Origin: Billgrantia tianxiuensis
GTDB lineage: Bacteria; Pseudomonadota; Gammaproteobacteria; Pseudomonadales; Halomonadaceae
Direction of reading: 5' to 3'
Assembly (NCBI RefSeq): GCF_009834345.1
Contig: NZ_CP035042.1
Location: forward strand, 372,001 to 436,000
DNA: 64,000 bases
The translations under genes were made by a program, and so were the position numbers. Positions 1 through 64,000 of this stretch are shown piece after piece (position 1 is the first letter of the stretch; every line of letters starts with the position of its first letter). The notes below the pieces were generated by a model that was not told the DNA's origin, did no database searches, and worked only from the letters and a program-made list of their open reading frames with translations.

Positions 1-660
1 CACCCAAGGCAACAGCTATACCACCGGTGAATTGGGCTACTATGTTCGCCGTCTTGCCCTGGAGGGCGTGATCGCTCTTGCCGTGTCCAACAGTCCGGCC
101 GTGGTGGTAGGCTCCCCCAGTGGCAAAGTCATTTTCGGTACCAACCCGATGGCGTTTGCCGCCCCTTGGCCGATGTTGATGCACCGCTGGTCATTGACCA
201 GGCATCCAGTGCAACGGCCTTCGTCAACCTGGTAAAAGCGGCGGAAGAGGGTCGAAAGATTCCCGAAGGCTGGGCGATCGACGAAACAGGCAATGTGACC
301 ACCGATGCAGCAGCCGGACTGCGTGGCGCACTCTTGGCATTTGGCGGTACGAAAGGTGCTAATGTGGCGCTGATGGTCGAGTGCCTTGCTGCGGGACTAT
401 CCGGTGCCTCATGGTCACTCGACATGCCGGATTTCCAGAATGGGGATCAGGTGATCGACGCTGGTTTGACGATCATTGCGATTCAACCCACCGCTATTGA
501 CGACCGTTTTTCCACCCGCCTGACCCAGCATCTTGACCGAATCGCCGAACGTGGCGGTACCTACGCGCCCAACCGCCGCCCAGTACGAAGCAGTAGTTCG
601 GATGAGGGGCGCATTAACATCGACGCGGTAGTGCTTGAGAAAATCCGCCGCTTCTTGTAA
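1..660 (+). pseudogene. Ldh_2 (malate/L-lactate dehydrogenase-like) family NAD(P)H oxidoreductase, 5' truncated by window, frameshifted
   Basis: The N-terminal part lies outside the window. Frame 2 reads TTGELGYYVRRLALEG and GTNPMAFAAP, and frame 1 continues with LADVDAPLVIDQ and KGANVALMVECLAAGLSGA. All are typical of the Ldh_2 family, which includes delta1-pyrroline-2-carboxylate and ureidoglycolate reductases. The two frames join at the C run 162-165, where one extra C would restore a continuous protein. The gene converges on a proline racemase-superfamily gene. In hydroxyproline catabolism an Ldh_2 enzyme reduces pyrroline-2-carboxylate to proline, so that role is the favoured inference. 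Whether the gene is really broken or misread cannot be told here. Confidence 0.8.
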
Positions 661-669
661 GCGGCGGAT
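643..669 (+). terminator. Hairpin overlapping the stop codon of the dehydrogenase gene
   Basis: Perfect 11-bp inverted repeat ATCCGCCGCTT / AAGCGGCGGAT around a 5-nt loop. It includes the TAA stop and sits in the short gap between two converging genes. No clear T-tract follows, so it may be a bidirectional or weak terminator. Confidence 0.5.
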
Positions 670-692
670 GGTTAGACGGCGGCTCCTTTCAC

Positions 693-1744
693 TCAGGCCC
701 AGATGTCCTGCACACAGAATCCTTCTGTGAAAGGGTCGTCGTTATCCAGTACGTACGTATTGATACCGTAAATCCAGCTCGTTCCTGAAATGGTAGGAAT
801 GACCGCTTTTCGCGCACCAACTTCCGTTTCCTCGATCAGCCGACCCGTAAACACATTGCCCAGGATTCCCTGGTGGCGAAAGTCTTGATTCAACGGTAGC
901 TCGCCCTTGGCATGAAGGACTGCCATTTTTGCGCATGTTCCCGTCCCGCATGGGCAGCGGTCGATGGCACCTGTCCAGGTGCTGGGCTTATCCCAATCGA
1001 AATCACCAGACGCCACTGTCACGACATTCTTCCAGTCTGCGTCTGGACTACTTGCCGGCCCGGAAAGCTGCGAGATCGTAATGCCAATCCTTGGATAGTC
1101 AGGATGTTCGACGGGCAATTGTTCAATGGCTGCCTGCCTGATCATGGCCGAAACCCGTGTTATTTCCGCGCCATGCTCGGGGTAAGTTCTATCCAAGGGA
1201 ACTGGCGGACATCGGCAATGACATAGAACATACCTCCCCATCCTACGTCTACAGTCACCTTGCCCAGATGGGGAACGTCTATTTCCGTGTCGAGATAGGC
1301 GGCAAAAGCAGGTACATTCCTGAAAGTGACGTTCTTTACCTTGCCATCCTTGCATTCTGCCCTGATGCGAATGAGCCCGGCCGGTGCCTCGAGAACGAGT
1401 TCCGTAACGGGCTCCTGCATCGGCAACATCCCCATCTCGAGCAGTACCGTTGCCACGGAAATAGTGTTGCCACCAGACATGACCGGATATTCGATCTGCT
1501 CCATGATGACGTAGCCAGCATCGGCTTCGGGATGGCATGGGGGCACAATGACATTGCAGCAGAGAGGTGGGTAGCCACGGGGCTCACGGAGCATTAACTT
1601 GCGCAGTTGGTCATCATTTTCCCGCAACCATACCATTTTCTCATGCACCGTCTTGCCGGGTATGTTGGGAATGCCACCAGTGACGACGCGCATAGGTTCG
1701 CCTGCATGCGTATCTATGGCGTGTATGGTTCTCTTGAATGCCAT
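693..1744 (-). pseudogene. Proline racemase-superfamily enzyme (Ser/Cys type; hydroxyproline epimerase-like), frameshifted
   Basis: The start ATG at 1744 is preceded by an AGGGGG ribosome site. The first frame gives DTHAGEPMRVVTGG and MSGGNT, with Ser about residue 90 at the first catalytic position. After the G run 1179-1182 (C run on the coding strand) the second frame continues with CPCGTGTCA, giving Cys about residue 266 at the second catalytic position. One restored base makes 351 codons, the normal family length. Family knowledge: Cys/Cys members are proline racemases or 4-hydroxyproline epimerases, Cys/Thr members are trans-3-hydroxyproline dehydratases, and Ser/Cys members are mostly associated with 4-hydroxyproline 2-epimerisation. 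The exact substrate is therefore uncertain. The gene lies downstream of the demethylase-like flavoprotein on the same strand. Confidence 0.82.
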
Positions 1745-1840
1745 TACTGCCCCCTTTGGACTTGTCGGTAGTGGTATGACGCTTGTAGTTTCAAGCAACC
1801 CAGCTTTGAGCCTACATACTTATTTTCCAGCCTTTGCGCA

Positions 1841-3892
1841 TCACAATTCCTTCACCAGCCGCAGGGCGTCGTAGATCGCCGCGTGGGTATTGCGGGACGA
1901 CACCGCATCGCCGATCCGGAACAGCTGGAAACCATCGCCGGAATGGCGAACGACGGCCTGGGGCCGGCCGACGATCAAGTCCTCGTAGTTGACCTCGCCG
2001 CCGTTGCTGGAGTGCGGCTTCAGCTCGAAATAGACGTCGGCCATCGGCGTGATGCCATAGTTGACTACCACCTGGTCGATACGCCGCTCGTAGTTCAGGT
2101 CCTGCTTGCCTGCGGGGACGTAGTCGCTGGTGATCCTGGCGAGCAGCTCGCCGCCGTCCCGCTCCACGGATTTCAGCCGATAAGTAGGCGTGAAGGTGAC
2201 GTTGGGCCGCTGCAGGGAGCGCATGTACGGCACCAGGTTCATGGCCATGATTTCTGCCGAGAAGGTGCGGTCCGGTGTCATGATCTCGAGCTCGGCCCCG
2301 GTGGCGGCAATGATCTCCGCGGCCTGCATGGCGGCATGATCGCCGGCATCGTCGAAAAGGAGTACCCGGCTGCCCGGCGGCACGTGGCCCGACAGGATAT
2401 CCCAGGTGTTGACCACCAGGTCGTGTCCGACAGTGGGCTGGTCTTCCATGGGGTAGCCGCCGGTGGCCACGATCACCACGTCCGGCTTTTCGGCGAGCAC
2501 GTCCTCGACCTCGGCCCAGACGTTGTAGCGGATCTCGACGCCGAGTGCCTCACAGCGCTCCAGGCGCCAGTCGATGATGCCCATCATCTCGCGGCGCCGC
2601 TCGCTCTGCGCCGTGAGGCGCACCTGTCCGCCGGCATTGCTGGCGGCCTCCAGCACCACTACCTCATGGCCCCGTTCGCCGGCGACACGGGCAGCCTCCA
2701 GCCCTGCGGGGCCAGCACCGATGATCACCACCCGGCGCTTGTTCGCTGCCTTGGGGATGGTGTGGGGCATGGTGGTCTCGCGCCCGGTGGCGGCGTTGTG
2801 AATGCAGTAGGCGGCGCCGCCCTGGTAGATGCGGTCGAGACAGTAATTAGCGCCGACGCAGGGGCGGATCTCCTCCTCGCGGCCCTCGACGATCTTGCGC
2901 ACGATGTGCGGATCGGCCATGTGGGCACGGGTCATGCCGACCATGTCGACCTTGCCCGAGGCGATGGCATGGCGGGCGGTGGCGACGTCCTGAATCTTGG
3001 CGCCGTGGAAGGTGGGGAAATCGACCTGGCGCTTGATCTCCCCGGCGAAGTCGAGGTGCGGGGCGCTGGGCATGCCCTGGATGGGAATCACGTCGGTGAG
3101 TCCCGGGTCGGTGTCGATATGCCCGCGCACCACGTTGAGGAAATCGACCAAGCCGCTGTCCTTCAGGCGCTGCGAGATCGCCATGCCGTCGCTGGCCGTG
3201 AGCCCGCCTTCCAGCATCTCGTCGCCGGTATAGCGCATACCGACGATGAATTCCTCACCGACCCGCTGGCGAATGGCACGCAGCACGTCGAAGGTGAAGC
3301 GCAGGCGGTTGTCGAGATCGCCCCCATACGGGGCCTCAAGAGTGTTGGTCAGCGGCGACCAGAACTGGTCCATCAGGTGGCCATAGGCCATCAGCTCGAT
3401 GCCGTCGAGGCCGGCAGCGTGCATGCGTTCGGCGGCGTCGGCGTAATCGCTGATCAGGCGCTCGATATCCCAGTCCTCGACCTGCTTGGGGTAGGCGCGG
3501 TGGGACGCTTCACGACGATGAGAGGGGGATACCGCCGGCAGCCAGTCGCCCTTGTCCCAACGGGTGCGCCGGCCCAGGTGAGTCAGCTGGATCATTACCG
3601 CCGTGCCATGCTCATGGCAGGCGTCGGTGAGTTCCTTCATCCACGGCACCACCTCATCCTTGTAGGCCAGGATGTTGTTGAACACCGGCGGGCTGTCCTT
3701 GGCCACCGCCGCGGACCCGGCGGTCATGGTCAGGCCGATGCCGGCCTTGGCCCGCTCGACGTGATAGGCACGATAGAGCGCCTTGGGCATCCCGTCCTCG
3801 GGGTAGGCAGGCTCGTGGGAGGTCATCATGAGCCGGTTTTTCAGGGTGAGATGCTTGAGCTGGAAGGGCTGCAACAGCGGGTCGTTGGCCAT
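1841..3892 (-). CDS. FMN/FAD/Fe-S oxidoreductase, N-methylproline demethylase-like (2,4-dienoyl-CoA reductase / trimethylamine dehydrogenase family)
   Basis: The chosen start (MANDPLLQPF) follows a GGGAG ribosome site; the frame is open further upstream. The 683-residue protein has an Old-Yellow-Enzyme-type TIM barrel (about 1-340), a cysteine motif near 344-362, and an FAD/NAD-binding domain beginning VVIIGAGPAGLEAARVAG near 386. The motif CVGANYC followed 12 residues later by Cys keeps three cysteines. The second cysteine of the CxxC seen in trimethylamine dehydrogenase is Ala. Length, domain order and neighbours (racemase-family enzyme, P5C-reductase-like enzyme, ETF) fit an N-methylproline demethylase of the StcD type used in proline betaine breakdown, with ETF as likely electron acceptor. 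Dimethylglycine demethylase or a dienoyl-CoA reductase are alternatives. Confidence 0.75.
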   Translation of the reverse strand: MANDPLLQPFQLKHLTLKNRLMMTSHEPAYPEDGMPKALYRAYHVERAKAGIGLTMTAGSAAVAKDSPPVFNNILAYKDEVVPWMKELTDACHEHGTAVMIQLTHLGRRTRWDKGDWLPAVSPSHRREASHRAYPKQVEDWDIERLISDYADAAERMHAAGLDGIELMAYGHLMDQFWSPLTNTLEAPYGGDLDNRLRFTFDVLRAIRQRVGEEFIVGMRYTGDEMLEGGLTASDGMAISQRLKDSGLVDFLNVVRGHIDTDPGLTDVIPIQGMPSAPHLDFAGEIKRQVDFPTFHGAKIQDVATARHAIASGKVDMVGMTRAHMADPHIVRKIVEGREEEIRPCVGANYCLDRIYQGGAAYCIHNAATGRETTMPHTIPKAANKRRVVIIGAGPAGLEAARVAGERGHEVVVLEAASNAGGQVRLTAQSERRREMMGIIDWRLERCEALGVEIRYNVWAEVEDVLAEKPDVVIVATGGYPMEDQPTVGHDLVVNTWDILSGHVPPGSRVLLFDDAGDHAAMQAAEIIAATGAELEIMTPDRTFSAEIMAMNLVPYMRSLQRPNVTFTPTYRLKSVERDGGELLARITSDYVPAGKQDLNYERRIDQVVVNYGITPMADVYFELKPHSSNGGEVNYEDLIVGRPQAVVRHSGDGFQLFRIGDAVSSRNTHAAIYDALRLVKEL

Positions 3893-3937
3893 GGTCGGGT
3901 CTCCCTTTTGTTGTGTGCTTGACATTGTCAGCCACGG

Positions 3938-3976
3938 ATGTACACACTCGTCACCTGAATGTACACCAGTGTACAT
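3938..3976. promoter_or_regulatory. Palindromic operator with an extra half-site between the divergent catabolic arms
   Basis: ATGTACACCAGTGTACAT at 3959-3976 is a perfect inverted repeat of ATGTACAC with a 2-bp spacer. A further ATGTACAC half-site at 3938-3945 starts exactly 21 bp before the palindrome, about two helical turns. The site lies between the demethylase-like gene (leftward) and the P5C-reductase-like gene (rightward). A dimeric repressor or activator that controls both arms is the natural reading. No regulator gene is seen beside it, so the binding protein is unknown. Confidence 0.7.
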
Positions 3977-4068
3977 GAGTAGAAAAGACCCTGAGCGTGT
4001 TAGCTCATCATGAAGAGACAAGAAACGCCTGGGGCGGGATGTAGGTCTGCACAATAGGAGGTGAAACC

Positions 4069-4863
4069 ATGCCGCAAGACGCTGTTATCGGCATCATCGG
4101 TGGGCAGGGGTGGATGGGGCATTCACTGGGTGTGGCTCTGCTGGAGCAGAAGGTGCTGTCTCCAGACCGACTGGTGATCTCCTCGCGCTCCGGCCGTGGC
4201 GAGGCCTACCGTGATTGGCCAGAAGTGCGTTGTGTCAAGGACAGCCGTGAGCTGGTCGCCCTGGCGGACATCATCGTGCTCTCCGTGCGTCCGGCGGATC
4301 TCGCCGGCCTCGACATCGAAACCGGTGACAAGCTAGTCATCTCACTGCTGGCGATGGCCTCCTTGCAGGAGGTCGCAAGTCAGGTGGGCAGCGATCGGGT
4401 GGTGCGCGCCATGCCGAACGCCGCGGCGGAGATCCGTCGAGCTTACCTTCCGTGGTTTGCCTCACCGCAGGTCTCCGATGACGACAAGCGGCTCGTCCAG
4501 GCGCTGTTGGCGAGCTGTGGCACGGCGCGTGAGCTTCCCCGCGAGGGCGATCTCGACTACCTGACGGCCTTGAGCGGTGCCGGGCCGGCTTATCCCGCCT
4601 TGTTGGCCCAATCGATGCTGGAGCACGCCAGGAGCGCGGGACTCTCCGACGAGATCGCCCGCGAGGCCGTCATGCAGACCCTGGTGGGTGGCAGCCTGCT
4701 GCTGGAGAAGTTGGGTACCGACCCTGGCGACATGGTGGAGCGGCTGATTGGCTATGACGGCACCACGGCCAAGGGGCTGAGAACGATGGTGGATGAGGGC
4801 ATCGGCCAGGCGATTCATCGTGGCCTCGATGCTGCGCATCGGGCCGCGACAGGTTCACGATAG
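4069..4863 (+). CDS. Pyrroline-5-carboxylate reductase-like NAD(P)-dependent oxidoreductase
   Basis: The ATG follows a strong AGGAGGTG ribosome site. The 264-residue protein opens with a Rossmann fold ([15 protein letters not shown]). It ends with the ProC dimerisation signature: [19 protein letters not shown], then [11 protein letters not shown]. Length fits P5C reductases (about 260-280 residues). It heads a rightward unit with etfB and etfA, divergent from the N-methylproline-demethylase-like gene, so it probably works on a proline-derived imine in the same pathway and not in general proline biosynthesis. The glycine motif GGQGWMG is unlike the common GGGNM of housekeeping ProC, hence no gene symbol. 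Confidence 0.75.
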
Positions 4864-4913
4864 GCTTCGCACCCGAAAAGAAAACAATCGATCAAGAGTC
4901 TGGAGAGTATGCA

Positions 4914-5675
4914 ATGAAGATCCTCGTCGCGGTCAAACGCGTCATCGACTACAACGTCAAGATCCGCGTCAAGCCGGATCACTCCGACGTCGACCTCACC
5001 AACGTCAAGATGGCCATGAACCCCTTCTGCGAGATCGCCGTGGAAGAGGCGGTGCGGCTGAAGGAGCGCGGGGTGGCGACGGAAGTGGTCGCCGTGACCA
5101 TCGGCCCCAAGGCCGCCCAGGAGCAGCTGCGCACCGCGCTGGCGCTGGGCGCCGACCGGGCCGTGCATATCGATACGTCAGCCGAGACCGAAGAGCGCGT
5201 CGAGTCGCTGGCCGCGGCCAAGCTGCTGGCCAAGGTGGTGGAAGAGGAGCAGCCCGGTCTCGTCATTCTCGGCAAGCAGGCCATCGATACCGACAACAAC
5301 CAGACCGGCCAGATGCTCGCCGCCCTGGCCGGCCTGCCCCAGGGTACCTTCGCCTCCGAGGTGAAGGTGGACGGTGGCAAGGTCCAGGTGACCCGTGAGG
5401 TGGACGGCGGCCTGCAGACCGTCGAGCTGACCCTGCCGGCGGTGATCACCACCGACCTTCGCCTCAACGAGCCGCGCTACGCCAAGCTGCCCGACATCAT
5501 GAAGGCCAAGAAGAAGCCGCTCGACGTCAAGAGCCCGGCCGATTACGGCGTCGAGGTGGCCAGCAAGCTCACGCTGCTCAAGGTCGAATCGCCGGCCGAG
5601 CGCAAGGGCGGCATCAAGGTGGGCTCCGTCGATGAGCTGATCGACAAACTCAAGAACGAAGCCAAAGTGCTGTAA
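4914..5675 (+). CDS. etfB: Electron transfer flavoprotein beta subunit
   Basis: The 253-residue product starts [20 protein letters not shown] and contains [20 protein letters not shown], hallmarks of ETF beta, the AMP-binding small subunit. Ribosome site GGAGAG. It is followed by etfA 41 bp downstream. ETF takes electrons from flavin dehydrogenases and passes them to the quinone pool through ETF:quinone oxidoreductase, which is not in this window. Its placement in a locus with a demethylase-like flavoprotein suggests that this ETF copy serves the demethylation step; the acyl-CoA dehydrogenase at 55443-56600 could also use it. Confidence 0.95.
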
Positions 5676-5716
5676 CCCCGTTCTTTGAACACCGAGCTTA
5701 GAAAGGAGAGACATTC

Positions 5717-6655
5717 ATGAGCATTCTGGTACTCGCCGAACATCACGACGGCCAGCTCGCCGGCGCCACCGCCCACGTGGTCGCGGCGGCCCAGAAAGTG
5801 AAAGAGACCATTGGCGGCGACATCGACATCCTGGTCGCTGGCGAGAACGTCTCCGCCGTGGCCGAGGCCGCTGCCAAGCTCGACGGCGTGAGCAAGGTGC
5901 GGGTGGCCGACAACGCCGCCTACGCCCACCAGCTGGCCGAACCCCTGGGTGCGCTGCTGGTCGAGCTGGCCGGTGACTATTCCCATCTCCTCGCTGCTGC
6001 CTCCACCACCGGCAAGAACGTGCTGCCGCGCGTCGCCGCATTGAAGGACGTCAGCCAGCTCTCCGAGATCGTTGAAGTGGTCGATGCCGACACCTTCAAG
6101 CGCCCGATCTATGCCGGCAACGCCATCGCCACGGTCAAGAGTGCCGACAGCCTCAAGGTGATCACCGTGCGCACCACGGCGTTCGATGCGGTGTCAGCCG
6201 GCGGTAGCGCCAGCGTCGAGAGCGTCGAGGTCGTGGCCGAGAACACCCAGTCCACCTTCATCAAGCAGGAACTGGCCCAGAGCGATCGCCCCGAGCTGGG
6301 CGGTGCGCGGGTGGTCATCTCCGGCGGGCGCGGCATGGGCAGCGGCGAGAACTTCAAGCTGCTCGAAGGTATCGCCGACAAGCTGGGGGCCGCCATTGGC
6401 GCCTCACGGGCGGCGGTGGACGCCGGCTTCGTGCCCAACGACATGCAGGTGGGCCAGACCGGCAAGATCGTCGCGCCGGAGCTCTACATCGCCGTGGGCA
6501 TCTCGGGAGCCATCCAGCACCTGGCCGGCATGAAGGACTCCAAGGTGATCGTGGCGATCAACAAGGACGAGGAGGCACCGATCTTCCAAGTGGCCGATTA
6601 CGGCCTGGTTGGCGACCTGTTCGAGGTGCTGCCGGAGTTGGAACGCAAGCTGTAA
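5717..6655 (+). CDS. etfA: Electron transfer flavoprotein alpha subunit
   Basis: The start follows AAAGGAGAGA. The 312-residue product has the N-terminal ETF domain ([18 protein letters not shown]) and the C-terminal FAD-binding domain with [32 protein letters not shown] and [19 protein letters not shown]. This matches canonical ETF alpha in length and motifs. Probably co-transcribed with etfB. The gene ends 8 bp before the convergent thioesterase. Confidence 0.95.
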
Positions 6656-6662
6656 TCCCTCC

Positions 6663-7124
6663 TCAACGCCGCGGGATACCGATCCGTCGCCCGGCCGCCG
6701 CAGGCCAGGCGGCGGGCTCGGCCTGGGGCAGGGTGTCGATCTGCTCGGCTATCTCCGGCGGAAAGGGCGCGGGGCGGTGGCTGCTCGTGTCGATGCCCAT
6801 CAGCATCTGTTCGCTGGTGGCGAGGGTCTCGCCGGCTTCGTCGCTCATGGTGAAGAAGACGTGCAGGCGCTTGGCGTCGCGGTCGAGCAGCAGCACCTCG
6901 ACAGCCAGCGCCTGCCCCTGGTGGGCCTCGCGCCGGTAGCAGAGGTGGGTCTCCAAGGTGAAGAGGGTGTAGGCGAGACGCTCGCGCCCCTCGGCATCGA
7001 GGCCGGTCCGTTCCATTAGCGTATCCACCGCCAGCGAGAACACCCTGGCGTATTCGGCATCGTTCATGTGGCCGTTGTAGTCGACCCACTCCGGTGGGAC
7101 TCGAGTCGTCAGCAGTAGCGTCAT
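6663..7124 (-). CDS. Hotdog-fold acyl-CoA thioesterase (betainyl/4-hydroxybenzoyl-CoA thioesterase-like)
   Basis: The 153-residue protein starts [25 protein letters not shown]. The [18 protein letters not shown] stretch is the typical hotdog thioesterase N-terminal motif with the conserved Asp/His region. The motif resembles the thioesterases found with carnitine dehydrogenase (CdhB, which hydrolyses betainyl-CoA), a link based on motif memory only. Ribosome site AAGGGGAAA upstream. It converges on etfA and is divergent from the ABC importer operon at 7347. Substrate unknown; a quaternary-amine acyl-CoA would fit the neighbourhood. Confidence 0.7.
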
Positions 7125-7346
7125 GATGGGTTTCCCCTTGATTCAGTATTTTCGTCTTTTGTCGGCGAAGCGGAACCAACCGAGCAGTTTCCCAAGAATC
7201 GGCCTCGATACGGCAAATGCAACTGCCAATAGTCGAAACAGCGCTGAAAAGCATTCCTAAGTTAATTCTGGCTTTCTTGGCTAAGGTATGGGAGAAACCT
7301 CTCCAGGGCGCATGCCCATCAAACGCTTGATTGAGGAAATAACAAG

Positions 7347-8930
7347 ATGCTACCTAACAAGACTCTTCTGGCCACCGCCGTGATCGGCGCCATGCTGGCT
7401 ACTACCGCGAATGCTGAAACCCTGCGCTGGACCCGCTCCGCGGACAGCCTGACCATGGACCCCCACTCCCAGAACGAGGGGCCGACCCACTCGGTCAACC
7501 ATCAGATCTTCGATACCCTCGTCTATCAGGACATGGACGTCGAGTACCAGCCTGGCCTGGCCACCGAGTGGCACGTGAAGGAAGACGAACCCACCGTCTG
7601 GGTCTTCAAGATCCGCGAGGGCGTGACCTTCCATGAAGGCCAGTCGCTGACCGCCGACGACGTGGTGTTCTCCATCGACCGCGCCCGTCGCGAGCCCGCG
7701 GACATGCGCGGCCTGCTTACCTCGATTTCCGAGGTGCGTGCCGTGGATGACTACACCGTCGAGATCGAGACCCACGAGCCCAACCCGCTGCTGCCCAACA
7801 ACTTCACCAACCTGTTCATCATGAGCCGCGAGTGGGCCGAGGAGCACGGGGTGGAAGAGGCGCAGAATTACTCTGCCGGCGAGGAAACCTACGCGGTGCG
7901 TAATGCCAACGGTACCGGCCCGTTCCGCGTCGAGAGCCGCGAGCCCGACGTGCGCACCGTGTTCGTACGTAACGACGACTACTGGGGTATCGATCACTAC
8001 CCGATGGAGATCAGCCGCCTGGTATTCACGCCCATCGAGTCGGCCTCCACCCGCGTGGCGGCGCTGCTCTCCGGCGAGGTCGACTTCCTGCAGGAGACCC
8101 CGGTTCAGGACATCGAGCGCCTGGCCAATGCCGACGGTATCAAGAACGAGCAGGGTGCCGAGAACCGCACCATCTTCCTCGGCATGGACGTGGGCTCGGC
8201 CCAGCTGCGCACCGCCGATACCGACGACAATCCTTTCGCCGACCGCCGCGTGCGCGAGGCGATCAACCTGGCGGTGGATGCCACCACCATCCAGCGCGCG
8301 GTGATGCGCGGCAACTCCCAGCCGGCCGGCATGATCGCGCCGCCCTTCGTCAACGGTTACAGCGAGGAGATGGACGAGGTATTGCCGGCCGACGTCGACC
8401 GTGCCCGGGAGCTGATGGAGGAGGCCGGCTACGGCGACGGCTTCCGCGTCACCCTGCACTGCCCCAACGATCGTTACGTCAACGACGAGCAGATCTGCCA
8501 GGCGGTGGTCAGCATGCTGGCGCGCATCGGCATCACCGTGGACCTGGTGGCGCAGACCCGCTCGCTGCACTTTGCCGAGCTGGCCCGCGAGGAGTACGAC
8601 TTCTACCTGCTGGGATGGGGCGTGCCCACCATGGACTCCGAGTACATCTTCAATTACCTCTACCACACCAAGGATGGGAACCACGGCACCTGGAACTTCA
8701 CCGGCTACTCCGACGAGCGGGTGGACGAGCTGACCGTGGCCATGGGCCAGGAGACGGATGAGGAAGCGCGCAACGAGATGATCCGCGAGGCATGGGAGAT
8801 CGTGCATGATGAGATCCTCTACATCCCGATCCACCACCAGATGCTGACCTGGTCGATGCGTGACGATATCGACTTCAAGGTGCAGAGCGAGAATACGCCG
8901 CACTTCAAATACCTGAAGTTCAACAAGTAA
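7347..8930 (+). CDS. Peptide/nickel-type ABC transporter periplasmic substrate-binding protein (SBP_bac_5)
   Basis: The 527-residue protein has a Sec signal peptide (MLPNKTLLATAVIGAMLATTANA) and then TLRWTRSADSLTMDPHSQNE, the usual start of mature family-5 binding proteins. VWVFKIREGVTFHEGQSLTADDVVFSIDRA is the family signature region (WxFxLRxGVxFHDG type). Ribosome site GAGGA. First gene of a five-gene importer operon. The ligand cannot be read from sequence: oligopeptide, opine-like compound or metal chelate are possible. A GC hairpin follows the gene (8947-8975). Confidence 0.92.
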   Translation: MLPNKTLLATAVIGAMLATTANAETLRWTRSADSLTMDPHSQNEGPTHSVNHQIFDTLVYQDMDVEYQPGLATEWHVKEDEPTVWVFKIREGVTFHEGQSLTADDVVFSIDRARREPADMRGLLTSISEVRAVDDYTVEIETHEPNPLLPNNFTNLFIMSREWAEEHGVEEAQNYSAGEETYAVRNANGTGPFRVESREPDVRTVFVRNDDYWGIDHYPMEISRLVFTPIESASTRVAALLSGEVDFLQETPVQDIERLANADGIKNEQGAENRTIFLGMDVGSAQLRTADTDDNPFADRRVREAINLAVDATTIQRAVMRGNSQPAGMIAPPFVNGYSEEMDEVLPADVDRARELMEEAGYGDGFRVTLHCPNDRYVNDEQICQAVVSMLARIGITVDLVAQTRSLHFAELAREEYDFYLLGWGVPTMDSEYIFNYLYHTKDGNHGTWNFTGYSDERVDELTVAMGQETDEEARNEMIREAWEIVHDEILYIPIHHQMLTWSMRDDIDFKVQSENTPHFKYLKFNK

Positions 8931-8946
8931 ACGTCTCTCGAGACGC

Positions 8947-8975
8947 GCCCCCGGTGGCCACAAGCCGCCGGGGGC
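8947..8975 (+). other. GC-rich intra-operon hairpin after the binding-protein gene
   Basis: GCCCCCGGTGGC / GCCGCCGGGGGC form a 12-bp stem (one G-T pair) around CACAA, without a T-tract. It sits between the binding-protein gene and the first permease gene. Such hairpins often stabilise the upstream mRNA or attenuate readthrough, giving more binding protein than membrane components. Confidence 0.55.
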
Positions 8976-8996
8976 ATCGTCGTATTTGGTGATCCC

Positions 8997-9977
8997 ATGC
9001 TAGCGTTTCTGATCCAGCGCGTGCTGCAGGCCATCTTCGTGATGTTCGTGGTCGCGCTCATCTCGTTCTCGCTGTTCCACTACGTCGGCGACCCGGTGCT
9101 CAACATGCTCGGGCAGGAAGCCACCGAAGCCGACCGCGCCGCACTGCGGGCACAGCTCGGTCTCGACCAGCCGGTGGTGGTGCAGTTCTGGAATTTCATT
9201 GTCAATGCCGCTCAGTTCGAGTTCGGCATCTCCTACCGCTCGGCCCGTCCGGTCACCGACCTGATCCTCGAACGGCTGCCCGCCACCCTGGAGCTGGCCA
9301 TCATCTCGGCGATCTTCGCCGTGGTCATGGGCATCGTGCTGGGCATCTATACGGCGCTACGCCGGCGCAGCTGGCTGGCCAACTTCATCATGACCGCCTC
9401 GCTGATCGGCGTGTCGCTGCCCACCTTCCTGATCGGCGTGCTGCTGATCTACATATTCGCCGTGGAGCTCGGCATACTGCCGGCCTTCGGCCGCGGCGAG
9501 ACGGTGCGCATCGGCAACTGGTGGTCCACCGGGCTACTGACGGCAAGCGGCCTGCGCTCGCTGATCCTTCCGGCGATCACCCTGGGGCTGTTCCAGCTCA
9601 CGCTGATCATGCGCCTGGTGCGCGCCGAGATGCTCGAGGTGCTGAGCACCGACTACATCAAGTTCGCGCGGGCGCGGGGGCTGTCGAAGCGAGTGGTACA
9701 TCTGCGCCACGCGCTGAAGAACACCATGATCCCGGTCATTACCATCATCGGCCTGCAGCTCGGCACCATCATCGCTTTTGCGATAATCACCGAGACGGTC
9801 TTCCAGTGGCCCGGCGTGGGAGCCCTGTTCATCACCGCCGTGCGTTTCGTCGACGTGCCGGTCATGGCCGCTTACCTGATGATGATCGCGCTGGTGTTCG
9901 TGGTCATCAATCTGGTGGTGGATCTGCTCTACTACGCCGTCGACCCACGGCTGCGGGCCCAGGGAGGTGGCAAATGA
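8997..9977 (+). CDS. ABC transporter permease, DppB/OppB-like
   Basis: The 326-residue integral membrane protein starts MLAFLIQRVLQAIFVMFVVALISFSLFHYVGDP, the classic first segment of DppB-type permeases. It contains DYIKFARARGLSKRVVHLRHALKNTMIPVI, the EAA-type loop that contacts the ATPase. About six membrane segments. The stop overlaps the next permease start by 4 bp (ATGA), so the two are translationally coupled. Confidence 0.93.
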   Translation: MLAFLIQRVLQAIFVMFVVALISFSLFHYVGDPVLNMLGQEATEADRAALRAQLGLDQPVVVQFWNFIVNAAQFEFGISYRSARPVTDLILERLPATLELAIISAIFAVVMGIVLGIYTALRRRSWLANFIMTASLIGVSLPTFLIGVLLIYIFAVELGILPAFGRGETVRIGNWWSTGLLTASGLRSLILPAITLGLFQLTLIMRLVRAEMLEVLSTDYIKFARARGLSKRVVHLRHALKNTMIPVITIIGLQLGTIIAFAIITETVFQWPGVGALFITAVRFVDVPVMAAYLMMIALVFVVINLVVDLLYYAVDPRLRAQGGGK

Positions 9978-10942
9978 GCCAGGATATCCAGACCCGGGAG
10001 AGTGCCGCGCCGGTGGTTCCCCCCAAGCCGAGCAAGTGGCGTACCTTCCTCGACAGCGATGTCGTCTACTCATGGAAGCGCCAGCCGGTGGTAATACTCG
10101 CCACCCTGGTGACGCTGACCATGTTCGCGGCGGCCCTGTTCGCGCCGTGGATCGCGCCGCAGAACCCCTTCGATCCGCGTCAGCTTGAGCTGATCGATGC
10201 CTTCACGCCGCCGCTGACGACCTCTGACTTCACCGGCAACTTCTACCTGCTGGGCAGCGACAGCCAGGGCCGCGACGTCTTCTCGGCGATTCTCTACGGC
10301 TCGCGCATCTCGCTGCTGGTGGGCTTCGCCGCGGTGATCTTCGCCCTGGTGATGGGCACCGCCCTGGGCCTGTTGGCGGGCTTCCGCGGAGGCTGGCGCG
10401 ACGCGCTGATCATGCGCATCGCCGACGTACAGCTCACCTTCCCGTCGATCCTGATGGCGCTGTTGATCTTCGGCGTCATTCGCGGCTTCCTGCCGCGCTC
10501 GATGCACGCCGAGGTGGCGATTATCGTGCTGATCATTGCCATCGGGCTCTCCGACTGGGTGCAGTATGCCCGTGCGGTGCGCGGCGCCACCATGGTGGAG
10601 AAGAGCAAGGAGTACGTGCAGGCAGCGCGGGTGATCGGGCTGCCGGCGCGCAAGATCCTGTTCCAGCACATCCTGCCCAACGTGCTGCGGCCGGTGCTGG
10701 TGATCGGCACCATCGGGCTGGCGCTGGCCATCATCGCCGAGGCCACGCTGTCATTCCTGGGGGTCGGCATGCCGGCCACCCAGCCGAGCCTGGGCACCCT
10801 TATCCGGGTGGGCCAGGATTACATGTTCTCGGGAGAGTGGTGGATCCTGCTCTTCCCCGGGGCGGCGCTGCTGATGCTGGCGCTCTCCGTCAACTTGCTG
10901 GGAGACTGGTTGCGTGATGTCCTCAACCCCAAGCTCCGATAA
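9974..10942 (+). CDS. ABC transporter permease, DppC/OppC-like
   Basis: The ATG at 9974 overlaps the stop of the preceding permease. The 322-residue protein has an N-terminal cytoplasmic stretch, a first membrane segment (VVILATLVTLTMFAAALFAP), the OppC-type periplasmic motif LLGSDSQGRDVFSAILYGSR, and the EAA loop EYVQAARVIGLPARKILFQH. Length and motifs are standard for the family. It forms the translocation pore with the upstream permease. Confidence 0.93.
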   Translation: MSQDIQTRESAAPVVPPKPSKWRTFLDSDVVYSWKRQPVVILATLVTLTMFAAALFAPWIAPQNPFDPRQLELIDAFTPPLTTSDFTGNFYLLGSDSQGRDVFSAILYGSRISLLVGFAAVIFALVMGTALGLLAGFRGGWRDALIMRIADVQLTFPSILMALLIFGVIRGFLPRSMHAEVAIIVLIIAIGLSDWVQYARAVRGATMVEKSKEYVQAARVIGLPARKILFQHILPNVLRPVLVIGTIGLALAIIAEATLSFLGVGMPATQPSLGTLIRVGQDYMFSGEWWILLFPGAALLMLALSVNLLGDWLRDVLNPKLR

Positions 10943-12023
10943 TCAACGCCTGGCTCAGCGCAGCGCTGCTCCGGAGGCGGGTCACGAGCCCGACACCGCA
11001 GGGCAGGAGCCGGTCCTTTCCGTACGCCATCTGCGGGTGGAGTTCCCGACCCGCCATGGCACTCTGGTGGCGCTCGATGACGTCTCCTTCGACATCGCTC
11101 CCGGCGAAGTGCTGGGCGTGGTAGGCGAGTCCGGGGCCGGCAAGTCGATGACCGGCAACGCCGTGATCCGGCTGCTCGAGCCGCCCGGGCGCATCGCCTC
11201 GGGGGAGATTCACCTCTCGGGCAAGCGCATCGATCACCTGCCGGAAGACGAATTCGTGCCGCTGCGCGGCCGTCATATCGGCATGATCTTCCAGGACCCG
11301 CTGACCAGCCTCAACCCGCTGTTTTCGATTGGCGACCAACTGGTGGAGACCATCCGCGCGCACCTGCCGATGAGCGAGCGCCAGGCTCGCGAAGAGGCGC
11401 TCAAGCTGCTGCGTGAAGTGGGCATTCCCGCTCCCGAGAACCGGCTAGACAGCTACCCGCACCAGTTCTCCGGCGGTATGCGCCAGCGCGTGGTGATCGC
11501 CCTGGCGCTGGCGGCGCGCCCCGAGTTCATCATCGCCGACGAACCCACCACGGCGCTGGACGTCTCGGTGCAGGCGCAGATTCTCGCCCTGCTCAAGCGC
11601 CTGTGTGCCGACCATGGCACCGCGGTGATGCTGGTCACCCACGACATGGGCGTGATCGCCGAGACTGCCGACCGGGTGGCGGTGATGTACGCCGGCCGGC
11701 TGATCGAGATCGGCCCGGTCGACGAGGTGGTGCGCAACCCGCAGCACCCCTACACCAAGGGGCTGATGGCCTCGATTCCCGGCATTACAAAGAAACTCGA
11801 GCGCCTCTACCAGATCGAGGGTTCCATGCCGCGGCTGGCGGCGATTCCTTCGGGCTGCGCCTTCAACCCGCGCTGCCCTCATGCCCAGCAGCGCTGTCGT
11901 GACGAGAGGCCGGACCTAATGCCGGCAGAGGGCAGCCGGGCGGCCTGCTGGCTGCACGACCCGGTCGACCCGCTGCCGCCGCGGCAGGATGCAGAGGGAC
12001 GGGAGGTGAGCCATGTGCGCTGA
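10917..12023 (+). CDS. ABC transporter ATP-binding protein, DppD/OppD-like
   Basis: About 368 residues. Walker A GESGAGKS, Q-loop MIFQDPLTSLNPL, signature FSGGMRQRVVIALALA, Walker B FIIADEPTTALD, H-loop LVTHDMGV. The C-terminal oligopeptide-transporter extension contains CAFNPRCPHAQQRCRD, a Cys-rich region known in OppD-type ATPases. An in-frame GTG at 10914 directly precedes the ATG. The start overlaps the preceding permease by about 26 bp, and the end overlaps the next ATPase. Confidence 0.93.
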   Translation: MSSTPSSDNQRLAQRSAAPEAGHEPDTAGQEPVLSVRHLRVEFPTRHGTLVALDDVSFDIAPGEVLGVVGESGAGKSMTGNAVIRLLEPPGRIASGEIHLSGKRIDHLPEDEFVPLRGRHIGMIFQDPLTSLNPLFSIGDQLVETIRAHLPMSERQAREEALKLLREVGIPAPENRLDSYPHQFSGGMRQRVVIALALAARPEFIIADEPTTALDVSVQAQILALLKRLCADHGTAVMLVTHDMGVIAETADRVAVMYAGRLIEIGPVDEVVRNPQHPYTKGLMASIPGITKKLERLYQIEGSMPRLAAIPSGCAFNPRCPHAQQRCRDERPDLMPAEGSRAACWLHDPVDPLPPRQDAEGREVSHVR

Positions 12024-13059
12024 TACGGCAGTGAAAAAGACCACGGCGGCGCAGGGCGAGATCCTGCTCGAAGCCCAGGACCTGGCGCGCTATTTCGACG
12101 TTTCCAAGCCTTGGCTCAACCGGGTCATCGAGCGCAGCGAACGGCTCACGCTCAAGGCGGTGGACGGTGTGGGCTTCTCCATTCGCCGCGGCGAGACCCT
12201 CTCGCTGGTGGGCGAGTCGGGCTGCGGCAAGTCCACCGTGGCGCGGCTGGTGGTGGGGCTCTACGGGCTCACCCGCGGCAGGCTGGTGTTCGACGGCGAG
12301 GACATCAGCGACCTGGCCAGCCGTACCGGGCGCCAGGCCGCCAGCGTGCGCAAGCGTTTCCAGATGATCTTCCAGGACCCCTACGCCAGCCTCAACCCGC
12401 TGTGGCGGGTGGGCACCATCATCGGCGAGCCACTGCGCTTCTTCCGCCCCGAGATGAGCGCCACCGACCGCCGCCGCCGGGTGGGCGAGCTGCTCGAGCA
12501 GGTGGGGATGTCGGCCATGGATGCCAACCGCTACCCGCACGAGTTCTCCGGCGGCCAGCGTCAGCGTATCTCCATCGCCCGGGCACTCGCCAACGAGCCG
12601 GAGTTCATGATCTGCGACGAGCCCACCTCGGCGCTGGACGTCTCGGTGCAGGCGCAGATCCTCAACCTGATGCGCGACCTGCAGGACGAATACGGCCTGA
12701 CGTACCTGTTCATCAGCCACGACATGGCGGTGGTCAAGCACATGTCGGACCGCATCGCAGTGATGTACCTGGGGCGCATCGCCGAGATCGCCCCGGCCGA
12801 CCAGCTCTTCGAGAACCCCCACCATCCCTACTCGAAGATGCTGCTGGCCGCGGTGCCGTCGCTGGAGGGCGTGGGCAAGGAGCGCAGCGTGATCCAGGGC
12901 GAGGTGCCCAACCCGGTGCATCCACCCTCCGGCTGCGCCTTCCATCCGCGCTGCCCTCACGCCAACGCCCGCTGCCAGGCCGAGGTGCCGCGGCTGATCG
13001 CGCGCAGCGACGGCAGCGAGGTGGCGTGCCACGGCGTCGAGGAGGGCAGGTTGCCATGA
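12013..13059 (+). CDS. ABC transporter ATP-binding protein, DppF/OppF-like
   Basis: 348 residues. It has the OppF hallmark N-terminal region ([16 protein letters not shown]), Walker [13 protein letters not shown], signature [16 protein letters not shown], Walker [13 protein letters not shown], and the C-terminal [14 protein letters not shown] element. It overlaps the OppD-like gene by 11 bp and is the last canonical component of the importer. Only 13 bp separate it from the TauE-family gene, which may be read through from the same transcript. Confidence 0.93.
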
Positions 13060-13072
13060 GGCGCACGGCCTG

Positions 13073-13834
13073 ATGCTGGAACTGCTCTCGCCGCTGGCGG
13101 CCGGGGTCAACCTGGCCCTGGTGCTGCTTTCCGTGGCGACTTCGGCGCTCTCTGCGGCGGCCGGCATCGGTGGGGGCACGCTGCTGATCATCGCCATGGC
13201 CCAGGTGATGCCGGCCACGGCACTGATCCCGGTGCACGGCATGGTCCAGCTCGGCTCCAACGGCGGTCGCGCGGCGATGACCTGGCGTCACGTGCGCCGC
13301 GACATCGTCGCGGCCTTCCTTCCCGGGGTGATCGTTGGCGCCGTGGTGGCAGCCTGGTTGCTGATTCGCCTGCCTTACGGCGTGCTGGAGCTGTGTATCG
13401 CCGCCTTCGTGCTCTACTCCTGCTGGGGGCCGGGCCTGCCCCAGCGGGCGGTGGGACGCACCGGCACCGTGATCGCCGGTGCGCTTACCACCCTGCTCTC
13501 CAGTTTCGTCGGCGCCAGCGGCCCCATGGTGGCCTCGTTCATCAAGCTCGGCATGAGCGAGCGGCTGCCACGGGTGGCCACTTTCGCCACCTGCATGACG
13601 CTCCAGCACACCACCAAGGCGTTCATCTTCGGCTTTGCCGGCTTCGTCTTTCGTGACTGGCTGGGGCTGATGCTGGCGATGGTGGTGGCAGGGTTCGTCG
13701 GAACCTGGCTGGGCCTGCGCCTGCTGAACCGGGTGACCGATCACCGCTTCGACTTTTTCTTCAAGTGGACGCTGACCCTGCTGGCGCTGCGCCTGATCTG
13801 GCTGGGCGTGGCACGGCTGTTGGGTTTAGGCTGA
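13073..13834 (+). CDS. TauE/SafE family membrane permease
   Basis: A 253-residue, very hydrophobic protein with about eight membrane segments. AAAGIGGGTLLIIAMAQVMPATALIPVHG is typical of the TauE/SafE (DUF81) sulfite/organic-anion exporter family. It follows the ABC operon closely. Family members export sulfite, sulfoacetate or other small anions; nothing here fixes the substrate. It could be a by-product exporter for whatever the ABC system imports (inference). Confidence 0.85.
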   Translation: MLELLSPLAAGVNLALVLLSVATSALSAAAGIGGGTLLIIAMAQVMPATALIPVHGMVQLGSNGGRAAMTWRHVRRDIVAAFLPGVIVGAVVAAWLLIRLPYGVLELCIAAFVLYSCWGPGLPQRAVGRTGTVIAGALTTLLSSFVGASGPMVASFIKLGMSERLPRVATFATCMTLQHTTKAFIFGFAGFVFRDWLGLMLAMVVAGFVGTWLGLRLLNRVTDHRFDFFFKWTLTLLALRLIWLGVARLLGLG

Positions 13835-13871
13835 ACGTGAAGGGCTGGCCTAATCGGAAAGGAGTCTGCCA

Positions 13872-14300
13872 ATGAACCGTATCTTGTCTGCTCTGCTGCT
13901 CGGCTCCCTGCTGCTGTTGACCGGCTGTGCCGGCACCTGGGACCCGCGGGATAGCGCGACCGAGCTGGTACCCGGTCGGTCCTACGAGGCCATGACCGCG
14001 GGGCAGCGTTACTTCACCTTTACCCTGGATGCTCCCGCCCGCGTGGTGCTGGAGAGCCACACCTTCCCAGGCGATACCGGGCTGGTGGAACCTGCAGGAC
14101 AGCTACTCGATGCCAACGGACAGGTGGTGGAGCGTGACTGGAACAGCGGCCGCAACGGTAACTTCCGGATCGAGCGCCAGCTCGAGCCGGGCGTCTGGTA
14201 CCTGCGGGTGACCACTCCCCATGCCAGCCCCAGCTCCTTCGGAACGATGGAGCGCGACTACCGTTATTCGGTGACGCTGAGGATCGACAGGAATCGCTGA
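13872..14300 (+). CDS. Small outer-membrane-type lipoprotein, beta-sandwich, unknown function
   Basis: 142 residues, ribosome site AAAGGAG. The signal peptide ends in the lipobox LLLTGC, giving an acylated Cys about residue 19. The mature part reads PGRSYEAMTAGQRYFTFTLDAPARVVLES and GVWYLRVTTP, resembling bacterial pre-peptidase C-terminal (PPC-like) beta-sandwich domains. No Asp directly follows the lipidated Cys, so outer-membrane sorting is expected. Function unknown. Confidence 0.75.
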   Translation: MNRILSALLLGSLLLLTGCAGTWDPRDSATELVPGRSYEAMTAGQRYFTFTLDAPARVVLESHTFPGDTGLVEPAGQLLDANGQVVERDWNSGRNGNFRIERQLEPGVWYLRVTTPHASPSSFGTMERDYRYSVTLRIDRNR

Positions 14301-14315
14301 AGGTGGCGGATACAG

Positions 14316-14340
14316 AAAAGCCCCGGCGGCAGGCCGGGGC
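14316..14340 (-). terminator. Rho-independent terminator of the TonB receptor gene
   Basis: GCCCCGGC-GGCAG-GCCGGGGC, an 8-bp perfect stem at 14320-14340, followed on the minus strand by TTTTC. It lies 31 bp beyond the receptor stop codon and also just after the + strand lipoprotein gene. Confidence 0.85.
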
Positions 14341-14371
14341 AGGTACGATCGAAAACCGCACAGTGAGACGG

Positions 14372-16564
14372 TCAGAACTCATAGGTCGCGGAGAGCCAGA
14401 AACTGCGGCCATCCAGGGCGACGCCGTCGGTGGAGCGACCGGTTTGGGTGTAACGGTAGGCTTGATACGTATCACCCTGCCACTCGTAGCTGTCCGACTT
14501 GCCGAAGTCCTTGTCGAGCAGGTTGTAGATCGTGCCGGTCAGGCGCACCCGGTCGGAGAAGCGGTACGTGGTACGCAGGTGGAACAGTTCGTAGCCATCC
14601 AGCCTGTTGCCCACTTGCTCGTATAGCGCCAGGTCTTGACCACCCGTCGGAATGCCGTCGCTGAACCGTTCGCGTGAGGAGTAGTACTCGCCTTCGAGAG
14701 TGGTATTGAGCCTTTCCGTCACGTCCCAGCCCAGGCTGGCGGTCAGCTTGTGCTTGGGTGCGTTGGTGAGCAGCATGCCCTCTTCCTCGCCCGAAGTGAT
14801 CTCGGTGTCGGTATAGGTATAGCCGCCACGAACCTCCCAAGCGGGAGCAAAACGGTAGCGCGCCTCCAGCTCGATGCCCCGGGTTCTTGCCTCATCGATG
14901 TTGAGCAGCTGGGTGAAGCCGGTCTGTTGGGAGAAGTTGCCCACGCTGATGCAGCCGGGAACATTGCCGTCCGGGTGCAGGCAGTTGGGGATCTCCGCGC
15001 CTTCGGCAATGCGGTCGGTAAAGCGGTTATAGAAGGCCGTACCGCTGACCGTCAGACCGCCCAGGTTGTCGTAAATAGCGCCCAGCTCGTAGTTGGTGCT
15101 TTTCTCAGGCTCGAGATCGGGCGAGCCGATGGTGACCGTTTGCCCCTGATTGCCGAAGCCGGTAATGCCGTCATGCAGCTGGTTGAGTGTCGGTGTCTTG
15201 TAGCCCCGGCTGACGCCGCCCTTGAGCGTCCAATGGTCGGTGGTGTTCCAGACCAGATAGCCGCGCGGACTGAAGTGACCGCCGAAGGCATCATGATGCT
15301 CGTAGCGACCGCCCAGTGTGAGCGCCAGGTCGTCGCGTAGCCACCATTCGTCTTCGGCGAACAGCGCCCAGCTTTGCTGTTCGAAGGCTTGATCGCCAGC
15401 CGCGCCGTCTTCGAGGCGGGCGTCGATGTACTGGCCGCCCATGGTGAGCATGTGAGTATCGAATGGCATGGTGAACTTGGTATCGAAGACGATATCCCGG
15501 TTCTCCAGCAGCCGTGGCTCGCCTCCCTGCGCCTCGTAGCCGTACTCTGGTGCGCTGCCTGCCGGCAGGGTGCGACCCAGGGTTTCGGTCGTGTTGTGAG
15601 TGAGGCTGCTCTCCAGCGTACCGGCTTCGAAGCGTCCGGTATGGCCGATGGCTATCTGGTCGCGGTTGAAGCGCAGCTCGTCCTCATAGCCCCAGAACTG
15701 GCCTGGCTGGGGCTCGCAAGTGGCGCGATTGGTGCCGTCCAGCGTACCCAGGCGGCAGTCGTCGTTGGAGTAGCTCTGACGAGCGCGCTCCGCGTCCAAC
15801 CAGACGGAGTTGCTGTCATCGGCGCGTAGTGTCAGCCGACCGCCCAGCGAGTAGATCCGTGCTTCGGTGGCGCGAGGATCGCGTCCGGCGCTGTCGGGAA
15901 TCAGGCGCTCGGAAGCATCGCGATCGAATAGACGACCGCGCAGTTGAAGACCCAACACATCGTCGATCAGCGGGCCCGAGGTGTAGAAGCTGATACCTTG
16001 GGAGTTGCCCGCATCCCGGTCCTGCTGGAAGGTGGTGTCCAGTGTGACACTGCCTGCCCAGGTGTCGCTGACGGGGCGGGTAATGACATTGATGACGCCA
16101 CCCATGGCATCGGAGCCGTACAGGGTCGACATGGGGCCACGAATGACTTCGATACGTTCGATGGCAGACAGTGGCGGCATGAAGCTGGTGGCGGTTTCGC
16201 CGAAACCGTTGGGCGTCACGTCGCCCGAGGCGTTTTGCCGGCGGCCGTCGATCAGGATCAACGTATAGTTGCTCGGCATCCCGCGAATACTCACGTTCAA
16301 CCCGCCTGTCTTGCCCATGCCTGAACGGACGTCGACGCCGGGCACATCGGCGATGGCCTCAGCAATGTTCGAGTAGCGCTTGCGCTCCAGTTCTTCGCGG
16401 GGAATCACCGAGATGCTGGCAGGGGCGTCGTTGAGTGCCTGTTCGAAGCCGGCGGCGGTCACGACGATGCTATCGAGGCGCTTGGCGTCCTCAGCCTGAG
16501 CGGCAAAGGCAATTGGCGCACTGGCAATCGCGACGACCAGCGCGGTGCGGCGAGAGTGGAGCAT
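14372..16564 (-). CDS. TonB-dependent outer-membrane receptor (CirA/FepA-like, ferric siderophore)
   Basis: The chosen ATG at 16564 follows an AGGTGAT ribosome site. The 730-residue protein has the signal peptide MLHSRRTALVVAIASAPIAF...AQA, a TonB box region (DSIVVTAAGFEQ), a plug domain with SIRGMPSNYTLILIDGRRQN and RIEVIRGPMSTLYGSDAMGGVINVITR, and a 22-strand-type barrel ending in Phe (LSATYEF). The plug motifs resemble catecholate/colicin receptors. A Fur-box-like site lies 24 bp upstream of the start, and the siderophore ABC operon at 17823 lies beyond the LysR gene, so iron-repressed siderophore import is the likely role. Confidence 0.9.
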   Translation of the reverse strand: MLHSRRTALVVAIASAPIAFAAQAEDAKRLDSIVVTAAGFEQALNDAPASISVIPREELERKRYSNIAEAIADVPGVDVRSGMGKTGGLNVSIRGMPSNYTLILIDGRRQNASGDVTPNGFGETATSFMPPLSAIERIEVIRGPMSTLYGSDAMGGVINVITRPVSDTWAGSVTLDTTFQQDRDAGNSQGISFYTSGPLIDDVLGLQLRGRLFDRDASERLIPDSAGRDPRATEARIYSLGGRLTLRADDSNSVWLDAERARQSYSNDDCRLGTLDGTNRATCEPQPGQFWGYEDELRFNRDQIAIGHTGRFEAGTLESSLTHNTTETLGRTLPAGSAPEYGYEAQGGEPRLLENRDIVFDTKFTMPFDTHMLTMGGQYIDARLEDGAAGDQAFEQQSWALFAEDEWWLRDDLALTLGGRYEHHDAFGGHFSPRGYLVWNTTDHWTLKGGVSRGYKTPTLNQLHDGITGFGNQGQTVTIGSPDLEPEKSTNYELGAIYDNLGGLTVSGTAFYNRFTDRIAEGAEIPNCLHPDGNVPGCISVGNFSQQTGFTQLLNIDEARTRGIELEARYRFAPAWEVRGGYTYTDTEITSGEEEGMLLTNAPKHKLTASLGWDVTERLNTTLEGEYYSSRERFSDGIPTGGQDLALYEQVGNRLDGYELFHLRTTYRFSDRVRLTGTIYNLLDKDFGKSDSYEWQGDTYQAYRYTQTGRSTDGVALDGRSFWLSATYEF

Positions 16565-16587
16565 GAGATCACCTGCTTTGCGTGAAA

Positions 16588-16602
16588 TGATATTGATTAT
16601 CA
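16588..16602 (-). promoter_or_regulatory. Fur box-like operator upstream of the TonB receptor
   Basis: TGATATTGATTATCA differs at one position from the 7-1-7 Fur motif TGATAATnATTATCA. It is centred about 30 bp upstream of the receptor start codon, where bound Fur would block transcription. Confidence 0.8.
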
Positions 16603-16659
16603 AACGCAGGTGATTCTAATGCGAAAAGTTCCCTTTGCTCAGGAGGAAGCCGGGCAACA

Positions 16660-17625
16660 TTACGTTGCGTGCCGTGCAACGACTGCCGGGTGGGCCATAC
16701 CGTGAACAGTGCCTGGCTCACCAAGGCTCGGTTCCCACTCGGCAGGCGTGGCTTGGCGCAAGAAGGTGAGCAAGGCACTCAAGCGCCGAGGACGCGGGCC
16801 GTAGGGATAGAGCAGCGTTACAGGCGTAGGGGCAAGGCTCCATTCCGGCAAACAGCGCTCAAGCGTACCGGGATGGGCTCGCTCGCGTGCCGCTGCCATC
16901 CAGTCAGGCATGATTCCCAGCCCATGACCGCGGGCGATGGTATCGCCATGCAGCATCTGCTGGTCGACGCGAAAGCGCGATTCAGGGGGTGTGAAACGAA
17001 ACTCACCTTGCTGTGGATGGGTAAGGATCAGCCCATGCTCGGCTTCGCCGAGCAGATCGATCCAGGCGTGCTGAGTGAGCTCGCGAGGATGCTGCGGATG
17101 ACCGCGCTGGACGAAGTAATCGGGGTGACCGTATAGGCTCCGACCAAGCCAGCCCAGCGTTTCCTGGCGCAATTCGCTGCCGTGGACCTCCCCCAGCCAG
17201 AGAGTCACGATTTGACTCTCGGCAGACAGGGGCGGCGTGGGACAGGTCTGCAGGGTCAGACGCACGGCGGGATGAAGGCTCATGAACTGCGCCAGGCTAG
17301 AAGCCAGCCAGCTACGCGCCAGAGCGTTATGCGTAGCCACATGCAGCTCGCCGCTGACCTCTTCGCTCAGTTCCTCCAAGGCCTGATGGCTTTGTTCGGC
17401 AAGCTCGAGAATTTGCCGGCAGTAGGCGTGGAACAGCTGGCCGGCCTCGGTGGGTAGCAGGCGATTGGACTGACGGCGCAGCAGCGACTGGCCCAATTGG
17501 CGTTCTAGCTGGGAGATGCGCCGGCTCAATGTCGACTTGGCCAGGTTCAGGGCGCGGGCACTGCGAGTCAGACTGCCGGAGCGCATGACATGGTCAAAGG
17601 CGAGAAGCTCGTCGAGATCGTACAT
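16660..17625 (-). CDS. LysR family transcriptional regulator
   Basis: 321 residues. The N-terminal winged helix reads MYDLDELLAFDHVMRSGSLT and AKSTLSRRISQLERQLGQSLLRR, followed by a LysR substrate-binding domain from about residue 90. It sits between the TonB receptor and the siderophore ABC operon. LysR regulators commonly bind near their own promoter; a 9-bp inverted repeat is found 26 bp upstream of its start (17651-17688). It may add ligand-dependent control on top of Fur, but this is inference. Confidence 0.88.
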   Translation of the reverse strand: MYDLDELLAFDHVMRSGSLTRSARALNLAKSTLSRRISQLERQLGQSLLRRQSNRLLPTEAGQLFHAYCRQILELAEQSHQALEELSEEVSGELHVATHNALARSWLASSLAQFMSLHPAVRLTLQTCPTPPLSAESQIVTLWLGEVHGSELRQETLGWLGRSLYGHPDYFVQRGHPQHPRELTQHAWIDLLGEAEHGLILTHPQQGEFRFTPPESRFRVDQQMLHGDTIARGHGLGIMPDWMAAARERAHPGTLERCLPEWSLAPTPVTLLYPYGPRPRRLSALLTFLRQATPAEWEPSLGEPGTVHGMAHPAVVARHAT

Positions 17626-17650
17626 CTAGGTCTCCAGCGCCAGGTTTGCG

Positions 17651-17688
17651 TTGCATATGGCCGAACAGTGTACTCTACGCATATGCAA
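17651..17688. promoter_or_regulatory. Long-spaced inverted repeat upstream of the LysR gene
   Basis: TTGCATATG (17651-17659) and CATATGCAA (17680-17688) are perfect reverse complements separated by 20 bp. Each arm contains the palindrome CATATG. Placed between the LysR gene and the divergent siderophore operon, this could be the LysR binding site or two separate dimer sites. Confidence 0.55.
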
Positions 17689-17774
17689 ATAAAAACCATT
17701 ATTGTTAGTGAGGCGAGCAAGGCCGTTGCGCAATCGGCAACGTCTCGTTCCATGGCGACCACGCGGCTTGATTG

Positions 17775-17789
17775 TGATAATAATTCGCA
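17775..17789 (+). promoter_or_regulatory. Fur box-like operator upstream of the siderophore ABC operon
   Basis: TGATAATAATTCGCA matches TGATAATnATTATCA at 12 of 14 defined positions and lies 33 bp before the start of the binding-protein gene. A further AT-rich stretch (CCATTATTGTTAG, about 17697-17709) may be part of an extended Fur array. Confidence 0.7.
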
Positions 17790-17822
17790 TTACATATTTT
17801 TCTTTTGGCATGGGGAACGACA

Positions 17823-18764
17823 ATGAACCGTGGGCGAATCGGTGAAAGGGCGAAGTGCTGGTTCTGGCTGGCTGCGGTAATGCTGGCGCTGACGCCCACG
17901 ATGGTCTGGGCCGAGAGAAGCGTGGAAACGGCCTTTGGCGAGGTAGTCGTGCCCGATGCTCCACAGCGGGTGGTTACCCTTCACGAGGGCGCTCTCGATA
18001 CCGCCCTGGCGGTCGGCATCATGCCCTTGGGTGCCGTGACCACCCGTGGCGGCGACGGTGTGGCCCGCTACATCGAGGCTCATCTCGACGGCGAGCGCCC
18101 GACTATTGTCGGCGTGGTGCGCGAGATCAATCTAGAGGCCGTATTGAGGCTGGGGCCGGACCTGATCCTGGCCCCGCCACAGCTATCGGAGGCACAGTAC
18201 CGGCTGCTCTCGCGCATGGCCCCTACCGTGGTGCCGCTGTCCGAAGGGCTTGACCCCGAGCTGTGGCGGGATGAGGCGCGTCTGCATGCCCAGGCCTTGG
18301 GGCGCGGGGCGGAAGTCGAAGCGTTGCTCGAACAGGTCGATGCCAGGGCCGCCGAGATTGCCGAGCGCATCGTGGCCGATGAGGCGCCCAGTGCTGTGTT
18401 GGTACGTTGGATGCCGCAAGGTCCCATGGTCTTGTCCGCCGACCTGTTTACCGCTGGACTGGTACGTGCCGCCGGCGTAGAGATCCACGATGCCGGCCTG
18501 GTGGAAGAGAGCAAACCGCACAGCGATACCCTGAGCCTGGAGAACCTTTCTCGCGTCGATGCCGACTGGCTGTTCCTGGCCACCCTCAACGAGGAAGGAC
18601 GCGACGCACTCGAGGCCGCCAGGGCGTCGCCGGCCTTCTCCCGACTCGACGTGGTGGCTCGCGATCAGGTCGTACCGGTCGATGGCCAGCTGTGGACGAG
18701 TGCCACCGGCCCGCTGGCGGCACTGGCGATCCTTGACGAGCTAGACACCGCGCTGTCGCCTTGA
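17823..18764 (+). CDS. Periplasmic iron-siderophore binding protein (FhuD/FepB family)
   Basis: The ATG at 17823 follows TGGGGA; an in-frame TTG at 17805 is less likely. The 313-residue protein has a signal peptide ending near TMVWA. Its two-lobed PBP fold opens with ERSVETAFGEVVVPDAPQRVVTLHEGALDTALAVGI, the usual TroA-like start with conserved PQRVV. NLEAVLRLGPDLILAPP is the typical NxExLxxLxPDLI motif. It delivers the ferric siderophore to the two permeases downstream. The stop overlaps the permease start by one base. Confidence 0.9.
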   Translation: MNRGRIGERAKCWFWLAAVMLALTPTMVWAERSVETAFGEVVVPDAPQRVVTLHEGALDTALAVGIMPLGAVTTRGGDGVARYIEAHLDGERPTIVGVVREINLEAVLRLGPDLILAPPQLSEAQYRLLSRMAPTVVPLSEGLDPELWRDEARLHAQALGRGAEVEALLEQVDARAAEIAERIVADEAPSAVLVRWMPQGPMVLSADLFTAGLVRAAGVEIHDAGLVEESKPHSDTLSLENLSRVDADWLFLATLNEEGRDALEAARASPAFSRLDVVARDQVVPVDGQLWTSATGPLAALAILDELDTALSP

Positions 18765-19786
18765 TGGACGCGGTTTCCCGCACGGGCGCTCTTGCGGCCC
18801 GCCGCCTCACCCTGAGGCTGGCGGGCCTGATAGTGTTACTAGCCCTGGTTTGCCTGGCCAGCCTGCTGTTGGGGGCCGGTGATGTCGGCCCGGCCCGGGC
18901 GCTTGCCGTATTGATGGGGCAGGGCGATGCCGAAGCCAGGTTCGTTCTCGGCTCGCTGCGTTTGCCGCGTACCCTGATCGGACTGGTGGTGGGGTTGTCG
19001 CTTGGCGTGGCTGGCGCTCTGCTGCAGGCGGTCACACGTAACCCGCTGGCCGAGCCGGGACTACTGGGTGTCAGCGCGGGTGCGGCTTTCGCCGTCGCGC
19101 TGGCGCTGCTATTGGGTGCTACGGCAACGACGATGCGGGTCGGCGTGGCCCAGCTCGGCGCCATGGCGGGCTGTCTCTGCGTACTGGGTGTGGCCCGGGT
19201 AAGTGGAGCCGGCAATGATCCGGTGCGGCTGGTGTTGGCTGGCGCTGCGCTGACGGGCCTACTGCTCTCGCTCACTTCACTATTGCTGTTGTTCGATCAG
19301 CGCGCCGCCGACGAGATCCGCTTCTGGATCGTCGGCAGCCTGGCTGGCCGGCGCCTCGAGCATCTCGTTGCCATCCTGCCTAGCCTGTTGCTGGCCGGCG
19401 GGTTGGTACTTGCCGTGGCCCGTCCCTTGGCGGCAATGGCGCTTGGCGAACGGATCGCGAGTGGCCTTGGGCACCGCCCGGGGCTGATCCGGCTGCTGGT
19501 TATCGTGGCCGTGGCGCTGCTGGTAGGAGCGGCCACCGCCACGGCCGGCCCCATCGCCTTCATCGGCCTGGTCGTACCGTTCGCCGCCCGGGCGCTGGCC
19601 GGCCCCGACATTCGCCGTACCCTGTGGTTCTGTCTGCCGCTGGGGCCGCTGATGGTGATTGCGGCCGACATCGTCTCGCGGTTGCTGGTCGCGCCTTCGG
19701 AAATGCCGCTGGGAGTGCTCACTGCCTTGTGTGGCGCCCCGGTGCTGGTGGCCGTGGTGCGAGCACGCCGCATGCCGACCCTCTGA
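18764..19786 (+). CDS. FecCD-family iron-siderophore ABC permease
   Basis: A 340-residue protein with about nine to ten membrane segments. LRLPRTLIGLVVGLSLGVAGALLQAVTRNPLAEPGLLGVSAGAAFAVAL is the strongest FecCD/BtuC signature (RLPR, GAxLQ, NPLAxPxxLGxxxGA). TATAGPIAFIGLVVPFAARAL matches the second conserved block. The ATG at 18764 overlaps the preceding stop (TGATG). It pairs with the next permease as a heterodimer. Confidence 0.93.
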   Translation: MDAVSRTGALAARRLTLRLAGLIVLLALVCLASLLLGAGDVGPARALAVLMGQGDAEARFVLGSLRLPRTLIGLVVGLSLGVAGALLQAVTRNPLAEPGLLGVSAGAAFAVALALLLGATATTMRVGVAQLGAMAGCLCVLGVARVSGAGNDPVRLVLAGAALTGLLLSLTSLLLLFDQRAADEIRFWIVGSLAGRRLEHLVAILPSLLLAGGLVLAVARPLAAMALGERIASGLGHRPGLIRLLVIVAVALLVGAATATAGPIAFIGLVVPFAARALAGPDIRRTLWFCLPLGPLMVIAADIVSRLLVAPSEMPLGVLTALCGAPVLVAVVRARRMPTL

Positions 19787-19789
19787 GTG

Positions 19790-20953
19790 ATGAGTATGGG
19801 AAGGGAAAGAGTCTCCATGTGCCGTGATGCATCAGCCCATAACCAGGCGCGACAGTGGCCCGATACAGAACGATGCGAGGGGGGCGCAACCGATGTCGTC
19901 GCCCCACCGGGGCACTGGCATCTGGCGTGGCAGGCGGCTGACGGCAGTGCCCCGTATAGCCTGTTGATCGATCGACGTGCCTTCGTGGCCGCCCTGATCC
20001 TGCTGTTGGCGCTGCTGATGGCATCGTTCGGCTACTTGGCCATGGGCAGCAGCCCGCTACCGCCACAGGCAGTGCTGGCGGCACTGGTGGGGCTCGGCGA
20101 CATGATGGCCGTGTTCCTGGTGCAGGAACTGCGCTTGCCGCGACTGGCCGCTGCCTGCCTTACCGGCGCCGCCTTCGGCGTGGCCGGCTGTCTGATGCAG
20201 ACCCTGGCTCGCAACCGCCTGGCCACCCCCGGCATCATCGGTATCGACAACGGGGCCACCGCCTTCGCCGTGGCCTCGGTGATCGGCCTGGGGGTCTCCC
20301 TGGCGCCACCGGCCATGGCCCTGGTGGGGGCGACCACAGCGGCTGCCCTGACCTTCGGCCTGGCTGCCGGGGGCGGTACCCAGGGCTACCGATTCATTGT
20401 CGCCGGCATTGGAGTTGGCGCCGTGTTCGGTGCCATCACCCAACTGCTGATGGCCAAGGTGCACATCGATACCGCCAACGCCGCCTATCCCTGGACAGTC
20501 GGCTCGCTCAACGCCCGACCGGCAGGGGCCGTCACGCTGCTCGCCGTCGGCTTGCCACTCGGCTTGGGCGCTGCCCTCTGGCTCACCCGTGCACTCAGCC
20601 TGATGCGTTTCTCGGACGCCGTAGCGTCCGCTCTCGGCCTGCGCGTCTCACAACGGCGTTGGCAGGTACTGGCGGTTTCGGTGCTGCTCACCGGACTTGC
20701 CGTCGCCGTAGCCGGCCCGGTGGGTTTGATCGGCCTGATCGGCCCCGAGATCGCCCGTTCGTTCTCCTCGCCGCGAGGAGTGCCGGTCGTGGCCTCGGCG
20801 CTGGCGGGCGCGCTGGTGATGGTGCTGGCCGACCTGGCGGGGCGGGTGCTGCTCTCGCCCCTCGAGATCCCTGTGGGCATCGTCACCGCCGTGGTGGGCG
20901 GCCCCTGGCTGCTGTGGATACTACTGCGACCGGCTTCGAGGAACCTGGCATGA
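19790..20953 (+). CDS. FecCD-family iron-siderophore ABC permease, second subunit
   Basis: About 387 residues. ELRLPRLAAACLTGAAFGVAGCLMQTLARNRLATPGIIGIDNGATAF is the FecCD core. VAVAGPVGLIGLIGPEIARSFSSPRGVPVVASALAGALVMVLADLAGR is the second block. The start is ambiguous: GTG 19787, ATG 19790, 19796, or ATG 19817, which has the better purine-rich leader. The N-terminal extension of about 60 residues before the first membrane segment is unusual for the family. Confidence 0.9.
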   Translation: MSMGRERVSMCRDASAHNQARQWPDTERCEGGATDVVAPPGHWHLAWQAADGSAPYSLLIDRRAFVAALILLLALLMASFGYLAMGSSPLPPQAVLAALVGLGDMMAVFLVQELRLPRLAAACLTGAAFGVAGCLMQTLARNRLATPGIIGIDNGATAFAVASVIGLGVSLAPPAMALVGATTAAALTFGLAAGGGTQGYRFIVAGIGVGAVFGAITQLLMAKVHIDTANAAYPWTVGSLNARPAGAVTLLAVGLPLGLGAALWLTRALSLMRFSDAVASALGLRVSQRRWQVLAVSVLLTGLAVAVAGPVGLIGLIGPEIARSFSSPRGVPVVASALAGALVMVLADLAGRVLLSPLEIPVGIVTAVVGGPWLLWILLRPASRNLA

Positions 20954-21753
20954 CCCGACACGAACTCGCCACCCGCGACCTGACCCTGTGCCACGGCCAT
21001 ACGACCATCATCGACCGCCTGGCGCTCTCCCTGCCGGCGGGAAAGGTCACCGCCATCGTCGGGCCCAACGGCTGCGGCAAGTCCACCCTGCTGGCCGGCC
21101 TCTCGCGGCTGCACGCGCCCAAGCAAGGGGCCGTGCTGCTCGATGGCAGGAATATCCAGCAGCTGCCGGCGCGGGAACTGGCGCGGCGGTTGGCGCTGCT
21201 GCCCCAGGAGGCCATCGCCCCGGAGGGGCTGACCGTGGCCGAGCTGGTGCGCTTCGGCCGCCAGCCTCACCAGGGCTGGCTGCGCCAGTGGTCGGCGGAG
21301 GATCAACGGATGGTGGGCAAGGCGCTGGCTGCGGCTGATGTGAGCGAGCTAGCGGATCGGTCCTTGGACACCCTCTCGGGCGGTCAACGTCAGCGCGCTT
21401 GGATCGCCATGACCATCGCCCAGCAGACACCGCTGCTGCTGCTCGATGAGCCCACCTCGGCGCTCGATCTCGGCCACCAGATCGAAGTCTTCGAACTGGT
21501 GCGGCGCCTTGCCGCCGAGGGGCGCACCGTGGTGATGGTGCTGCACGACCTGGCCAGCGCCTGCCGCTACGCCGACCACCTGCTGGCGCTGCACAACGGC
21601 CAACTGGTGGCCGCGGGCCCGCCGAGCGAGGTCGTCACCACTGAGCTGGTACGCCGGCTCTACGACATCGACTGCACATTGATCCCCGACCCCGCCACCG
21701 GCAGCTTGCTGTTGGCCAACGTGAGGCGGGCGCGGCAGTGCGTAGGCGTCTGA
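20950..21753 (+). CDS. Iron-siderophore ABC transporter ATP-binding protein (FepC/FecE-like)
   Basis: The ATG overlaps the permease stop by 4 bp. 267 residues: Walker A GPNGCGKSTLL, Q-loop LLPQEA, signature LSGGQRQRAWIAMTIA, Walker [14 protein letters not shown]-loop VMVLHDLASACRYADH. The DHLLALHNGQLVAAG tail is typical of FepC-type ATPases. Last gene of the Fur-linked import operon; a long hairpin follows. Confidence 0.93.
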   Translation: MTRHELATRDLTLCHGHTTIIDRLALSLPAGKVTAIVGPNGCGKSTLLAGLSRLHAPKQGAVLLDGRNIQQLPARELARRLALLPQEAIAPEGLTVAELVRFGRQPHQGWLRQWSAEDQRMVGKALAAADVSELADRSLDTLSGGQRQRAWIAMTIAQQTPLLLLDEPTSALDLGHQIEVFELVRRLAAEGRTVVMVLHDLASACRYADHLLALHNGQLVAAGPPSEVVTTELVRRLYDIDCTLIPDPATGSLLLANVRRARQCVGV

Positions 21754-21776
21754 ACGCTCGACCATCCTTAAGACAC

Positions 21777-21813
21777 CACGACGCCAGCGCTCCCTTCGAG
21801 CGCTGGCGTCGTG
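21777..21813. terminator. 16-bp perfect hairpin between converging operon ends
   Basis: CACGACGCCAGCGCTC / GAGCGCTGGCGTCGTG with loop CCTTC lies between the siderophore ATPase gene and the convergent hcp gene. No strong T-tract on either side. Most likely a bidirectional transcription terminator. Confidence 0.75.
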
Positions 21814-21860
21814 TGCGAACCGTCGCCCCCACCCGGCTAGCGGGAGCGAGAACGAAGCGA

Positions 21861-22379
21861 TCAGGACTCGATCGGGGCGCGCCAGTCGTCGGAACCGGAG
21901 GTGCCGGCGACGGTGTGTTCCCAGTCGATCTTGCGGTAGGCCAGGGAGACGTCCATCAGCTGAGTGAACTCGGCCTTGGTGGCGTCCTGGGCGTGCGGCA
22001 TGCGCAGGTTGATGTCGACGATGGTGGCGTCGGTCAGGGTGGTGGTGAAGAAGTGCTCCTGCTTGCCCTCGACGGAGGTGCGGTACCACTTCAGTTCCAC
22101 GTTGGGCAGCATCTCGCCGGAGGCTAGGGCGTTGTACATCAGCGGCACGGCCTTGTTCAGGGCCACGGTGAAGACGAACGGCTTGTGGGCGCGCTGGCCG
22201 GAAGGCTGGCCGGACTGCGGGTCGGTGGGCACGGTCACGACGTGCTTGAACTCCTGGACCAGCATCTCGTCCTCGTGGCCTTCCACGTAGATGTTGCCCA
22301 CGGAGTCCGGGGTGAAGGCACCGGCGGTGATGTTGCCCTGGGTCTGGCCTTCGATGCTGATATAGCAGGGAGTCGGCAT
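21861..22379 (-). CDS. hcp: Hcp-family type VI secretion tube/effector-carrier protein
   Basis: The ATG at 22379 follows AAGGAGCAGACC. The 172-residue protein starts MPTPCYISIEGQTQGNITAGAF and contains HKPFVFTVALNKAVPLMYNAL and EFTQLMDVSLAYRKIDWEHTVAGTSGSDDW, all standard Hcp1-family blocks. Hcp hexamers stack into the T6SS inner tube and are secreted. No other T6SS gene (vgrG, tssB/C, clpV) is in the window, so this is an orphan hcp that would work with an apparatus encoded elsewhere. The upstream region carries three tandem palindromes and, further on, the Zur box of the divergent dksA2 gene. Confidence 0.93.
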   Translation of the reverse strand: MPTPCYISIEGQTQGNITAGAFTPDSVGNIYVEGHEDEMLVQEFKHVVTVPTDPQSGQPSGQRAHKPFVFTVALNKAVPLMYNALASGEMLPNVELKWYRTSVEGKQEHFFTTTLTDATIVDINLRMPHAQDATKAEFTQLMDVSLAYRKIDWEHTVAGTSGSDDWRAPIES

Positions 22380-22514
22380 GGTCTGCTCCTTGACGATGTG
22401 AATGAAATGTCCCGATGGACGGTGCATAAGGGGCAGGAAGCGTGCCGGATATGAGAAACACAAGAAAAAACAAAGCGATCAGGGATTTTGCACTACCAGG
22501 CCTAAATAGAATTA

Positions 22515-22569
22515 GGCAACAAGTTGCCCAGAGCGGGCAAGATCTTGCCCGGCCGGGCAATAAGTTGCC
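22515..22569. promoter_or_regulatory. Three tandem GGCAA/TTGCC palindromes
   Basis: GGCAACAAGTTGCC (22515-22528), GGGCAAGATCTTGCCC (22535-22550) and GGGCAATAAGTTGCC (22555-22569) share a GGCAA-n4-TTGCC core and have centres about 20-21 bp apart, two helical turns. They lie 136-190 bp upstream of hcp and 100-154 bp upstream of dksA2. This looks like a cooperative multi-dimer operator or upstream activating array. The cognate regulator is not identified. Confidence 0.75.
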
Positions 22570-22631
22570 TGATTAAAATTAAATTGGTTGGGGCGGATGA
22601 ATGAGGAAGTGGTATATGTGTTGGGTGAATT

Positions 22632-22648
22632 GATATGTTATAACATCT
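22632..22648 (+). promoter_or_regulatory. Zur box upstream of dksA2-cobW
   Basis: Contains the perfect 12-bp palindrome ATGTTATAACAT (22635-22646), the core of the gammaproteobacterial Zur operator, 23 bp before the dksA2 start codon. Position and target genes (zinc-free DksA paralogue and COG0523 GTPase) agree with zinc-responsive repression by Zur. Confidence 0.88.
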
Positions 22649-22668
22649 GCTTTTTGGGAGAGAGACCC

Positions 22669-23097
22669 ATGCAGGCCGACCCCGAGGCGCAGCAACTGCT
22701 GGCAATGCCGGAAGAGGCGTATATGAACGCCGCCCAGCTCGACTACTTCCGACGTCGGCTCCTGGCCGAACAGGCCGAGGTGGAAGGGCATCTGGAGGAG
22801 GTGCGCAAGGCTATTGGCGACAACGAGCGCAGCGGTGACGAACTCGATCGCGCCGCGGTTGAGGAGGAGCTGCGCCTGCTGTTGCGCCAGGCCGATCGCG
22901 AGACGCGACTGTTGCGCAAGATCCGCCAGGCGCTGCGACGCATCGAGGAAGGCGACTACGGCTACTGTGCCGAAACCGGCCAGCCCATCGGTCTGCCGCG
23001 CCTGCTGCTGAGGCCGACGGCAGAGCTATGCCTGGAGGCCAAGGAGCGCCAGGAGCAGCGTGAGCATCACTACAGCAAATCGCGAGGAGACCAATGA
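22669..23097 (+). CDS. dksA2: Zinc-independent DksA paralogue (DksA2-type) RNA polymerase-binding factor
   Basis: The ATG at 22669 follows GGGAGAG. 142 residues: a coiled-coil region (about 20-95, charged, ending REGT-like in [19 protein letters not shown]), then the degenerate finger. Canonical DksA has CxxC...CxxC. Here the pairs read C100-A-E-T103 and C121-L-E-A124, so two of four zinc ligands are lost, as in Pseudomonas DksA2. Such paralogues replace zinc-containing DksA in the stringent response during zinc starvation. The gene overlaps the downstream COG0523 GTPase by 4 bp and has a Zur box upstream, which supports this role. Confidence 0.93.
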
Positions 23098-24332
23098 TGA
23101 CGAGTGCCCTGTTGCCCGTGACCGTGCTGTCCGGCTTCCTCGGTGCCGGCAAGACCACTTTGCTCAACCATATCCTGGCCAACCGGGAAGGGCGCCGCGT
23201 GGCGGTGATCGTCAATGACATGAGCGAGGTCAACATCGATGCCGCCCTGGTGCGAGGTGGCCCTGGTGAGAAGGAAGGTGAGGTCGCTCTCAATCGAGCC
23301 GAGGAGCGCCTGGTCGAGATGAGCAATGGCTGCATCTGCTGCACGCTGCGTGAGGATCTATTGGTGGAGGTGAGTCGTCTGGCGCGGGAAGGCCGCTTCG
23401 ACTACCTGGTCATCGAATCGACAGGCATCTCCGAGCCGTTGCCGGTGGCGGAGACCTTCACCTTTGAAGATGAGCAGGGGCAGAGCCTCTCCAGCGTTGC
23501 GCGGTTGGACACCCTGGTTACGGTGGTCGATGGCGCCAACTTCCTCGAGCAGTACTACGCGGCGAAATCCCTGGCCGAGGCGGGTGAGAGTCTCGGCGAA
23601 GGCGACGAGCGCAACGTGGCTGACCTGTTGGTCGATCAAATCGAGTTCTGCGACGTGCTGCTGATCAGCAAGACCGACCTGATCGACGAAGCACGGCTGG
23701 CAGAGGTGAAGGCCGTACTGCGCTCGCTCAACCCCGACGCCGAGCTGATCGCCATGGCCAATGGGCAGGTGCCGCTCGACAAGGTGCTCGATACTGGCCG
23801 CTTCAGTTTCGAGCGGGCCCAACTGGCACCGGGCTGGCTCAAGGAGCTGCGTGGCGAACACGTGCCCGAAACCCAGGAGTACGGTATCTCGAGCTTCGTC
23901 TACCGTGCCAGGCGGCCCTTTCATCCACAGAAGTTTCATGACCTCTTGCATGGCGACTGGTTCGGCGGCAAGCTGCTGCGGTCAAAGGGGTTCTTCTGGC
24001 TTGCCACACGGCCGCAGTTCGCCGGGCAATGGAGCCAGGCGGGCGGTATCGCCCACTACGGCTTTGCCGGCATGTTCTGGAAAGCGGTGCCCAAATCGCG
24101 CTGGCCCAAGGATGCGGAAAGCCGGGCTTATATCATGGAGCAGTGGGAAGAGCCTTTCGGCGACATGCGGCAGGAACTGGTCTTCATCGGGCAGAACCTC
24201 GATGAGGCCAGGATACGCCAGGCGCTGGACGACTGCCTGATCGGTTCTGCCGAACTGGCGGATGGTCCTGCGGGCTGGGCCTCTCTGCCCGATCCCTTTC
24301 CGGCCTGGGAGCACCCTGGCAGCATCGGGTAA
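23094..24332 (+). CDS. COG0523/CobW-family GTPase, zinc metallochaperone (ZigA/YciC-like)
   Basis: 412 residues. P-loop GFLGAGKTT (14-22), the COG0523 metal-binding motif C80-I-C82-C83 in [11 protein letters not shown], switch region [15 protein letters not shown], the base-recognition motif SKTD, and a C-terminal CobW_C domain ([18 protein letters not shown]). The 4-bp overlap with dksA2 and the shared Zur box place it in the zinc-limitation subgroup of metal chaperones. That subgroup hands zinc to essential enzymes (family knowledge; target unknown here). Confidence 0.92.
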
Positions 24333-24381
24333 GGCAGCATGTTATTCCGGTTGATTAATAAACCGATCTTTGATGGAAGCC

Positions 24382-24416
24382 GCCGGAATATATGCAAAAA
24401 AACTTGCTATTCCGGC
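24382..24416. repeat. GCCGGAATA / TATTCCGGC inverted repeat
   Basis: A perfect 9-bp inverted repeat with a 17-nt AT-rich spacer, 92 bp before the carboxypeptidase gene. A related TTATTCCGG occurs at about 24342-24350. It may be an operator or an RNA hairpin. No other feature is seen in 24333-24507. Confidence 0.45.
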
Positions 24417-24507
24417 TGTAAAGCGTTTCGTTAACCGCCATACTGAGGCTAGGTCCGCTTTAGAAACGGACTACAGGGGAATCACAAGGGAACCAGAGGT
24501 GTTCGTC

Positions 24508-25812
24508 ATGCACTCCTACAACCGACACTACCTCGGTGTGGCCATCTTTTTTATTCTTTGTTTTCAACTGTTGACAGTCAGTACGGCGCAGGCCAACCCC
24601 CGCTATGCGGCCATCGTGATCGATGTCGAGAGTGGCGACGTGCTGCATGCAGCCAACGCCGATGCCAGCCGCTATCCCGCTTCACTGACCAAGATGATGA
24701 CGCTCTACATGCTGTTCGAAGCGCTCGAGAACGGCAGTGTGCGTCTCGACCAGCCGCTGTCGGTATCGTCCCATGCTGCCTCGATGCCGGCCTCAAAGCT
24801 GTGGCTCGCGGCGGGTAGTTCCATCACCGCGGAAGAGGCCATCAAGGCGCTGGTGGTGCGCTCCGCCAACGACGTTGCCGTGGTGGTGGCCGAGGCGCTG
24901 GGCGGCACGGAGTCCAGCTTCGCGCGCATGATGACCCAGCGGGCCAACGAACTCGGCATGGCCGACACCGTGTTCCGCAACGCCTCGGGCCTGCCGGACA
25001 ACGCCCAGGTCACCACGGCGCGTGACATGGCCACCCTGTCGATTCGTGTGATGCAGGACTTCCCGCAGTACTACCACTATTTCTCGACCCAGAGCTTCAC
25101 CTACCGCGGCACAACCCACACCAGCCATAATCGGCTACTACGCAACTATGCCGGCGCCGATGGCCTCAAGACCGGTTTCATCCGCGCTTCGGGTTTCAAT
25201 GTGGCGACCTCGGCGGTACGCGACAATCGCCGTATCGTCTCGGTGGTGATGGGCGGTTTCACCGCCGCCTCGCGCGACACCCACATGGCCGATCTGCTCG
25301 ACCGTGGTTTCGCTCGGCTCTCCATGCTACAGCGGGGCGACTGGATCGCCCGGGCCGATGTGCTGGGCGATCGCATGGAATTGCCGGATAGCTCTTCCGC
25401 TTCGGCTCAGCAGTTGGCGGCTGCCCCGGAGCCGCAACCTCAGCCGGCCAGCTCCGAATCGGAGCGGCGCTACTCCTTCCAATCGGAGATGGGCGTCGAG
25501 ATGGGCTCCGCCGACGATCCGATCCGTGCCCTGATCGCTCAGGCCGATGCGCCGCAACAACGCGCCGGCGGCAACTGGGCGGTACAGGTCGGAGCCTTCA
25601 ACGATCCCGATCAGGCCCGCTACCTCGCCTCTCGTGCAGCCGACCAGCTGGCCAGCCTGCTCAGCGAAGTTCGTGTCTCGGTGGCCGAGTCGGGAGGGGA
25701 GCAGCGCGTCTTCCGCGCCCGGTTGGTCGATCTGCAAGAGAGCGATGCTCACTCCGCCTGCAACAGCCTGCGCGCCCAAGGCATGGACTGCATGGTGGTG
25801 GCTCACTACTGA
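24508..25812 (+). CDS. D-alanyl-D-alanine carboxypeptidase (PBP5/6 family) with C-terminal SPOR domain
   Basis: The ATG at 24508 follows AGAGGTG; the frame is open upstream but lacks a ribosome site. A signal peptide ends near STAQA. The serine peptidase S11 motifs are S59-L-T-K62, S119-A-N and K221-T-G, so the active site is complete. After a linker rich in Ala/Pro/Glu, about residues 350-434 form a SPOR domain (GNWAVQVGAFNDPDQARYLASRAADQL). The SPOR domain binds denuded septal peptidoglycan, so this enzyme probably trims stem peptides at division sites. It sits between two Zur-linked units but has no visible Zur box. Confidence 0.92.
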   Translation: MHSYNRHYLGVAIFFILCFQLLTVSTAQANPRYAAIVIDVESGDVLHAANADASRYPASLTKMMTLYMLFEALENGSVRLDQPLSVSSHAASMPASKLWLAAGSSITAEEAIKALVVRSANDVAVVVAEALGGTESSFARMMTQRANELGMADTVFRNASGLPDNAQVTTARDMATLSIRVMQDFPQYYHYFSTQSFTYRGTTHTSHNRLLRNYAGADGLKTGFIRASGFNVATSAVRDNRRIVSVVMGGFTAASRDTHMADLLDRGFARLSMLQRGDWIARADVLGDRMELPDSSSASAQQLAAAPEPQPQPASSESERRYSFQSEMGVEMGSADDPIRALIAQADAPQQRAGGNWAVQVGAFNDPDQARYLASRAADQLASLLSEVRVSVAESGGEQRVFRARLVDLQESDAHSACNSLRAQGMDCMVVAHY

Positions 25813-25849
25813 AGCAGCGCTTCAACGTCCATTGCGACAATGCCATGAC

Positions 25850-25885
25850 GACATCGCCCCGCATGAGCGGGGCGATGTCGTTTTT
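25850..25885 (+). terminator. Rho-independent terminator of the carboxypeptidase gene
   Basis: GACATCGCCCCGC-ATGA-GCGGGGCGATGTC, a 13-bp perfect stem, followed by GTTTTT. It lies between two converging genes. Confidence 0.92.
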
Positions 25886-25897
25886 CTCATGAGTCGC

Positions 25898-27336
25898 TCA
25901 GGCCAGGGCCGAATCGAACTCCGGCTCCACTTCGCGCCGGCTGCCGTTGCCGAGTGCGATCCGCCGGTCGCAGATGCGCTCGACCAGGGCCGGGTCATGG
26001 CTCACCAGTATCACCCCACAGCGCCGCTCGCGGGCCAACTCGACCAGCAGCGCCAACGTTTGGCGCTGGGTGATGGGGTCGAGACGCGACGTTGGCTCGT
26101 CGGCAAACAGGAAGCACGGTTCGAGCAACAGCACGCGCAGGATGGCGAAACGCTGCAGCTCGCCGCCCGATATTTCACCGGGACGCCGGGCCAGCAGCCG
26201 CTCGTCGAGTCCCAGGCGTGTCATCAGCGGGGCGATGGCACTACGATCCAGGCGATGGCGTCGCACCAGGTCGTCGAGCAGACGCGAGAGCTGCCAGTGG
26301 GGAGAGAAGGCCGCCGGCGGATCCTGATAGAGCTTCTGGAAGCCGAGCGGATACCCCGGCGCCCGATGAACCTCACCATCGTCGGCATGCGTCACGCCCA
26401 GCAGCATGTCGCCCAGAGTACTCTTGCCGCAGCCGGAAGGGCCGACCACGCCGACGATCTCACCGGGACTGACCGAGAGCGAGAGATCGTGGAACAGTTG
26501 GCGTCCACCACGCGCCTTGACCAAACCACTGGCGCTCACCACCGCCGCCTGTCGCTCGCCCAGCGGTGTCGGGCGTGGCCAGCGGCTGGGTTCGGCATCC
26601 AGCAGGCGTCGGCCATACTCGCTCTGTGGGTGAGTGAGCACTTGCTGGGCCGGGCCGCGCTCGACCACCTGGCCCTGGCGCAGAATGACCACTTCGCCGC
26701 CGAGGCGGCGGGCCACGTCGATGTCGTGGGTAATGGTGACCAGGGCGCCGCCGCGTTCGGGCGTACGGGCCAGCAGCTCGACCACCGCATCTCGCCTGGG
26801 CGCATCGAGCCCCTTGGTCGGCTCGTCGGCGATGACGATGGGGCACCGCCGGCACTGGCGGCGGCGAAGGCCACTCGTTGTGCCATGCCGCCGGAAAGTT
26901 CGCCGGGCAGCTTGCCGCCGGCCTCCGGCAGGCCCAGCTCGGTCAGGTCGGCCCAGGCGGCCTGAAGCGACGCTCGGCGGTCGCGCCCGGCCACGTGGCG
27001 ATGGCTTTCGGCGACCTGGGCAACGGCGCGCATGGTCGGGTCCAGGGCATGCCACGGCTCCTGGGGCAGCAGTGCCAGGCGCCGGCCCCACAGGGTACGG
27101 CGCGACGTGCCGTCGGCGGCATCGAACGTCTCGCCATCGATGACGAGCCGCCCCTGGGCGGCAAGACCACGAGGCAGCGTGCCCATGATCGCCTGGGCGA
27201 TCAGGCTCTTGCCCGAGCCGGTCTCGCCGAGCAGGGTCAGGCGGCCGCCCGCCGCGAGAGCGCAGGAGAAGGGGGCGATGGTGACGCCCTCACCCTGGAT
27301 CGTGATGTCTTCGGCTTGAAGTAAGTACGCACTCAT
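25898..27336 (-). pseudogene. Fused double ABC ATPase (DppD-DppF-like) of the Zur-linked importer, frameshifted
   Basis: The start ATG overlaps the permease stop (ATGA at 27333-27336). Domain 1 has Walker A GETGSGKSLIAQ and signature LSGGMAQRVAFA in one frame. Its Walker B IVIADEPTKGLD and all of domain 2 (GPSGCGKSTLGD, ISGGELQRFAILR, FLFADEPTSRLD) are in another. The join is the G run 26840-26843 (C run on the coding strand); one added base gives 480 codons in one frame. As sequenced, the product would lose the first Walker B and the second domain, so the importer would be dead. A homopolymer error is plausible because everything else is conserved. A single polypeptide with two ATPase domains replaces the usual DppD and DppF pair. 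Confidence 0.85.
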
Positions 27337-28160
27337 CGTGGATCCCTTCCGGCCAGCAGGTTGAGGCTCAGCACCAGCACGAACAACACCACGATCGGCT
27401 GGGCCATGGCCCAGGGTGCCTCGTGGTAGTAGGGCAGCAGCTCGATCATCAACAGCCCCAGTTCGGCGGTGGGCGGGCGCAGGCCGACGCTGACGAAGCC
27501 CAGCGCGGCCATGGCGAGGATCGCGCTGGCGGCGCCGAAGGCGGCCAGGGTCAGCACCTGCGGGGCTAGCTCCGGCCACAGGTGGCGGCGGAACAGGTAG
27601 AGTGGACCGAAGCCGAGCAGGCGGCTCGCCTCGAGCTGCGGCGAGGCGACCAGGATTCGGGTGCGGGCCCGTACCACACGGAAGTACTCGATCCACAGCA
27701 CCAGCGAAATGCCGACGTACAGCGCCCAGAAGTTACCCGGGGCGATGGCGACGAGCAGCAGTACCAGCAGCAGGCCCGGCAGCGCCAGGCAGGCGTCGGC
27801 CAGGCTGCCCAGTACGCGGTCGAGCCAGCCGCCGCGCCAGCCGGCCATCACGCCGAGAATCACGCCCGGTATCGCAGCACTGGCCACGCTGAGCAGGGCC
27901 ATGCCCAGCGACAGGCGCACGGCACTGGCCAGGCGCGCCAGCAGGCTGCGCCCCAGGTGGTCGGTGCCGAGCGGCTCGGCCAGCGTCGGCAGTTGCAGGA
28001 TGCGTGTGAGCTGCTGGCGAGCGGGATCGGCATCGAACAGCCAGGGCACCAGCCAGGCGAAGGCGAGCAGCAGCGCCAGCAGCGCGGCGCCGAGCCGCTG
28101 ACGGCCGTTCAGCGTCGGCAGGGCAAGGCGGCGGGAAGGCGCCAGGGTTGAGACATTCAT
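27333..28160 (-). CDS. ABC transporter permease, DppC/NikC-like
   Basis: 275 residues, starting MNVSTLAPSRRLALPTLNGR. One N-terminal membrane helix, then the family motif LGTDHLGRSLLARLASAVRLSLGMALL, and the EAA loop QLEASRLLGFGPLYLFRRHLWPELAP. It overlaps both neighbours by 4 bp (ATGA junctions), giving strict translational coupling with the partner permease and the ATPase. Confidence 0.92.
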   Translation of the reverse strand: MNVSTLAPSRRLALPTLNGRQRLGAALLALLLAFAWLVPWLFDADPARQQLTRILQLPTLAEPLGTDHLGRSLLARLASAVRLSLGMALLSVASAAIPGVILGVMAGWRGGWLDRVLGSLADACLALPGLLLVLLLVAIAPGNFWALYVGISLVLWIEYFRVVRARTRILVASPQLEASRLLGFGPLYLFRRHLWPELAPQVLTLAAFGAASAILAMAALGFVSVGLRPPTAELGLLMIELLPYYHEAPWAMAQPIVVLFVLVLSLNLLAGRDPR

Positions 28161-29140
28161 GCGCTGCGCCTCCTGGGGTCGAGCCAGTGGCAGAGCAGGT
28201 CCACCACGGTATTGAGGGCGACGAACATTAGTCCCATCACCAGCGCGGTGCCCTGGATCATCGGCACGTCGCGGGCAACGATGGCATGTACCAGGGCATG
28301 GCCGATGCCGGGCCAGGCAAACAGGGTCTCGACCACTACCACGCCCTCGATCAGGTAGACGAACTGCACGCCGAGATAGGCGATCACCGGTACCGCGGCG
28401 TTGCGCAGGCCGTGGCGCAGGAAGCTCAGACGCTCGCCCAGGCCCTTGGTACGCGAAAAGGCGTAATAGGCCGATTGCGAGACGTCGGACATGGCATTGC
28501 GCGCCACCCGGCTGGAGATGGCGGCCAGGGCCAGCGCCAGGGTTAGCGCCGGGAGTATCCCGTGCGCGAAGCGGCCATGGCCGGCGGCTGGCAGCCAGCC
28601 CAGGGTGACCGAGAAGATCAGGATCAGCACCAGACCGACGGCGAAGGGGGGCAGGGCGCGCAGCACGCTGGCGGCCACTTCGCTTACGCGGTCCAGTGCA
28701 CCGTTGGGCTTGAGTCCGGCGAGCAGGCCAAGCGGCGGGCCCAGCAGCAGCGAGAGCAGCACGGCCAGGAAGGCCAGTCCCAGGGAATGGCCGAGCTGAT
28801 GCCAAAGCTCGGTCATCACCGGCTCGCCGCTGACCAGCGAGCGCCCCAGGTCGAGTTGCAGCAGGTCCCACAGCCAGCCGAAGTAGGCGCCGAGCGCCGG
28901 CTGGTCCAGTGCCAGCTCGGCACGTACCGCCTCGGCGGCACTGGTGTTGACCATGTCGTGCCCGTAGCGTCCGGCGGCGATGCGGTAGGCCATGTCGCCG
29001 GGCAATGAGCGAGTCAGCACGAAGGTGAGGGTGCCGACCATCCACGCCACCAGCCCGGCCTGGAACAGGCGCTGCAGCAGCAGGCTGCCAAGGCCTGCCG
29101 TCCAGCGCGGTGTCGTTCGTGATGCCAGGGTCACGCTCAT
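28157..29140 (-). CDS. ABC transporter permease, DppB/NikB-like
   Basis: 327 residues. It starts with a short cytosolic stretch and LLLQRLFQAGLVAWMVGTLTFVLTRSLPGDMA (the DppB first helix and LPGDP-like motif). The EAA loop is AYYAFSRTKGLGERLSFLRHGLRNAAVPVI. The end overlaps the DppC-like gene and the start overlaps the binding-protein gene by 4 bp each. Confidence 0.92.
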   Translation of the reverse strand: MSVTLASRTTPRWTAGLGSLLLQRLFQAGLVAWMVGTLTFVLTRSLPGDMAYRIAAGRYGHDMVNTSAAEAVRAELALDQPALGAYFGWLWDLLQLDLGRSLVSGEPVMTELWHQLGHSLGLAFLAVLLSLLLGPPLGLLAGLKPNGALDRVSEVAASVLRALPPFAVGLVLILIFSVTLGWLPAAGHGRFAHGILPALTLALALAAISSRVARNAMSDVSQSAYYAFSRTKGLGERLSFLRHGLRNAAVPVIAYLGVQFVYLIEGVVVVETLFAWPGIGHALVHAIVARDVPMIQGTALVMGLMFVALNTVVDLLCHWLDPRRRSA

Positions 29141-30663
29141 TCACTCCACCTCAGTTCGTCGATGCGATAGCTGCGCTCCAGCGGGTCGATGGAGAAGCCT
29201 TCCAGTTCGGCGTTGACCGCAGCCGTCTGCTGATACCAGGCCACGGGCACGACCGGCATCGCCTCGTTCAGACGGCGTGCCACCTGCTCCGCCAGCTCGC
29301 TGCGGGTTTCCATGTCGGCCACCTGGCGCAGGGTGTCGAGCCAACTGGCCAGGTCGTCGTCGCGCCAGCCCATGGCCCCCCAATCGCCGCCCATCGCTTC
29401 GGGATCGGTACCAAAGTCGTCAAGCAAAGTGCCGAGCGGGTCGGGCACCAGCCCGTAGTTACGCGCCATCATGCCCAGTTCCAGGCTGCCGTCGCGATGA
29501 CCGGAGGGAATCTCGCTGGCGTTGCCCACGGCGACTTCCAGCGCCACGCCGATCTCGCGCCACTGGTCCTGCAGGGCTGTCGCCACCAGCGGCAGTTCGG
29601 GGCGGTCGGAGAAGGTGCGCAGGGTCAGTTGGAACGGTTCGCCGTCGCGCTCGAGCATACCGTTGCCGTTGGCCTGCCAGCCCAGCTCGGCGAGCAGCTC
29701 GCGGGCCCGCTCCATGTCCTGGGCATCGCCTGCGTCGAGGCCGAGGTGCCAGGGGCCGAGGCTTGCCGGGAACAGCTCGGCGGCGGCGGCTTCGGGATCG
29801 CGCAGCAGGCCGGCGGCGATGCCCTCGCGGTCGATGGCCAGGCTCAGCGCCCGACGGGCGCGCTCGTCCTCAAGGAGGGGGTGCTCGGCATTAACCTTGA
29901 ACACGATGGTGCGCGGCAGCGGTTCGGCATGCAGGGCCAGGCGGTCATGACGCGCCAGCCGCGCGCGGCTGGCCGGGTCGAGGGTGAATACCACGTCGGC
30001 ATCGCCGCTCTCGGCCATCACGGCACGCGTCTCGCCGCGGCCCACCGCCAGGTAGCTGGCGGTGCCGATGGCGGGTGCCTCGCCCCAGTAATCGTCGAAG
30101 CGCTCCACATCGAGCCGCTGCGGCGGTGTTACCGTTGCCGCCCGATAGGGGCCGGTGCCGATCACCTGGACGACCCTGCCCTCGTCGTCATAGGCATCCG
30201 GGGCGAGGATCAGGGTGGTGGAGTGGGCGAGCAGAGCGGGCAGCGGGGCAAAAGCGCTCTCGAGCCGGATCACCACCTCGTTGCCGTCGGCTTCGATGGC
30301 GGTAATGGGAGCGGGATCGAGGATACCCGGCTTGGCCAGGGCATGCTCGAGGCTTGCCGCTGCGGCCTGCGCCGTCAGCGGGCTGCCATCGTGAAAGACG
30401 ACCCCTTCGCGCAGCGCGAAGCGCCAGGTCAGGCCATCGTCGGTGACCTCCCAGGCGCTGGCCAGGCCAGGGGCGGGCTGACCGCTGGCATCGGTGTCGA
30501 CCAGGGTCTCGGCGACGCGCATGCGGGCGAAGACATAGCCCGAGGTCGAGGGATCGACCCCGGTGATCTCCCAGGGAGCGACGACCGCCAGCGGGCGGTC
30601 GGCGAGAGCGGCCAGGGGCAGCAGGGCCAGGCCGAGGAGCAATGAACGAGGGGGCAGTGGCAT
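29137..30663 (-). CDS. SBP_bac_5 periplasmic binding protein of the Zur-linked importer
   Basis: The ATG at 30663 follows AAGGAAG; an alternative ATG is 18 bp upstream. 508 residues. The signal peptide MPLPPRSLLLGLALLPLAALA has no lipobox Cys, so the protein is soluble in the periplasm. The mature part has WEITGVDPSTSGYVFARMRVAETLVDTD and TWRFALREGVVFHDGSPLTAQAAAASLEHAL, the family-5 signature. This family includes oligopeptide, nickel-chelate and opine-metallophore binders. The gene lies 45 bp downstream of the DUF1826 gene, whose upstream region carries a Zur-like box, so a zinc-related ligand is suggested (inference). Confidence 0.9.
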   Translation of the reverse strand: MPLPPRSLLLGLALLPLAALADRPLAVVAPWEITGVDPSTSGYVFARMRVAETLVDTDASGQPAPGLASAWEVTDDGLTWRFALREGVVFHDGSPLTAQAAAASLEHALAKPGILDPAPITAIEADGNEVVIRLESAFAPLPALLAHSTTLILAPDAYDDEGRVVQVIGTGPYRAATVTPPQRLDVERFDDYWGEAPAIGTASYLAVGRGETRAVMAESGDADVVFTLDPASRARLARHDRLALHAEPLPRTIVFKVNAEHPLLEDERARRALSLAIDREGIAAGLLRDPEAAAAELFPASLGPWHLGLDAGDAQDMERARELLAELGWQANGNGMLERDGEPFQLTLRTFSDRPELPLVATALQDQWREIGVALEVAVGNASEIPSGHRDGSLELGMMARNYGLVPDPLGTLLDDFGTDPEAMGGDWGAMGWRDDDLASWLDTLRQVADMETRSELAEQVARRLNEAMPVVPVAWYQQTAAVNAELEGFSIDPLERSYRIDELRWSE

Positions 30664-30708
30664 TGCGGGTCTTCCTTGCATGAAGTTGAGGTTGGGGGGC
30701 TTTTGCTA

Positions 30709-31383
30709 TCAACCTGGATCCAGTGCCAGCAGCAGGCGGCGCTCACCAGGCGCCGGCTGAGGGCTGCGATGCACCAGGCCGCGTTCTTCGTTGCTGACCC
30801 AACCACAGCCTTTCAGCAGGGCCAGATCGCCTATGGCGAGCTGCCGAATGGCGGCAGGGTCGGCGACGATGTCGGGCTTGTCCGGATGTGGGGCGCCAAG
30901 CCCGGCGCGGTTGACGGCATGCTCCGGCAGCCACTCACTGGCCGGGCCGGCGTATGTGGTCACGAGGCGTACCGCCAGGTTATCGACGTGAAAGCGCGGG
31001 CACATGGCGCCTTCCAGCGTGCGCAGGCGAATGCCGATGGTGGCGGTCGAGAACAGGTAGGCCATGGCTTCGGCGATGTTGCCGATGTCTTCCACCAGCG
31101 CATCACCGGCCTCGGGGGCGGGTAGCCGGCGTGCCAGGTCCTCTTGCATGGCCAGGCCAGGCGCGCCACGCCAATGCCATTCGACCCCGCGCTGGCAGGC
31201 GAGCTGGCTGCGCACGGCCAGCGTGAGGGCCACGTCGAGCCGGCGCTCCATCACGGCCAGGGTGATGTGGTCGTCGAAGATACGAGGGAGCACCTCGATG
31301 TCCTGGCTGAATGCCCAGTGGGCAGATGAGGGCACGCCAAGCGGCGTGATTACCTGGGAATGGGGAGTCGAGAGGGCTGGCAT
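30709..31383 (-). CDS. DUF1826 domain protein, Zur-regulon-associated
   Basis: A 224-residue soluble protein with no signal peptide. DIGNIAEAMAYLFSTATIGIRLRTLEGAMCPRFHVDNLAVRLVTTYAGPASEWLPE and GDLALLKGCGW resemble the DUF1826 family. Conserved polar residues (C-x-x-F-H-x-D) look like a metal or cupin-type site. Family knowledge: DUF1826 genes recur beside COG0523 GTPases and DksA2 in zinc-limitation loci of gammaproteobacteria. Biochemical function unknown. First gene of the leftward operon; ribosome site weak (AAAGG). Confidence 0.8.
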   Translation of the reverse strand: MPALSTPHSQVITPLGVPSSAHWAFSQDIEVLPRIFDDHITLAVMERRLDVALTLAVRSQLACQRGVEWHWRGAPGLAMQEDLARRLPAPEAGDALVEDIGNIAEAMAYLFSTATIGIRLRTLEGAMCPRFHVDNLAVRLVTTYAGPASEWLPEHAVNRAGLGAPHPDKPDIVADPAAIRQLAIGDLALLKGCGWVSNEERGLVHRSPQPAPGERRLLLALDPG

Positions 31384-31420
31384 GGGGGCAACCTTTGGTG
31401 AGGCGGCGTGGCGTTGAAAA

Positions 31421-31440
31421 GAGACTATATAACATAACGC
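31421..31440 (-). promoter_or_regulatory. Zur-like box upstream of DUF1826 operon
   Basis: The minus strand reads GCGTTATGTTATATAGTC. The left 11 bases (GTTATGTTATA) match the Zur palindrome GTTATGTTATAACATAAC and the box before dksA2; the right half is degenerate. It is centred about 47 bp upstream of the DUF1826 start. The rest of 31441-31683 shows no gene, only an untranslated leader for iorA. Confidence 0.7.
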
Positions 31441-31683
31441 AAGTAGGGCTTGGCAAACATCCCCCGATGCGCCGTGAAGGAGTTGGTCAGTTCAACGACA
31501 GGATCAGGCAATGATCCGCCAGTAATGAGCTAATCCTTGAAAAGGCTTCCTTCCTATACTCCGCCGTAGTCTCGATTACCGAGCCGGTCGAAGCTCCGCC
31601 CGGCGCCTTTCCTGTCCCACTTCTCTCCCCTGACATAGGCCATCCAGCGCCTTTCCCATAACCAGAAAAGCATGAGGAATCCC

Positions 31684-32142
31684 ATGGCGACACTGACCAT
31701 CAATGGTGAATCCCATCAGCTCGACGTTCCCGACGACATGCCACTGCTCTGGGTCCTTCGGGATGTCGCAAACCTGACCGGCACCAAATACGGGTGCGGC
31801 ATGTCCCTTTGCGGGGCCTGCACCGTGCACCTCGATGGAGAAGCGATTCGCTCCTGTACCACGCCCATTTCCGCTGCCGCTGGCAAAGAGGTGACGACCA
31901 TCGAAGCAATCGACAGGGATCGCATCGGCAAGGCCGTGCAGGAGGCATGGCGCCAGCATGACGTGGTGCAGTGCGGGTATTGCCAATCCGGCCAGATCAT
32001 GGCGGCCGTGGCACTGTTACGCGACAACGCCGACCCCAGCGACGACGACATCGATTCCGCCATGAACGGCAACATCTGCCGCTGCGCCACTTACGTCCGT
32101 ATTCGTGCCGCGATCCATGACGCCGCCGAGCAACTGGCCTAA
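31684..32142 (+). CDS. iorA: (2Fe-2S)-binding subunit of a molybdenum hydroxylase (IorA-like)
   Basis: 152 residues. The ATG at 31684 follows GAGGAAT; an ATG 12 bp upstream is possible. The N-terminal plant-type ferredoxin fold has [13 protein letters not shown] and a further Cys in IRSCTTP. The C-terminal four-helix domain has [11 protein letters not shown] and [15 protein letters not shown], giving two [2Fe-2S] clusters. It transfers electrons from the molybdopterin subunit encoded next (11-bp gap). Isoquinoline 1-oxidoreductase small subunits have this compact form; aldehyde oxidoreductases are an alternative. Confidence 0.9.
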
Positions 32143-32153
32143 GGAGTGTTGTG

Positions 32154-34408
32154 ATGGGAATTCTCAAGCATGTATCAGCGCCCAAGCCGGAAGCCGTGGG
32201 TGTCGTCAACATCAGCAGGCGCCGTTTTCTGCAGGGCTCCACCGGCCTGGTGCTGGGTCTTTACCTGGCGCCATTAACCTTGAATGGCAGCCGGGCTGAA
32301 GCGGAAGAAGGCGCGGAGGCCGACTTCGAGCCCAATGCCTTCGTGCGGATTACCGCCGACGGCACCGTCATAGTCCTGGCCAAGCATCTGGAGATGGGGC
32401 AGGGCACCTATACCGGACTCGCCACCCTGGTGGCCGAGGAGCTGGATGCGGACTGGAGCCGGGTGAGAGTGGAAGGCGCCCCTGCGGATGCCGAGCGCTA
32501 CAAGAACCTGGCCTTTGGTCTGCAAGGCACCGGGGGAAGCACGGCCATCGCCAACTCCTACGAACAGATGCGTACGGCCGGCGCCACGGCCCGTGCCATG
32601 CTGGTGGCGGCTGCCGCCGAGCGCTGGGGTGTCGCCGCCGAGAGCATCAGCGTCAGCCAGGGAGTGGTGCGGCACCGGGAATCAGGGCGCGAGGCAGGGT
32701 TCGGCGAGCTTGCCGAAGCCGCCGCCGAGCTGCCGGTACCGCAGGAGGTGACGCTCAAGGATCCCGAGGACTTCACCCTGATCGGGACGCTGAACACACC
32801 ACGCACGGACAGCGCCGGCAAGACCGACGGCAGCGCCATGTTTACTCAGGACATGAAGTTGCCGGGCATGCTGATCGCGGTAGCCGCACACCCGCGCCGC
32901 TTCGGTGCCCGTGTCGCGAGCTTCGACGACACCAAGGCCAGGGAGGTGCCCGGCGTTGTCGAGGTCGTGCCATTTGCCGGCGGTCCCCACCGCTTCGAGG
33001 GCGTGGCAGTGCTGGCGGAGAACACCTGGGCGGCGAGCCAAGGGCGCAATGCGCTGGAGATCGAATGGGACGACAGCCAGGCCTTCTCGTTGGGCAGCGA
33101 GGAGATCATGGCGCGCTACCGTGAACTGGCCGAGGAGGAAGGGGCGATAGCGGCGCGACATGGCGACGTGGTCTCGGCGCTGTCCGAGCCGGCGACCCTG
33201 ATCGAGGCCGATTATGAGTTTCCCTACCTCGCCCATGCGGCCATGGAGCCGATGAACTGCCTGGTCGAGCTGGGCGACGAGCGTTGCGATATCTGGAACG
33301 GTGAGCAGTGGCAAACGATGGACCAGCAGTTGGTGGCGGAGCTGCTGGGCATTGCCCCGGAGAATGTCAGCCTGACGCAGCTGTATGCCGGGGGCAGCTT
33401 CGGTCGGCGTGCCAACCCCTATTCGGATTTCGTGCTGGAGGCGGTCTCGATCGCCATGGCTGCGCGTGAGCAGGGGATCGAGGCCCCCGTCAAGCTGGTC
33501 TGGATGCGCGAGGACGATACCCGTGGTGGCTACTATCGGCCGATGAATTTCCATCGTGGGCGCCTGGCGCTCGATGCCGACGGTCAGCTGATCGCCTGGC
33601 ATCAACGCCTGGTTGGCCAGTCGATCCTGCAGGGAACGGCGCTGGAATCCTTCCTGGTGCAGGATGGTATCGACGCGACCTCGGTCGAAGGCGCCGCGAA
33701 CCTGGCCTACGACGTGCCCAATCTGCAGGTCGAGCTGCATACGCCGGAGGATATCGGGGTGCCGGTGCAATGGTGGCGGGCCGTGGGGCACACGCATACC
33801 GCGTTTTCGACGGAGTGCCTGATCGATGAGGCGGCGGTCGCTGCCGAACAGGATCCGGTGGCGTTTCGTCGCGCGTTGCTGAGCCAGCATCCCCGCCACC
33901 GCGGCGTACTGGATCTGGTGGCGGAGAAGGCCGGCTGGGAGCAGCCGCTCGCGCCCGGTAGCGATGGGCAGCGGCGCGGCCGGGGAGTCGCCGTACACGA
34001 GTCCTTCAATTCCTTCGTGGCGCAGGTGGCCGAGGTCACGGTGGAGGAAGATGGCAGCTATCGCGTCGACCGGGTCGTATGTGCCGTGGATTGCGGGGTT
34101 GCCGTCAACCCGGACGTGATCAAGGCGCAGATGGAAGGCGGGATCGGCTTCGGCCTGGCGGCCGCGCTGCACGGCGAGATCACCCTGGAGGAGGGGTCGT
34201 GCAGCAATCCAATTTCCATGACTACGAGGTATTGCGTATCAACGAGATGCCGGCGGTGGAGGTGCACATCGTACCGTCGACCGAAGCCCCTACCGGGGTC
34301 GGCGAGCCGGGCGTGCCGCCAATTGCCCCGGCTGTGGCCAACGCCCTCTTCGATGCAAGCGGCGAGCGCTTGCGCAGGATGCCGTTCGCCCAGCGGCTCC
34401 CGGTCTAG
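32154..34408 (+). pseudogene. iorB: Molybdopterin-binding subunit of a xanthine-dehydrogenase-family hydroxylase (IorB-like), frameshifted near the C-terminus
   Basis: The ATG follows AAGGAGTG. A twin-arginine signal (SRRRFLQG) indicates folded export to the periplasm. The body carries LEMGQGTYTGLATLVAEELDADWS, GEQWQTMDQQLVAE, YAGGSFGRRANP and VQWWRAVGHTHTAFS, all typical of the IorB/membrane aldehyde dehydrogenase group. At the G run 34193-34196 the frame breaks. One added G restores [19 protein letters not shown] and [21 protein letters not shown], which holds the catalytic Glu (GVGE), for 752 codons in all. As sequenced, the long frame ends in about 70 unrelated residues and lacks the active-site Glu. 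Confidence 0.85.
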
Positions 34409-34422
34409 GCGCAAGGCGTAAC

Positions 34423-34461
34423 CGACGGCCGGGCCATCGCCCCAGGCAAGCCCGGCCGTCG
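34423..34461. terminator. Bidirectional terminator between iorB and the AraC regulator gene
   Basis: CGACGGCCGGGC / GCCCGGCCGTCG, a 12-bp perfect stem with a 15-nt loop, in the gap between converging genes. No long T-tract. Confidence 0.7.
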
Positions 34462-34500
34462 CATCTAACATGGCTGTCGCGACAGCGGTTCTGAGCAGGG

Positions 34501-35460
34501 CTATACCTGGCCGGCCAGCAGATTTCCCGTGGTCGCTTCTCGCTGCTGCGCGATTTCCTGATAGGGCGGCGTTCCGAACAGGCGGCGATACTCACGGCTG
34601 AATTGAGATGGACTGTTGTAGCCGACCCGATAGCTGGCCGTCGAGGCGTTCACCCCCTCGTTCAGCATTAGCCGGCGTGCCTCGTGCAGGCGCAACTGCT
34701 TCTGGAACTGTAGCGGCGACATCGACGTCAGGTCCTTGAAGCGGTGATGGAGCGTGGATGGGCTCATATGCACCGCCGCAGCCAGATCCTCGATGCGCAG
34801 CGGCTCGGCGTAACGCGACTTGAGCAGCTGTATCACTTCGACGATGGATTTGCTCTGCCCATTGATGCCGGCAAGATCGCGCAAGCGGTATCCCAATTCG
34901 CCACACAGCACCCGATAATGAATCTCGCGCAGTATCAACGGCGCCAGCGCCGGAATGTCGTGCGGCGTATCCAGCAGACGCACCAGGCGGAGCACCGCAT
35001 CGATCAGCGAATCGGACATGCGCGCGATGAACAGGCCGCGCCGCCCATCGCTGTCGTTTGTCGGCTCTCCCGGATCGTACTCGAGGAGCAGTTCACTGAG
35101 CATGGCGAGGTCGATGTCGAGCCGCGCGCACAGATAGGGCGTCTGAGGGCTGGCTTCGATCACCTGGCCGGTAACCGGTAAGGCGAGGGAAACGACCAGG
35201 TAATGGAGCGGGTCGTAGATGAACGGCTGACCGGACAGCTCCATGCGCTTGCGGCCCTGTATCGCCACGAACAGGCTGGGCTCGGCGACGCACGGCATGC
35301 GTTCGGTCGTATTGCTGATGCGGATCAACGAGAGCGGAGCGATGGTAGAGCGGAAGATGCCATCCTCGTGCGTCAGGCGTAGCACTCTGCGGGTCAATTC
35401 AGACTGACGCGAATGTGCGGTCGGGCCGGTCTCCAGGTCGTGAGCGGAATGGTCCATCAT
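34501..35460 (-). CDS. AraC family transcriptional regulator with AraC_N domain
   Basis: About 319 residues. An N-terminal AraC_N-type sensing domain (RMPCVAEPSLFVAIQGRKRMELSGQPFIYDP) is followed by the double HTH (LRIEDLAAAVHMSPSTLHHRFKDLTSMSPLQFQKQLRLHEARRLML and ASYRVGYNSPSQFSREYRRLFG). Ribosome site GGGGAG before twin ATGs. Regulators of this subtype are often beside oxidoreductase genes that handle aldehydes or alcohols. It converges on iorAB, which is a plausible target. Confidence 0.9.
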   Translation of the reverse strand: MMDHSAHDLETGPTAHSRQSELTRRVLRLTHEDGIFRSTIAPLSLIRISNTTERMPCVAEPSLFVAIQGRKRMELSGQPFIYDPLHYLVVSLALPVTGQVIEASPQTPYLCARLDIDLAMLSELLLEYDPGEPTNDSDGRRGLFIARMSDSLIDAVLRLVRLLDTPHDIPALAPLILREIHYRVLCGELGYRLRDLAGINGQSKSIVEVIQLLKSRYAEPLRIEDLAAAVHMSPSTLHHRFKDLTSMSPLQFQKQLRLHEARRLMLNEGVNASTASYRVGYNSPSQFSREYRRLFGTPPYQEIAQQREATTGNLLAGQV

Positions 35461-35640
35461 GTTCGTCTCCCCCTAGGCACGGTTCACCTGCTGCTTTTCA
35501 TTAAACCATGTGCCAGGCCCAATGCCAGTCGCTCCTGAAGCTCCGCGGGTGCGTTATTGGCATCGCCCGGGGCTGCGAGGTCGGCTATGTTAGGGTGTCG
35601 ATTCTTGCACCAATAAGGGGCAGTCCAACGGGGAGGGGGC

Positions 35641-36515
35641 ATGTCGCCGTCATTGAAGGGAATTCTTTTCATGTGTGCCGGCGTGCTCTGCCTGGCCATT
35701 GGCGATGCCATTGCCAAGTGGCTGGGCGAGGTGCACTCGCCGTTGCAGATCATCTTCTTTCGCACTCTGGTCTCGCTGCCGCTGATCGCCGTGCTGGCAC
35801 ACTTCGGTGGCGGATTGACCAAGCTACGCACTCGTCGGCCCGGGGTTCACCTGGTGCGCGGCCTGATCTACACCGGCACCATGGGCTTCTTCGTACTGGG
35901 GTTGACCATGCTGCCGCTGGCCGAGGCTACGGCCATTGCCTTTGCTGCACCGCTGTTCGTCACGCTGCTCTCGGTGCCGTTGCTCGGCGAGCGGGTCGAT
36001 TACCAGGTCGTGGCGGCTTCGCTGCTGGGCTTTGCCGGTGTGATGGTGGTGGTGCGGCCGGGGGCGAGGGCTTCCATCCCGGTGCGTTGGTCATGCTGGC
36101 CGCGGCGGTTTTCTATGCGTTGCTGATGATCACCTCACGACGCTACGGTGGCCGCGAGCATCTTTGGGCGATGGTGTTCTACATCACCCTGGTGCCGCTG
36201 GTGGTCTCCTCCGTCACCCTGCCATGGGTCTGGCAGACGCCCCATCCCTGGCATTGGCTGGGATTCCTCGGTGCCGGGGTCATCGGGGTGGGTGCCACGG
36301 CCTGCATCACCATGGCCTTTCGCTTCGCCCCGGCGGCCATCGCCGCACCGTTCGACTATACCGCCATGCTGTGGGCGGTACTGCTGGGGTGGTGGTTCTG
36401 GGGCGAGATGCCCGATGTGTGGGTTTTCGTCGGCAGCGCCTTGATCATCGGAAGCGGGCTGGGGATCGCTTATCATGATCGCCGGACCACGCTGAAGCGT
36501 CGCCCCACCTCGTGA
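35641..36515 (+). pseudogene. EamA/DMT-family membrane transporter, frameshifted
   Basis: The ATG follows GGGGAGG. The first frame encodes the N-terminal EamA repeat (GILFMCAGVLCLAIGDAIAKWLG through MLPLAEATAIAFAAPLFVTLLS). After the G run 36060-36064 the second frame gives GEGFHPGALVMLAAAVFYALLMITSRRYGG and the second EamA repeat to the end. One added G gives 292 codons, the usual size of about 290 residues and ten membrane segments. As sequenced, the product would stop after about five segments. Substrate unknown; such proteins export amino acids or small metabolites. Confidence 0.85.
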
Positions 36516-36678
36516 GGAAGCACAGCACAAATGCCTGCGCGAGCGAATCGCTGCGTTGCGCGGTGCGCGGAATCCTCACATATACCCCATATGCTCCGGT
36601 TCCTGTGCTCCGTGCGCCTTGCGCTTCATCTCGCTCGTCGATTTGTTCAGTGCTTCCCTAAGTGCCCGATCCTCTAGT

Positions 36679-37617
36679 CTACGTCTGGCTGGTCTGGTTG
36701 AGCCTCCAGCGCCGCCAGTGACGGGCCACCAGGCCATGCTTGGGCGCGGCGAGCAGGGCGACGAGGAAGAGCCCCGAGGCGACCAGTACGATGGCGCCGC
36801 CCGAGGCGACGTCCAGCCTGACCGAGAGCACCAGTCCCACCACGGCTGAGATCACGCCGACGCCGACCGAAATCGCCAGCATGGTGGTGAAACGATCGGT
36901 GAGCAGGTGGGCCGTGGCGCCGGGGGTGATCAGCATCGCCACCACCAGAATGATACCGACGGTTTCCAGGCTGGCGACGATGGTCAGCGTCAGCAGCAGG
37001 ATCAGGCCGTAGTGGATGACGCTGGTGTTGAAGCCCAGCGCCTGGGCCTGCTGCGGATCGAAGGTATAGAGCAGCAGCGGGCGATAGGCCAGCCAGACGA
37101 CCAGCAGCGCTACCAGGCTGGCCACCAGCGTGAGGATCAGTGCCGAGGTCTGCACGCCCAGCACGTTGCCGAAGAGGATGTGCATCAGGTGTGTGCTGGT
37201 GGCGATCTTGCTGATGATCACGATGCCCAACGCAAAGGCGGCGGTGAACATCAGTCCCATCGCCGCATCCGACTTGATGCGGGTGTGGCGCTCGATGGCG
37301 CCGATGCCCAGCGAGGTCAACGCCCCGGTGACGAAGGCGCCGATGAAGAACGGCCAGCCCAGCAGGTAGGCGATGGCCACGCCGGGCAGCACGGCATGGG
37401 AGATGGCGTCGCCCAGCAGCGACCAGCGCTTGAGCACCACGTAGCAGGAGAGCAGGCCGCAAATCGCTCCCACCAGCACCGAGGTAAGCAGGGCGCGCTG
37501 CATGAAGCGGTATTCGAAGGGCGCGGCCAGGTTCTCGGGCAGCAGGTTCACTACCATCATCAACAGAGCGGTCAGGGCGTCGATCATGCCAAGCGCCAGG
37601 CTTTCAAGCGGCAACAC
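36679..37617 (-). CDS. Metal (Mn/Zn/Fe) ABC transporter permease (ABC-3 family)
   Basis: The proposed GTG start at 37617 follows a good GGAGGTGAGC ribosome site and overlaps the ATPase gene by 14 bp; an ATG at 37587 lacks one. About 312 residues with eight to nine membrane segments. The ABC-3 signatures LLTSVLVGAICGLLSCYVVLKRWSLLGDAISHAVLPGVAIAYLLG and SLETVGIILVVAMLITPGATAHLLTDRF are present. The permease of a manganese-type transporter, judged by the mntR gene beside the operon. Confidence 0.9.
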   Translation of the reverse strand: MLPLESLALGMIDALTALLMMVVNLLPENLAAPFEYRFMQRALLTSVLVGAICGLLSCYVVLKRWSLLGDAISHAVLPGVAIAYLLGWPFFIGAFVTGALTSLGIGAIERHTRIKSDAAMGLMFTAAFALGIVIISKIATSTHLMHILFGNVLGVQTSALILTLVASLVALLVVWLAYRPLLLYTFDPQQAQALGFNTSVIHYGLILLLTLTIVASLETVGIILVVAMLITPGATAHLLTDRFTTMLAISVGVGVISAVVGLVLSVRLDVASGGAIVLVASGLFLVALLAAPKHGLVARHWRRWRLNQTSQT

Positions 37618-38392
37618 GCTCACCTCCGGGCAACGCTTCGCGGGCACCCACCGCCAGGCGCGCCAGCATGGCATCGCTGAGCATCTCGTCCGGCGTGCCC
37701 ATGCCGACCAGGGTGCGATTGATCAGCAGGACGTTGTCGGCATACAAGCGGGCGCTGGGCATGTCATGAGTCACCATGATGATCGTACGCCCGATGCTTC
37801 GCTCGCGCTCGAGCGTGTTCAGTATCAGCGTTTCGCTGGGAGGGTCCACCCCCGCCAGCGGCTCGTCGAGCAGCAGAATCCTGGCCTGCTGTGCCAGGGC
37901 GCGTGCCAGCATCACCCGCTTCTTCTGTCCGCCGGAAAGCTCGCCGATGGGACGTGCGGCATGGTCGGCCATATCGACGGCTTCCAGCGCGGCCTCCACG
38001 GCCTGGCGGTGGCTGGGGTTGGCCCACTGCCTCGGTAGCAGCCGCTGCCATAAGGAATCATGGCGCATCAGGCCGTAGCGACCGGTCAGCACCGTGTCGC
38101 GCACCGAAATGGGAAAGTCCCACTCCATGCGCTCCTGTTGGGCCATGTAGGCGATGCTGCCGGCCCTGCGCTGCGAGGCCGCACTCTGACCCAGTATCTT
38201 CAGCTCGCCGCGCAGCGGCGCGAGGCTGCCGATCATCAGGTTGAGCAGGCTCGACTTGCCCGCGCCGTTGGGACCGACGATAGCCGTCCACTGCCCTTGG
38301 GGCAGCGAGAGGGAAATGTCTTCGAGCACGGGCTGCTGGTGGTAGGCCGCCCACAGCCGTCGTGCTTCGAGTGCGGGGACCGAATCAGTCAT
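37604..38392 (-). CDS. Metal ABC transporter ATP-binding protein (MntB/SitB-like)
   Basis: 262 residues. Walker A GPNGAGKSSLLN, Q-loop YMAQQERMEWDFPISVRDTVLTGRYG (typical of Mn/Zn ATPases), signature LSGGQKKRVMLARALA, Walker B ILLLDEPLAGVD, H-loop MVTHDMPSARLYAD. It overlaps the binding-protein gene by 8 bp and the permease by 14 bp, in one leftward operon. Confidence 0.92.
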   Translation of the reverse strand: MTDSVPALEARRLWAAYHQQPVLEDISLSLPQGQWTAIVGPNGAGKSSLLNLMIGSLAPLRGELKILGQSAASQRRAGSIAYMAQQERMEWDFPISVRDTVLTGRYGLMRHDSLWQRLLPRQWANPSHRQAVEAALEAVDMADHAARPIGELSGGQKKRVMLARALAQQARILLLDEPLAGVDPPSETLILNTLERERSIGRTIIMVTHDMPSARLYADNVLLINRTLVGMGTPDEMLSDAMLARLAVGAREALPGGERVAA

Positions 38393-39299
38393 GTCCGCCT
38401 CCCAGGGCTTCGATCAGCAGCGCCACATTGTGGCGCAGCATGGCAGGGTAGTTCGGCGCCTCGCCGTCCGGCTCGCTGAGCGAGTCGACGTAGAGGGGGC
38501 CGGCGATCTGCACCTCGGTTTCGTTGGCCACGCTGCGCACGTGGCGGTCGGAAATGGTGCTCTCCCAGAAGATGGCAGCCGGTTTCCGCTCTTCTATCTT
38601 GTCGACGATACGCATGATCTGTCGCGGCGAGCCTTCTTCCTCGGCATTGGTGCCCCAGATGCCGTCGTGCTCGAAGCCGAAGGCATCGGCAAAGTAGACG
38701 AAGGCCGCCTCGCTGGTAATGAGCAGGCGCCGCTCCTCGGGTAGCGCGGCGAGGGCGTCGGTCAGCTCCTCGTGCAGGGCATGCAGCGACTCGCCCAGCG
38801 CGTCGGCACGCGCGTGGAAGGCCTCGGCAGCGGCGGGCCTGGCCTCGGCCAGGGCCTCGGCGATCACCCGGGCGTATTCGGCGACGGCGCGCGGATCCAT
38901 CCACATGTGCGGATCGGTTTCGCCGGCGAGTTCTCCAGTGGCGATCGGCAGGGTGGCATAGCCGCTCTCCTCTGCCAGGGCGACCAGCGGCACGCCGTCG
39001 CCCACGGTGGCCTCGACCTGGCCGATCCACTGCTCGAGGCCATAGCCGTTGTAGAACACGACTTCGGCCTTCTCGAGGGCGATGAAGTTGCTCGGCACCA
39101 GTTCCCACTCGTGCACTTCTGCGCCGACCGGGGTCAATACCGCCACCTCGGCAGCATCGCCCGCTACCTCGCGCACCAAGTCGCCCAGCACGGAAAAGGT
39201 GGCCGCCACTCTGAGCGGGGCCTCTCCGGCATGGGTCGTCATGAACGGCAGGGATAGCGCAAGGACGCTGAGCAGCTTCACTCCCTTGGGAAGGGGCAT
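38385..39299 (-). CDS. Metal ABC transporter substrate-binding protein (Mn-type cluster A-I)
   Basis: 304 residues, ribosome site GGAGAT. A signal peptide (MPLPKGVKLLSVLALSLPFMTTHA) is followed by the TroA fold APLRVAATFSVLGDLVREVAGD. Likely metal ligands are the His in AEVHEWELVP, the His in DPHMWMDPR, a Glu in the ITSEAAFVYFADAFG region and a late Asp (YVDSLSEPDG). There is no His-rich loop, unlike the ZnuA at 61171, which favours manganese or iron. An MntR-type box lies 69 bp upstream. Confidence 0.9.
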   Translation of the reverse strand: MPLPKGVKLLSVLALSLPFMTTHAGEAPLRVAATFSVLGDLVREVAGDAAEVAVLTPVGAEVHEWELVPSNFIALEKAEVVFYNGYGLEQWIGQVEATVGDGVPLVALAEESGYATLPIATGELAGETDPHMWMDPRAVAEYARVIAEALAEARPAAAEAFHARADALGESLHALHEELTDALAALPEERRLLITSEAAFVYFADAFGFEHDGIWGTNAEEEGSPRQIMRIVDKIEERKPAAIFWESTISDRHVRSVANETEVQIAGPLYVDSLSEPDGEAPNYPAMLRHNVALLIEALGGGHD

Positions 39300-39367
39300 C
39301 GATCGATCTCCTTTAGCGCAGGTCGTTGAAGCATGGTTGTTTCATTTCAGTGAGTTTCTAAGTGCAT

Positions 39368-39383
39368 GGCTAATATTTTAGCC
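39368..39383. promoter_or_regulatory. MntR-type operator between the Mn transporter and mntR
   Basis: GGCTAATATTTTAGCC is a perfect GGCTAA / TTAGCC inverted repeat with a 4-bp centre. It lies between the divergent metal transporter operon and the mntR gene, so one bound MntR dimer could repress both. Confidence 0.65.
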
Positions 39384-39463
39384 AAGGTTAAGTTGTAGGG
39401 TAGTAGGAAATCTCTATCGGGCGCCAGTTGCTGCCCTATCAGGACTTTGGCTATATTGGCGCG

Positions 39464-39946
39464 ATGACCGACTCCCCGAACGATGTGACGCCGGATCGCC
39501 TTTGCAAGGCGGATGCCCTGCCGCCCAGCGACCAGCATGCGCAGCAGTACGTTGCCGTGCGCAACGCCCATGAAACCGAGCTTCTCGAAGATTACGTAGA
39601 GCTGATCGCCGATCTGCTGGAGCATCAGGGTGAGGCGCGCGCGACGGATATCGCTGCCCGTATGGGAGTCAGCCAGGCCACGGTGTCGAAGACGGTGACC
39701 CGGCTCAAGGCGCTGGGGCTGGTCTCCAGCAAGCCCTACCGCTCGCTGTTCCTGACCGAAAAAGGGGAGGCGATGGCGGTGATGTCGCACCAGCGACATG
39801 CCATCGTGCTGCAGTTCCTGCGTGCCCTCGGGGTCAGCGATCGCACCGCGCGTATCGATGCCGAAGGCATGGAGCACCACGTCAGCCAGGAGACCCTGGA
39901 CATCATGCAGCGCTTCACTCGCGAGCAGGAGCGCCGCGGCTCCTGA
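39464..39946 (+). CDS. mntR: Manganese-responsive DtxR-family regulator MntR
   Basis: 160 residues from the ATG at 39464; an upstream TTG at 39428 is possible and neither has a good ribosome site. The winged helix EDYVELIADLLEHQGEARATDIAARMGVSQATVSKTVTRLKALGL and the dimerisation/metal region AEGMEHHVSQETLDIMQRF match E. coli-type MntR, which lacks the SH3 domain of DtxR. The metal ligands E-x-x-H-H are present in EGMEHHVS. Divergent from the transporter it probably controls. Confidence 0.93.
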   Translation: MTDSPNDVTPDRLCKADALPPSDQHAQQYVAVRNAHETELLEDYVELIADLLEHQGEARATDIAARMGVSQATVSKTVTRLKALGLVSSKPYRSLFLTEKGEAMAVMSHQRHAIVLQFLRALGVSDRTARIDAEGMEHHVSQETLDIMQRFTREQERRGS

Positions 39947-39981
39947 GTCGATGCCGTGGCTGCCCGTCACTCACCATGCTT

Positions 39982-40596
39982 TCAATCGTCGAAGAACGCC
40001 CGGGCGGCAGCCTCGGGGTCGGGCTGGCCGCAGATCGCCGACACCACCGCCGGCCCCTTTGCGCCTGCCCCCCATACCTGCCTGGCATGCTCTGCCTTGA
40101 GTCCGCCAATGGCCACCGCCGGTAGTGGGCTTGCCGCCACCAGCGCGGCCAGGCCATCGAAGCCCAGCGGTGTGGCGTGGTCACGTTTGGTCGAGGTGGC
40201 GAAGACCGGGCCGAAACCGAGGTAGTCGAGCGCAACCGGGTCGATGTGGGCAAGCTGCGTATGGTTCTGCACCGAGAGGCCGAGAATCGCCTCTTCGCCC
40301 AAGGCGCTGCGGGCCGCCGCCACGTCGCCGTCGTCCTGACCCATGTGCAGGCCGTCGGCGCCGCTCTCCATCGCTACCGCCAGGCGATCGTTGATGATCA
40401 GCGGCACGCCGCTGCCGGCCAATGCGGCCTTGAGACGGCGCGCCTGATCGATCATTTCGCCATCGCTGGCCCGCTTGTCGCGCAGCTGCACGACGGTGAC
40501 CCCACCACGCACCGCGGCGACCACGGTCTCCACCAGGCCATGACGGGCGCAGAGCTCGGGGTCGGTTACCAGATAGAGGGAAAGGTCGAGTGGCAT
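39982..40596 (-). CDS. thiE: Thiamine-phosphate synthase
   Basis: 204 residues. YLVTDPELCARHG, VTVVQLRDKRASDGEM, LIINDRLAVAMESGADGLHMGQDD, FGPVFATSTKRDHATPLGFDGL and PAVAIGGLKAEHARQVWGAGAKGPAVVSAICG are all ThiE blocks, including the pyrophosphate- and thiazole-phosphate-binding loops. It joins HMP-PP and thiazole phosphate to make thiamine phosphate. Stand-alone, with no TPP riboswitch seen in the 55-bp upstream gap. Confidence 0.95.
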   Translation of the reverse strand: MPLDLSLYLVTDPELCARHGLVETVVAAVRGGVTVVQLRDKRASDGEMIDQARRLKAALAGSGVPLIINDRLAVAMESGADGLHMGQDDGDVAAARSALGEEAILGLSVQNHTQLAHIDPVALDYLGFGPVFATSTKRDHATPLGFDGLAALVAASPLPAVAIGGLKAEHARQVWGAGAKGPAVVSAICGQPDPEAAARAFFDD

Positions 40597-40651
40597 GGCA
40601 GCACCGATATGATTGGGAAGCCCCTCATCTTACCTCCGCTGAGCCCCTGGG

Positions 40652-41176
40652 TCAGGGGGCCGGGCCGGCGGCACCCAAAAATCGATCCTGCCAGTAATCG
40701 ATATGCAGCGGCACGCTGGTGACCTTACGCCCGCTGCCCGGAGCGTGAATCATTTGGCCGTTACCGCGATAGATGCCGACATGGGTGGCCTTGCGCCGGT
40801 CGCCAAAGAACAACAGGTCGCCGGGCTGTGCGCGATCGACGGCCGGCAGCGCCCGGTACTGCTCGTCGGCGGTGCGCGGAACCTGGATGCCGGCCGAACG
40901 ATAGGCCATTTCCACCAGTCCGGAGCAGTCGAGTCCCTCCGGCGAATTGCCGCCCAGACGGTAAGGCGTGCCCAAGGCATTCTTGGCGGTGGCGAGTATC
41001 AGGGCGCGTTCGATGGAAAGAGCGTCGCTGCGCGGGTCATGGGTGGCCAGGTCGCGGCTGGCACAGCCGGCCAGCAGGGCCAACGCCAGCAGGCAGGCCA
41101 GATGGCGGAAAAGGCGTCCAGCGTGGTGACTGAACAGCCTCGACGTAAGCGGGGTTGGCGGGGATGAGGTCGGCAT
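40652..41176 (-). CDS. NlpC/P60 family lipoprotein, putative peptidoglycan endopeptidase
   Basis: 174 residues. A rather long N-terminal region precedes the lipobox LALLAGC (Cys about 38). The NlpC/P60 domain has the catalytic Cys in LDCSGLVEMAYRSAG, the His in THVGIYRGNGQ, and a third polar residue in MIHAPGSGRKV. Resembles Spr/MepS-type enzymes that cut D-Glu/mDap cross-links and let the wall expand. Start uncertain because the leader before the hydrophobic core is long. Confidence 0.9.
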   Translation of the reverse strand: MPTSSPPTPLTSRLFSHHAGRLFRHLACLLALALLAGCASRDLATHDPRSDALSIERALILATAKNALGTPYRLGGNSPEGLDCSGLVEMAYRSAGIQVPRTADEQYRALPAVDRAQPGDLLFFGDRRKATHVGIYRGNGQMIHAPGSGRKVTSVPLHIDYWQDRFLGAAGPAP

Positions 41177-41311
41177 CGTCAGTCGCTCTACGCAGCGGTA
41201 CTTTTCCTACTTTAGCGTGAACCGGGGGCGTATTGCAGCGGCTGGCGGCTGGAAAAACGTCGAAGCGACCCGCATCATCGAGAGCCCATGCCACAGCCTA
41301 AGGAGAGAAGC

Positions 41312-41845
41312 ATGAGCTTCAAGGGAGAGCAGCATCCCGGTGTGCAGGCGCCCACGGCGGATTCGCAGGGCTTTCGCCTCAACCACACGATGCTGCGGAT
41401 CAAGGATCCAGAGAAGTCGCTGGCCTTCTACACGCGGGTGTTCGGCATGCAGGTCATGCGCCGCCTCGATTTCGAAGAGATGGGGTTCTCGCTCTATTTC
41501 CTGGCCAAGCTGGACGAAAACGAGCAGATACCCGAAGAAAAAGGCGAACGCACGGTGTGGACCTTCCGCCAGAAAGGCCTGCTCGAGCTGACCCACAACT
41601 GGGGTACCGAGAGCCAGGACGACTTCGCCTATCACGACGGCAACGCCCAGCCCCAGGGCTTTGGCCATATCTGCTTCTCGGTACCGGATCTCGAGGCCGC
41701 CGAGGCGTGGTTCGATGCCAACGAGGTGGAATTCGTGAAGCGCTCGGACCAAGGCAAGATGAAGGACGTCGTGTTCGTCAAGGACGTGGACGGCTACTGG
41801 ATCGAGGTGGTCCAGGCCGACCGCCTGACTGCCCTGGGGGATTGA
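41312..41845 (+). CDS. gloA: Lactoylglutathione lyase (glyoxalase I)
   Basis: The ATG at 41312 follows TAAGGAGAG. 177 residues. Metal ligands are His in LNHTMLRIKD, Glu in LLELTHNWG, His in GFGHICFSVPD and Glu in YWIEVVQA. This longer type (about 175-180 residues, WGTESQDDFAYHDGN insert) resembles eukaryotic and zinc-dependent GloA, not the short nickel type. It isomerises the methylglyoxal-glutathione adduct. Confidence 0.94.
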   Translation: MSFKGEQHPGVQAPTADSQGFRLNHTMLRIKDPEKSLAFYTRVFGMQVMRRLDFEEMGFSLYFLAKLDENEQIPEEKGERTVWTFRQKGLLELTHNWGTESQDDFAYHDGNAQPQGFGHICFSVPDLEAAEAWFDANEVEFVKRSDQGKMKDVVFVKDVDGYWIEVVQADRLTALGD

Positions 41846-41863
41846 TCCGATCCCGGGCCGCCC

Positions 41864-42601
41864 TCAGGCGAAGGCGTAGACATCCATCGCCAGCACCCCG
41901 TGCTCCACGCTGTGGTGCAGCCGGCTGGCTTCGCCGCCCGCGCCCAGCGCTACCAGCAGCGGCTGGAAGTGCTCCGGCGTGGGGTGGTTGCGCCGCGCCT
42001 GGGGCGCGGCTTCCCACGCCAGCAGCGCGTCGCGCTCGCCGTTCGTCAATCTCTCGTGCACCCAGTCGGCGAACTCGCCGACCCAGGCCGGCGTCGGTGC
42101 GCCCTGCACCTGCATCTCGCTGAGGTTGTGGGTCAGGCTGCCCGAGCCGACTATCAGCACGCCCTCTGAGCGCAACACTGCCAGTGTTGTGCCGATATCG
42201 ACCAGCGCCTGATTCGACCAGCTCACCGGCAGCGACAGCGATACCACCGGCACCTCGGCGGCGGGAAACATCAGCGACAGCGGCACCCAGGCGCCGTGGT
42301 CCAGGCCCCGTTCCACCGGCACGGCGTTGAGCGTGCGTGCCAGGCGCAGCGCCAGCTCGGGGTCGCCCGGCACCGGGTACTGGCACTCGTAGAGTTCGCG
42401 GGGAAAGCCGCCGAAGTCGTGGATGGTCTCGGGTCGCTGGCTGACGCTTACCAGCAGGCACTCGCTGGCCCAGTGGGCCGAGACCACCACGATGGCCTTG
42501 GGTGACATCCCGGCGCCGAGTTCACGCAGGAAATCATGGGCCGGCCCCGGGGTGAGGGCCAGCATGGGCGAGCCGTGGGAAATGAACAGGCTGGGCAACA
42601 T
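41864..42601 (-). CDS. DODA-type extradiol aromatic-ring-opening dioxygenase (YgiD-like)
   Basis: 245 residues, ribosome site AAGGAG. The class III extradiol dioxygenase fold begins LFISHGSPMLALTPGPAHDFLREL. VVVSAHWASE, GLDHGAWVPLSLMFP and GSGSLTHNL provide the His ligands. Resembles bacterial 4,5-DOPA dioxygenase YgiD. The physiological substrate in bacteria is uncertain. Downstream of the DoxX gene on the same strand. Confidence 0.88.
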   Translation of the reverse strand: MLPSLFISHGSPMLALTPGPAHDFLRELGAGMSPKAIVVVSAHWASECLLVSVSQRPETIHDFGGFPRELYECQYPVPGDPELALRLARTLNAVPVERGLDHGAWVPLSLMFPAAEVPVVSLSLPVSWSNQALVDIGTTLAVLRSEGVLIVGSGSLTHNLSEMQVQGAPTPAWVGEFADWVHERLTNGERDALLAWEAAPQARRNHPTPEHFQPLLVALGAGGEASRLHHSVEHGVLAMDVYAFA

Positions 42602-42632
42602 GGCATAGCTCCTTGCAAAAGCTCCTCGAAGG

Positions 42633-42654
42633 CTGGCGCCGCGGGCGGCGCCAG
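42633..42654 (-). terminator. Hairpin downstream of the DoxX gene
   Basis: CTGGCGCC-GCGGGC-GGCGCCAG, an 8-bp stem. On the minus strand a CTTTTGC stretch follows about 15 bp beyond the stem. It may separate the doxX and dioxygenase transcripts. Confidence 0.55.
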
Positions 42655-42680
42655 GCAGTGGGCCAGTTCAGGCAGAGAGG

Positions 42681-43124
42681 TCAGGCGAAGCGGCGGCTGA
42701 CGACGAAGCTGCCGCTGCCGAGGCCGGCCTGGACCAGCAGGGCGATGGCCCAGAACACCGGGTACTCCCAGCCGCCGCCCGGGTTGGAGAAGACCCAGCC
42801 GTTGCCGGCATGAGCCCAGGCGGCGCCGAGCAGGATGGGCACCAGGGCCAGGCTCACCCAGCGAGTGTAGATGCCGAGCACCAGCGCCAGGCCGCCGCCG
42901 ACTTCGGCCAGAATGGTCAGGTAGGCGATGAAGGCGGGCAGGCCGAGCGACTCGAAGAAGCCTACGGTGCCGGGCACGGTGAAGACGAACACCTTGAGCA
43001 GGCCGTGGGCCAGGGCCATGATGCCGAGCGACACACGCAGCAGGGCGGTGGCATGGGCCTGGTTTTGAGACTGGATCTGAGCTTGAGCAGGTGCAGCGGC
43101 AAGCGGGGTAGCGGTGGTTTGCAT
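42681..43124 (-). CDS. DoxX family membrane protein
   Basis: 147 residues from the ATG at 43124 (GGAGTT ribosome site). Four membrane segments. LLRVSLGIMALAHGLLKVF, LPAFIAYLTILAEVGGGLALVLGIYTRWVSLAL and GWEYPVFWAIALLVQAGLG are typical of DoxX. An Ala/Gln-rich N-terminal tail of about 30 residues precedes the first helix. Function in bacteria is poorly defined (oxidative and thiol stress associations). The LysR gene upstream is a likely regulator. Confidence 0.88.
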   Translation of the reverse strand: MQTTATPLAAAPAQAQIQSQNQAHATALLRVSLGIMALAHGLLKVFVFTVPGTVGFFESLGLPAFIAYLTILAEVGGGLALVLGIYTRWVSLALVPILLGAAWAHAGNGWVFSNPGGGWEYPVFWAIALLVQAGLGSGSFVVSRRFA

Positions 43125-43206
43125 GGGAAAGAACTCCGTTGTTGTCAGGGATGCCTTCACTCTACGCCGCACTTGACTCGGGATAATCCTCTCCAGGTGA
43201 ACAACT

Positions 43207-44121
43207 TTATTGCGCAATGGGCGACAATCCCATCTCGCGCTCCCACTCGGGGGGATCGCCCCAGGCCTCGGCGAGATAGTCGAGCAGCCGCTCGACCTTG
43301 GCCGGCAGGTGGCGTCGCGCCGGGTAGACGCCGTAGATCCCCAGGGTGATCGGCTCCTCGTTTTGCAGCAGCGGTACCAGGCGCCCCTGGCAAATGCTCT
43401 CGGTGATCAGAAAGCTCGGCTGATGGGCGATGCCCAGCCCGGCTTCGGCGGCATGGGTCAGCACATCGCCGTTGTTGCTCTCCAGCGGCCCGTGAACCGT
43501 GAGGCGCTGCCCGCCGAACTGCCACTCGCTGCCGCCGGTGGTGCGATAGCGCAGGCAGCGGTGCTCGGTCAGCTCCGCCAGGCTGCGCGGCTCGCCGTAG
43601 CGGGCCAGGTACTCGGGCGAGGCGCACGCTATCATGCGGCAGCGCGCCAGCCGCCGTGCCACCAGAGTGGAGTCGGGCAGGCTGCCGATGCGGATGGCCA
43701 GGTCGTAGCCCTCTTCCAGCAGATCCACCCGGCGGTCGTTGAGGTCGAGGCGTACCTCCAGCGCAGGATGCTCGACCATGAAGCGCGTGATCAGCGGCGA
43801 GAGAAAGCGCATGCCGAAGGACATCGGGCCGTTGACCCGCAGCCGTCCGCACACCTCGGTGCTGCCGGCGCCCAGCTCGGCCTCGGCCTCATCCAGCGCT
43901 TGCAGGATGCCCTGGGCGCTGGCCAGGTAGCTCTCGCCGGCCTCGGTGAGGTGCAGGCGCCGGGTGGTTCGCTGCAACAGGCGCACCCCCAGGTGGCTCT
44001 CGAGCTCCATGATCAGACGCGAGATGCGCGTACGCGACAGGTCCAGCGTTTCCGCCGCCCGGGTGTAGCTGCCGAGTTCGGCGACCCGCACGAAGGCGGT
44101 CATGGCATCCAGCAGGTTCAT
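43207..44121 (-). CDS. LysR family transcriptional regulator (CrgA/DsdC-like group)
   Basis: 304 residues. HTH: MNLLDAMTAFVRVAELGSYTRAAETLDLSRTRISRLIMELESHLGVRLLQRTTRRLHLTEAG, then the substrate domain (PMSFGMRFLSPLITRFMVEHPALEVRLDLNDRRVDLLEEGYDLAIRIG), the subgroup that acts on quinone- and aldehyde-response genes. It precedes doxX on the same strand and follows the lipocalin-like lipoprotein gene. Confidence 0.9.
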   Translation of the reverse strand: MNLLDAMTAFVRVAELGSYTRAAETLDLSRTRISRLIMELESHLGVRLLQRTTRRLHLTEAGESYLASAQGILQALDEAEAELGAGSTEVCGRLRVNGPMSFGMRFLSPLITRFMVEHPALEVRLDLNDRRVDLLEEGYDLAIRIGSLPDSTLVARRLARCRMIACASPEYLARYGEPRSLAELTEHRCLRYRTTGGSEWQFGGQRLTVHGPLESNNGDVLTHAAEAGLGIAHQPSFLITESICQGRLVPLLQNEEPITLGIYGVYPARRHLPAKVERLLDYLAEAWGDPPEWEREMGLSPIAQ

Positions 44122-44139
44122 GGGATCTCCTCGCGCACC

Positions 44140-45300
44140 TCAATAGCCGGTCATTTCCAGATAGCCGATGCCCAGATTGTCGCCGCTCTCGGCGTCGCGG
44201 GCGATCACCTCTCCCTCCCAGTAGGCCACGCTGGTGTCCATCCAGCGCTCGGCGTGAGGCGCCTCGACGATCATATCGAGCCCGGCGCGGGGAATCTCCA
44301 GGCGCCAGCGGGTCGGCACCTCGCGCCCTGCCACGCGCTGGGTGGCCAGCGGCGTCATGCCGATCTCGTCCGGGGCCAGCGCGGTGGGCTCGCCCTCGGG
44401 GTCGATCCAGGTGCCCGAACGGTAGTCGCCGCCGTCGGCGCCGCCACCGCGCAGTTGGAAGGCCATCAGCTTGTGGCCGCTCTCCAGGTGCAGCGAGAAC
44501 CAGTCCCAGCCCTGCTGCTCGGGGCCCAGCAGTTGGCTGCTCCACTCGCGGTCGAGCCAGCCGCGCCCGCTCACCGCGCGGGTTTCGCCGTCCAGGGTGA
44601 CCTCGCCTTCCACGCGCCAGAACGGCTGGCTGTAGTACATGGAACCTTGACCGTCAGCGGATTTCTGGCTGAAGCCCCCCACGCCGTGCAGCACCAGCGG
44701 CCCCTCGGCGACAAGGGTCAGGTCATAGCCGAAGCCGCCGTGCGCGTCATCCTGGTGAGCCGTCAGCGTGAGCTCGGTGAAGGTGCCGCCCGGCTCGTCT
44801 GAGGTATCGACGCGAGTGGCCAGCTGCCAGTGATCGATCCAGGCGCGGAAGGGCTCGGCCACCGCGCCCGCCTGGCCGTCGTCCTGCCCGGAATGGCTGC
44901 GGGCGAAGCGCTCCGCCACGCGGTGGGTCTCGCCGCGGGAGACCGCCATGTGCGCCATCCACAGCTGATCGGCGGCCCAAGGGGAGGGTTCGGGGCGTTC
45001 GTCCAGTGGCTCTCTTGGTTCAGTCAGCGCCTGGCGGAACAGAGTCCACTGCAGGCCCAGCGGCTCGCCGCGTTCGTCCTCGAGATTGGCGGTGAGGTAC
45101 CACCACTCGATGCGGTAGTCCGGGTGGGCGGCGTGGTCCTCGGGGAAACTCAGGCGGATGTCCTCGTGGGCCTGGACGAAGTCGCCAGCCTCCTGGCCCA
45201 GCCCGGCGAAGCCGGCGGTCTCGGTGGGTGGCGATTCTTCGCCGCAGCCCGCCAGCCAGAGCGCCGCCAGCAGCGCGGCCAAGATGGCGATACGCCTCAT
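44140..45300 (-). CDS. AttH/CrtC-like (lipocalin-type) lipoprotein partner of an ABC permease
   Basis: 386 residues from the ATG at 45300, which overlaps the FtsX-like permease stop. Lipobox ALWLAGC. IRLSFPEDHAAHPDYRIEWWYLTANLED, LWMAHMAVS, GWLDREWSSQLLGPEQQGWDWFSLHLESG and LMAFQLRGG are hallmarks of the hydroxyneurosporene-synthase-like (CrtC, AttH) two-barrel fold. These proteins occur next to LolD/FtsX-type ABC genes (the AttEFGH arrangement). Ligand unknown; a hydrophobic molecule is expected. Confidence 0.87.
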   Translation of the reverse strand: MRRIAILAALLAALWLAGCGEESPPTETAGFAGLGQEAGDFVQAHEDIRLSFPEDHAAHPDYRIEWWYLTANLEDERGEPLGLQWTLFRQALTEPREPLDERPEPSPWAADQLWMAHMAVSRGETHRVAERFARSHSGQDDGQAGAVAEPFRAWIDHWQLATRVDTSDEPGGTFTELTLTAHQDDAHGGFGYDLTLVAEGPLVLHGVGGFSQKSADGQGSMYYSQPFWRVEGEVTLDGETRAVSGRGWLDREWSSQLLGPEQQGWDWFSLHLESGHKLMAFQLRGGGADGGDYRSGTWIDPEGEPTALAPDEIGMTPLATQRVAGREVPTRWRLEIPRAGLDMIVEAPHAERWMDTSVAYWEGEVIARDAESGDNLGIGYLEMTGY

Positions 45301-47795
45301 GTGGCCTCCTCCGCCAGCAGGGCGCGGGGCGGCGTGCGCCACAGTTTCGTTGCCGGCAGCGCGGCGGCAGCCAGCGCCACGCCTACCGCGGTGGCCAGCG
45401 TGAGGGCCATCTCACCGGGGAAGACGTACAGCGGCAGGCGCCAGCCGAAGGCCGCCACATTGATCACCGCCACCAGCCCCAGCGCCAACAGCATGCCCAG
45501 CGGCAGCGCCAGGGCGCCGACCACGAAGGACGCGCCGCCGAGCTGGGCCAGCTGCACCGTCACCAGCCGCTGGCGCGGCACCCCCAGTGCCCACAGCGGC
45601 GCCAGCTGAAGGCGGCGCTCCCGGGCCTGGGCCAGCAGGCTCGCCAGCAGCGCCAGGGCGGCCACCCCCAGGGTCAGCGCAGAGAGTGCCCGGGTGATGG
45701 TGAAGGTACGCTCGAAGATGCCGGTGGCGATACGCTTCACCTCGCGCTGATCCACCAACTCGTCGCCGCCGATAGCGAAGTGCTGGCGCAAGCCCGTTCT
45801 CAGCGCGGCCCCGTCGCCGCCCGGCGCCAGCACGATGCCGATGGAGCCCGGCGGGGCGGCGAAGCGGCGGGCGAGCTCCGGCGTGGCCAGCAGCACTTCG
45901 CCGCGGGTGTTGCCGTAGTCGGGGTAGACGGCGGCGACCGGCAGAACCGCTTCCCCACCCGGCGCCGTCAGGCCGATGCGGTCGCCCGGGGCGACCCCCT
46001 CGGCGATGGCGAGCTGCTCGTTGACGAAGGCCGCCTCGCCCGCGGCGAAGGCCTGCCAGGCTTCGTCGCGGCCGGCCCGGGTCGCCAGCAGCGGCCAGCT
46101 CGGCAACAGCGCCGCGCCGGGGGTGATGCCGTAGACGCCCACCGGCAGGGCCAGTTCGCGCGTGTCAGCGTCGCGCTCCACGGCAATCAAGGTACCCTCG
46201 CTGCGGCGGGTGGGCAGCAGCTCTTCGACCTCACTGTGCTTGGCCAGCCAGGCGTGGATGTCGTCGTGCTGCTCGACGGGCGGGCGCAGGTAGAAGTCCG
46301 CCACCAGGCGCTGGTCGAGCCAGTCGAGGAAGGTCAGGCGAAAGCCGCCGACCATGCTGCTCACGCCCAGGTTGGCGGAGAGCGCGATCAGCAGCGCCAT
46401 CATCGCCAGGGCCAGTCGCGGCAGTTGCAGCTGCAGGTCGGCCAGCGCCCACTGGGCCAAGGGGCGGCGGCGCAGCAGGCGGCCGAGCCCGGCCAGCAGC
46501 AGGGCGATAAGCGGCGGCAGCCACAGCGCGCTGGCCAGCAGCAGCGCGGCGACCAGACCGAAGCCGGCCAGCAGTCCCTCGCTCGGCGGCTGCCAGGCGA
46601 GCCACAGCCACAGGGCCAGACCGCCGAGGGCCACGGCGCCGCCCGCCGCGCTCATCAGCTTGAGCTGACGCTGAAAGCCGCTGCGCCAGGCCTGGGCCTG
46701 GCCCAGCCCCAGCACGCTCAAGCGGGCCGCTCGCCACAGCACGCCGCTGCCGGCCAGCAGTAGTCCGCCCAGGGTCACGGCGAGACCACCGAACCAGTAG
46801 TGCCAGGGCAGGTTGAGGGTGACCGCCACGTCGGCGCCGTAGAGGCTGCCCAGGGTGGCCGCCACATCGGGCTGCAGCGCCCGGGCCAGCCACACGCCGC
46901 TGACGATGCCGGCCAGGGCACCGACGACACCCAGCAGCAACAGCTCCAGGGCGAGCAGCCCGACCAGCCCGCGCCCCGACACACCCAGGGCGCGTAGCGT
47001 ACGCAAGAGCCCCAGGCGCTGTTCCAGGGCCAAGCCCAGCGCCGCCTGTACGATGAACAGCCCCACGACCAGCGCCAGCAGCGCCATGGCGGTGAGGTTG
47101 AGATGGAAGCTCTCGGTCAACTGGCCGGGCGAGACCAGCGTGGCCGCCCGGGTCAGTACCAGTCCTGCCGGGGCCTGTTCGAGCGCGTCGGGGGCGGTGA
47201 CCAGGCGGGTGATGCGCTCGCCGCTGTCGAGCAGCGTCGCGGCGGCGGCGATGTCCATCACCAGGGTGTCGGGAGGCAGCCTGGGGGCCAGGATCAGCGG
47301 CGGCAGCCGGGCCTCGGCCAGGCGCGGCGCGGCGCCGGGGGCCTCGCGGTGGCTCACTCCCAGCGCCGGCAACGTGTCCGGGGCGACGCGGGTCTGCCAT
47401 GGCGGGGTGAGAAAATCGGTCAGCTCGCCCTGGCTCGAGGCGGCGGCAAAGGCGTTGTCGCCGGGCAGGGTGAAGGGCTCGATGCCGATCACCGTCAGTT
47501 GGGTGCCGTCGGGGGCTTCGATGCTGCCTTCCAGCAGCGGCGAGACGGGCAGGCCGGCGCGGCGCAGGCGCAGGTAGTCGTCGCGGGTCAGCGGCTCGCC
47601 GTCGCGGCGCTCCAGGCGGTCGAGTCCGGTAGTGAACAGCGCCTCGGCGCGGGCGTAGCTGTCGCGGGCCGAGGCGTTGATCGCCTGCACGCCGCTCCAC
47701 AGCGCGCTGGCCACCCACAGCCCCAGCAGCAGCATGGCGAGCTGGCCGGGGTGACGCTTGTAGTGGGAGAGCAGGGTGGCGAAGGCGGTCAGCAT
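45297..47795 (-). CDS. FtsX-like ABC transporter permease (MacB/LolC-type, AttF/G-like fusion)
   Basis: 832 residues. A membrane anchor near 20-40, a large periplasmic domain, then FtsX domain 1 (AMALLALVVGLFIVQAALGLALEQRLGLLRTLRALGVS), a second anchor group, another periplasmic domain, and a C-terminal FtsX domain (ALTLGVAALALLASLLAQARERRLQLAPLWALGVPRQRL). Two FtsX units in one chain replace a permease heterodimer. The start overlaps the ATPase stop. Likely a mechanotransmission or lipid/lipoprotein-extraction ABC system with the adjacent lipoprotein. Confidence 0.9.
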   Translation of the reverse strand: MLTAFATLLSHYKRHPGQLAMLLLGLWVASALWSGVQAINASARDSYARAEALFTTGLDRLERRDGEPLTRDDYLRLRRAGLPVSPLLEGSIEAPDGTQLTVIGIEPFTLPGDNAFAAASSQGELTDFLTPPWQTRVAPDTLPALGVSHREAPGAAPRLAEARLPPLILAPRLPPDTLVMDIAAAATLLDSGERITRLVTAPDALEQAPAGLVLTRAATLVSPGQLTESFHLNLTAMALLALVVGLFIVQAALGLALEQRLGLLRTLRALGVSGRGLVGLLALELLLLGVVGALAGIVSGVWLARALQPDVAATLGSLYGADVAVTLNLPWHYWFGGLAVTLGGLLLAGSGVLWRAARLSVLGLGQAQAWRSGFQRQLKLMSAAGGAVALGGLALWLWLAWQPPSEGLLAGFGLVAALLLASALWLPPLIALLLAGLGRLLRRRPLAQWALADLQLQLPRLALAMMALLIALSANLGVSSMVGGFRLTFLDWLDQRLVADFYLRPPVEQHDDIHAWLAKHSEVEELLPTRRSEGTLIAVERDADTRELALPVGVYGITPGAALLPSWPLLATRAGRDEAWQAFAAGEAAFVNEQLAIAEGVAPGDRIGLTAPGGEAVLPVAAVYPDYGNTRGEVLLATPELARRFAAPPGSIGIVLAPGGDGAALRTGLRQHFAIGGDELVDQREVKRIATGIFERTFTITRALSALTLGVAALALLASLLAQARERRLQLAPLWALGVPRQRLVTVQLAQLGGASFVVGALALPLGMLLALGLVAVINVAAFGWRLPLYVFPGEMALTLATAVGVALAAAALPATKLWRTPPRALLAEEAT

Positions 47796-48493
47796 CAGCG
47801 GCGGCTCGGCTCCGGTTGCGTGAGCCCCGATTCCGTGAGAGCGCCCAGCCGGCCGTGGGTGAGGCGCAGGCAGCGGTCCAGCGGTGCCGCCACCTGGGCG
47901 CTGTGGGTCACCATCAGCAGGGCGCTGCCGGCCTCGCGTACAAGTTCCAGCAGCAGGGCCAGCACCTCGCCGGCGGTGGTCTCGTCGAGGTTGCCGGTGG
48001 GTTCGTCAGCCAGCAGCAGGGCGGGACGCGGCGCCAGCGCCCGGCCGATGGCCAGGCGCTGCTGTTGGCCGCCGGAGAGCTGCTCGGGGTAGCGCCGTTC
48101 CAGGCCGGCAAGTCCCAGTCGTTGCATCAAGTGCGCCGACCACTCGGGCGTTTCGCGCCCGGCCAGCCGTGCCTGCAGGCGCAGGTTGTCGAGCACGTTC
48201 AGGCTCGGCACCAGGTGGAACTGCTGGAACACCAGGCCCAGGGTATCGCGGCGCAGGCGGGCGCGGGCCGGTTCGTCCAGCGCGGAGATCGAGCGGTCGG
48301 CAAGGAGTACCTCGCCGCTGTCCGGCAAGTCGAGCCCCGCCGCCAGGTGCAGCAGGGTCGACTTGCCGCTGCCGGACTCGCCCATCAGCGCCAGACTCTC
48401 ACCGCCGCGCAACTCGAGGTCGACGCCCTCCAGCACCGCAAGCGGACCCTGGGGCGTGGCGTAGGTCTTGTAAACCTGGCGAAATTCGAGCAT
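47795..48493 (-). CDS. LolD/MacB-type ABC transporter ATP-binding protein
   Basis: The preferred ATG at 48493 (MLEFRQVYK) follows GGGAG; an ATG at 48511 is in frame. About 232 residues: Walker A GESGSGKSTLLHLAAGLD, Q-loop LVFQQFHLVPSLNVLDN, signature LSGGQQQRLAIGRALA, Walker B LLLADEPTGNLD, H-loop MVTHSAQ. First gene of the three-gene ABC/FtsX/AttH set. Confidence 0.92.
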   Translation of the reverse strand: MLEFRQVYKTYATPQGPLAVLEGVDLELRGGESLALMGESGSGKSTLLHLAAGLDLPDSGEVLLADRSISALDEPARARLRRDTLGLVFQQFHLVPSLNVLDNLRLQARLAGRETPEWSAHLMQRLGLAGLERRYPEQLSGGQQQRLAIGRALAPRPALLLADEPTGNLDETTAGEVLALLLELVREAGSALLMVTHSAQVAAPLDRCLRLTHGRLGALTESGLTQPEPSRR

Positions 48494-48616
48494 GGCGGCT
48501 CCCGTCGACATTGCAGCGATGATGCCAGGGTTGCAGAGTATCCAACCAAGGCAGCGAGTAACTTACCATGAGCTCGCGGCCCGATGTCGCCAGGCCGAAG
48601 CCGGAGGGAGGCGAGC

Positions 48617-49633
48617 GTGACCGTCACGGTATCCATGCATTTCGTCAACGAGCTGTTCCGCGGGGTGCCCGAGAGCGAGGCGGCCCGCGAGGGCTATCTC
48701 GCTCGTGCGGGCATCTCGCCGTTCCTGCTCACTGCGCCCCACGGGCGAGTGACCGTGGAGCAGTTCGCCACGCTCTACCGGCTGCTGGTCAACGCGTACG
48801 ACGACGAGACGCCGGGCTTCTTCGCCCGGCCGCTGCGCAGCGGCACGCTCAAGCTGCTGTGCCTGAGCGTGCTGGAGGCGCCCACGCTGAAGGTGGCGCT
48901 GCATCGCTATACGCTGTTCTTCCGCATCGTGCTGGACGACTTCGGCTATGAGTATCGCGTCGAGGACGGGCTGGCGCGGGTGGCGCTGGTGGAGCATCGG
49001 CCGCCGGCGGGCAGCCGTATCCTGGTGCACGAGCTGATGCTCAAGCTGTTCCACGGTATCGCTTCGTGGATGGTCGCACGCAAGATCCCTCCGGTGATGA
49101 TGGAGTGCGCCTACGCGCAGCCATCCCACAGCGCCGACTATCTCTACTTCTATCCGGGCAAGGTGAGCTTCGAGCGCGAGCAGACCGCCATCTACTTCGA
49201 TGCCGCCCTGCTAGAGCAGCCGATCCGGCAGACCAAGAAGCACCTGGGCGCTTTCCTGCGCCGGGCACCAGCCGACTGGTTCTACGTTTCCTTCGAAGAC
49301 CGTCTGGTGTCGCACCGCGTACGCGAGCACCTTTCGCGCCATCTGGCTACCTCGGGCTCGGTGCATGACGTGGCCCGGGCGCTGCACATGTCGGTGCGCA
49401 CCCTGTCGCGGCGGCTGGCCGCCGAGGGCACTCACTTCCAGGCGGTGAAGGACGAGTTTCGGCGCGATTTCGCCATTCAGGCCCTGACCCGCAGCGAGCG
49501 ACCGCTGCTGGCCATCGCCGACGAGCTGGGCTTTCAGGACCTGGCCTGCTTCAGCCGTGCCTTCAAGGGGTGGACGGGAAACTCGCCCGCCGCCTACCGG
49601 CGGGCGAGCGCGTCCCTGCTCCAGAGCGCCTGA
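48617..49633 (+). CDS. AraC family regulator with Arabinose_bd (OruR-like) domain
   Basis: The proposed GTG start at 48617 follows GGAGGGAGG; an ATG 18 bp later is possible. 338 residues. The N-terminal domain (MHFVNELFRGVPESEAAREGYLARAGIS) is of the type found in ArgR/OruR regulators. The C-terminal HTH pair is SVHDVARALHMSVRTLSRRLAAEGTHFQAVKDEFRRDFA and ADELGFQDLACFSRAFKGWTGNSPAAYRR. It converges on the acyl-CoA/BASS gene cluster and is its likely regulator. Confidence 0.9.
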   Translation: MTVTVSMHFVNELFRGVPESEAAREGYLARAGISPFLLTAPHGRVTVEQFATLYRLLVNAYDDETPGFFARPLRSGTLKLLCLSVLEAPTLKVALHRYTLFFRIVLDDFGYEYRVEDGLARVALVEHRPPAGSRILVHELMLKLFHGIASWMVARKIPPVMMECAYAQPSHSADYLYFYPGKVSFEREQTAIYFDAALLEQPIRQTKKHLGAFLRRAPADWFYVSFEDRLVSHRVREHLSRHLATSGSVHDVARALHMSVRTLSRRLAAEGTHFQAVKDEFRRDFAIQALTRSERPLLAIADELGFQDLACFSRAFKGWTGNSPAAYRRASASLLQSA

Positions 49634-49643
49634 ATCCGCGCCG

Positions 49644-50540
49644 TCAGGCCGGCTCGACCTTGGCCTGGTCCCGTGCCAGTTCCTCGTGCCGGGTCATGCG
49701 GCGGTAGAAGAGCGTGGCAATGGTGGAGTTGATGACGATGAACAGCGAGTACATCACCGGCATCAGCAGGATCAGCTGCTGGGTTTCGTCGGCGAAGGTC
49801 ATGATCACGATCAGCGCCGCCAGCGGACCGTTCTGAATGCCGGTCTCCAGCGATACCGTTCTCGCCTTCTGTGGGTTCAGCCGCAGCGCGCGGGAGAACA
49901 GGTAGCCGAAGGCGAAGCCGATCAGGCCCACCAGAATGACCGCGGCATAGACCTCCCAGCCGGTCTCCACCAGCAGACGCCAGTTCCTGGGCACCCAGGT
50001 GACCACCAGGAAGAGGATGACGATGGCACCGAGGATGCCCCCCATCAGCTCGATGACAGCGCCGACGTTGGAGTTCCTGCGCCGCAGCCACATGCCGATG
50101 AGGGTAGGGATCAGCAGCACGAAGAGCAGCCGGGCGATCTGATCCGGCGGAATGCGGAAGGCATCGTCGATTCCCTGGGTGTACAGCTCCATCAGCAGGG
50201 GCACCATGATGAAACCGGCCAGGGTGGAGCAGATGGTCATCATGATGCTCAGGCTGAGCAGGCTTTTCGAGAAGTAGGCGAAGATGTTGGACGTGGTACC
50301 GCCCGGCATGCAGCCCACCAGTATCAGGCCCACCGTTTGCTCAGGAGTCAGATTCAGAATCCGCGACAGGACGAAGGCGATCAACGGCATCAGCATGTAC
50401 TGGGAGGCGAACCCCACACCGACGGCCTGCGGGTGGCGCAGGGCCAGCCTGAAGTCCTTGAAGGTCAGCGACGACCCCATGCCGAACATGATGATCACCA
50501 TCATGAGGGAGAGCAGGGTCTCTTCCAATGGGCTCAGCAT
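49644..50540 (-). CDS. Bile acid:sodium symporter (BASS) family transporter
   Basis: 298 residues with about nine to ten membrane segments. MFGMGSSLTFKDFRLALRHPQAVGVGFASQYMLMPLIAF, GLILVGCMPGGTTSNIFAYFSK and VSLETGIQNGPLAALI are conserved sodium-site regions of the family. It lies at the 3' end of a leftward acyl-CoA metabolism cluster, 68 bp beyond a fadD-like gene, so an organic-acid substrate activated by that ligase is plausible. Confidence 0.9.
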   Translation of the reverse strand: MLSPLEETLLSLMMVIIMFGMGSSLTFKDFRLALRHPQAVGVGFASQYMLMPLIAFVLSRILNLTPEQTVGLILVGCMPGGTTSNIFAYFSKSLLSLSIMMTICSTLAGFIMVPLLMELYTQGIDDAFRIPPDQIARLLFVLLIPTLIGMWLRRRNSNVGAVIELMGGILGAIVILFLVVTWVPRNWRLLVETGWEVYAAVILVGLIGFAFGYLFSRALRLNPQKARTVSLETGIQNGPLAALIVIMTFADETQQLILLMPVMYSLFIVINSTIATLFYRRMTRHEELARDQAKVEPA

Positions 50541-50608
50541 TCGTTATGCTCCAGCGTCTCGTTGTTATTGAGTCGTTGTTATCGGCTCTGCTACGCAACC
50601 CATGAGAG

Positions 50609-52342
<1,734 letters not shown>

Positions 52343-52478
52343 GAATGGCCTCTCGTGGGTGGTCTGGCTGCTGCGCAGGGTGGTCGCTCCTGCTCTGAGT
52401 GCAGCGACTCAGACCTTTTTATTATCTTCTTACAGTAACCAGCTCTGCGGTTGAACGACAGTTGAACAGCAATAATGA

Positions 52479-52500
52479 AAGGGCCGCCCGGGCGGCCCTT
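52479..52500 (-). terminator. Terminator downstream of the medium-chain acyl-CoA ligase gene
   Basis: AAGGGCCGCCCGGGCGGCCCTT, a self-complementary 22-bp sequence, followed on the minus strand by TCATTATT. It lies 20 bp beyond the stop of the ligase at 52520 and separates it from the fadD-like unit. Confidence 0.8.
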
Positions 52501-52519
52501 GCTCCCTCCGCTGTCTGAT

Positions 52520-54172
52520 TCACACCTCCTGGCGAATGCGCTTCTTGTCGAGCTTGCCCACGCTGGTCTTGGGAATCTCATCGACGAAGCGAACGAACGA
52601 CGGGATCGCCCAACGGTTGATGCGGCCCTCGTCGACGAAGCGCTGCAGGAAGGCCTGGACCTCCTCCGCCTGGGGCGGGTAGTTGAGATCGCTGGGCACT
52701 GCCAGCGCTGCGGGGCGCTCGCCCCACTTCTCGTCGGGTACGCCGATCACCGCCACCTCAGAGATACCCGGGCACTGGCCGATCAGGTTCTCCAGCTCCA
52801 GCGAGGAAATCCACTCACCGCCGGTCTTGATCACGTCCTTGATGCGGTCGCGGATCTGCAGGAAACCGCGCTCGTCGAGTACCGCCACGTCGCCGGTATG
52901 CAGCCAGCCGTCGCGCCACAGCTCCTCGCTGCGGGTCTCCTCCTTGTAGTAGCCCTGGGTCAGCCAGGGGGCGCGCACGCGCACCTCGCCCACGCTTTCT
53001 CCATCGTGGGGCAGTGGGGTGCCGCTCTCGTCGACCACCTGGAGATGCACCAAGGGTACGGGCACGCCGGCCTTGCAGCGCCACGGCAGTTGGGTCGCGA
53101 AGTCGGCCTCGTTGATGTCCCGGGGCAGGATGTCGGCGGTGAGCAGCGGACAGGTTTCGGACATGCCGTAGGCGCTGCGAGTATCGATGCCCAGCTCCCA
53201 GGCTTTCTGCGCCAGCGGCTGAGTCAGGGCGCTGCCGCCCACCAGTACCTTCCAGCCGGAGAGACCGACCTTGCCGGAAGCGATCGCCTCGGCGCTTACC
53301 ACCATGTTGAGCAGGGTCGGCACGCAGTGGGAGAAGTCGACCTTCTCGCCCACCAGCAGCTTGACCAGCATGTCGGGCTCGTAGCGCCCGGGGTAGACCT
53401 GGGTGGCGCCCATCAGCGTGGCGGTGTAGGGCACGCCCCACGCATGCACGTGGAACATCGGCGTGATCGGCATGTACACCTTGTCGCGGTTGAGCAGCTC
53501 GAAGCCCGGGGTCTGGAAGGCGTTGGCCTCGCCCAGGGTGTGCAGGACCAACTGGCGATGAGTGAAGAACACCCCCTTCGGGTTGCCGGTGGTGCCGGTG
53601 GTGTAGAACAGCGTGGCCACCGCGTTCTCGTCGAAGGTGGGGAAATCGTAATGGCTAGGCTGTGTGGTCAGCAGCGCCTCGTATTCGCCCACCAGGTTCA
53701 ACGAACTCTGAACCTCGGCTGGCGCGTCCTGGCACAGCAGGTAGCCACGAATGCGCGGCAGACGCGTTGCCAAGGGCTCGAGCAGCGGCACGAAGTCCTC
53801 ATGCACTAGTACGAAATCGTCCTCGGCGTGCTCCATGGTGTAGTGGATCTGCTCCGGCGACAGGCGCACGTTCACGGTGTGCAGCACTGCGCCCAGCATG
53901 GGAATGGCGAAGAACGCCTCCAGGTAGCGGTGGCTGTCCCAGTCGAGCACCGCCACCACGTCACCGGCCTTGACGCCCTGGGCGCTGAGCGCATGGGCAA
54001 GCTGATGGACCCGCTCGCGGAAGCGGCGGTAGCCGTGGCGGCTCAGGTCGCGATAGACGATCTGGTTGTCGCCGGCCATGCGCACGCCGGAGTCGAGCAG
54101 CTCGCCGATCAGCAGCGGTGGGTTGGTGGCGGAGGGCGTGGCGGGCAGAATCTTCGGCGTGACGGTGTTCAT
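52520..54172 (-). CDS. AMP-dependent medium-chain acyl-CoA synthetase (AlkK-like)
   Basis: 550 residues. P-loop [32 protein letters not shown], hinge [30 protein letters not shown], and catalytic Lys in [49 protein letters not shown] is typical of the AlkK/medium-chain group. A second ligase in the same cluster suggests a different chain length or branched substrate. Confidence 0.9.
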
Positions 54173-54220
54173 CTACGTCTCCTTGTATTTGTTTTCACTC
54201 TGCGGCAGGTTGCGCCTCGA

Positions 54221-55411
54221 TCAGGCGCAGCGTTCGATGAGCAGCGCGATGCCCTGGCCGCCGCCGATGCACAGCGTGATCAGCCCGTAGCGACCGCCGG
54301 TGCGCTCCAGTTCGGCCAGCGCCTTGATGGTCAGAATGGCGCCGGTGGCGCCGACGGGATGCCCCAACCCCACGGCACCGCCGTTGGGATTGAGCCGCTC
54401 GGCGGGGAAGTCGAGTTCCTGCGCCACCGCCATGGCCTGGGCGGCGAAGGCCTCGTTGGACTCGATCACGTCGATGTCGGCGATGGTGAGGCCCGCCTCG
54501 TCGAGGCAGCGGCGCACGGCAGGAATCGGCCCCAGGCCCATCAGGCCGGGTTCGACCCCGGCGGTGCTGGCACAGATCAGCCGTGCACGCGGCGCAAGAC
54601 CGCGCCTGCTGGCCTCGTCGGCATAGGCCAGCACCAGGCTGGCGGCGCCGTCGTTGATGCCCGAGGCGTTGCCGGCGGTGACCACCCCCTCCTTGGCGAA
54701 GGCGGGCTTGAGCCGGGCGAGGTCCTCAAGCGTGACGCCGTCGCGCACGTGCTCGTCACGCGCGAACTGGCGCTCGTTCTTACCCTCGCGCACCGTGACC
54801 GGCACGATCTGCCCGTCGAAGCGGCCCTCGGCGATGGCACGGGCGGCCTTCCGGTGGCTCTCCAGGGCGAAGCGGTCGATGGCCTCGCGCTCGAGCCCGC
54901 AGCGCTTGGCGATGTTCTCGGCGGTCACGCCCATGTGGCCGCTGCCGAAGGGGTCGCTGAGCACGCCCAGGGTCAGGTCGGTGACGCTGGCGTGGCCCAT
55001 GCGCAGGCCGTTGCGCGCCTGGGGCGGCAGCAGGTAGGCGCCGCGACTCATCGACTCGGCGCCGCCGGCCAGTGCCAGGCGGCTGTCGCCGAGCACGATC
55101 TGCTGTGCCGCCGAGAGGATCGCCTGCACGCCGGAGCCGCACAGGCGATTGACGTTGAATGCCGCTGCGCCCTCGGGCACGCCGGCTTCCAGGGCGATGT
55201 GGCGCGCCAGGTAGGCGTCCTGCGGTCCGGTGGTGATGATGTGGCCGTAGACGGCATGGTCGATGGCGCCGGCTTCGAGGCCGGCGCGAGCCAGCGCCTC
55301 GCGGGCGGTGACGGTGCCCAGCTCATGGGGAGCGAGCCCGGCCAGGCTGCCGCCGAAGCTGCCGATGGCGGTGCGGGCGCTGCCGAGAATGACGACGGAA
55401 TCGAGCCGCAT
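54221..55411 (-). CDS. Acetyl-CoA C-acyltransferase (thiolase)
   Basis: 396 residues, ribosome site AGGAGA. Nucleophilic Cys in NRLCGSGVQAI, conserved NEAFAAQAMA, GHPVGATGA, and C-terminal Cys in LCIGGGQG. Complete thiolase with the size of biosynthetic or degradative tetrameric enzymes. In this cluster it most likely performs the last cleavage of beta-oxidation. It lies between the acyl-CoA dehydrogenase and the AlkK-like ligase genes. Confidence 0.93.
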   Translation of the reverse strand: MRLDSVVILGSARTAIGSFGGSLAGLAPHELGTVTAREALARAGLEAGAIDHAVYGHIITTGPQDAYLARHIALEAGVPEGAAAFNVNRLCGSGVQAILSAAQQIVLGDSRLALAGGAESMSRGAYLLPPQARNGLRMGHASVTDLTLGVLSDPFGSGHMGVTAENIAKRCGLEREAIDRFALESHRKAARAIAEGRFDGQIVPVTVREGKNERQFARDEHVRDGVTLEDLARLKPAFAKEGVVTAGNASGINDGAASLVLAYADEASRRGLAPRARLICASTAGVEPGLMGLGPIPAVRRCLDEAGLTIADIDVIESNEAFAAQAMAVAQELDFPAERLNPNGGAVGLGHPVGATGAILTIKALAELERTGGRYGLITLCIGGGQGIALLIERCA

Positions 55412-55442
55412 GAGATTCTCCTGTCTTGGATCTTGTGAGCGA

Positions 55443-56600
55443 TCAGGGCGCGTCGCTCTTGCCGAGCAGCGAGCGAGCGATCACTTCCTTCATGATTTCC
55501 GAGGTACCGGCGTAGAGGGTCTGCACGCGGGCATCCAGGTAGAAGCGTGAAATCGGGTACTCCCGGGTATAACCGTAGCCGCCGAACAGCTGCAGGCAGG
55601 CATCGATGGTGCGGCACTGCATCTCGCTGAGCTGGAGCTTGAGGATGGCGGCATCGGTGCCGTTCATCTCCCCCTGGCGGTACTTGGCCACGCACTGCTC
55701 GAAGTAGGCGCGGCCCATGTCGATCTGGGCGCGCACCTCGGCCAGGGTGAAGCGGGTGTTCTGGAACTCGCCCACGGCGCGACCGAAGGCGCGGCGCTCG
55801 CGCACGTAGTCGAGGGTCAGCGCCAGCGCACCCTCCATGGCGCCCAAGGCCTGAGCCGCCACGCCGAGGCGCTCGCGGGGCAGCTCCTGCATCAGGTAGG
55901 CAAAGCCGGCGCCGGCCTCGCCGAGCAGGGCCTCTTCCGGCAGGCGCAGGTCGTCGAAGAACAGCTCGGCGGTGTCGCTGGCGTGCTGGCCGATCTTCTT
56001 GATCGGCTGGCCGCGGGAGAAGCCGGCAAGCGTGGTGTCGACCAGGAACAGCGAGACGCCGCGGGCGCCGGCGGATGGATCGGTCTTGGCGCAGACGATC
56101 ACCAGGTCGGCCACTTGGCCGTTGGTGATGAACAGCTTGCTGCCGTCGAGCCGCCAGCCCGACTCGGTGCGGCTGGCGCGGGTCTTCATCGCCGCCAGAT
56201 CGCTGCCCGCCCCGGGCTCGGTCATGGCGATGGCACCGATGATCTCGCCGCTGGCCATGGCCGGCAGCCAGCGCTCGCGGTGGGCCGGCGTGCCGATGTG
56301 CAGCAGGTAGGGCATGACGATGTTGGCGTGGATGTTATAGGCGCTGGCCAGCCCGCCGAAGCCCTGCCGCGAGATCTCCTCCAGCGCCAGCTGAACGATG
56401 GCGAAGTCGGCGCCGCTGCCGCCCAGCGCCTCCGGCAGGTCGATGCCCAGCAGGCCGGCTTCGCCGAGCTGCTGCCACAGCGAGCGCGGCATCTCGCCGG
56501 CTTCTTCCCACGCTTCGTAGTGGGGCGCCACTTCCTGCTCGAGGAAGCGGCGGATGGTGTCGTGGAACAGCGGCGTCAGGTCGTCTTGCGGTGCGCTCAT
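55443..56600 (-). CDS. Acyl-CoA dehydrogenase, long-chain/LCAD-like catalytic arrangement
   Basis: 385 residues from the ATG at 56600. MTEPGAGSDLAAMKTRA (FAD/substrate site), LFITNGQVADLVIVCA, QLFGGYGYTREYPISRFYLDARVQTLYAGTSEIMKEVIAR. At the position where medium-chain enzymes carry the catalytic Glu (YEGT) this protein has Ala (YAGT). The alternative base is probably the Glu in YLMQELPRERLG, as in LCAD-type enzymes. It introduces the 2,3-double bond and passes electrons to ETF. Overlap-close to the upstream ligase gene (4-bp gap). Confidence 0.92.
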   Translation of the reverse strand: MSAPQDDLTPLFHDTIRRFLEQEVAPHYEAWEEAGEMPRSLWQQLGEAGLLGIDLPEALGGSGADFAIVQLALEEISRQGFGGLASAYNIHANIVMPYLLHIGTPAHRERWLPAMASGEIIGAIAMTEPGAGSDLAAMKTRASRTESGWRLDGSKLFITNGQVADLVIVCAKTDPSAGARGVSLFLVDTTLAGFSRGQPIKKIGQHASDTAELFFDDLRLPEEALLGEAGAGFAYLMQELPRERLGVAAQALGAMEGALALTLDYVRERRAFGRAVGEFQNTRFTLAEVRAQIDMGRAYFEQCVAKYRQGEMNGTDAAILKLQLSEMQCRTIDACLQLFGGYGYTREYPISRFYLDARVQTLYAGTSEIMKEVIARSLLGKSDAP

Positions 56601-56604
56601 GGGA

Positions 56605-58140
56605 TCAGCCGAGCTCCTTGCGCAGGTGGCGTTTGAGAATCTTGCCGGCGGTGCTCTTGGGCAGGGCATCGGCGAACAGGATGCGCTTGGGCACTTTGTA
56701 GGGCGCCATGTGGTCCTTGGCATGAGCGATCAGCTCCTCTTCGCTCACTTCGGCTCCTTCCTTGGTGACCACCACGGCGGTGATTGCCTCGATCCACTTC
56801 GCGTCGGGCAGGCCCACCACAGCCACCTCGGAGACGGCTGGGTGCTTGAACAGCCCCTCTTCCACCTCGCGGCTGGCCACCACCACGCCGCCGGTATTGA
56901 TCACGTCCTTGATGCGGTCGACGATGTAGAGGTAGCCCGCCTCGTCGAAGTAGCCCACGTCACCGGAGTGGAACCAGCCGCCGGCGAAGGCCTCCTCGCT
57001 CATCTCGGGCTTATCCCAGTAGCCGGTCAGCAACTGCGGTGAGCGATGCACGATCTCGCCATGCTCGCCGGGCGGCACGTCGTTCATCTCCAGGTCGACC
57101 ACGCGGGTTTCCACGGTGAGGATGGGGCGGCCCGCCGATGCCGGGCGCTCGGCGTGCTCCTCGGGGCGCAGCACCGTGGCCAGCGGGGCGATCTCGCTCT
57201 GGCCGTAGCAGTTGTAGAGCCCCACACCGGGCAGGCGCTGCTGCAGCTCCTCGAGCACCGGCACCGGCATGATCGAGGCGCCGTAATAGGCTTTCTTCAG
57301 CGTCGTGAGGTCGAACGTGTCGAAATCGGGATGACGCAGTAGGCTGATCCACACCGTGGGCGGGGCGAAGAACGAGGCGATGCCCTCGCCGGCGATCTGC
57401 GCCAGGCAGTCATCGGGCAGTGGCGCCATGCGCAGGTGGACCGGGGCGCCGAGCAGCAGCCCCGGCATCAGGAATACGTGCATCTGCGCCGAGTGGTAGA
57501 GCGGCAGGGCGGCCAGCATCGGCTCGTCGCCCTTGATGTCGAGCTCCACCATGCAGGCCATGTACTCGGCGAGCAGCGCCTGGTGCGTCATCATCGCCGC
57601 TTTGGGGGCCGCCGTGGTGCCCGAGGTGTAGAGCAGTTGAGCCAGGCTGGCGCTGTCGATCGCGACATCCGGCTCGCTGTCGTTGCCGCTCTCCTTGTCG
57701 AGGGCTACCTGCAGCACGTCGAAGCCCGTCTCGACCTCGGCGTGCAGGGTACCGGAAAGCGAGAGGCCGAGCCCTTCGCTCGCCTTGGCCACGTTGTCGG
57801 CCAGGCTCAGGTCGCTGAGCAGCGCACTCGCGCCGGATTGCTCGAGAATGTAGCGCAGCTCATCGGCGCTCAGCGCGAAGTTGATCGGCACGTGCACCAG
57901 GCCGGCGCGGGTGGCGGCCAGCCAGGCGATCACGTAGGCATCGGAGTTCTTGCCGTAGGCGGCCAGGCGGTCGCCCGGGGCCAGGCCCGATGCCAGCAGG
58001 CGGTTGGCGACCCGGTTCACCGCCCGGTTCAGCTCGGCGTAACTCCAGCGCCGGCTCTCGAAGGCCAGCGCCAGCTTGTCGCCGTGCTTGCGCGCGCTGC
58101 GACTCAGCGCAGCGCCGATGGTGTTCTGCTGAATCCTCAT
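56605..58140 (-). CDS. AMP-dependent acyl-CoA ligase (long-chain-fatty-acid/aryl acid CoA ligase family)
   Basis: The ATG at 58140 follows AGGAGGAAG. 511 residues. P-loop LLYTSGTTAAPKAAMMTH, NCYGQSEIAPLATV, hinge GYLYIVDRIKDVINTGGVVVASREVEE, and catalytic Lys in PKSTAGKILKRHLRKEL. The P-loop TSGTTAAPK has Ala-Ala where Gly/x is common. It stands between the binding-protein gene and the acyl-CoA dehydrogenase gene, so it probably activates the acid that this cluster breaks down. Substrate unknown. Confidence 0.9.
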   Translation of the reverse strand: MRIQQNTIGAALSRSARKHGDKLALAFESRRWSYAELNRAVNRVANRLLASGLAPGDRLAAYGKNSDAYVIAWLAATRAGLVHVPINFALSADELRYILEQSGASALLSDLSLADNVAKASEGLGLSLSGTLHAEVETGFDVLQVALDKESGNDSEPDVAIDSASLAQLLYTSGTTAAPKAAMMTHQALLAEYMACMVELDIKGDEPMLAALPLYHSAQMHVFLMPGLLLGAPVHLRMAPLPDDCLAQIAGEGIASFFAPPTVWISLLRHPDFDTFDLTTLKKAYYGASIMPVPVLEELQQRLPGVGLYNCYGQSEIAPLATVLRPEEHAERPASAGRPILTVETRVVDLEMNDVPPGEHGEIVHRSPQLLTGYWDKPEMSEEAFAGGWFHSGDVGYFDEAGYLYIVDRIKDVINTGGVVVASREVEEGLFKHPAVSEVAVVGLPDAKWIEAITAVVVTKEGAEVSEEELIAHAKDHMAPYKVPKRILFADALPKSTAGKILKRHLRKELG

Positions 58141-58154
58141 CTCTTCCTCCTGGC

Positions 58155-59378
58155 TCAGGCGCCGTTGGCGACCAGCCGGCACTGGCTTTCGGAAAGCGGG
58201 CGGAAGGCCTCTTCGGCGGGAATGGTGCGCACCACGCGGAACAGGTCATCCTCGTTCTGCGATTCTTCCGGGGTCTTCACTTCCACCAGATACATGTCAT
58301 GCACCATGCGGCCGTCTTCGCGGATGTAGCCGCCGGTGGCAAAGATGTCGTTGATCGGCGTGGCCGCCATTTGCTGGCGTACGGCTTGGGCCTCGTCGGT
58401 ACCGATGGCGTCGACGGCCTGCAGGTAGTGCAGCGTGCTGGAGTAGAGCCCGGCGTGAACCATGGTCGGCATGCTGCCGGTACGCTCGCGGAAACGCTCG
58501 GCCCAGGCGCGGGTCTCGTCGTTGAGGTCGTAATACCAGGCCTTGGTGAACTGCAGCCCCTGGGCGGCATCGAGGCCGATGCTGCGCACGTCGGTGCTGA
58601 ACAGCACCATGCCGGCCAGCACTTGCCCGGCCTGGGTGATGCCGAATTCGCCAGCCGTGGTGATGGCATTGATGGTGTCGGAGCCGGCATTGTTGAGGGC
58701 GATCACGTCGGCACCGGAGGCCTGGGCCTGCAGCAGGAACGAGGAGAAATCGCTACTGGGGAAGGGGTGGCGTGCCTTGCCCACGACGCTGCCGCCGTTT
58801 TCGAGTACCACGCGCTCCACGTCGCCTTCCAGGGCGTGGCCGAAGGAGTAGTCGGCGCTGAGCAGGTACCAGTTGTGGTGGCCCTCCTGAGTGATCGCCT
58901 TGGCGGTGCCGTTGGACATGGCCCAGGTGTCGTAGACCCAGTGAATGTGGTTGGGCGAACAGCTCTCGTTGGTGACGCCGGAAGAGACGGCGCCGTTGAC
59001 CAGGCCCAGGCGATTCTCCTCCTCCAGCAGGCGAACGGCGGCCAGAGTGACGGAAGAGGCCACCAGGCCGGTGACCATGTCGACGTTGCGCTCGTCGATC
59101 CACTCGCGAACGATGCTCGAGCCCACGTCGGGGCTGTTGCGATCATCGGCGCTGAACACCACGACGTTGGCGCCGGCAACGCTGCCGCCGACATCGTCGA
59201 TAGCCATCTGGATGGCGTCCTGTCCCATGGGGCCAATGGGATCGCGATAGGGGCCCGACATGTCGGCGAGGTAGCCGATGCGAATCTCGTTGTCGGTGAT
59301 CTCGGCGTGTGCGGTGTGGCCGGCGAGCATGATGGAGGCGGCGAGCGCTCCCAGGGTGAAGCGGCGTGTCGTTGTCAT
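58155..59378 (-). CDS. Branched-chain amino acid/amide-type ABC periplasmic binding protein (Peripla_BP_6)
   Basis: The ATG at 59378 follows AAGGG. 407 residues: signal peptide MTTTRRFTLGALAASIMLAGHTAHA, then NEIRIGYLADMSGPYRDPIGPMGQDAIQMAIDD (LivK-like start), WYLLSADYSFGHALEGDVERVV and PTMVHAGLYSSTLHYLQAVDAIG. No permease or ATPase genes of the LivHMGF type are in the window, so the membrane parts are elsewhere. Its position directly before an acyl-CoA ligase suggests capture of an organic acid, often aromatic or branched, that feeds the cluster. Confidence 0.9.
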   Translation of the reverse strand: MTTTRRFTLGALAASIMLAGHTAHAEITDNEIRIGYLADMSGPYRDPIGPMGQDAIQMAIDDVGGSVAGANVVVFSADDRNSPDVGSSIVREWIDERNVDMVTGLVASSVTLAAVRLLEEENRLGLVNGAVSSGVTNESCSPNHIHWVYDTWAMSNGTAKAITQEGHHNWYLLSADYSFGHALEGDVERVVLENGGSVVGKARHPFPSSDFSSFLLQAQASGADVIALNNAGSDTINAITTAGEFGITQAGQVLAGMVLFSTDVRSIGLDAAQGLQFTKAWYYDLNDETRAWAERFRERTGSMPTMVHAGLYSSTLHYLQAVDAIGTDEAQAVRQQMAATPINDIFATGGYIREDGRMVHDMYLVEVKTPEESQNEDDLFRVVRTIPAEEAFRPLSESQCRLVANGA

Positions 59379-59833
59379 TGTCTGCCCTTGTCGTTGTTGT
59401 AAGAGGCTGCGGGTCGATGCGGCAGGCTGTGGATAAGCCTGTGCATAATTTGGTGAACTTTTGTGCAAAGGGTGTGAGCTGACGGTCGAGTCGGCTACTT
59501 CCCGATGCACGCCCCGTTCATGGTAGGAAGAAAGCGAGTGGCCAGGTTTACGCATCGCGCCACAATGTTTGCATTTCGTGCCATTTCGGCTGCAACAACA
59601 TTTGCGAAACTCTGCAGGCTTAACGGAGGAGAAATAAAAAGCACTTGGAAAAGGTGTTATTGATTATAAAAATCAATTGGTTAGTTTTTCTTCGAAAATT
59701 GGCCAAGTGAGCGCGAGCAGATGAAGATGGCAGAACGTGCCAGGGCCTAAGAGAGGGAGGCATGCCGAATGGCGGCCGGTCATGAGTCGGGAACGAGCGC
59801 GCAACGCCACGGATAGACGAAAGAAGCCAAAAG
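59379..59833. other. Intergenic region, no gene seen
   Basis: About 455 bp holding the promoter region of the leftward binding-protein gene. It includes an AT-rich stretch near 59625-59700 that contrasts with the GC-rich surroundings. No credible open frame with a ribosome site, RNA gene or repeat was recognised. Confidence 0.5.
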
Positions 59834-59857
59834 GCGGAGGGGCTGAACCACCTCCGC
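59834..59857 (-). terminator. Terminator of the SMP-30 lactonase gene
   Basis: GCGGAGG / CCTCCGC stem with a 10-nt loop, followed on the minus strand by CTTTTGG. It lies about 27 bp past the stop codon. Confidence 0.65.
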
Positions 59858-59883
59858 TGCGGTTCGGCTAACCTGTCGGGAAA

Positions 59884-60995
59884 TTATGCTCTGCCTGCCC
59901 ACACCGCTACGCCTTGGGTTTCGACGTAGACGGAATAGAGCGACTGGCTGGCGGTCATGAACAGGCGGTTGCGCCTGGTACCACCGAAGCAGACGTTGGC
60001 GCAGGGCTCAGGTAGATGAATCTTGCCGATCAGCGTGCCGTCATCGGCGTAGACATGCACTCCGTCGTGGTCCTCGGCACCGAACAGACCGCCGAAGATC
60101 GCTCCACACCAGAGATTGCCGTCCACATCCACGGCCAGGCCATCGATGAAGCCCGGCCCGACCTCGGCGAACTGGCGCTCGTTGGCCAGGCGGGTGCCGT
60201 CATCCACGACGTCCCAGGCCAGAATCTGATGGGGTGGTCGGGGGTGTGGGTGCCGCCCGTATCGGAGACGTAGAGACGGGAGTAGTCCGGGGAAAAGGCG
60301 ATACCGTTGGGCTTGGCGACCTCGGCCATCTTTTCCAGCCGGCCACTGCCAGGGTCGATTCGATAGACGGCCTCAGGGAGTTCGAAATCGGCGATATGCC
60401 CCTCGTAGTGCATCAGGATGCCGTAGCCCGGGTCGGTGAACCAGATGCCGCCGTCGGGATGCACGATGATGTCGTTGGGGGCATTGAGCGGCTTGCCCTC
60501 GAACTCGTCGGCCAGCACGGTAATGCTGCCGTCGTGCTCGGTTCGGGTCACCCGGCGCGTATCATGCTCACAGGTCAGCAGTCGTCCCTCGCGGTCGCGG
60601 GTGTTGCCATTGGAGTAGTTGGATGACTGGCGGAAGACGCTTACCTCACCGGTTTCCTCGAGCCAGCGCATCTGCCGATTGTTGGGAATGTCGCTCCAGA
60701 CGAGATAGCCGCCGTCACCGAAGTAGACTGGCCCCTCCGACCAGCGAAACCCGGTGGCCAGGCGTTCGACCGCGGCATTGGCCAGACGGTAGGCGCCGAA
60801 ACGCTCGTCGACGACCTCGATGGCCGGGTCGGGATAGGAAACGAGTGAACCATCCCAGGGGCGCTGCCGGGCGAGCAGTTCGCCAGGCTTGAGTACCGCC
60901 GTGGCGCCTGCGGCAGCGGCCACACCGAGAAAGGTGCGGCGGGAAAGTGGCGCAGGGAACCTCTCCCCACGTTCGTGTTGGGCATCGTCATGCAT
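59884..60995 (-). pseudogene. SMP-30/gluconolactonase family protein with Tat signal, frameshifted
   Basis: The N-terminus carries a twin-arginine signal (SRRTFLG) and a hydrophobic core. The six-bladed propeller includes GFRWSEGPVYFGDGGYLVWSDIPNN, NAPNDIIVHPDGGIWFTDPGYG and NGIAFSPDYSRLYVSDT. At the G run 60231-60234 (C run on the coding strand) the frame breaks. The other frame continues ILAWDVVDDGTRLAN and GFIDGLAVDVDGNLWCGAIFGG. One restored base gives 371 codons, a normal size. Calcium-dependent lactonases of this family open sugar lactones. Metal ligands Glu (SEGP), Asn and Asp (GLAVDVDGNLW) are split between frames. Confidence 0.85.
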
Positions 60996-61116
60996 GCTTC
61001 AACCTCCCCTCTGTCTTGTTGTGTCAGGGTTCAGGGCGTTGATTGCGATGAGAGGCCTACCAGCTTAGTCGCGCTTCCCGGTGTTTGCGCATGAAGGGCC
61101 GTTACCGACTCGAGAA

Positions 61117-61155
61117 ACGCAAGAGGCGCCACCTTGCGTGTGGCGCCTCTTGCGT
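61117..61155 (-). terminator. Terminator of the znu operon
   Basis: ACGCAAGAGGCGCCAC / GTGGCGCCTCTTGCGT, a 16-bp perfect stem with a 7-nt loop, followed on the minus strand by TTCTC. It starts about 16 bp after the znuA stop codon. Confidence 0.85.
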
Positions 61156-61170
61156 CATGCCGGGGTACGT

Positions 61171-62277
61171 CTAGTGTGTATGGCCGTGATCATGGTCGTG
61201 ATCGTGGCCATGCCCATGATCGTCATGGCCGGGCTCGGCCAGGGCGTCGTGCAGCACCTGGGCGTTGTGGCGCATCATGCCCAGATAGGTGCTGGCTTCA
61301 CCTTCTGCAGAGAGAGCATCGGCATAGAGCGTACCGGCGATGGGCAGGCCGGTCTCTTCGGCGAGCTGGTTGATCACTGCCGGGCTGGTCATGTTCTCGT
61401 GGAACAGGGCGCGTACGTTCTGCTCGCGAATCACGTCGATCAGCCGGGCCATGTCGGCAGCACTGGGCTCGGCTTCGGTGGAGAGGCCGACCGGTGAGAG
61501 AAAACGAATGCCGTAGGCGTTGGAGAAATAGCCGAAGGAGTCGTGGCCGGTGATCACGCTGGTGGAGGCCGGAATCTCGCCCAGCAGCTCGCGAATCTCG
61601 GCGTCGGTGGCTTCCAACTCGTTGATGTAGCGCTCGGCGTTCTCGCGGTAGGCGGCTTCGTTGTCCGGGTCCGCCTCGATCAGGCCATCACGGATATTGC
61701 CCACATAGACCTTGCCCATGGCCAGGTCCTGCCAGGCATGGGGGTCGTAGTCGCCATGTGCATGGTCGTGATCGTCGTGGCCGTGATCATCGTGGTCGTC
61801 GTGGCCGTGATCATCGTGGTCATGTCCATGGTCGTCGTGGTCGTGATCGTCGTGGCCATGCCCATGGTCGTCGTGGTCGTGATCGTCATGGTCATCGTGA
61901 CCATGCGCATGCTCATGGTCATGGCCTTGGTAGTCGAGCCTCTCGATGCCATCGGTGGCCGTCACCAGCGGTCCGCTGTAGTCGCTGGAGTCGATCAAGC
62001 GTTCCATCCAGCCTTCGAACAGCAGGCCGTTGAACACCACCAGGTCGGCATCGGCCAGCGAGCGCGCATCGCGCGGGCTGGGAGAAAAGACGTGAGTGTC
62101 GCTGTCGGGTCCGACCAGCGAGGTGACCTCCACGTGCTCGCCCCCCACGTTCTGCACCATGTCGGCCAGGATGCTGAAGCTGGTGACGACCTGGACGCGT
62201 TCGGCGGCAATGGCGGCAGGCAGAGCCAGCATGGCCGAGGCGCCCAGCATCAGGGCGGCGGGTGTAGCGTGTCGCAT
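61171..62277 (-). CDS. znuA: High-affinity zinc-binding protein ZnuA with expanded His/Asp-rich loop
   Basis: The ATG at 62277 follows GAGGAGG. 368 residues. A signal peptide ends near PAAIAA, then ERVQVVTSFSILADMVQNVGGEHVEV. Ligand His residues lie in DSDTHVFSPSPRD and YDPHAWQDLAMGK, and a later His in TGHDSFGYFSNAYG. Between about 116 and 178 is a low-complexity loop of HD/DH/HG repeats, and the C-terminus is a second short His-rich tail. ZnuA proteins usually have a much shorter His loop. Last gene of znuCBA. Confidence 0.93.
   Translation of the reverse strand: MRHATPAALMLGASAMLALPAAIAAERVQVVTSFSILADMVQNVGGEHVEVTSLVGPDSDTHVFSPSPRDARSLADADLVVFNGLLFEGWMERLIDSSDYSGPLVTATDGIERLDYQGHDHEHAHGHDDHDDHDHDDHGHGHDDHDHDDHGHDHDDHGHDDHDDHGHDDHDHAHGDYDPHAWQDLAMGKVYVGNIRDGLIEADPDNEAAYRENAERYINELEATDAEIRELLGEIPASTSVITGHDSFGYFSNAYGIRFLSPVGLSTEAEPSAADMARLIDVIREQNVRALFHENMTSPAVINQLAEETGLPIAGTLYADALSAEGEASTYLGMMRHNAQVLHDALAEPGHDDHGHGHDHDHDHGHTH
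61745..61925. repeat. Low-complexity tandem repeat encoding the ZnuA His/Asp loop
   Basis: Imperfect repeats built from GTGGTCGTGATCGTC-like units (coding strand GACGATCACGACCAC), with longer duplicated blocks. Such repeats tend to expand or contract by slippage, so the His count may differ among strains. Confidence 0.8.
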
Positions 62278-62314
62278 GGAAAGCCTCCTCAAGGAATTGG
62301 TGTTTTAGGTATCT

Positions 62315-63205
62315 TCAGTGCGGTTCTGGTGTACCTAGCGGTACGGCATGGCGCCGCAGCTTCGCCCTTAGGCTGTGATGGCGGCCGAGCAGGGCGGAGA
62401 GCACGTAGCCAACGCCAGCCAGCAGGATGATGGCCGGCCCCGAAGGAACGCTGAGATGGTAGGAGAGCAGTAGCCCGCCGAGGCTGGCGAAAACGGCCAG
62501 CACAATGGCGATGGTGATCAATCCCTCCAGGCGTTTGCTCCAGAAGCGTGCGGTGGTAGCCGGCAGCATCATCAGGCCCACGGCCATCAAGGTTCCCAGG
62601 GTCTGGAACCCGGCGGTGAGGTTGAGCACCACCAGGCCGAGGAAGACGCCATGCACCAGGCCGCCCTGCCTGCCCTGGCCACGCAGGAACAGCGGATCGA
62701 GGCACTCGACCACCAAGGCGCGAAAGATCAGCGCCAGGGTGATCACGATCACGCTGCTGATGGCCGCGATCAGCACCAGCGCAGTGGAGTTCACCGCCAG
62801 GATCGAGCCGAACAGCACATGGGTGAGATCGACGCTGCTGCCACCCAGCGAGACCAGCATGACGCCGGCTGCCAGCGAGATCAGGAAGAAGCTGGCCATG
62901 GCCGAGTCCTCCCGGTGTCCCGTCATTTGCGACACGCTGCCGGCCAGTACCGCGATCAACAATCCCGACAGCACGCCACCCAGGCTCATGGCCGGCAGCG
63001 AGAAGCCCGCCAGGAGGAAGCCCAGCGCCACGCCGGGCAAAATGGCGTGTGCCATGGCATCGCCGATCAGGCTCATGCCGCGCAGCATCAGGAACACACC
63101 CATGGGCGGGGCCGCCAGCGAGAGAGCCAGGCCGGCCACCGCGGCGCGGCGCATGAAACCGTAGTCGAAGGGGGCGATCAGCCACTCATAAAGCAGCTCC
63201 ATCAT
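62315..63205 (-). CDS. znuB: Zinc ABC transporter permease ZnuB
   Basis: About 296 residues (twin ATGs at 63205 and 63202). AAVAGLALSLAAPPMGVFLMLRGMSLIGDAMAHAILPGVALGFLLAG and FQTLGTLMAVGLMMLPATTARFWSKRLEGLI are ABC-3 permease signatures, with about eight membrane segments. The start overlaps the znuC stop by 4 bp. A 37-bp gap separates it from znuA. Confidence 0.92.
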   Translation of the reverse strand: MMELLYEWLIAPFDYGFMRRAAVAGLALSLAAPPMGVFLMLRGMSLIGDAMAHAILPGVALGFLLAGFSLPAMSLGGVLSGLLIAVLAGSVSQMTGHREDSAMASFFLISLAAGVMLVSLGGSSVDLTHVLFGSILAVNSTALVLIAAISSVIVITLALIFRALVVECLDPLFLRGQGRQGGLVHGVFLGLVVLNLTAGFQTLGTLMAVGLMMLPATTARFWSKRLEGLITIAIVLAVFASLGGLLLSYHLSVPSGPAIILLAGVGYVLSALLGRHHSLRAKLRRHAVPLGTPEPH

Positions 63206-63936
63206 GCGTCGATCCCCGGAATGCCCAGGGCCAGCCGTGCCGAACCGAGGTGGGCAGGCTGGCTCTGGAGAAGGGCTTGGGCGGTGGTCCACCGGGCATG
63301 GCCGCCCGTCAGCACCACGACTTCCTCCGCCAGGCGGGCCAACTGCTCCATGTCGTGCAATACCACGATGATGGTGGCGCCCTCGGCCGCCATGTCGCGC
63401 AATACCGTCATCAGTACTTCGACGGTTTCCGCATCGACGTTGGCAAAGGGTTCGTCGAGCAGCAGCAGCTCGGCTTCCTGCATCAGGGTACGACCGATCA
63501 GTGCGCGCTGGCGCTGGCCGCCGGAAAGTTCGCCTAGCGGGCGATGGGCCAGGTGTGAAATCCCCAGGCGCGCCATCACCTCGCGGCCGCGTCGGTAGTG
63601 ACGGGCGCAGTAACCGGTGAGCGCGCCGTGGCTCGGCCAGCTGCCGGTCATCACCAGCTCTTCCACGCTCATGGGAAAGGTGAGATCCAGCGCCAACTGC
63701 TGGGGCAGCCAGGCACGGCGCTCCTTGGGCACCGAGCAGACCACCCTGCCCGCCACCGGGCGCAGCATGCCCATGATGCCCTGAATCAGGGTGCTCTTGC
63801 CGGCGCCGTTGGCACCGACAAGCGCGGTGATCGCGCCGTCGCGAAAGCGGCCGCTCACATGCTCGAGCACGGTGCGGTTGGCCTGGGCCAGCTGCAGGTC
63901 GTGAAGCTCCAGGCGTGAAGGGGGCGACTCGGCCAT
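63202..63936 (-). CDS. znuC: Zinc ABC transporter ATP-binding protein ZnuC
   Basis: 244 residues from the ATG at 63936, which overlaps the stop of an upstream gene (TGATG); an in-frame GTG lies 12 bp further up. Walker A GANGAGKSTLIQG, Q-loop WLPQQLALDLTFPMSVEELVMTGSW, signature LSGGQRQRALIGRTLM, Walker B LLLLDEPFANVD, H-loop VVLHDMEQLARLAEEV. Its coupling to an upstream frame means the operon continues beyond the window, so its promoter and any Zur box are not visible. Confidence 0.92.
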   Translation of the reverse strand: MAESPPSRLELHDLQLAQANRTVLEHVSGRFRDGAITALVGANGAGKSTLIQGIMGMLRPVAGRVVCSVPKERRAWLPQQLALDLTFPMSVEELVMTGSWPSHGALTGYCARHYRRGREVMARLGISHLAHRPLGELSGGQRQRALIGRTLMQEAELLLLDEPFANVDAETVEVLMTVLRDMAAEGATIIVVLHDMEQLARLAEEVVVLTGGHARWTTAQALLQSQPAHLGSARLALGIPGIDA

Positions 63937-64000
63937 CAGCCCAACCACCCTGCCGCCCAGGAGACGGCGAGCCAGAGGACGCCCAGCGGCGCGGCGGCCA
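63936..64000 (-). CDS. C-terminal end of a membrane protein gene upstream of znuC (partial)
   Basis: On the minus strand the last 65 bases read as one frame of 20 residues (AAAPLGVLWLAVSWAAGWLG) ending in a TGA that overlaps the znuC ATG by one base. The strongly hydrophobic end suggests an integral membrane protein in the same operon. Identity cannot be told from this fragment. Confidence 0.5.
   Translation of the reverse strand, partial: AAAPLGVLWLAVSWAAGWLG

Follow-up and report, generated by a model that had tools for sequence, protein, structure and literature searches.

The window, by which we mean the whole 64-kb stretch of DNA analyzed, contains a leftward operon headed by a DUF1826 gene and continuing with genes for an SBP_bac_5 binding protein (SBP), two permeases, and a double ATPase (Table 1), all of them found by Pfam where the initial annotation had placed them. 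A second ATG at 30663 in the SBP gene opens a signal-peptide-like start and, judged by eye, is a likelier start than 30681; with it, the 45-bp gap previously described between DUF1826 and SBP is reproduced. The 4-bp overlaps described along the importer are present at all three junctions (SBP/permease, permease/permease, and permease/ATPase). The ATPase had also been taken for an intact two-domain protein, which was not borne out, as its frame shifts between the two positions listed in Table 1, downstream of the LSGG signature of domain 1. This frame is open for 460 to 598 codons in 105 of 110 loci (the window counted among the 110), and 3 of the 29 comparable ORFs of the window are broken. 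The break is perhaps an assembly indel.

Table 1. Positions of the features of the window discussed in the text
Feature	Position	Strand	Description
Zur-like site before dksA2	22629-22647	+	Best in window by matrix
dksA2 (DksA paralogue)	22669-23097	+	Start 22669 by eye; family scan from 22675
zigA (COG0523 zinc metallochaperone GTPase)	23094-24332	+	NF038288, 696 bits (cut-off, 600)
Double ATPase	25898-27336	-	Frame broken between 26866 and 26845
Permease 2 (BPD_transp_1)	27333-28160	-	Pfam/NCBIfam matches
Permease 1 (BPD_transp_1)	28157-29140	-	Pfam/NCBIfam matches
SBP_bac_5 binding protein	29137-30681	-	PF00496, 230 bits; NCBIfam best model, Opp5A_nikA
DUF1826 gene	30709-31383	-	224 aa; PF08856, 178 bits (Pfam)
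Zur-like site before DUF1826	31423-31441	-	Good half GTTATGTTATA, other half weak
His-rich metal binding protein	61171-62292	-	By eye; in zinc-type ABC operon running past window end

A Zur-like half-palindrome had been proposed upstream of DUF1826, and the half-box GTTATGTTATA is indeed present at 31428 to 31438, 45 bp ahead of the start of this gene. The exact 11-mer occurs three times in the 5.0-Mb genome, ahead of DUF1826, an ATPase gene in a zinc-type ABC operon, and a COG0523 gene, and its occurrence ahead of DUF1826 is more than chance. GTTATATTATA has a single match in the genome, beside which a zinc gene was not recognized, and the variant GTTATGTTATATAGT recurs ahead of DUF1826 or SBP in relatives. 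The scoring matrix was derived from 21 sites in the zigA and dksA2 lists (a single flanking letter had been copied wrongly, in one site); none of these lies ahead of an SBP gene, and some lie in divergent promoters shared with DUF1826 genes. The dksA2 site ranked first in the window (21.5), followed by the DUF1826 site (9.6) and a third site (1.6), the top score falling to dksA2-cobW, the nearby unit that had been described as a second Zur-linked one. A looser pattern with up to 3 mismatches gave 26 matches across the whole window against 18 expected, which is not clearly above chance. Most of the remaining Zur-pattern matches in the genome were uninformative. The zinc-type ABC operon at the window end has Zur-like sites at positions 436112 and 437155 of G000. 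The genome also encodes a Zur-like protein, for which the best model is NF008646 (118 bits, below the cut-off of 167), with PF01475 above its cut-off.

The scan for an upstream Zur motif in relatives was positive. DUF1826 adjoins the importer in 9 of the 30 importer-bearing family genomes and is not adjacent in the other 21 (one of them ambiguous at contig ends). From these 21 genomes, 20 loci were fetched, one of them cut by its contig end, and all 19 evaluable loci have a site scoring at least 10.1 at the SBP start. The idea that the Zur link stems from DUF1826 was rejected, and this gene is not key to regulation, because the majority of family genomes lack it beside the importer and those that could be scored carry a box of their own. 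In the wider scan, 54 of the 79 evaluable loci scored at least 9, compared with 0.65% of 3983 background windows, which may themselves include some real Zur sites. Of the 25 loci scoring below 9, 11 have COG0523, Zur, or zinc-type ABC genes in their neighborhood (L162 being a weak case), and the other 14 have neither a Zur-like box scoring at least 9 nor a linked zinc gene. One of these 14, L167, has a site scoring 22.8 just outside the scored region, at -302. The Zur box is weak in the window, where it is second best in 64 kb, and stronger in most of the relatives scored. The comparison of these boxes, together with a published system of the same family as described in the available part of its report (PMC5387054), supports well the Zur control that had been claimed, and, as far as can be judged from sequence, zinc starvation probably induces the importer.

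The linkage between DUF1826 and the importer, which had been expected to be conserved, was looked for in relatives, and the outcome did not refute that reading. Adjacency in just 9 family genomes, and in 14 of the 79 wider loci, would suit an arrangement in which DUF1826 and the importer belong to a common regulon, serve separate pathways, and are neighbors by chance, but the pair recurs in Microvirga (L156) and in an alphaproteobacterial MAG (L179), in each case behind a COG0523 gene, which is shortened in L179. Pfam bears out the identity of both DUF1826 genes (128 and 172 bits, respectively). We regard a chance arrangement as quite improbable, and DUF1826 presumably acts in the same pathway as the importer. 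In L067, an AztB-like permease gene (211 bits, with a cut-off of 280; PF00950 above cut-off) lies between DUF1826 and SBP, and the same gene was also read in L068.

Relatives of the importer are present in several groups of Proteobacteria, and their linkage to zinc genes extends over several classes. The importer lies behind a zinc-type ABC operon in betaproteobacterial loci, beside a zinc ABC operon in Paracoccus aestuarii, beside a Fur-family gene on one plasmid of the latter, and divergent from zigA in Pantoea. The ABC operon at 36.7 to 39.3 kb of the window was considered as ZnuABC and rejected; it adjoins MntR (206 bits, with a cut-off of 153), and models for zinc and for manganese match it equally, none of them reaching cut-off. 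The genes labeled ZnuAlike/ZnuBwin and the weak ZnuC upstream in Billgrantia-type loci were consequently not counted as zinc genes. No ligand-synthesis gene was recognized by eye among the 45 commonest neighbor clusters, and the opine dehydrogenase family PF10100 was found in 0 of 1, 0 of 151, and 0 of 274 genomes in searches run without a working positive control.

The SBP has no Cys and 8 His residues, of which only His 97, 312, and 395 are conserved in at least 93% of 27 rows, and a ZnuA-like three-His site is not evident from residue conservation in these rows. The nearest NCBIfam models are nickel type for both the SBP (Opp5A_nikA, 229 bits, with a cut-off of 600) and the permease (291 bits, also below cut-off), and such matches would fit nickel equally. 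The nearest solved chains by profile are nickel-binding proteins, including E. coli-type NikA and 5yhe, which we take to be CntA, and are counted in favor of the zinc-ligand reading given below. A Zur-controlled importer of nickel or cobalt, supplying either metal during zinc starvation to zinc sites or to zinc-sparing enzymes partnered by COG0523 proteins, has to be weighed. In its favor, the neighbor ZigA is itself a COG0523 protein, larB is near the importer at one plasmid locus, and zinc-starved C. metallidurans, in the part of the report available, can replace some of its zinc with cobalt, not nickel (PMC11340326). However, every nickel-type score is below its curated cut-off, the recurring linked genes are zinc type, and no nickel gene was recognized by eye among the 45 commonest neighbor clusters. 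To our knowledge, a nickel importer under Zur is not to be expected. On balance, nickel or cobalt import appears improbable.

The fold family also takes in Dpp and Opp, and the importer could carry ordinary peptides or amino acids as metal-free cargo, with Zur control serving the recycling of zinc-binding peptides or nutrients. Yet the 24 other SBP_bac_5 rows, from 5 genomes, are without a Zur-like site, scoring at most 2.1 near the start and at most 2.7 anywhere in their 3- to 4-kb loci. In addition, the SBP family stands apart from 21 paralogues, with which it shares 24 to 32% identity, and groups as a single clade of 27 from which every paralogue is excluded, although support for this clade is just 0.51. 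We consider metal-free cargo unlikely.

The explanation that we favor, with moderate confidence, is that the locus encodes an Opp/Nik-type (cluster C) ABC importer that is repressed by Zur and carries a zinc-ligand complex. Under zinc scarcity, Zur would leave the box, and DUF1826, the SBP, two permeases, and the double ATPase would be made together. The SBP would most likely capture zinc already carried by a small organic molecule and hand the complex to the permeases; candidate ligands are histidine, a peptide, or an opine-like metallophore that the cell or its neighbors produce. The importer may thereby serve as a reserve for the usual zinc ABC importer, to which zinc binds as the bare ion. 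Several observations count against this reading: the weak Zur box and the broken ATPase frame of the window, the 25 wider loci scoring below 9, the nickel-type models nearest to the SBP, the absence of an evident ZnuA-like three-His site, and the failure to recognize a ligand-synthesis gene among the 45 commonest neighbor clusters. This reading gives DUF1826 and the SBP of the window a testable job.

Most descriptions of zinc uptake in Gram-negative bacteria concern either ZnuABC-type importers, which carry bare zinc, or importers tied to opine synthesis clusters. A widely distributed, Zur-controlled Opp/Nik importer with no ligand-synthesis gene recognized beside it would suggest uptake of chelated zinc in many environmental Proteobacteria. 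More speculatively, and with rather low probability, there could be a widespread second zinc route in Proteobacteria, in which zinc is imported under Zur control on ligands that the cell does not make (zincophore piracy or zinc-amino-acid uptake), DUF1826 is an enzyme that releases the zinc or relays it, and a divergent EamA-type exporter under a shared Zur-like box re-exports the ligand in some Halomonadaceae.

In ZnuABC, AztABC, and ZniCBA, bare zinc is bound by cluster A proteins and the permeases belong to PF00950, whereas the window has SBP_bac_5 and BPD_transp_1 proteins, and Pfam detected neither a cluster A zinc SBP nor a PF00950 permease among its importer genes. These three systems resemble the proposed importer in Zur control and response to zinc starvation, as described for ZniCBA and ZnuA in the available part of one report (PMC12183173). 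NikABCDE is a transporter of the same type, with NikA-type proteins among the nearest solved structures, but the NikA, -B, -C, -D, and -E equivalog scores are below cut-off and the context of the window family is zinc type. The staphylopine importer CntABCDF likewise combines an SBP of the Opp/Nik type with permeases and a pair of ATPase domains, and it takes up a metallophore. Its CntD and CntF are separate ATPases, in contrast to the double ATPase in one gene of the window, and its synthesis genes lie alongside. The window SBP scored 124 bits against CntA, with a cut-off of 800. Opine clusters are accompanied by Opp-type importers according to section 9 of PMC7438024.

The initial annotation knew of no described system with this gene set, but Pden1338-1344 of P. 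denitrificans had already been described. In the available part of that report (Neupane 2017, PMC5387054), Pden1338-1344 comprises COG0523, two hypotheticals, and an Opp/Nik-type importer, was upregulated 8.6- to 16-fold in zinc-depleted medium and 7.7- to 9.8-fold under chelation, and has Zur motifs ahead of pden1338 and pden1341; Zur retarded each target promoter DNA. A P. denitrificans SBP (P0132) that is 54% identical to the window SBP is, by sequence, probably Pden1341, so a Zur-controlled importer of this kind, zinc responsive and Zur bound, is already known. Both are homologous zinc-linked SBP-permease-permease-ATPase operons with one ATPase gene, the Pden operon having a Zur motif ahead of its SBP gene. 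They differ in that COG0523 and two hypotheticals precede the Pden importer, while DUF1826 leads in the window and COG0523 is in a separate unit; DUF1826 is not named at Pden1338-1344 in the part of the report available, and the two hypotheticals were compared by description only. Within the open literature searched (subscription papers and RegPrecise being outside its scope), only the available text of PMC5387054 describes such an importer under Zur control, and none was found in that of PMC6103462, PMC10393844, PMC10563805, PMC4531530, PMC12183173, PMC7438024, PMC5786701, and PMC2770081. New relative to this literature are the spread of the family, the recurrent DUF1826 operon, which is also present in two alphaproteobacterial loci, and the inclusion in the operon, seen in two genomes, of a gene for an AztB-like zinc permease.

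A DUF1826 gene heads the importer operon in the window, which belongs to a genome of 5.0 Mb, and the closest named relatives of the binding protein (SBP) are from Billgrantia species. The layout described in the initial annotation was recovered, with a 45-bp gap between DUF1826 and the SBP gene, given an SBP start at 30663, and a 4-bp overlap at every later junction (SBP/permease/permease/ATPase). The Zur-like half-palindrome reported before DUF1826 was also confirmed: the exact 11-mer occurs in three copies genome-wide, all upstream of zinc-tied genes, namely, DUF1826, an ATPase gene within a zinc-type ABC operon, and a COG0523 gene. The fourth match of this genome-wide search, GTTATATTATA, had no recognized zinc gene adjoining. 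A matrix built from 21 training sites, taken upstream of zigA (encoding a COG0523 zinc metallochaperone GTPase) and dksA2 (a DksA paralogue gene), ranked the dksA2 site, itself among the training sites, first in the window (21.5) and the DUF1826 site second (9.6), with everything else scoring at most 1.6. The window also contains an MntR gene adjoining an operon for a metal ABC importer of cluster A, for which the models leave manganese versus zinc undecided.

Features in the window and in related loci, with coordinates or relative positions
Feature	Sequence	Position	Strand	Remark
DUF1826	Window	30709-31383	-	Heads operon; then SBP_bac_5, two BPD_transp_1 permeases, double ABC ATPase
Zur-like half-box GTTATGTTATA	Window	45 bp upstream of DUF1826 start		
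Zur-like box	Window	Upstream of dksA2-zigA	+	
Xanthine-dehydrogenase-type oxidoreductase	Window	32151-34421		Large subunit (by eye); frame broken at ~34.2 kb
EamA-type exporter gene	Window	35635-36515		Frame broken at ~36072; Pfam EamA matched in the L146 relative
MntR gene and cluster A importer operon	Window	36679-39946		
COG0523 gene	L102	8295-9349		
DUF6525 gene	L209	6627-6914		
Zur-like gene, then hisI-like gene	L215	983-1866		hisI-like gene by eye

Zur control of the importer family is well supported. Among 151 sampled genomes of the window's family, with SBP relatives counted at an E value of 1e-60 or better, DUF1826 was present in 55 and a close SBP relative in 30. The proposed DUF1826-importer linkage recurs, the two genes being adjacent in 9 of these 30 genomes and both lying at contig ends in a further case (G032). 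Twenty of the 21 other loci were retrieved (G030 was left out), and one of the twenty was cut by a contig end. When these Halomonadaceae-type relatives were scanned for the predicted upstream Zur motif, all 19 evaluable loci without an adjacent DUF1826 had a site of at least 10.1 within -350 to +60 of the SBP start, with 99% of background windows scoring below 7.6.

The wider scan covered the best 80 of 299 encoding loci, 79 of them evaluable; its counts overlap those of the family sample because some of the 80 loci are from the same genomes. Sites of at least 9 were found in 54 of the 79 loci versus 0.65% of 3983 background windows, including 12 of the 14 DUF1826-linked loci, 14 of the 15 others with at least 60% identity, and 28 of the 50 with <60% identity. 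Eleven of the 25 loci scoring <9 have a COG0523, Zur, or zinc-type ABC gene in the vicinity (L156, L158, L159, L162 [weakly], L165, L166, L169, L179, L185, L189, and L194), and 14 of the 79 had neither a site of at least 9 nor a linked zinc gene, some of their contigs being short. The negative control comprised 29 SBP_bac_5 rows from five genomes, including 24 from outside the importer family (two being pieces of one gene and one lying below the cut-off), for which the highest scores were 2.1 near the start and 2.7 over the whole of their 3- to 4-kb loci. The three family SBPs with their own promoter scored 17.6 to 23.8. SBPs behind DUF1826, in G111 and the window's genome, had no site at the SBP start; farther upstream, where DUF1826 begins, the scores were 19.0 and 9.6, respectively.

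In Hydrogenophaga and Rhodoferax (L166, L169, L185, and L189), the importer lies behind a zinc-type ABC operon, with COG0523 between them in two of these loci; the best model for the SBP of L166 was AztC (301 bits versus a cut-off of 350). Microvirga (L156) and an alphaproteobacterial MAG (L179) carry COG0523 and DUF1826 upstream of the importer; their DUF1826 genes scored 128 and 172 bits, respectively, and the COG0523 of L179 is shortened. A zinc ABC operon lies downstream of both plasmid copies of the importer in Paracoccus aestuarii, with a Fur-family regulator annotated at one, and the Pantoea ananatis importer is divergent from zigA. L067 has a gene for an AztB-like zinc permease between DUF1826 and the SBP gene, and the same gene is present in L068. 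The zinc-type operon of Pseudosulfitobacter (L209) carries COG0523, a DUF6525 gene, and then the SBP gene, with no Zur-like site at the SBP start. The annotations of the Azospirillum, Sulfitobacter, Roseinatronobacter, and Agrobacterium vitis plasmid loci give no zinc gene next to the importer; the sites scored 13.3 to 20.9 in all of these except Sulfitobacter (L211), which had no Zur-like site. Locus L078, from a relative, has kept a boxed DUF1826 but, of the importer, shows only a fragment similar to permease 1, which may reflect an ongoing loss. In L215, the Zur-like gene is followed by a hisI-like gene, and such a paralogue is described as a known zinc-sparing kind (PMC2770081).

In 16 loci of the wider set of 80, each under a Halomonadaceae name, an EamA-type gene lies upstream of the operon and is encoded on the other strand. 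A Zur-like box lies, by position, between this gene and the operon in L146 and L131, and the gene possibly encodes a co-regulated exporter. In the window, other genes intervene between it and the DUF1826 operon. A xanthine-dehydrogenase-type gene pair lies between DUF1826 or SBP and EamA in the window and some relatives.

The fused double ATPase was not intact as first annotated, since its two domains are in different frames, with a switch between 26866 and 26845. Among 110 loci with an ATPase behind the SBP (window included, certain genomes counted twice), this frame is open for 460 to 598 codons in 105; the other five are the window, L201 and L202 (contig ends), L206 (421 codons), and L120 (broken). 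Three of the 29 window ORFs comparable with relatives, some of which may be antisense, are split by frame (the ATPase and genes at ~34.2 kb and ~36.1 kb). Indel errors of assembly are the likeliest cause of the ATPase break, which may alternatively reflect real decay. A COG0523 gene elsewhere (L102) is split into two frames and has a perfect Zur-like box upstream.

The nearest solved chains to the window SBP by profile are nickel-binding proteins, including NikA and 5yhe, which we take to be the staphylopine protein CntA. The importer fell far below the cut-offs of the nickel and opine equivalog models. The SBP lacks Cys, and no His residues other than 97, 312, and 395 reach 93% conservation across 27 family rows, which makes a ZnuA-like bare-zinc site seem unlikely. 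A zinc complex, as initially proposed, is our best guess for the cargo.

In Paracoccus denitrificans, the seven-gene operon pden1338-1344 is reported to be upregulated 8.6- to 16-fold under zinc depletion and 7.7- to 9.8-fold under chelation (PMC5387054). The same paper gives a Zur motif upstream of pden1338 and pden1341 and states that each target promoter fragment is retarded by Zur; its authors call a cluster C importer under Zur "somewhat unusual" and do not commit themselves on its specificity. A P. denitrificans SBP from the protein database, likely Pden1341, is 54% identical to the window SBP. The P. denitrificans row of a Zur review gives znuABC, aztABC, and yciC, without the pden1338-1344 importer (PMC6103462). 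DUF1826 was detected by RNA-seq in a Francisella Zur study, which cites a predicted Zur site before a DUF1826 gene in Pseudomonas fluorescens (PMC5786701), and the legend of a figure showing COG0523 clusters also names it (PMC2770081). Opine zincophore clusters are described as containing Opp-type importers (PMC7438024, section 9). This kind of importer is known from one species, P. denitrificans; within the literature searched, what is new is the breadth of the family, its pairing with DUF1826, and the presence of a zinc permease gene in a mixed operon.
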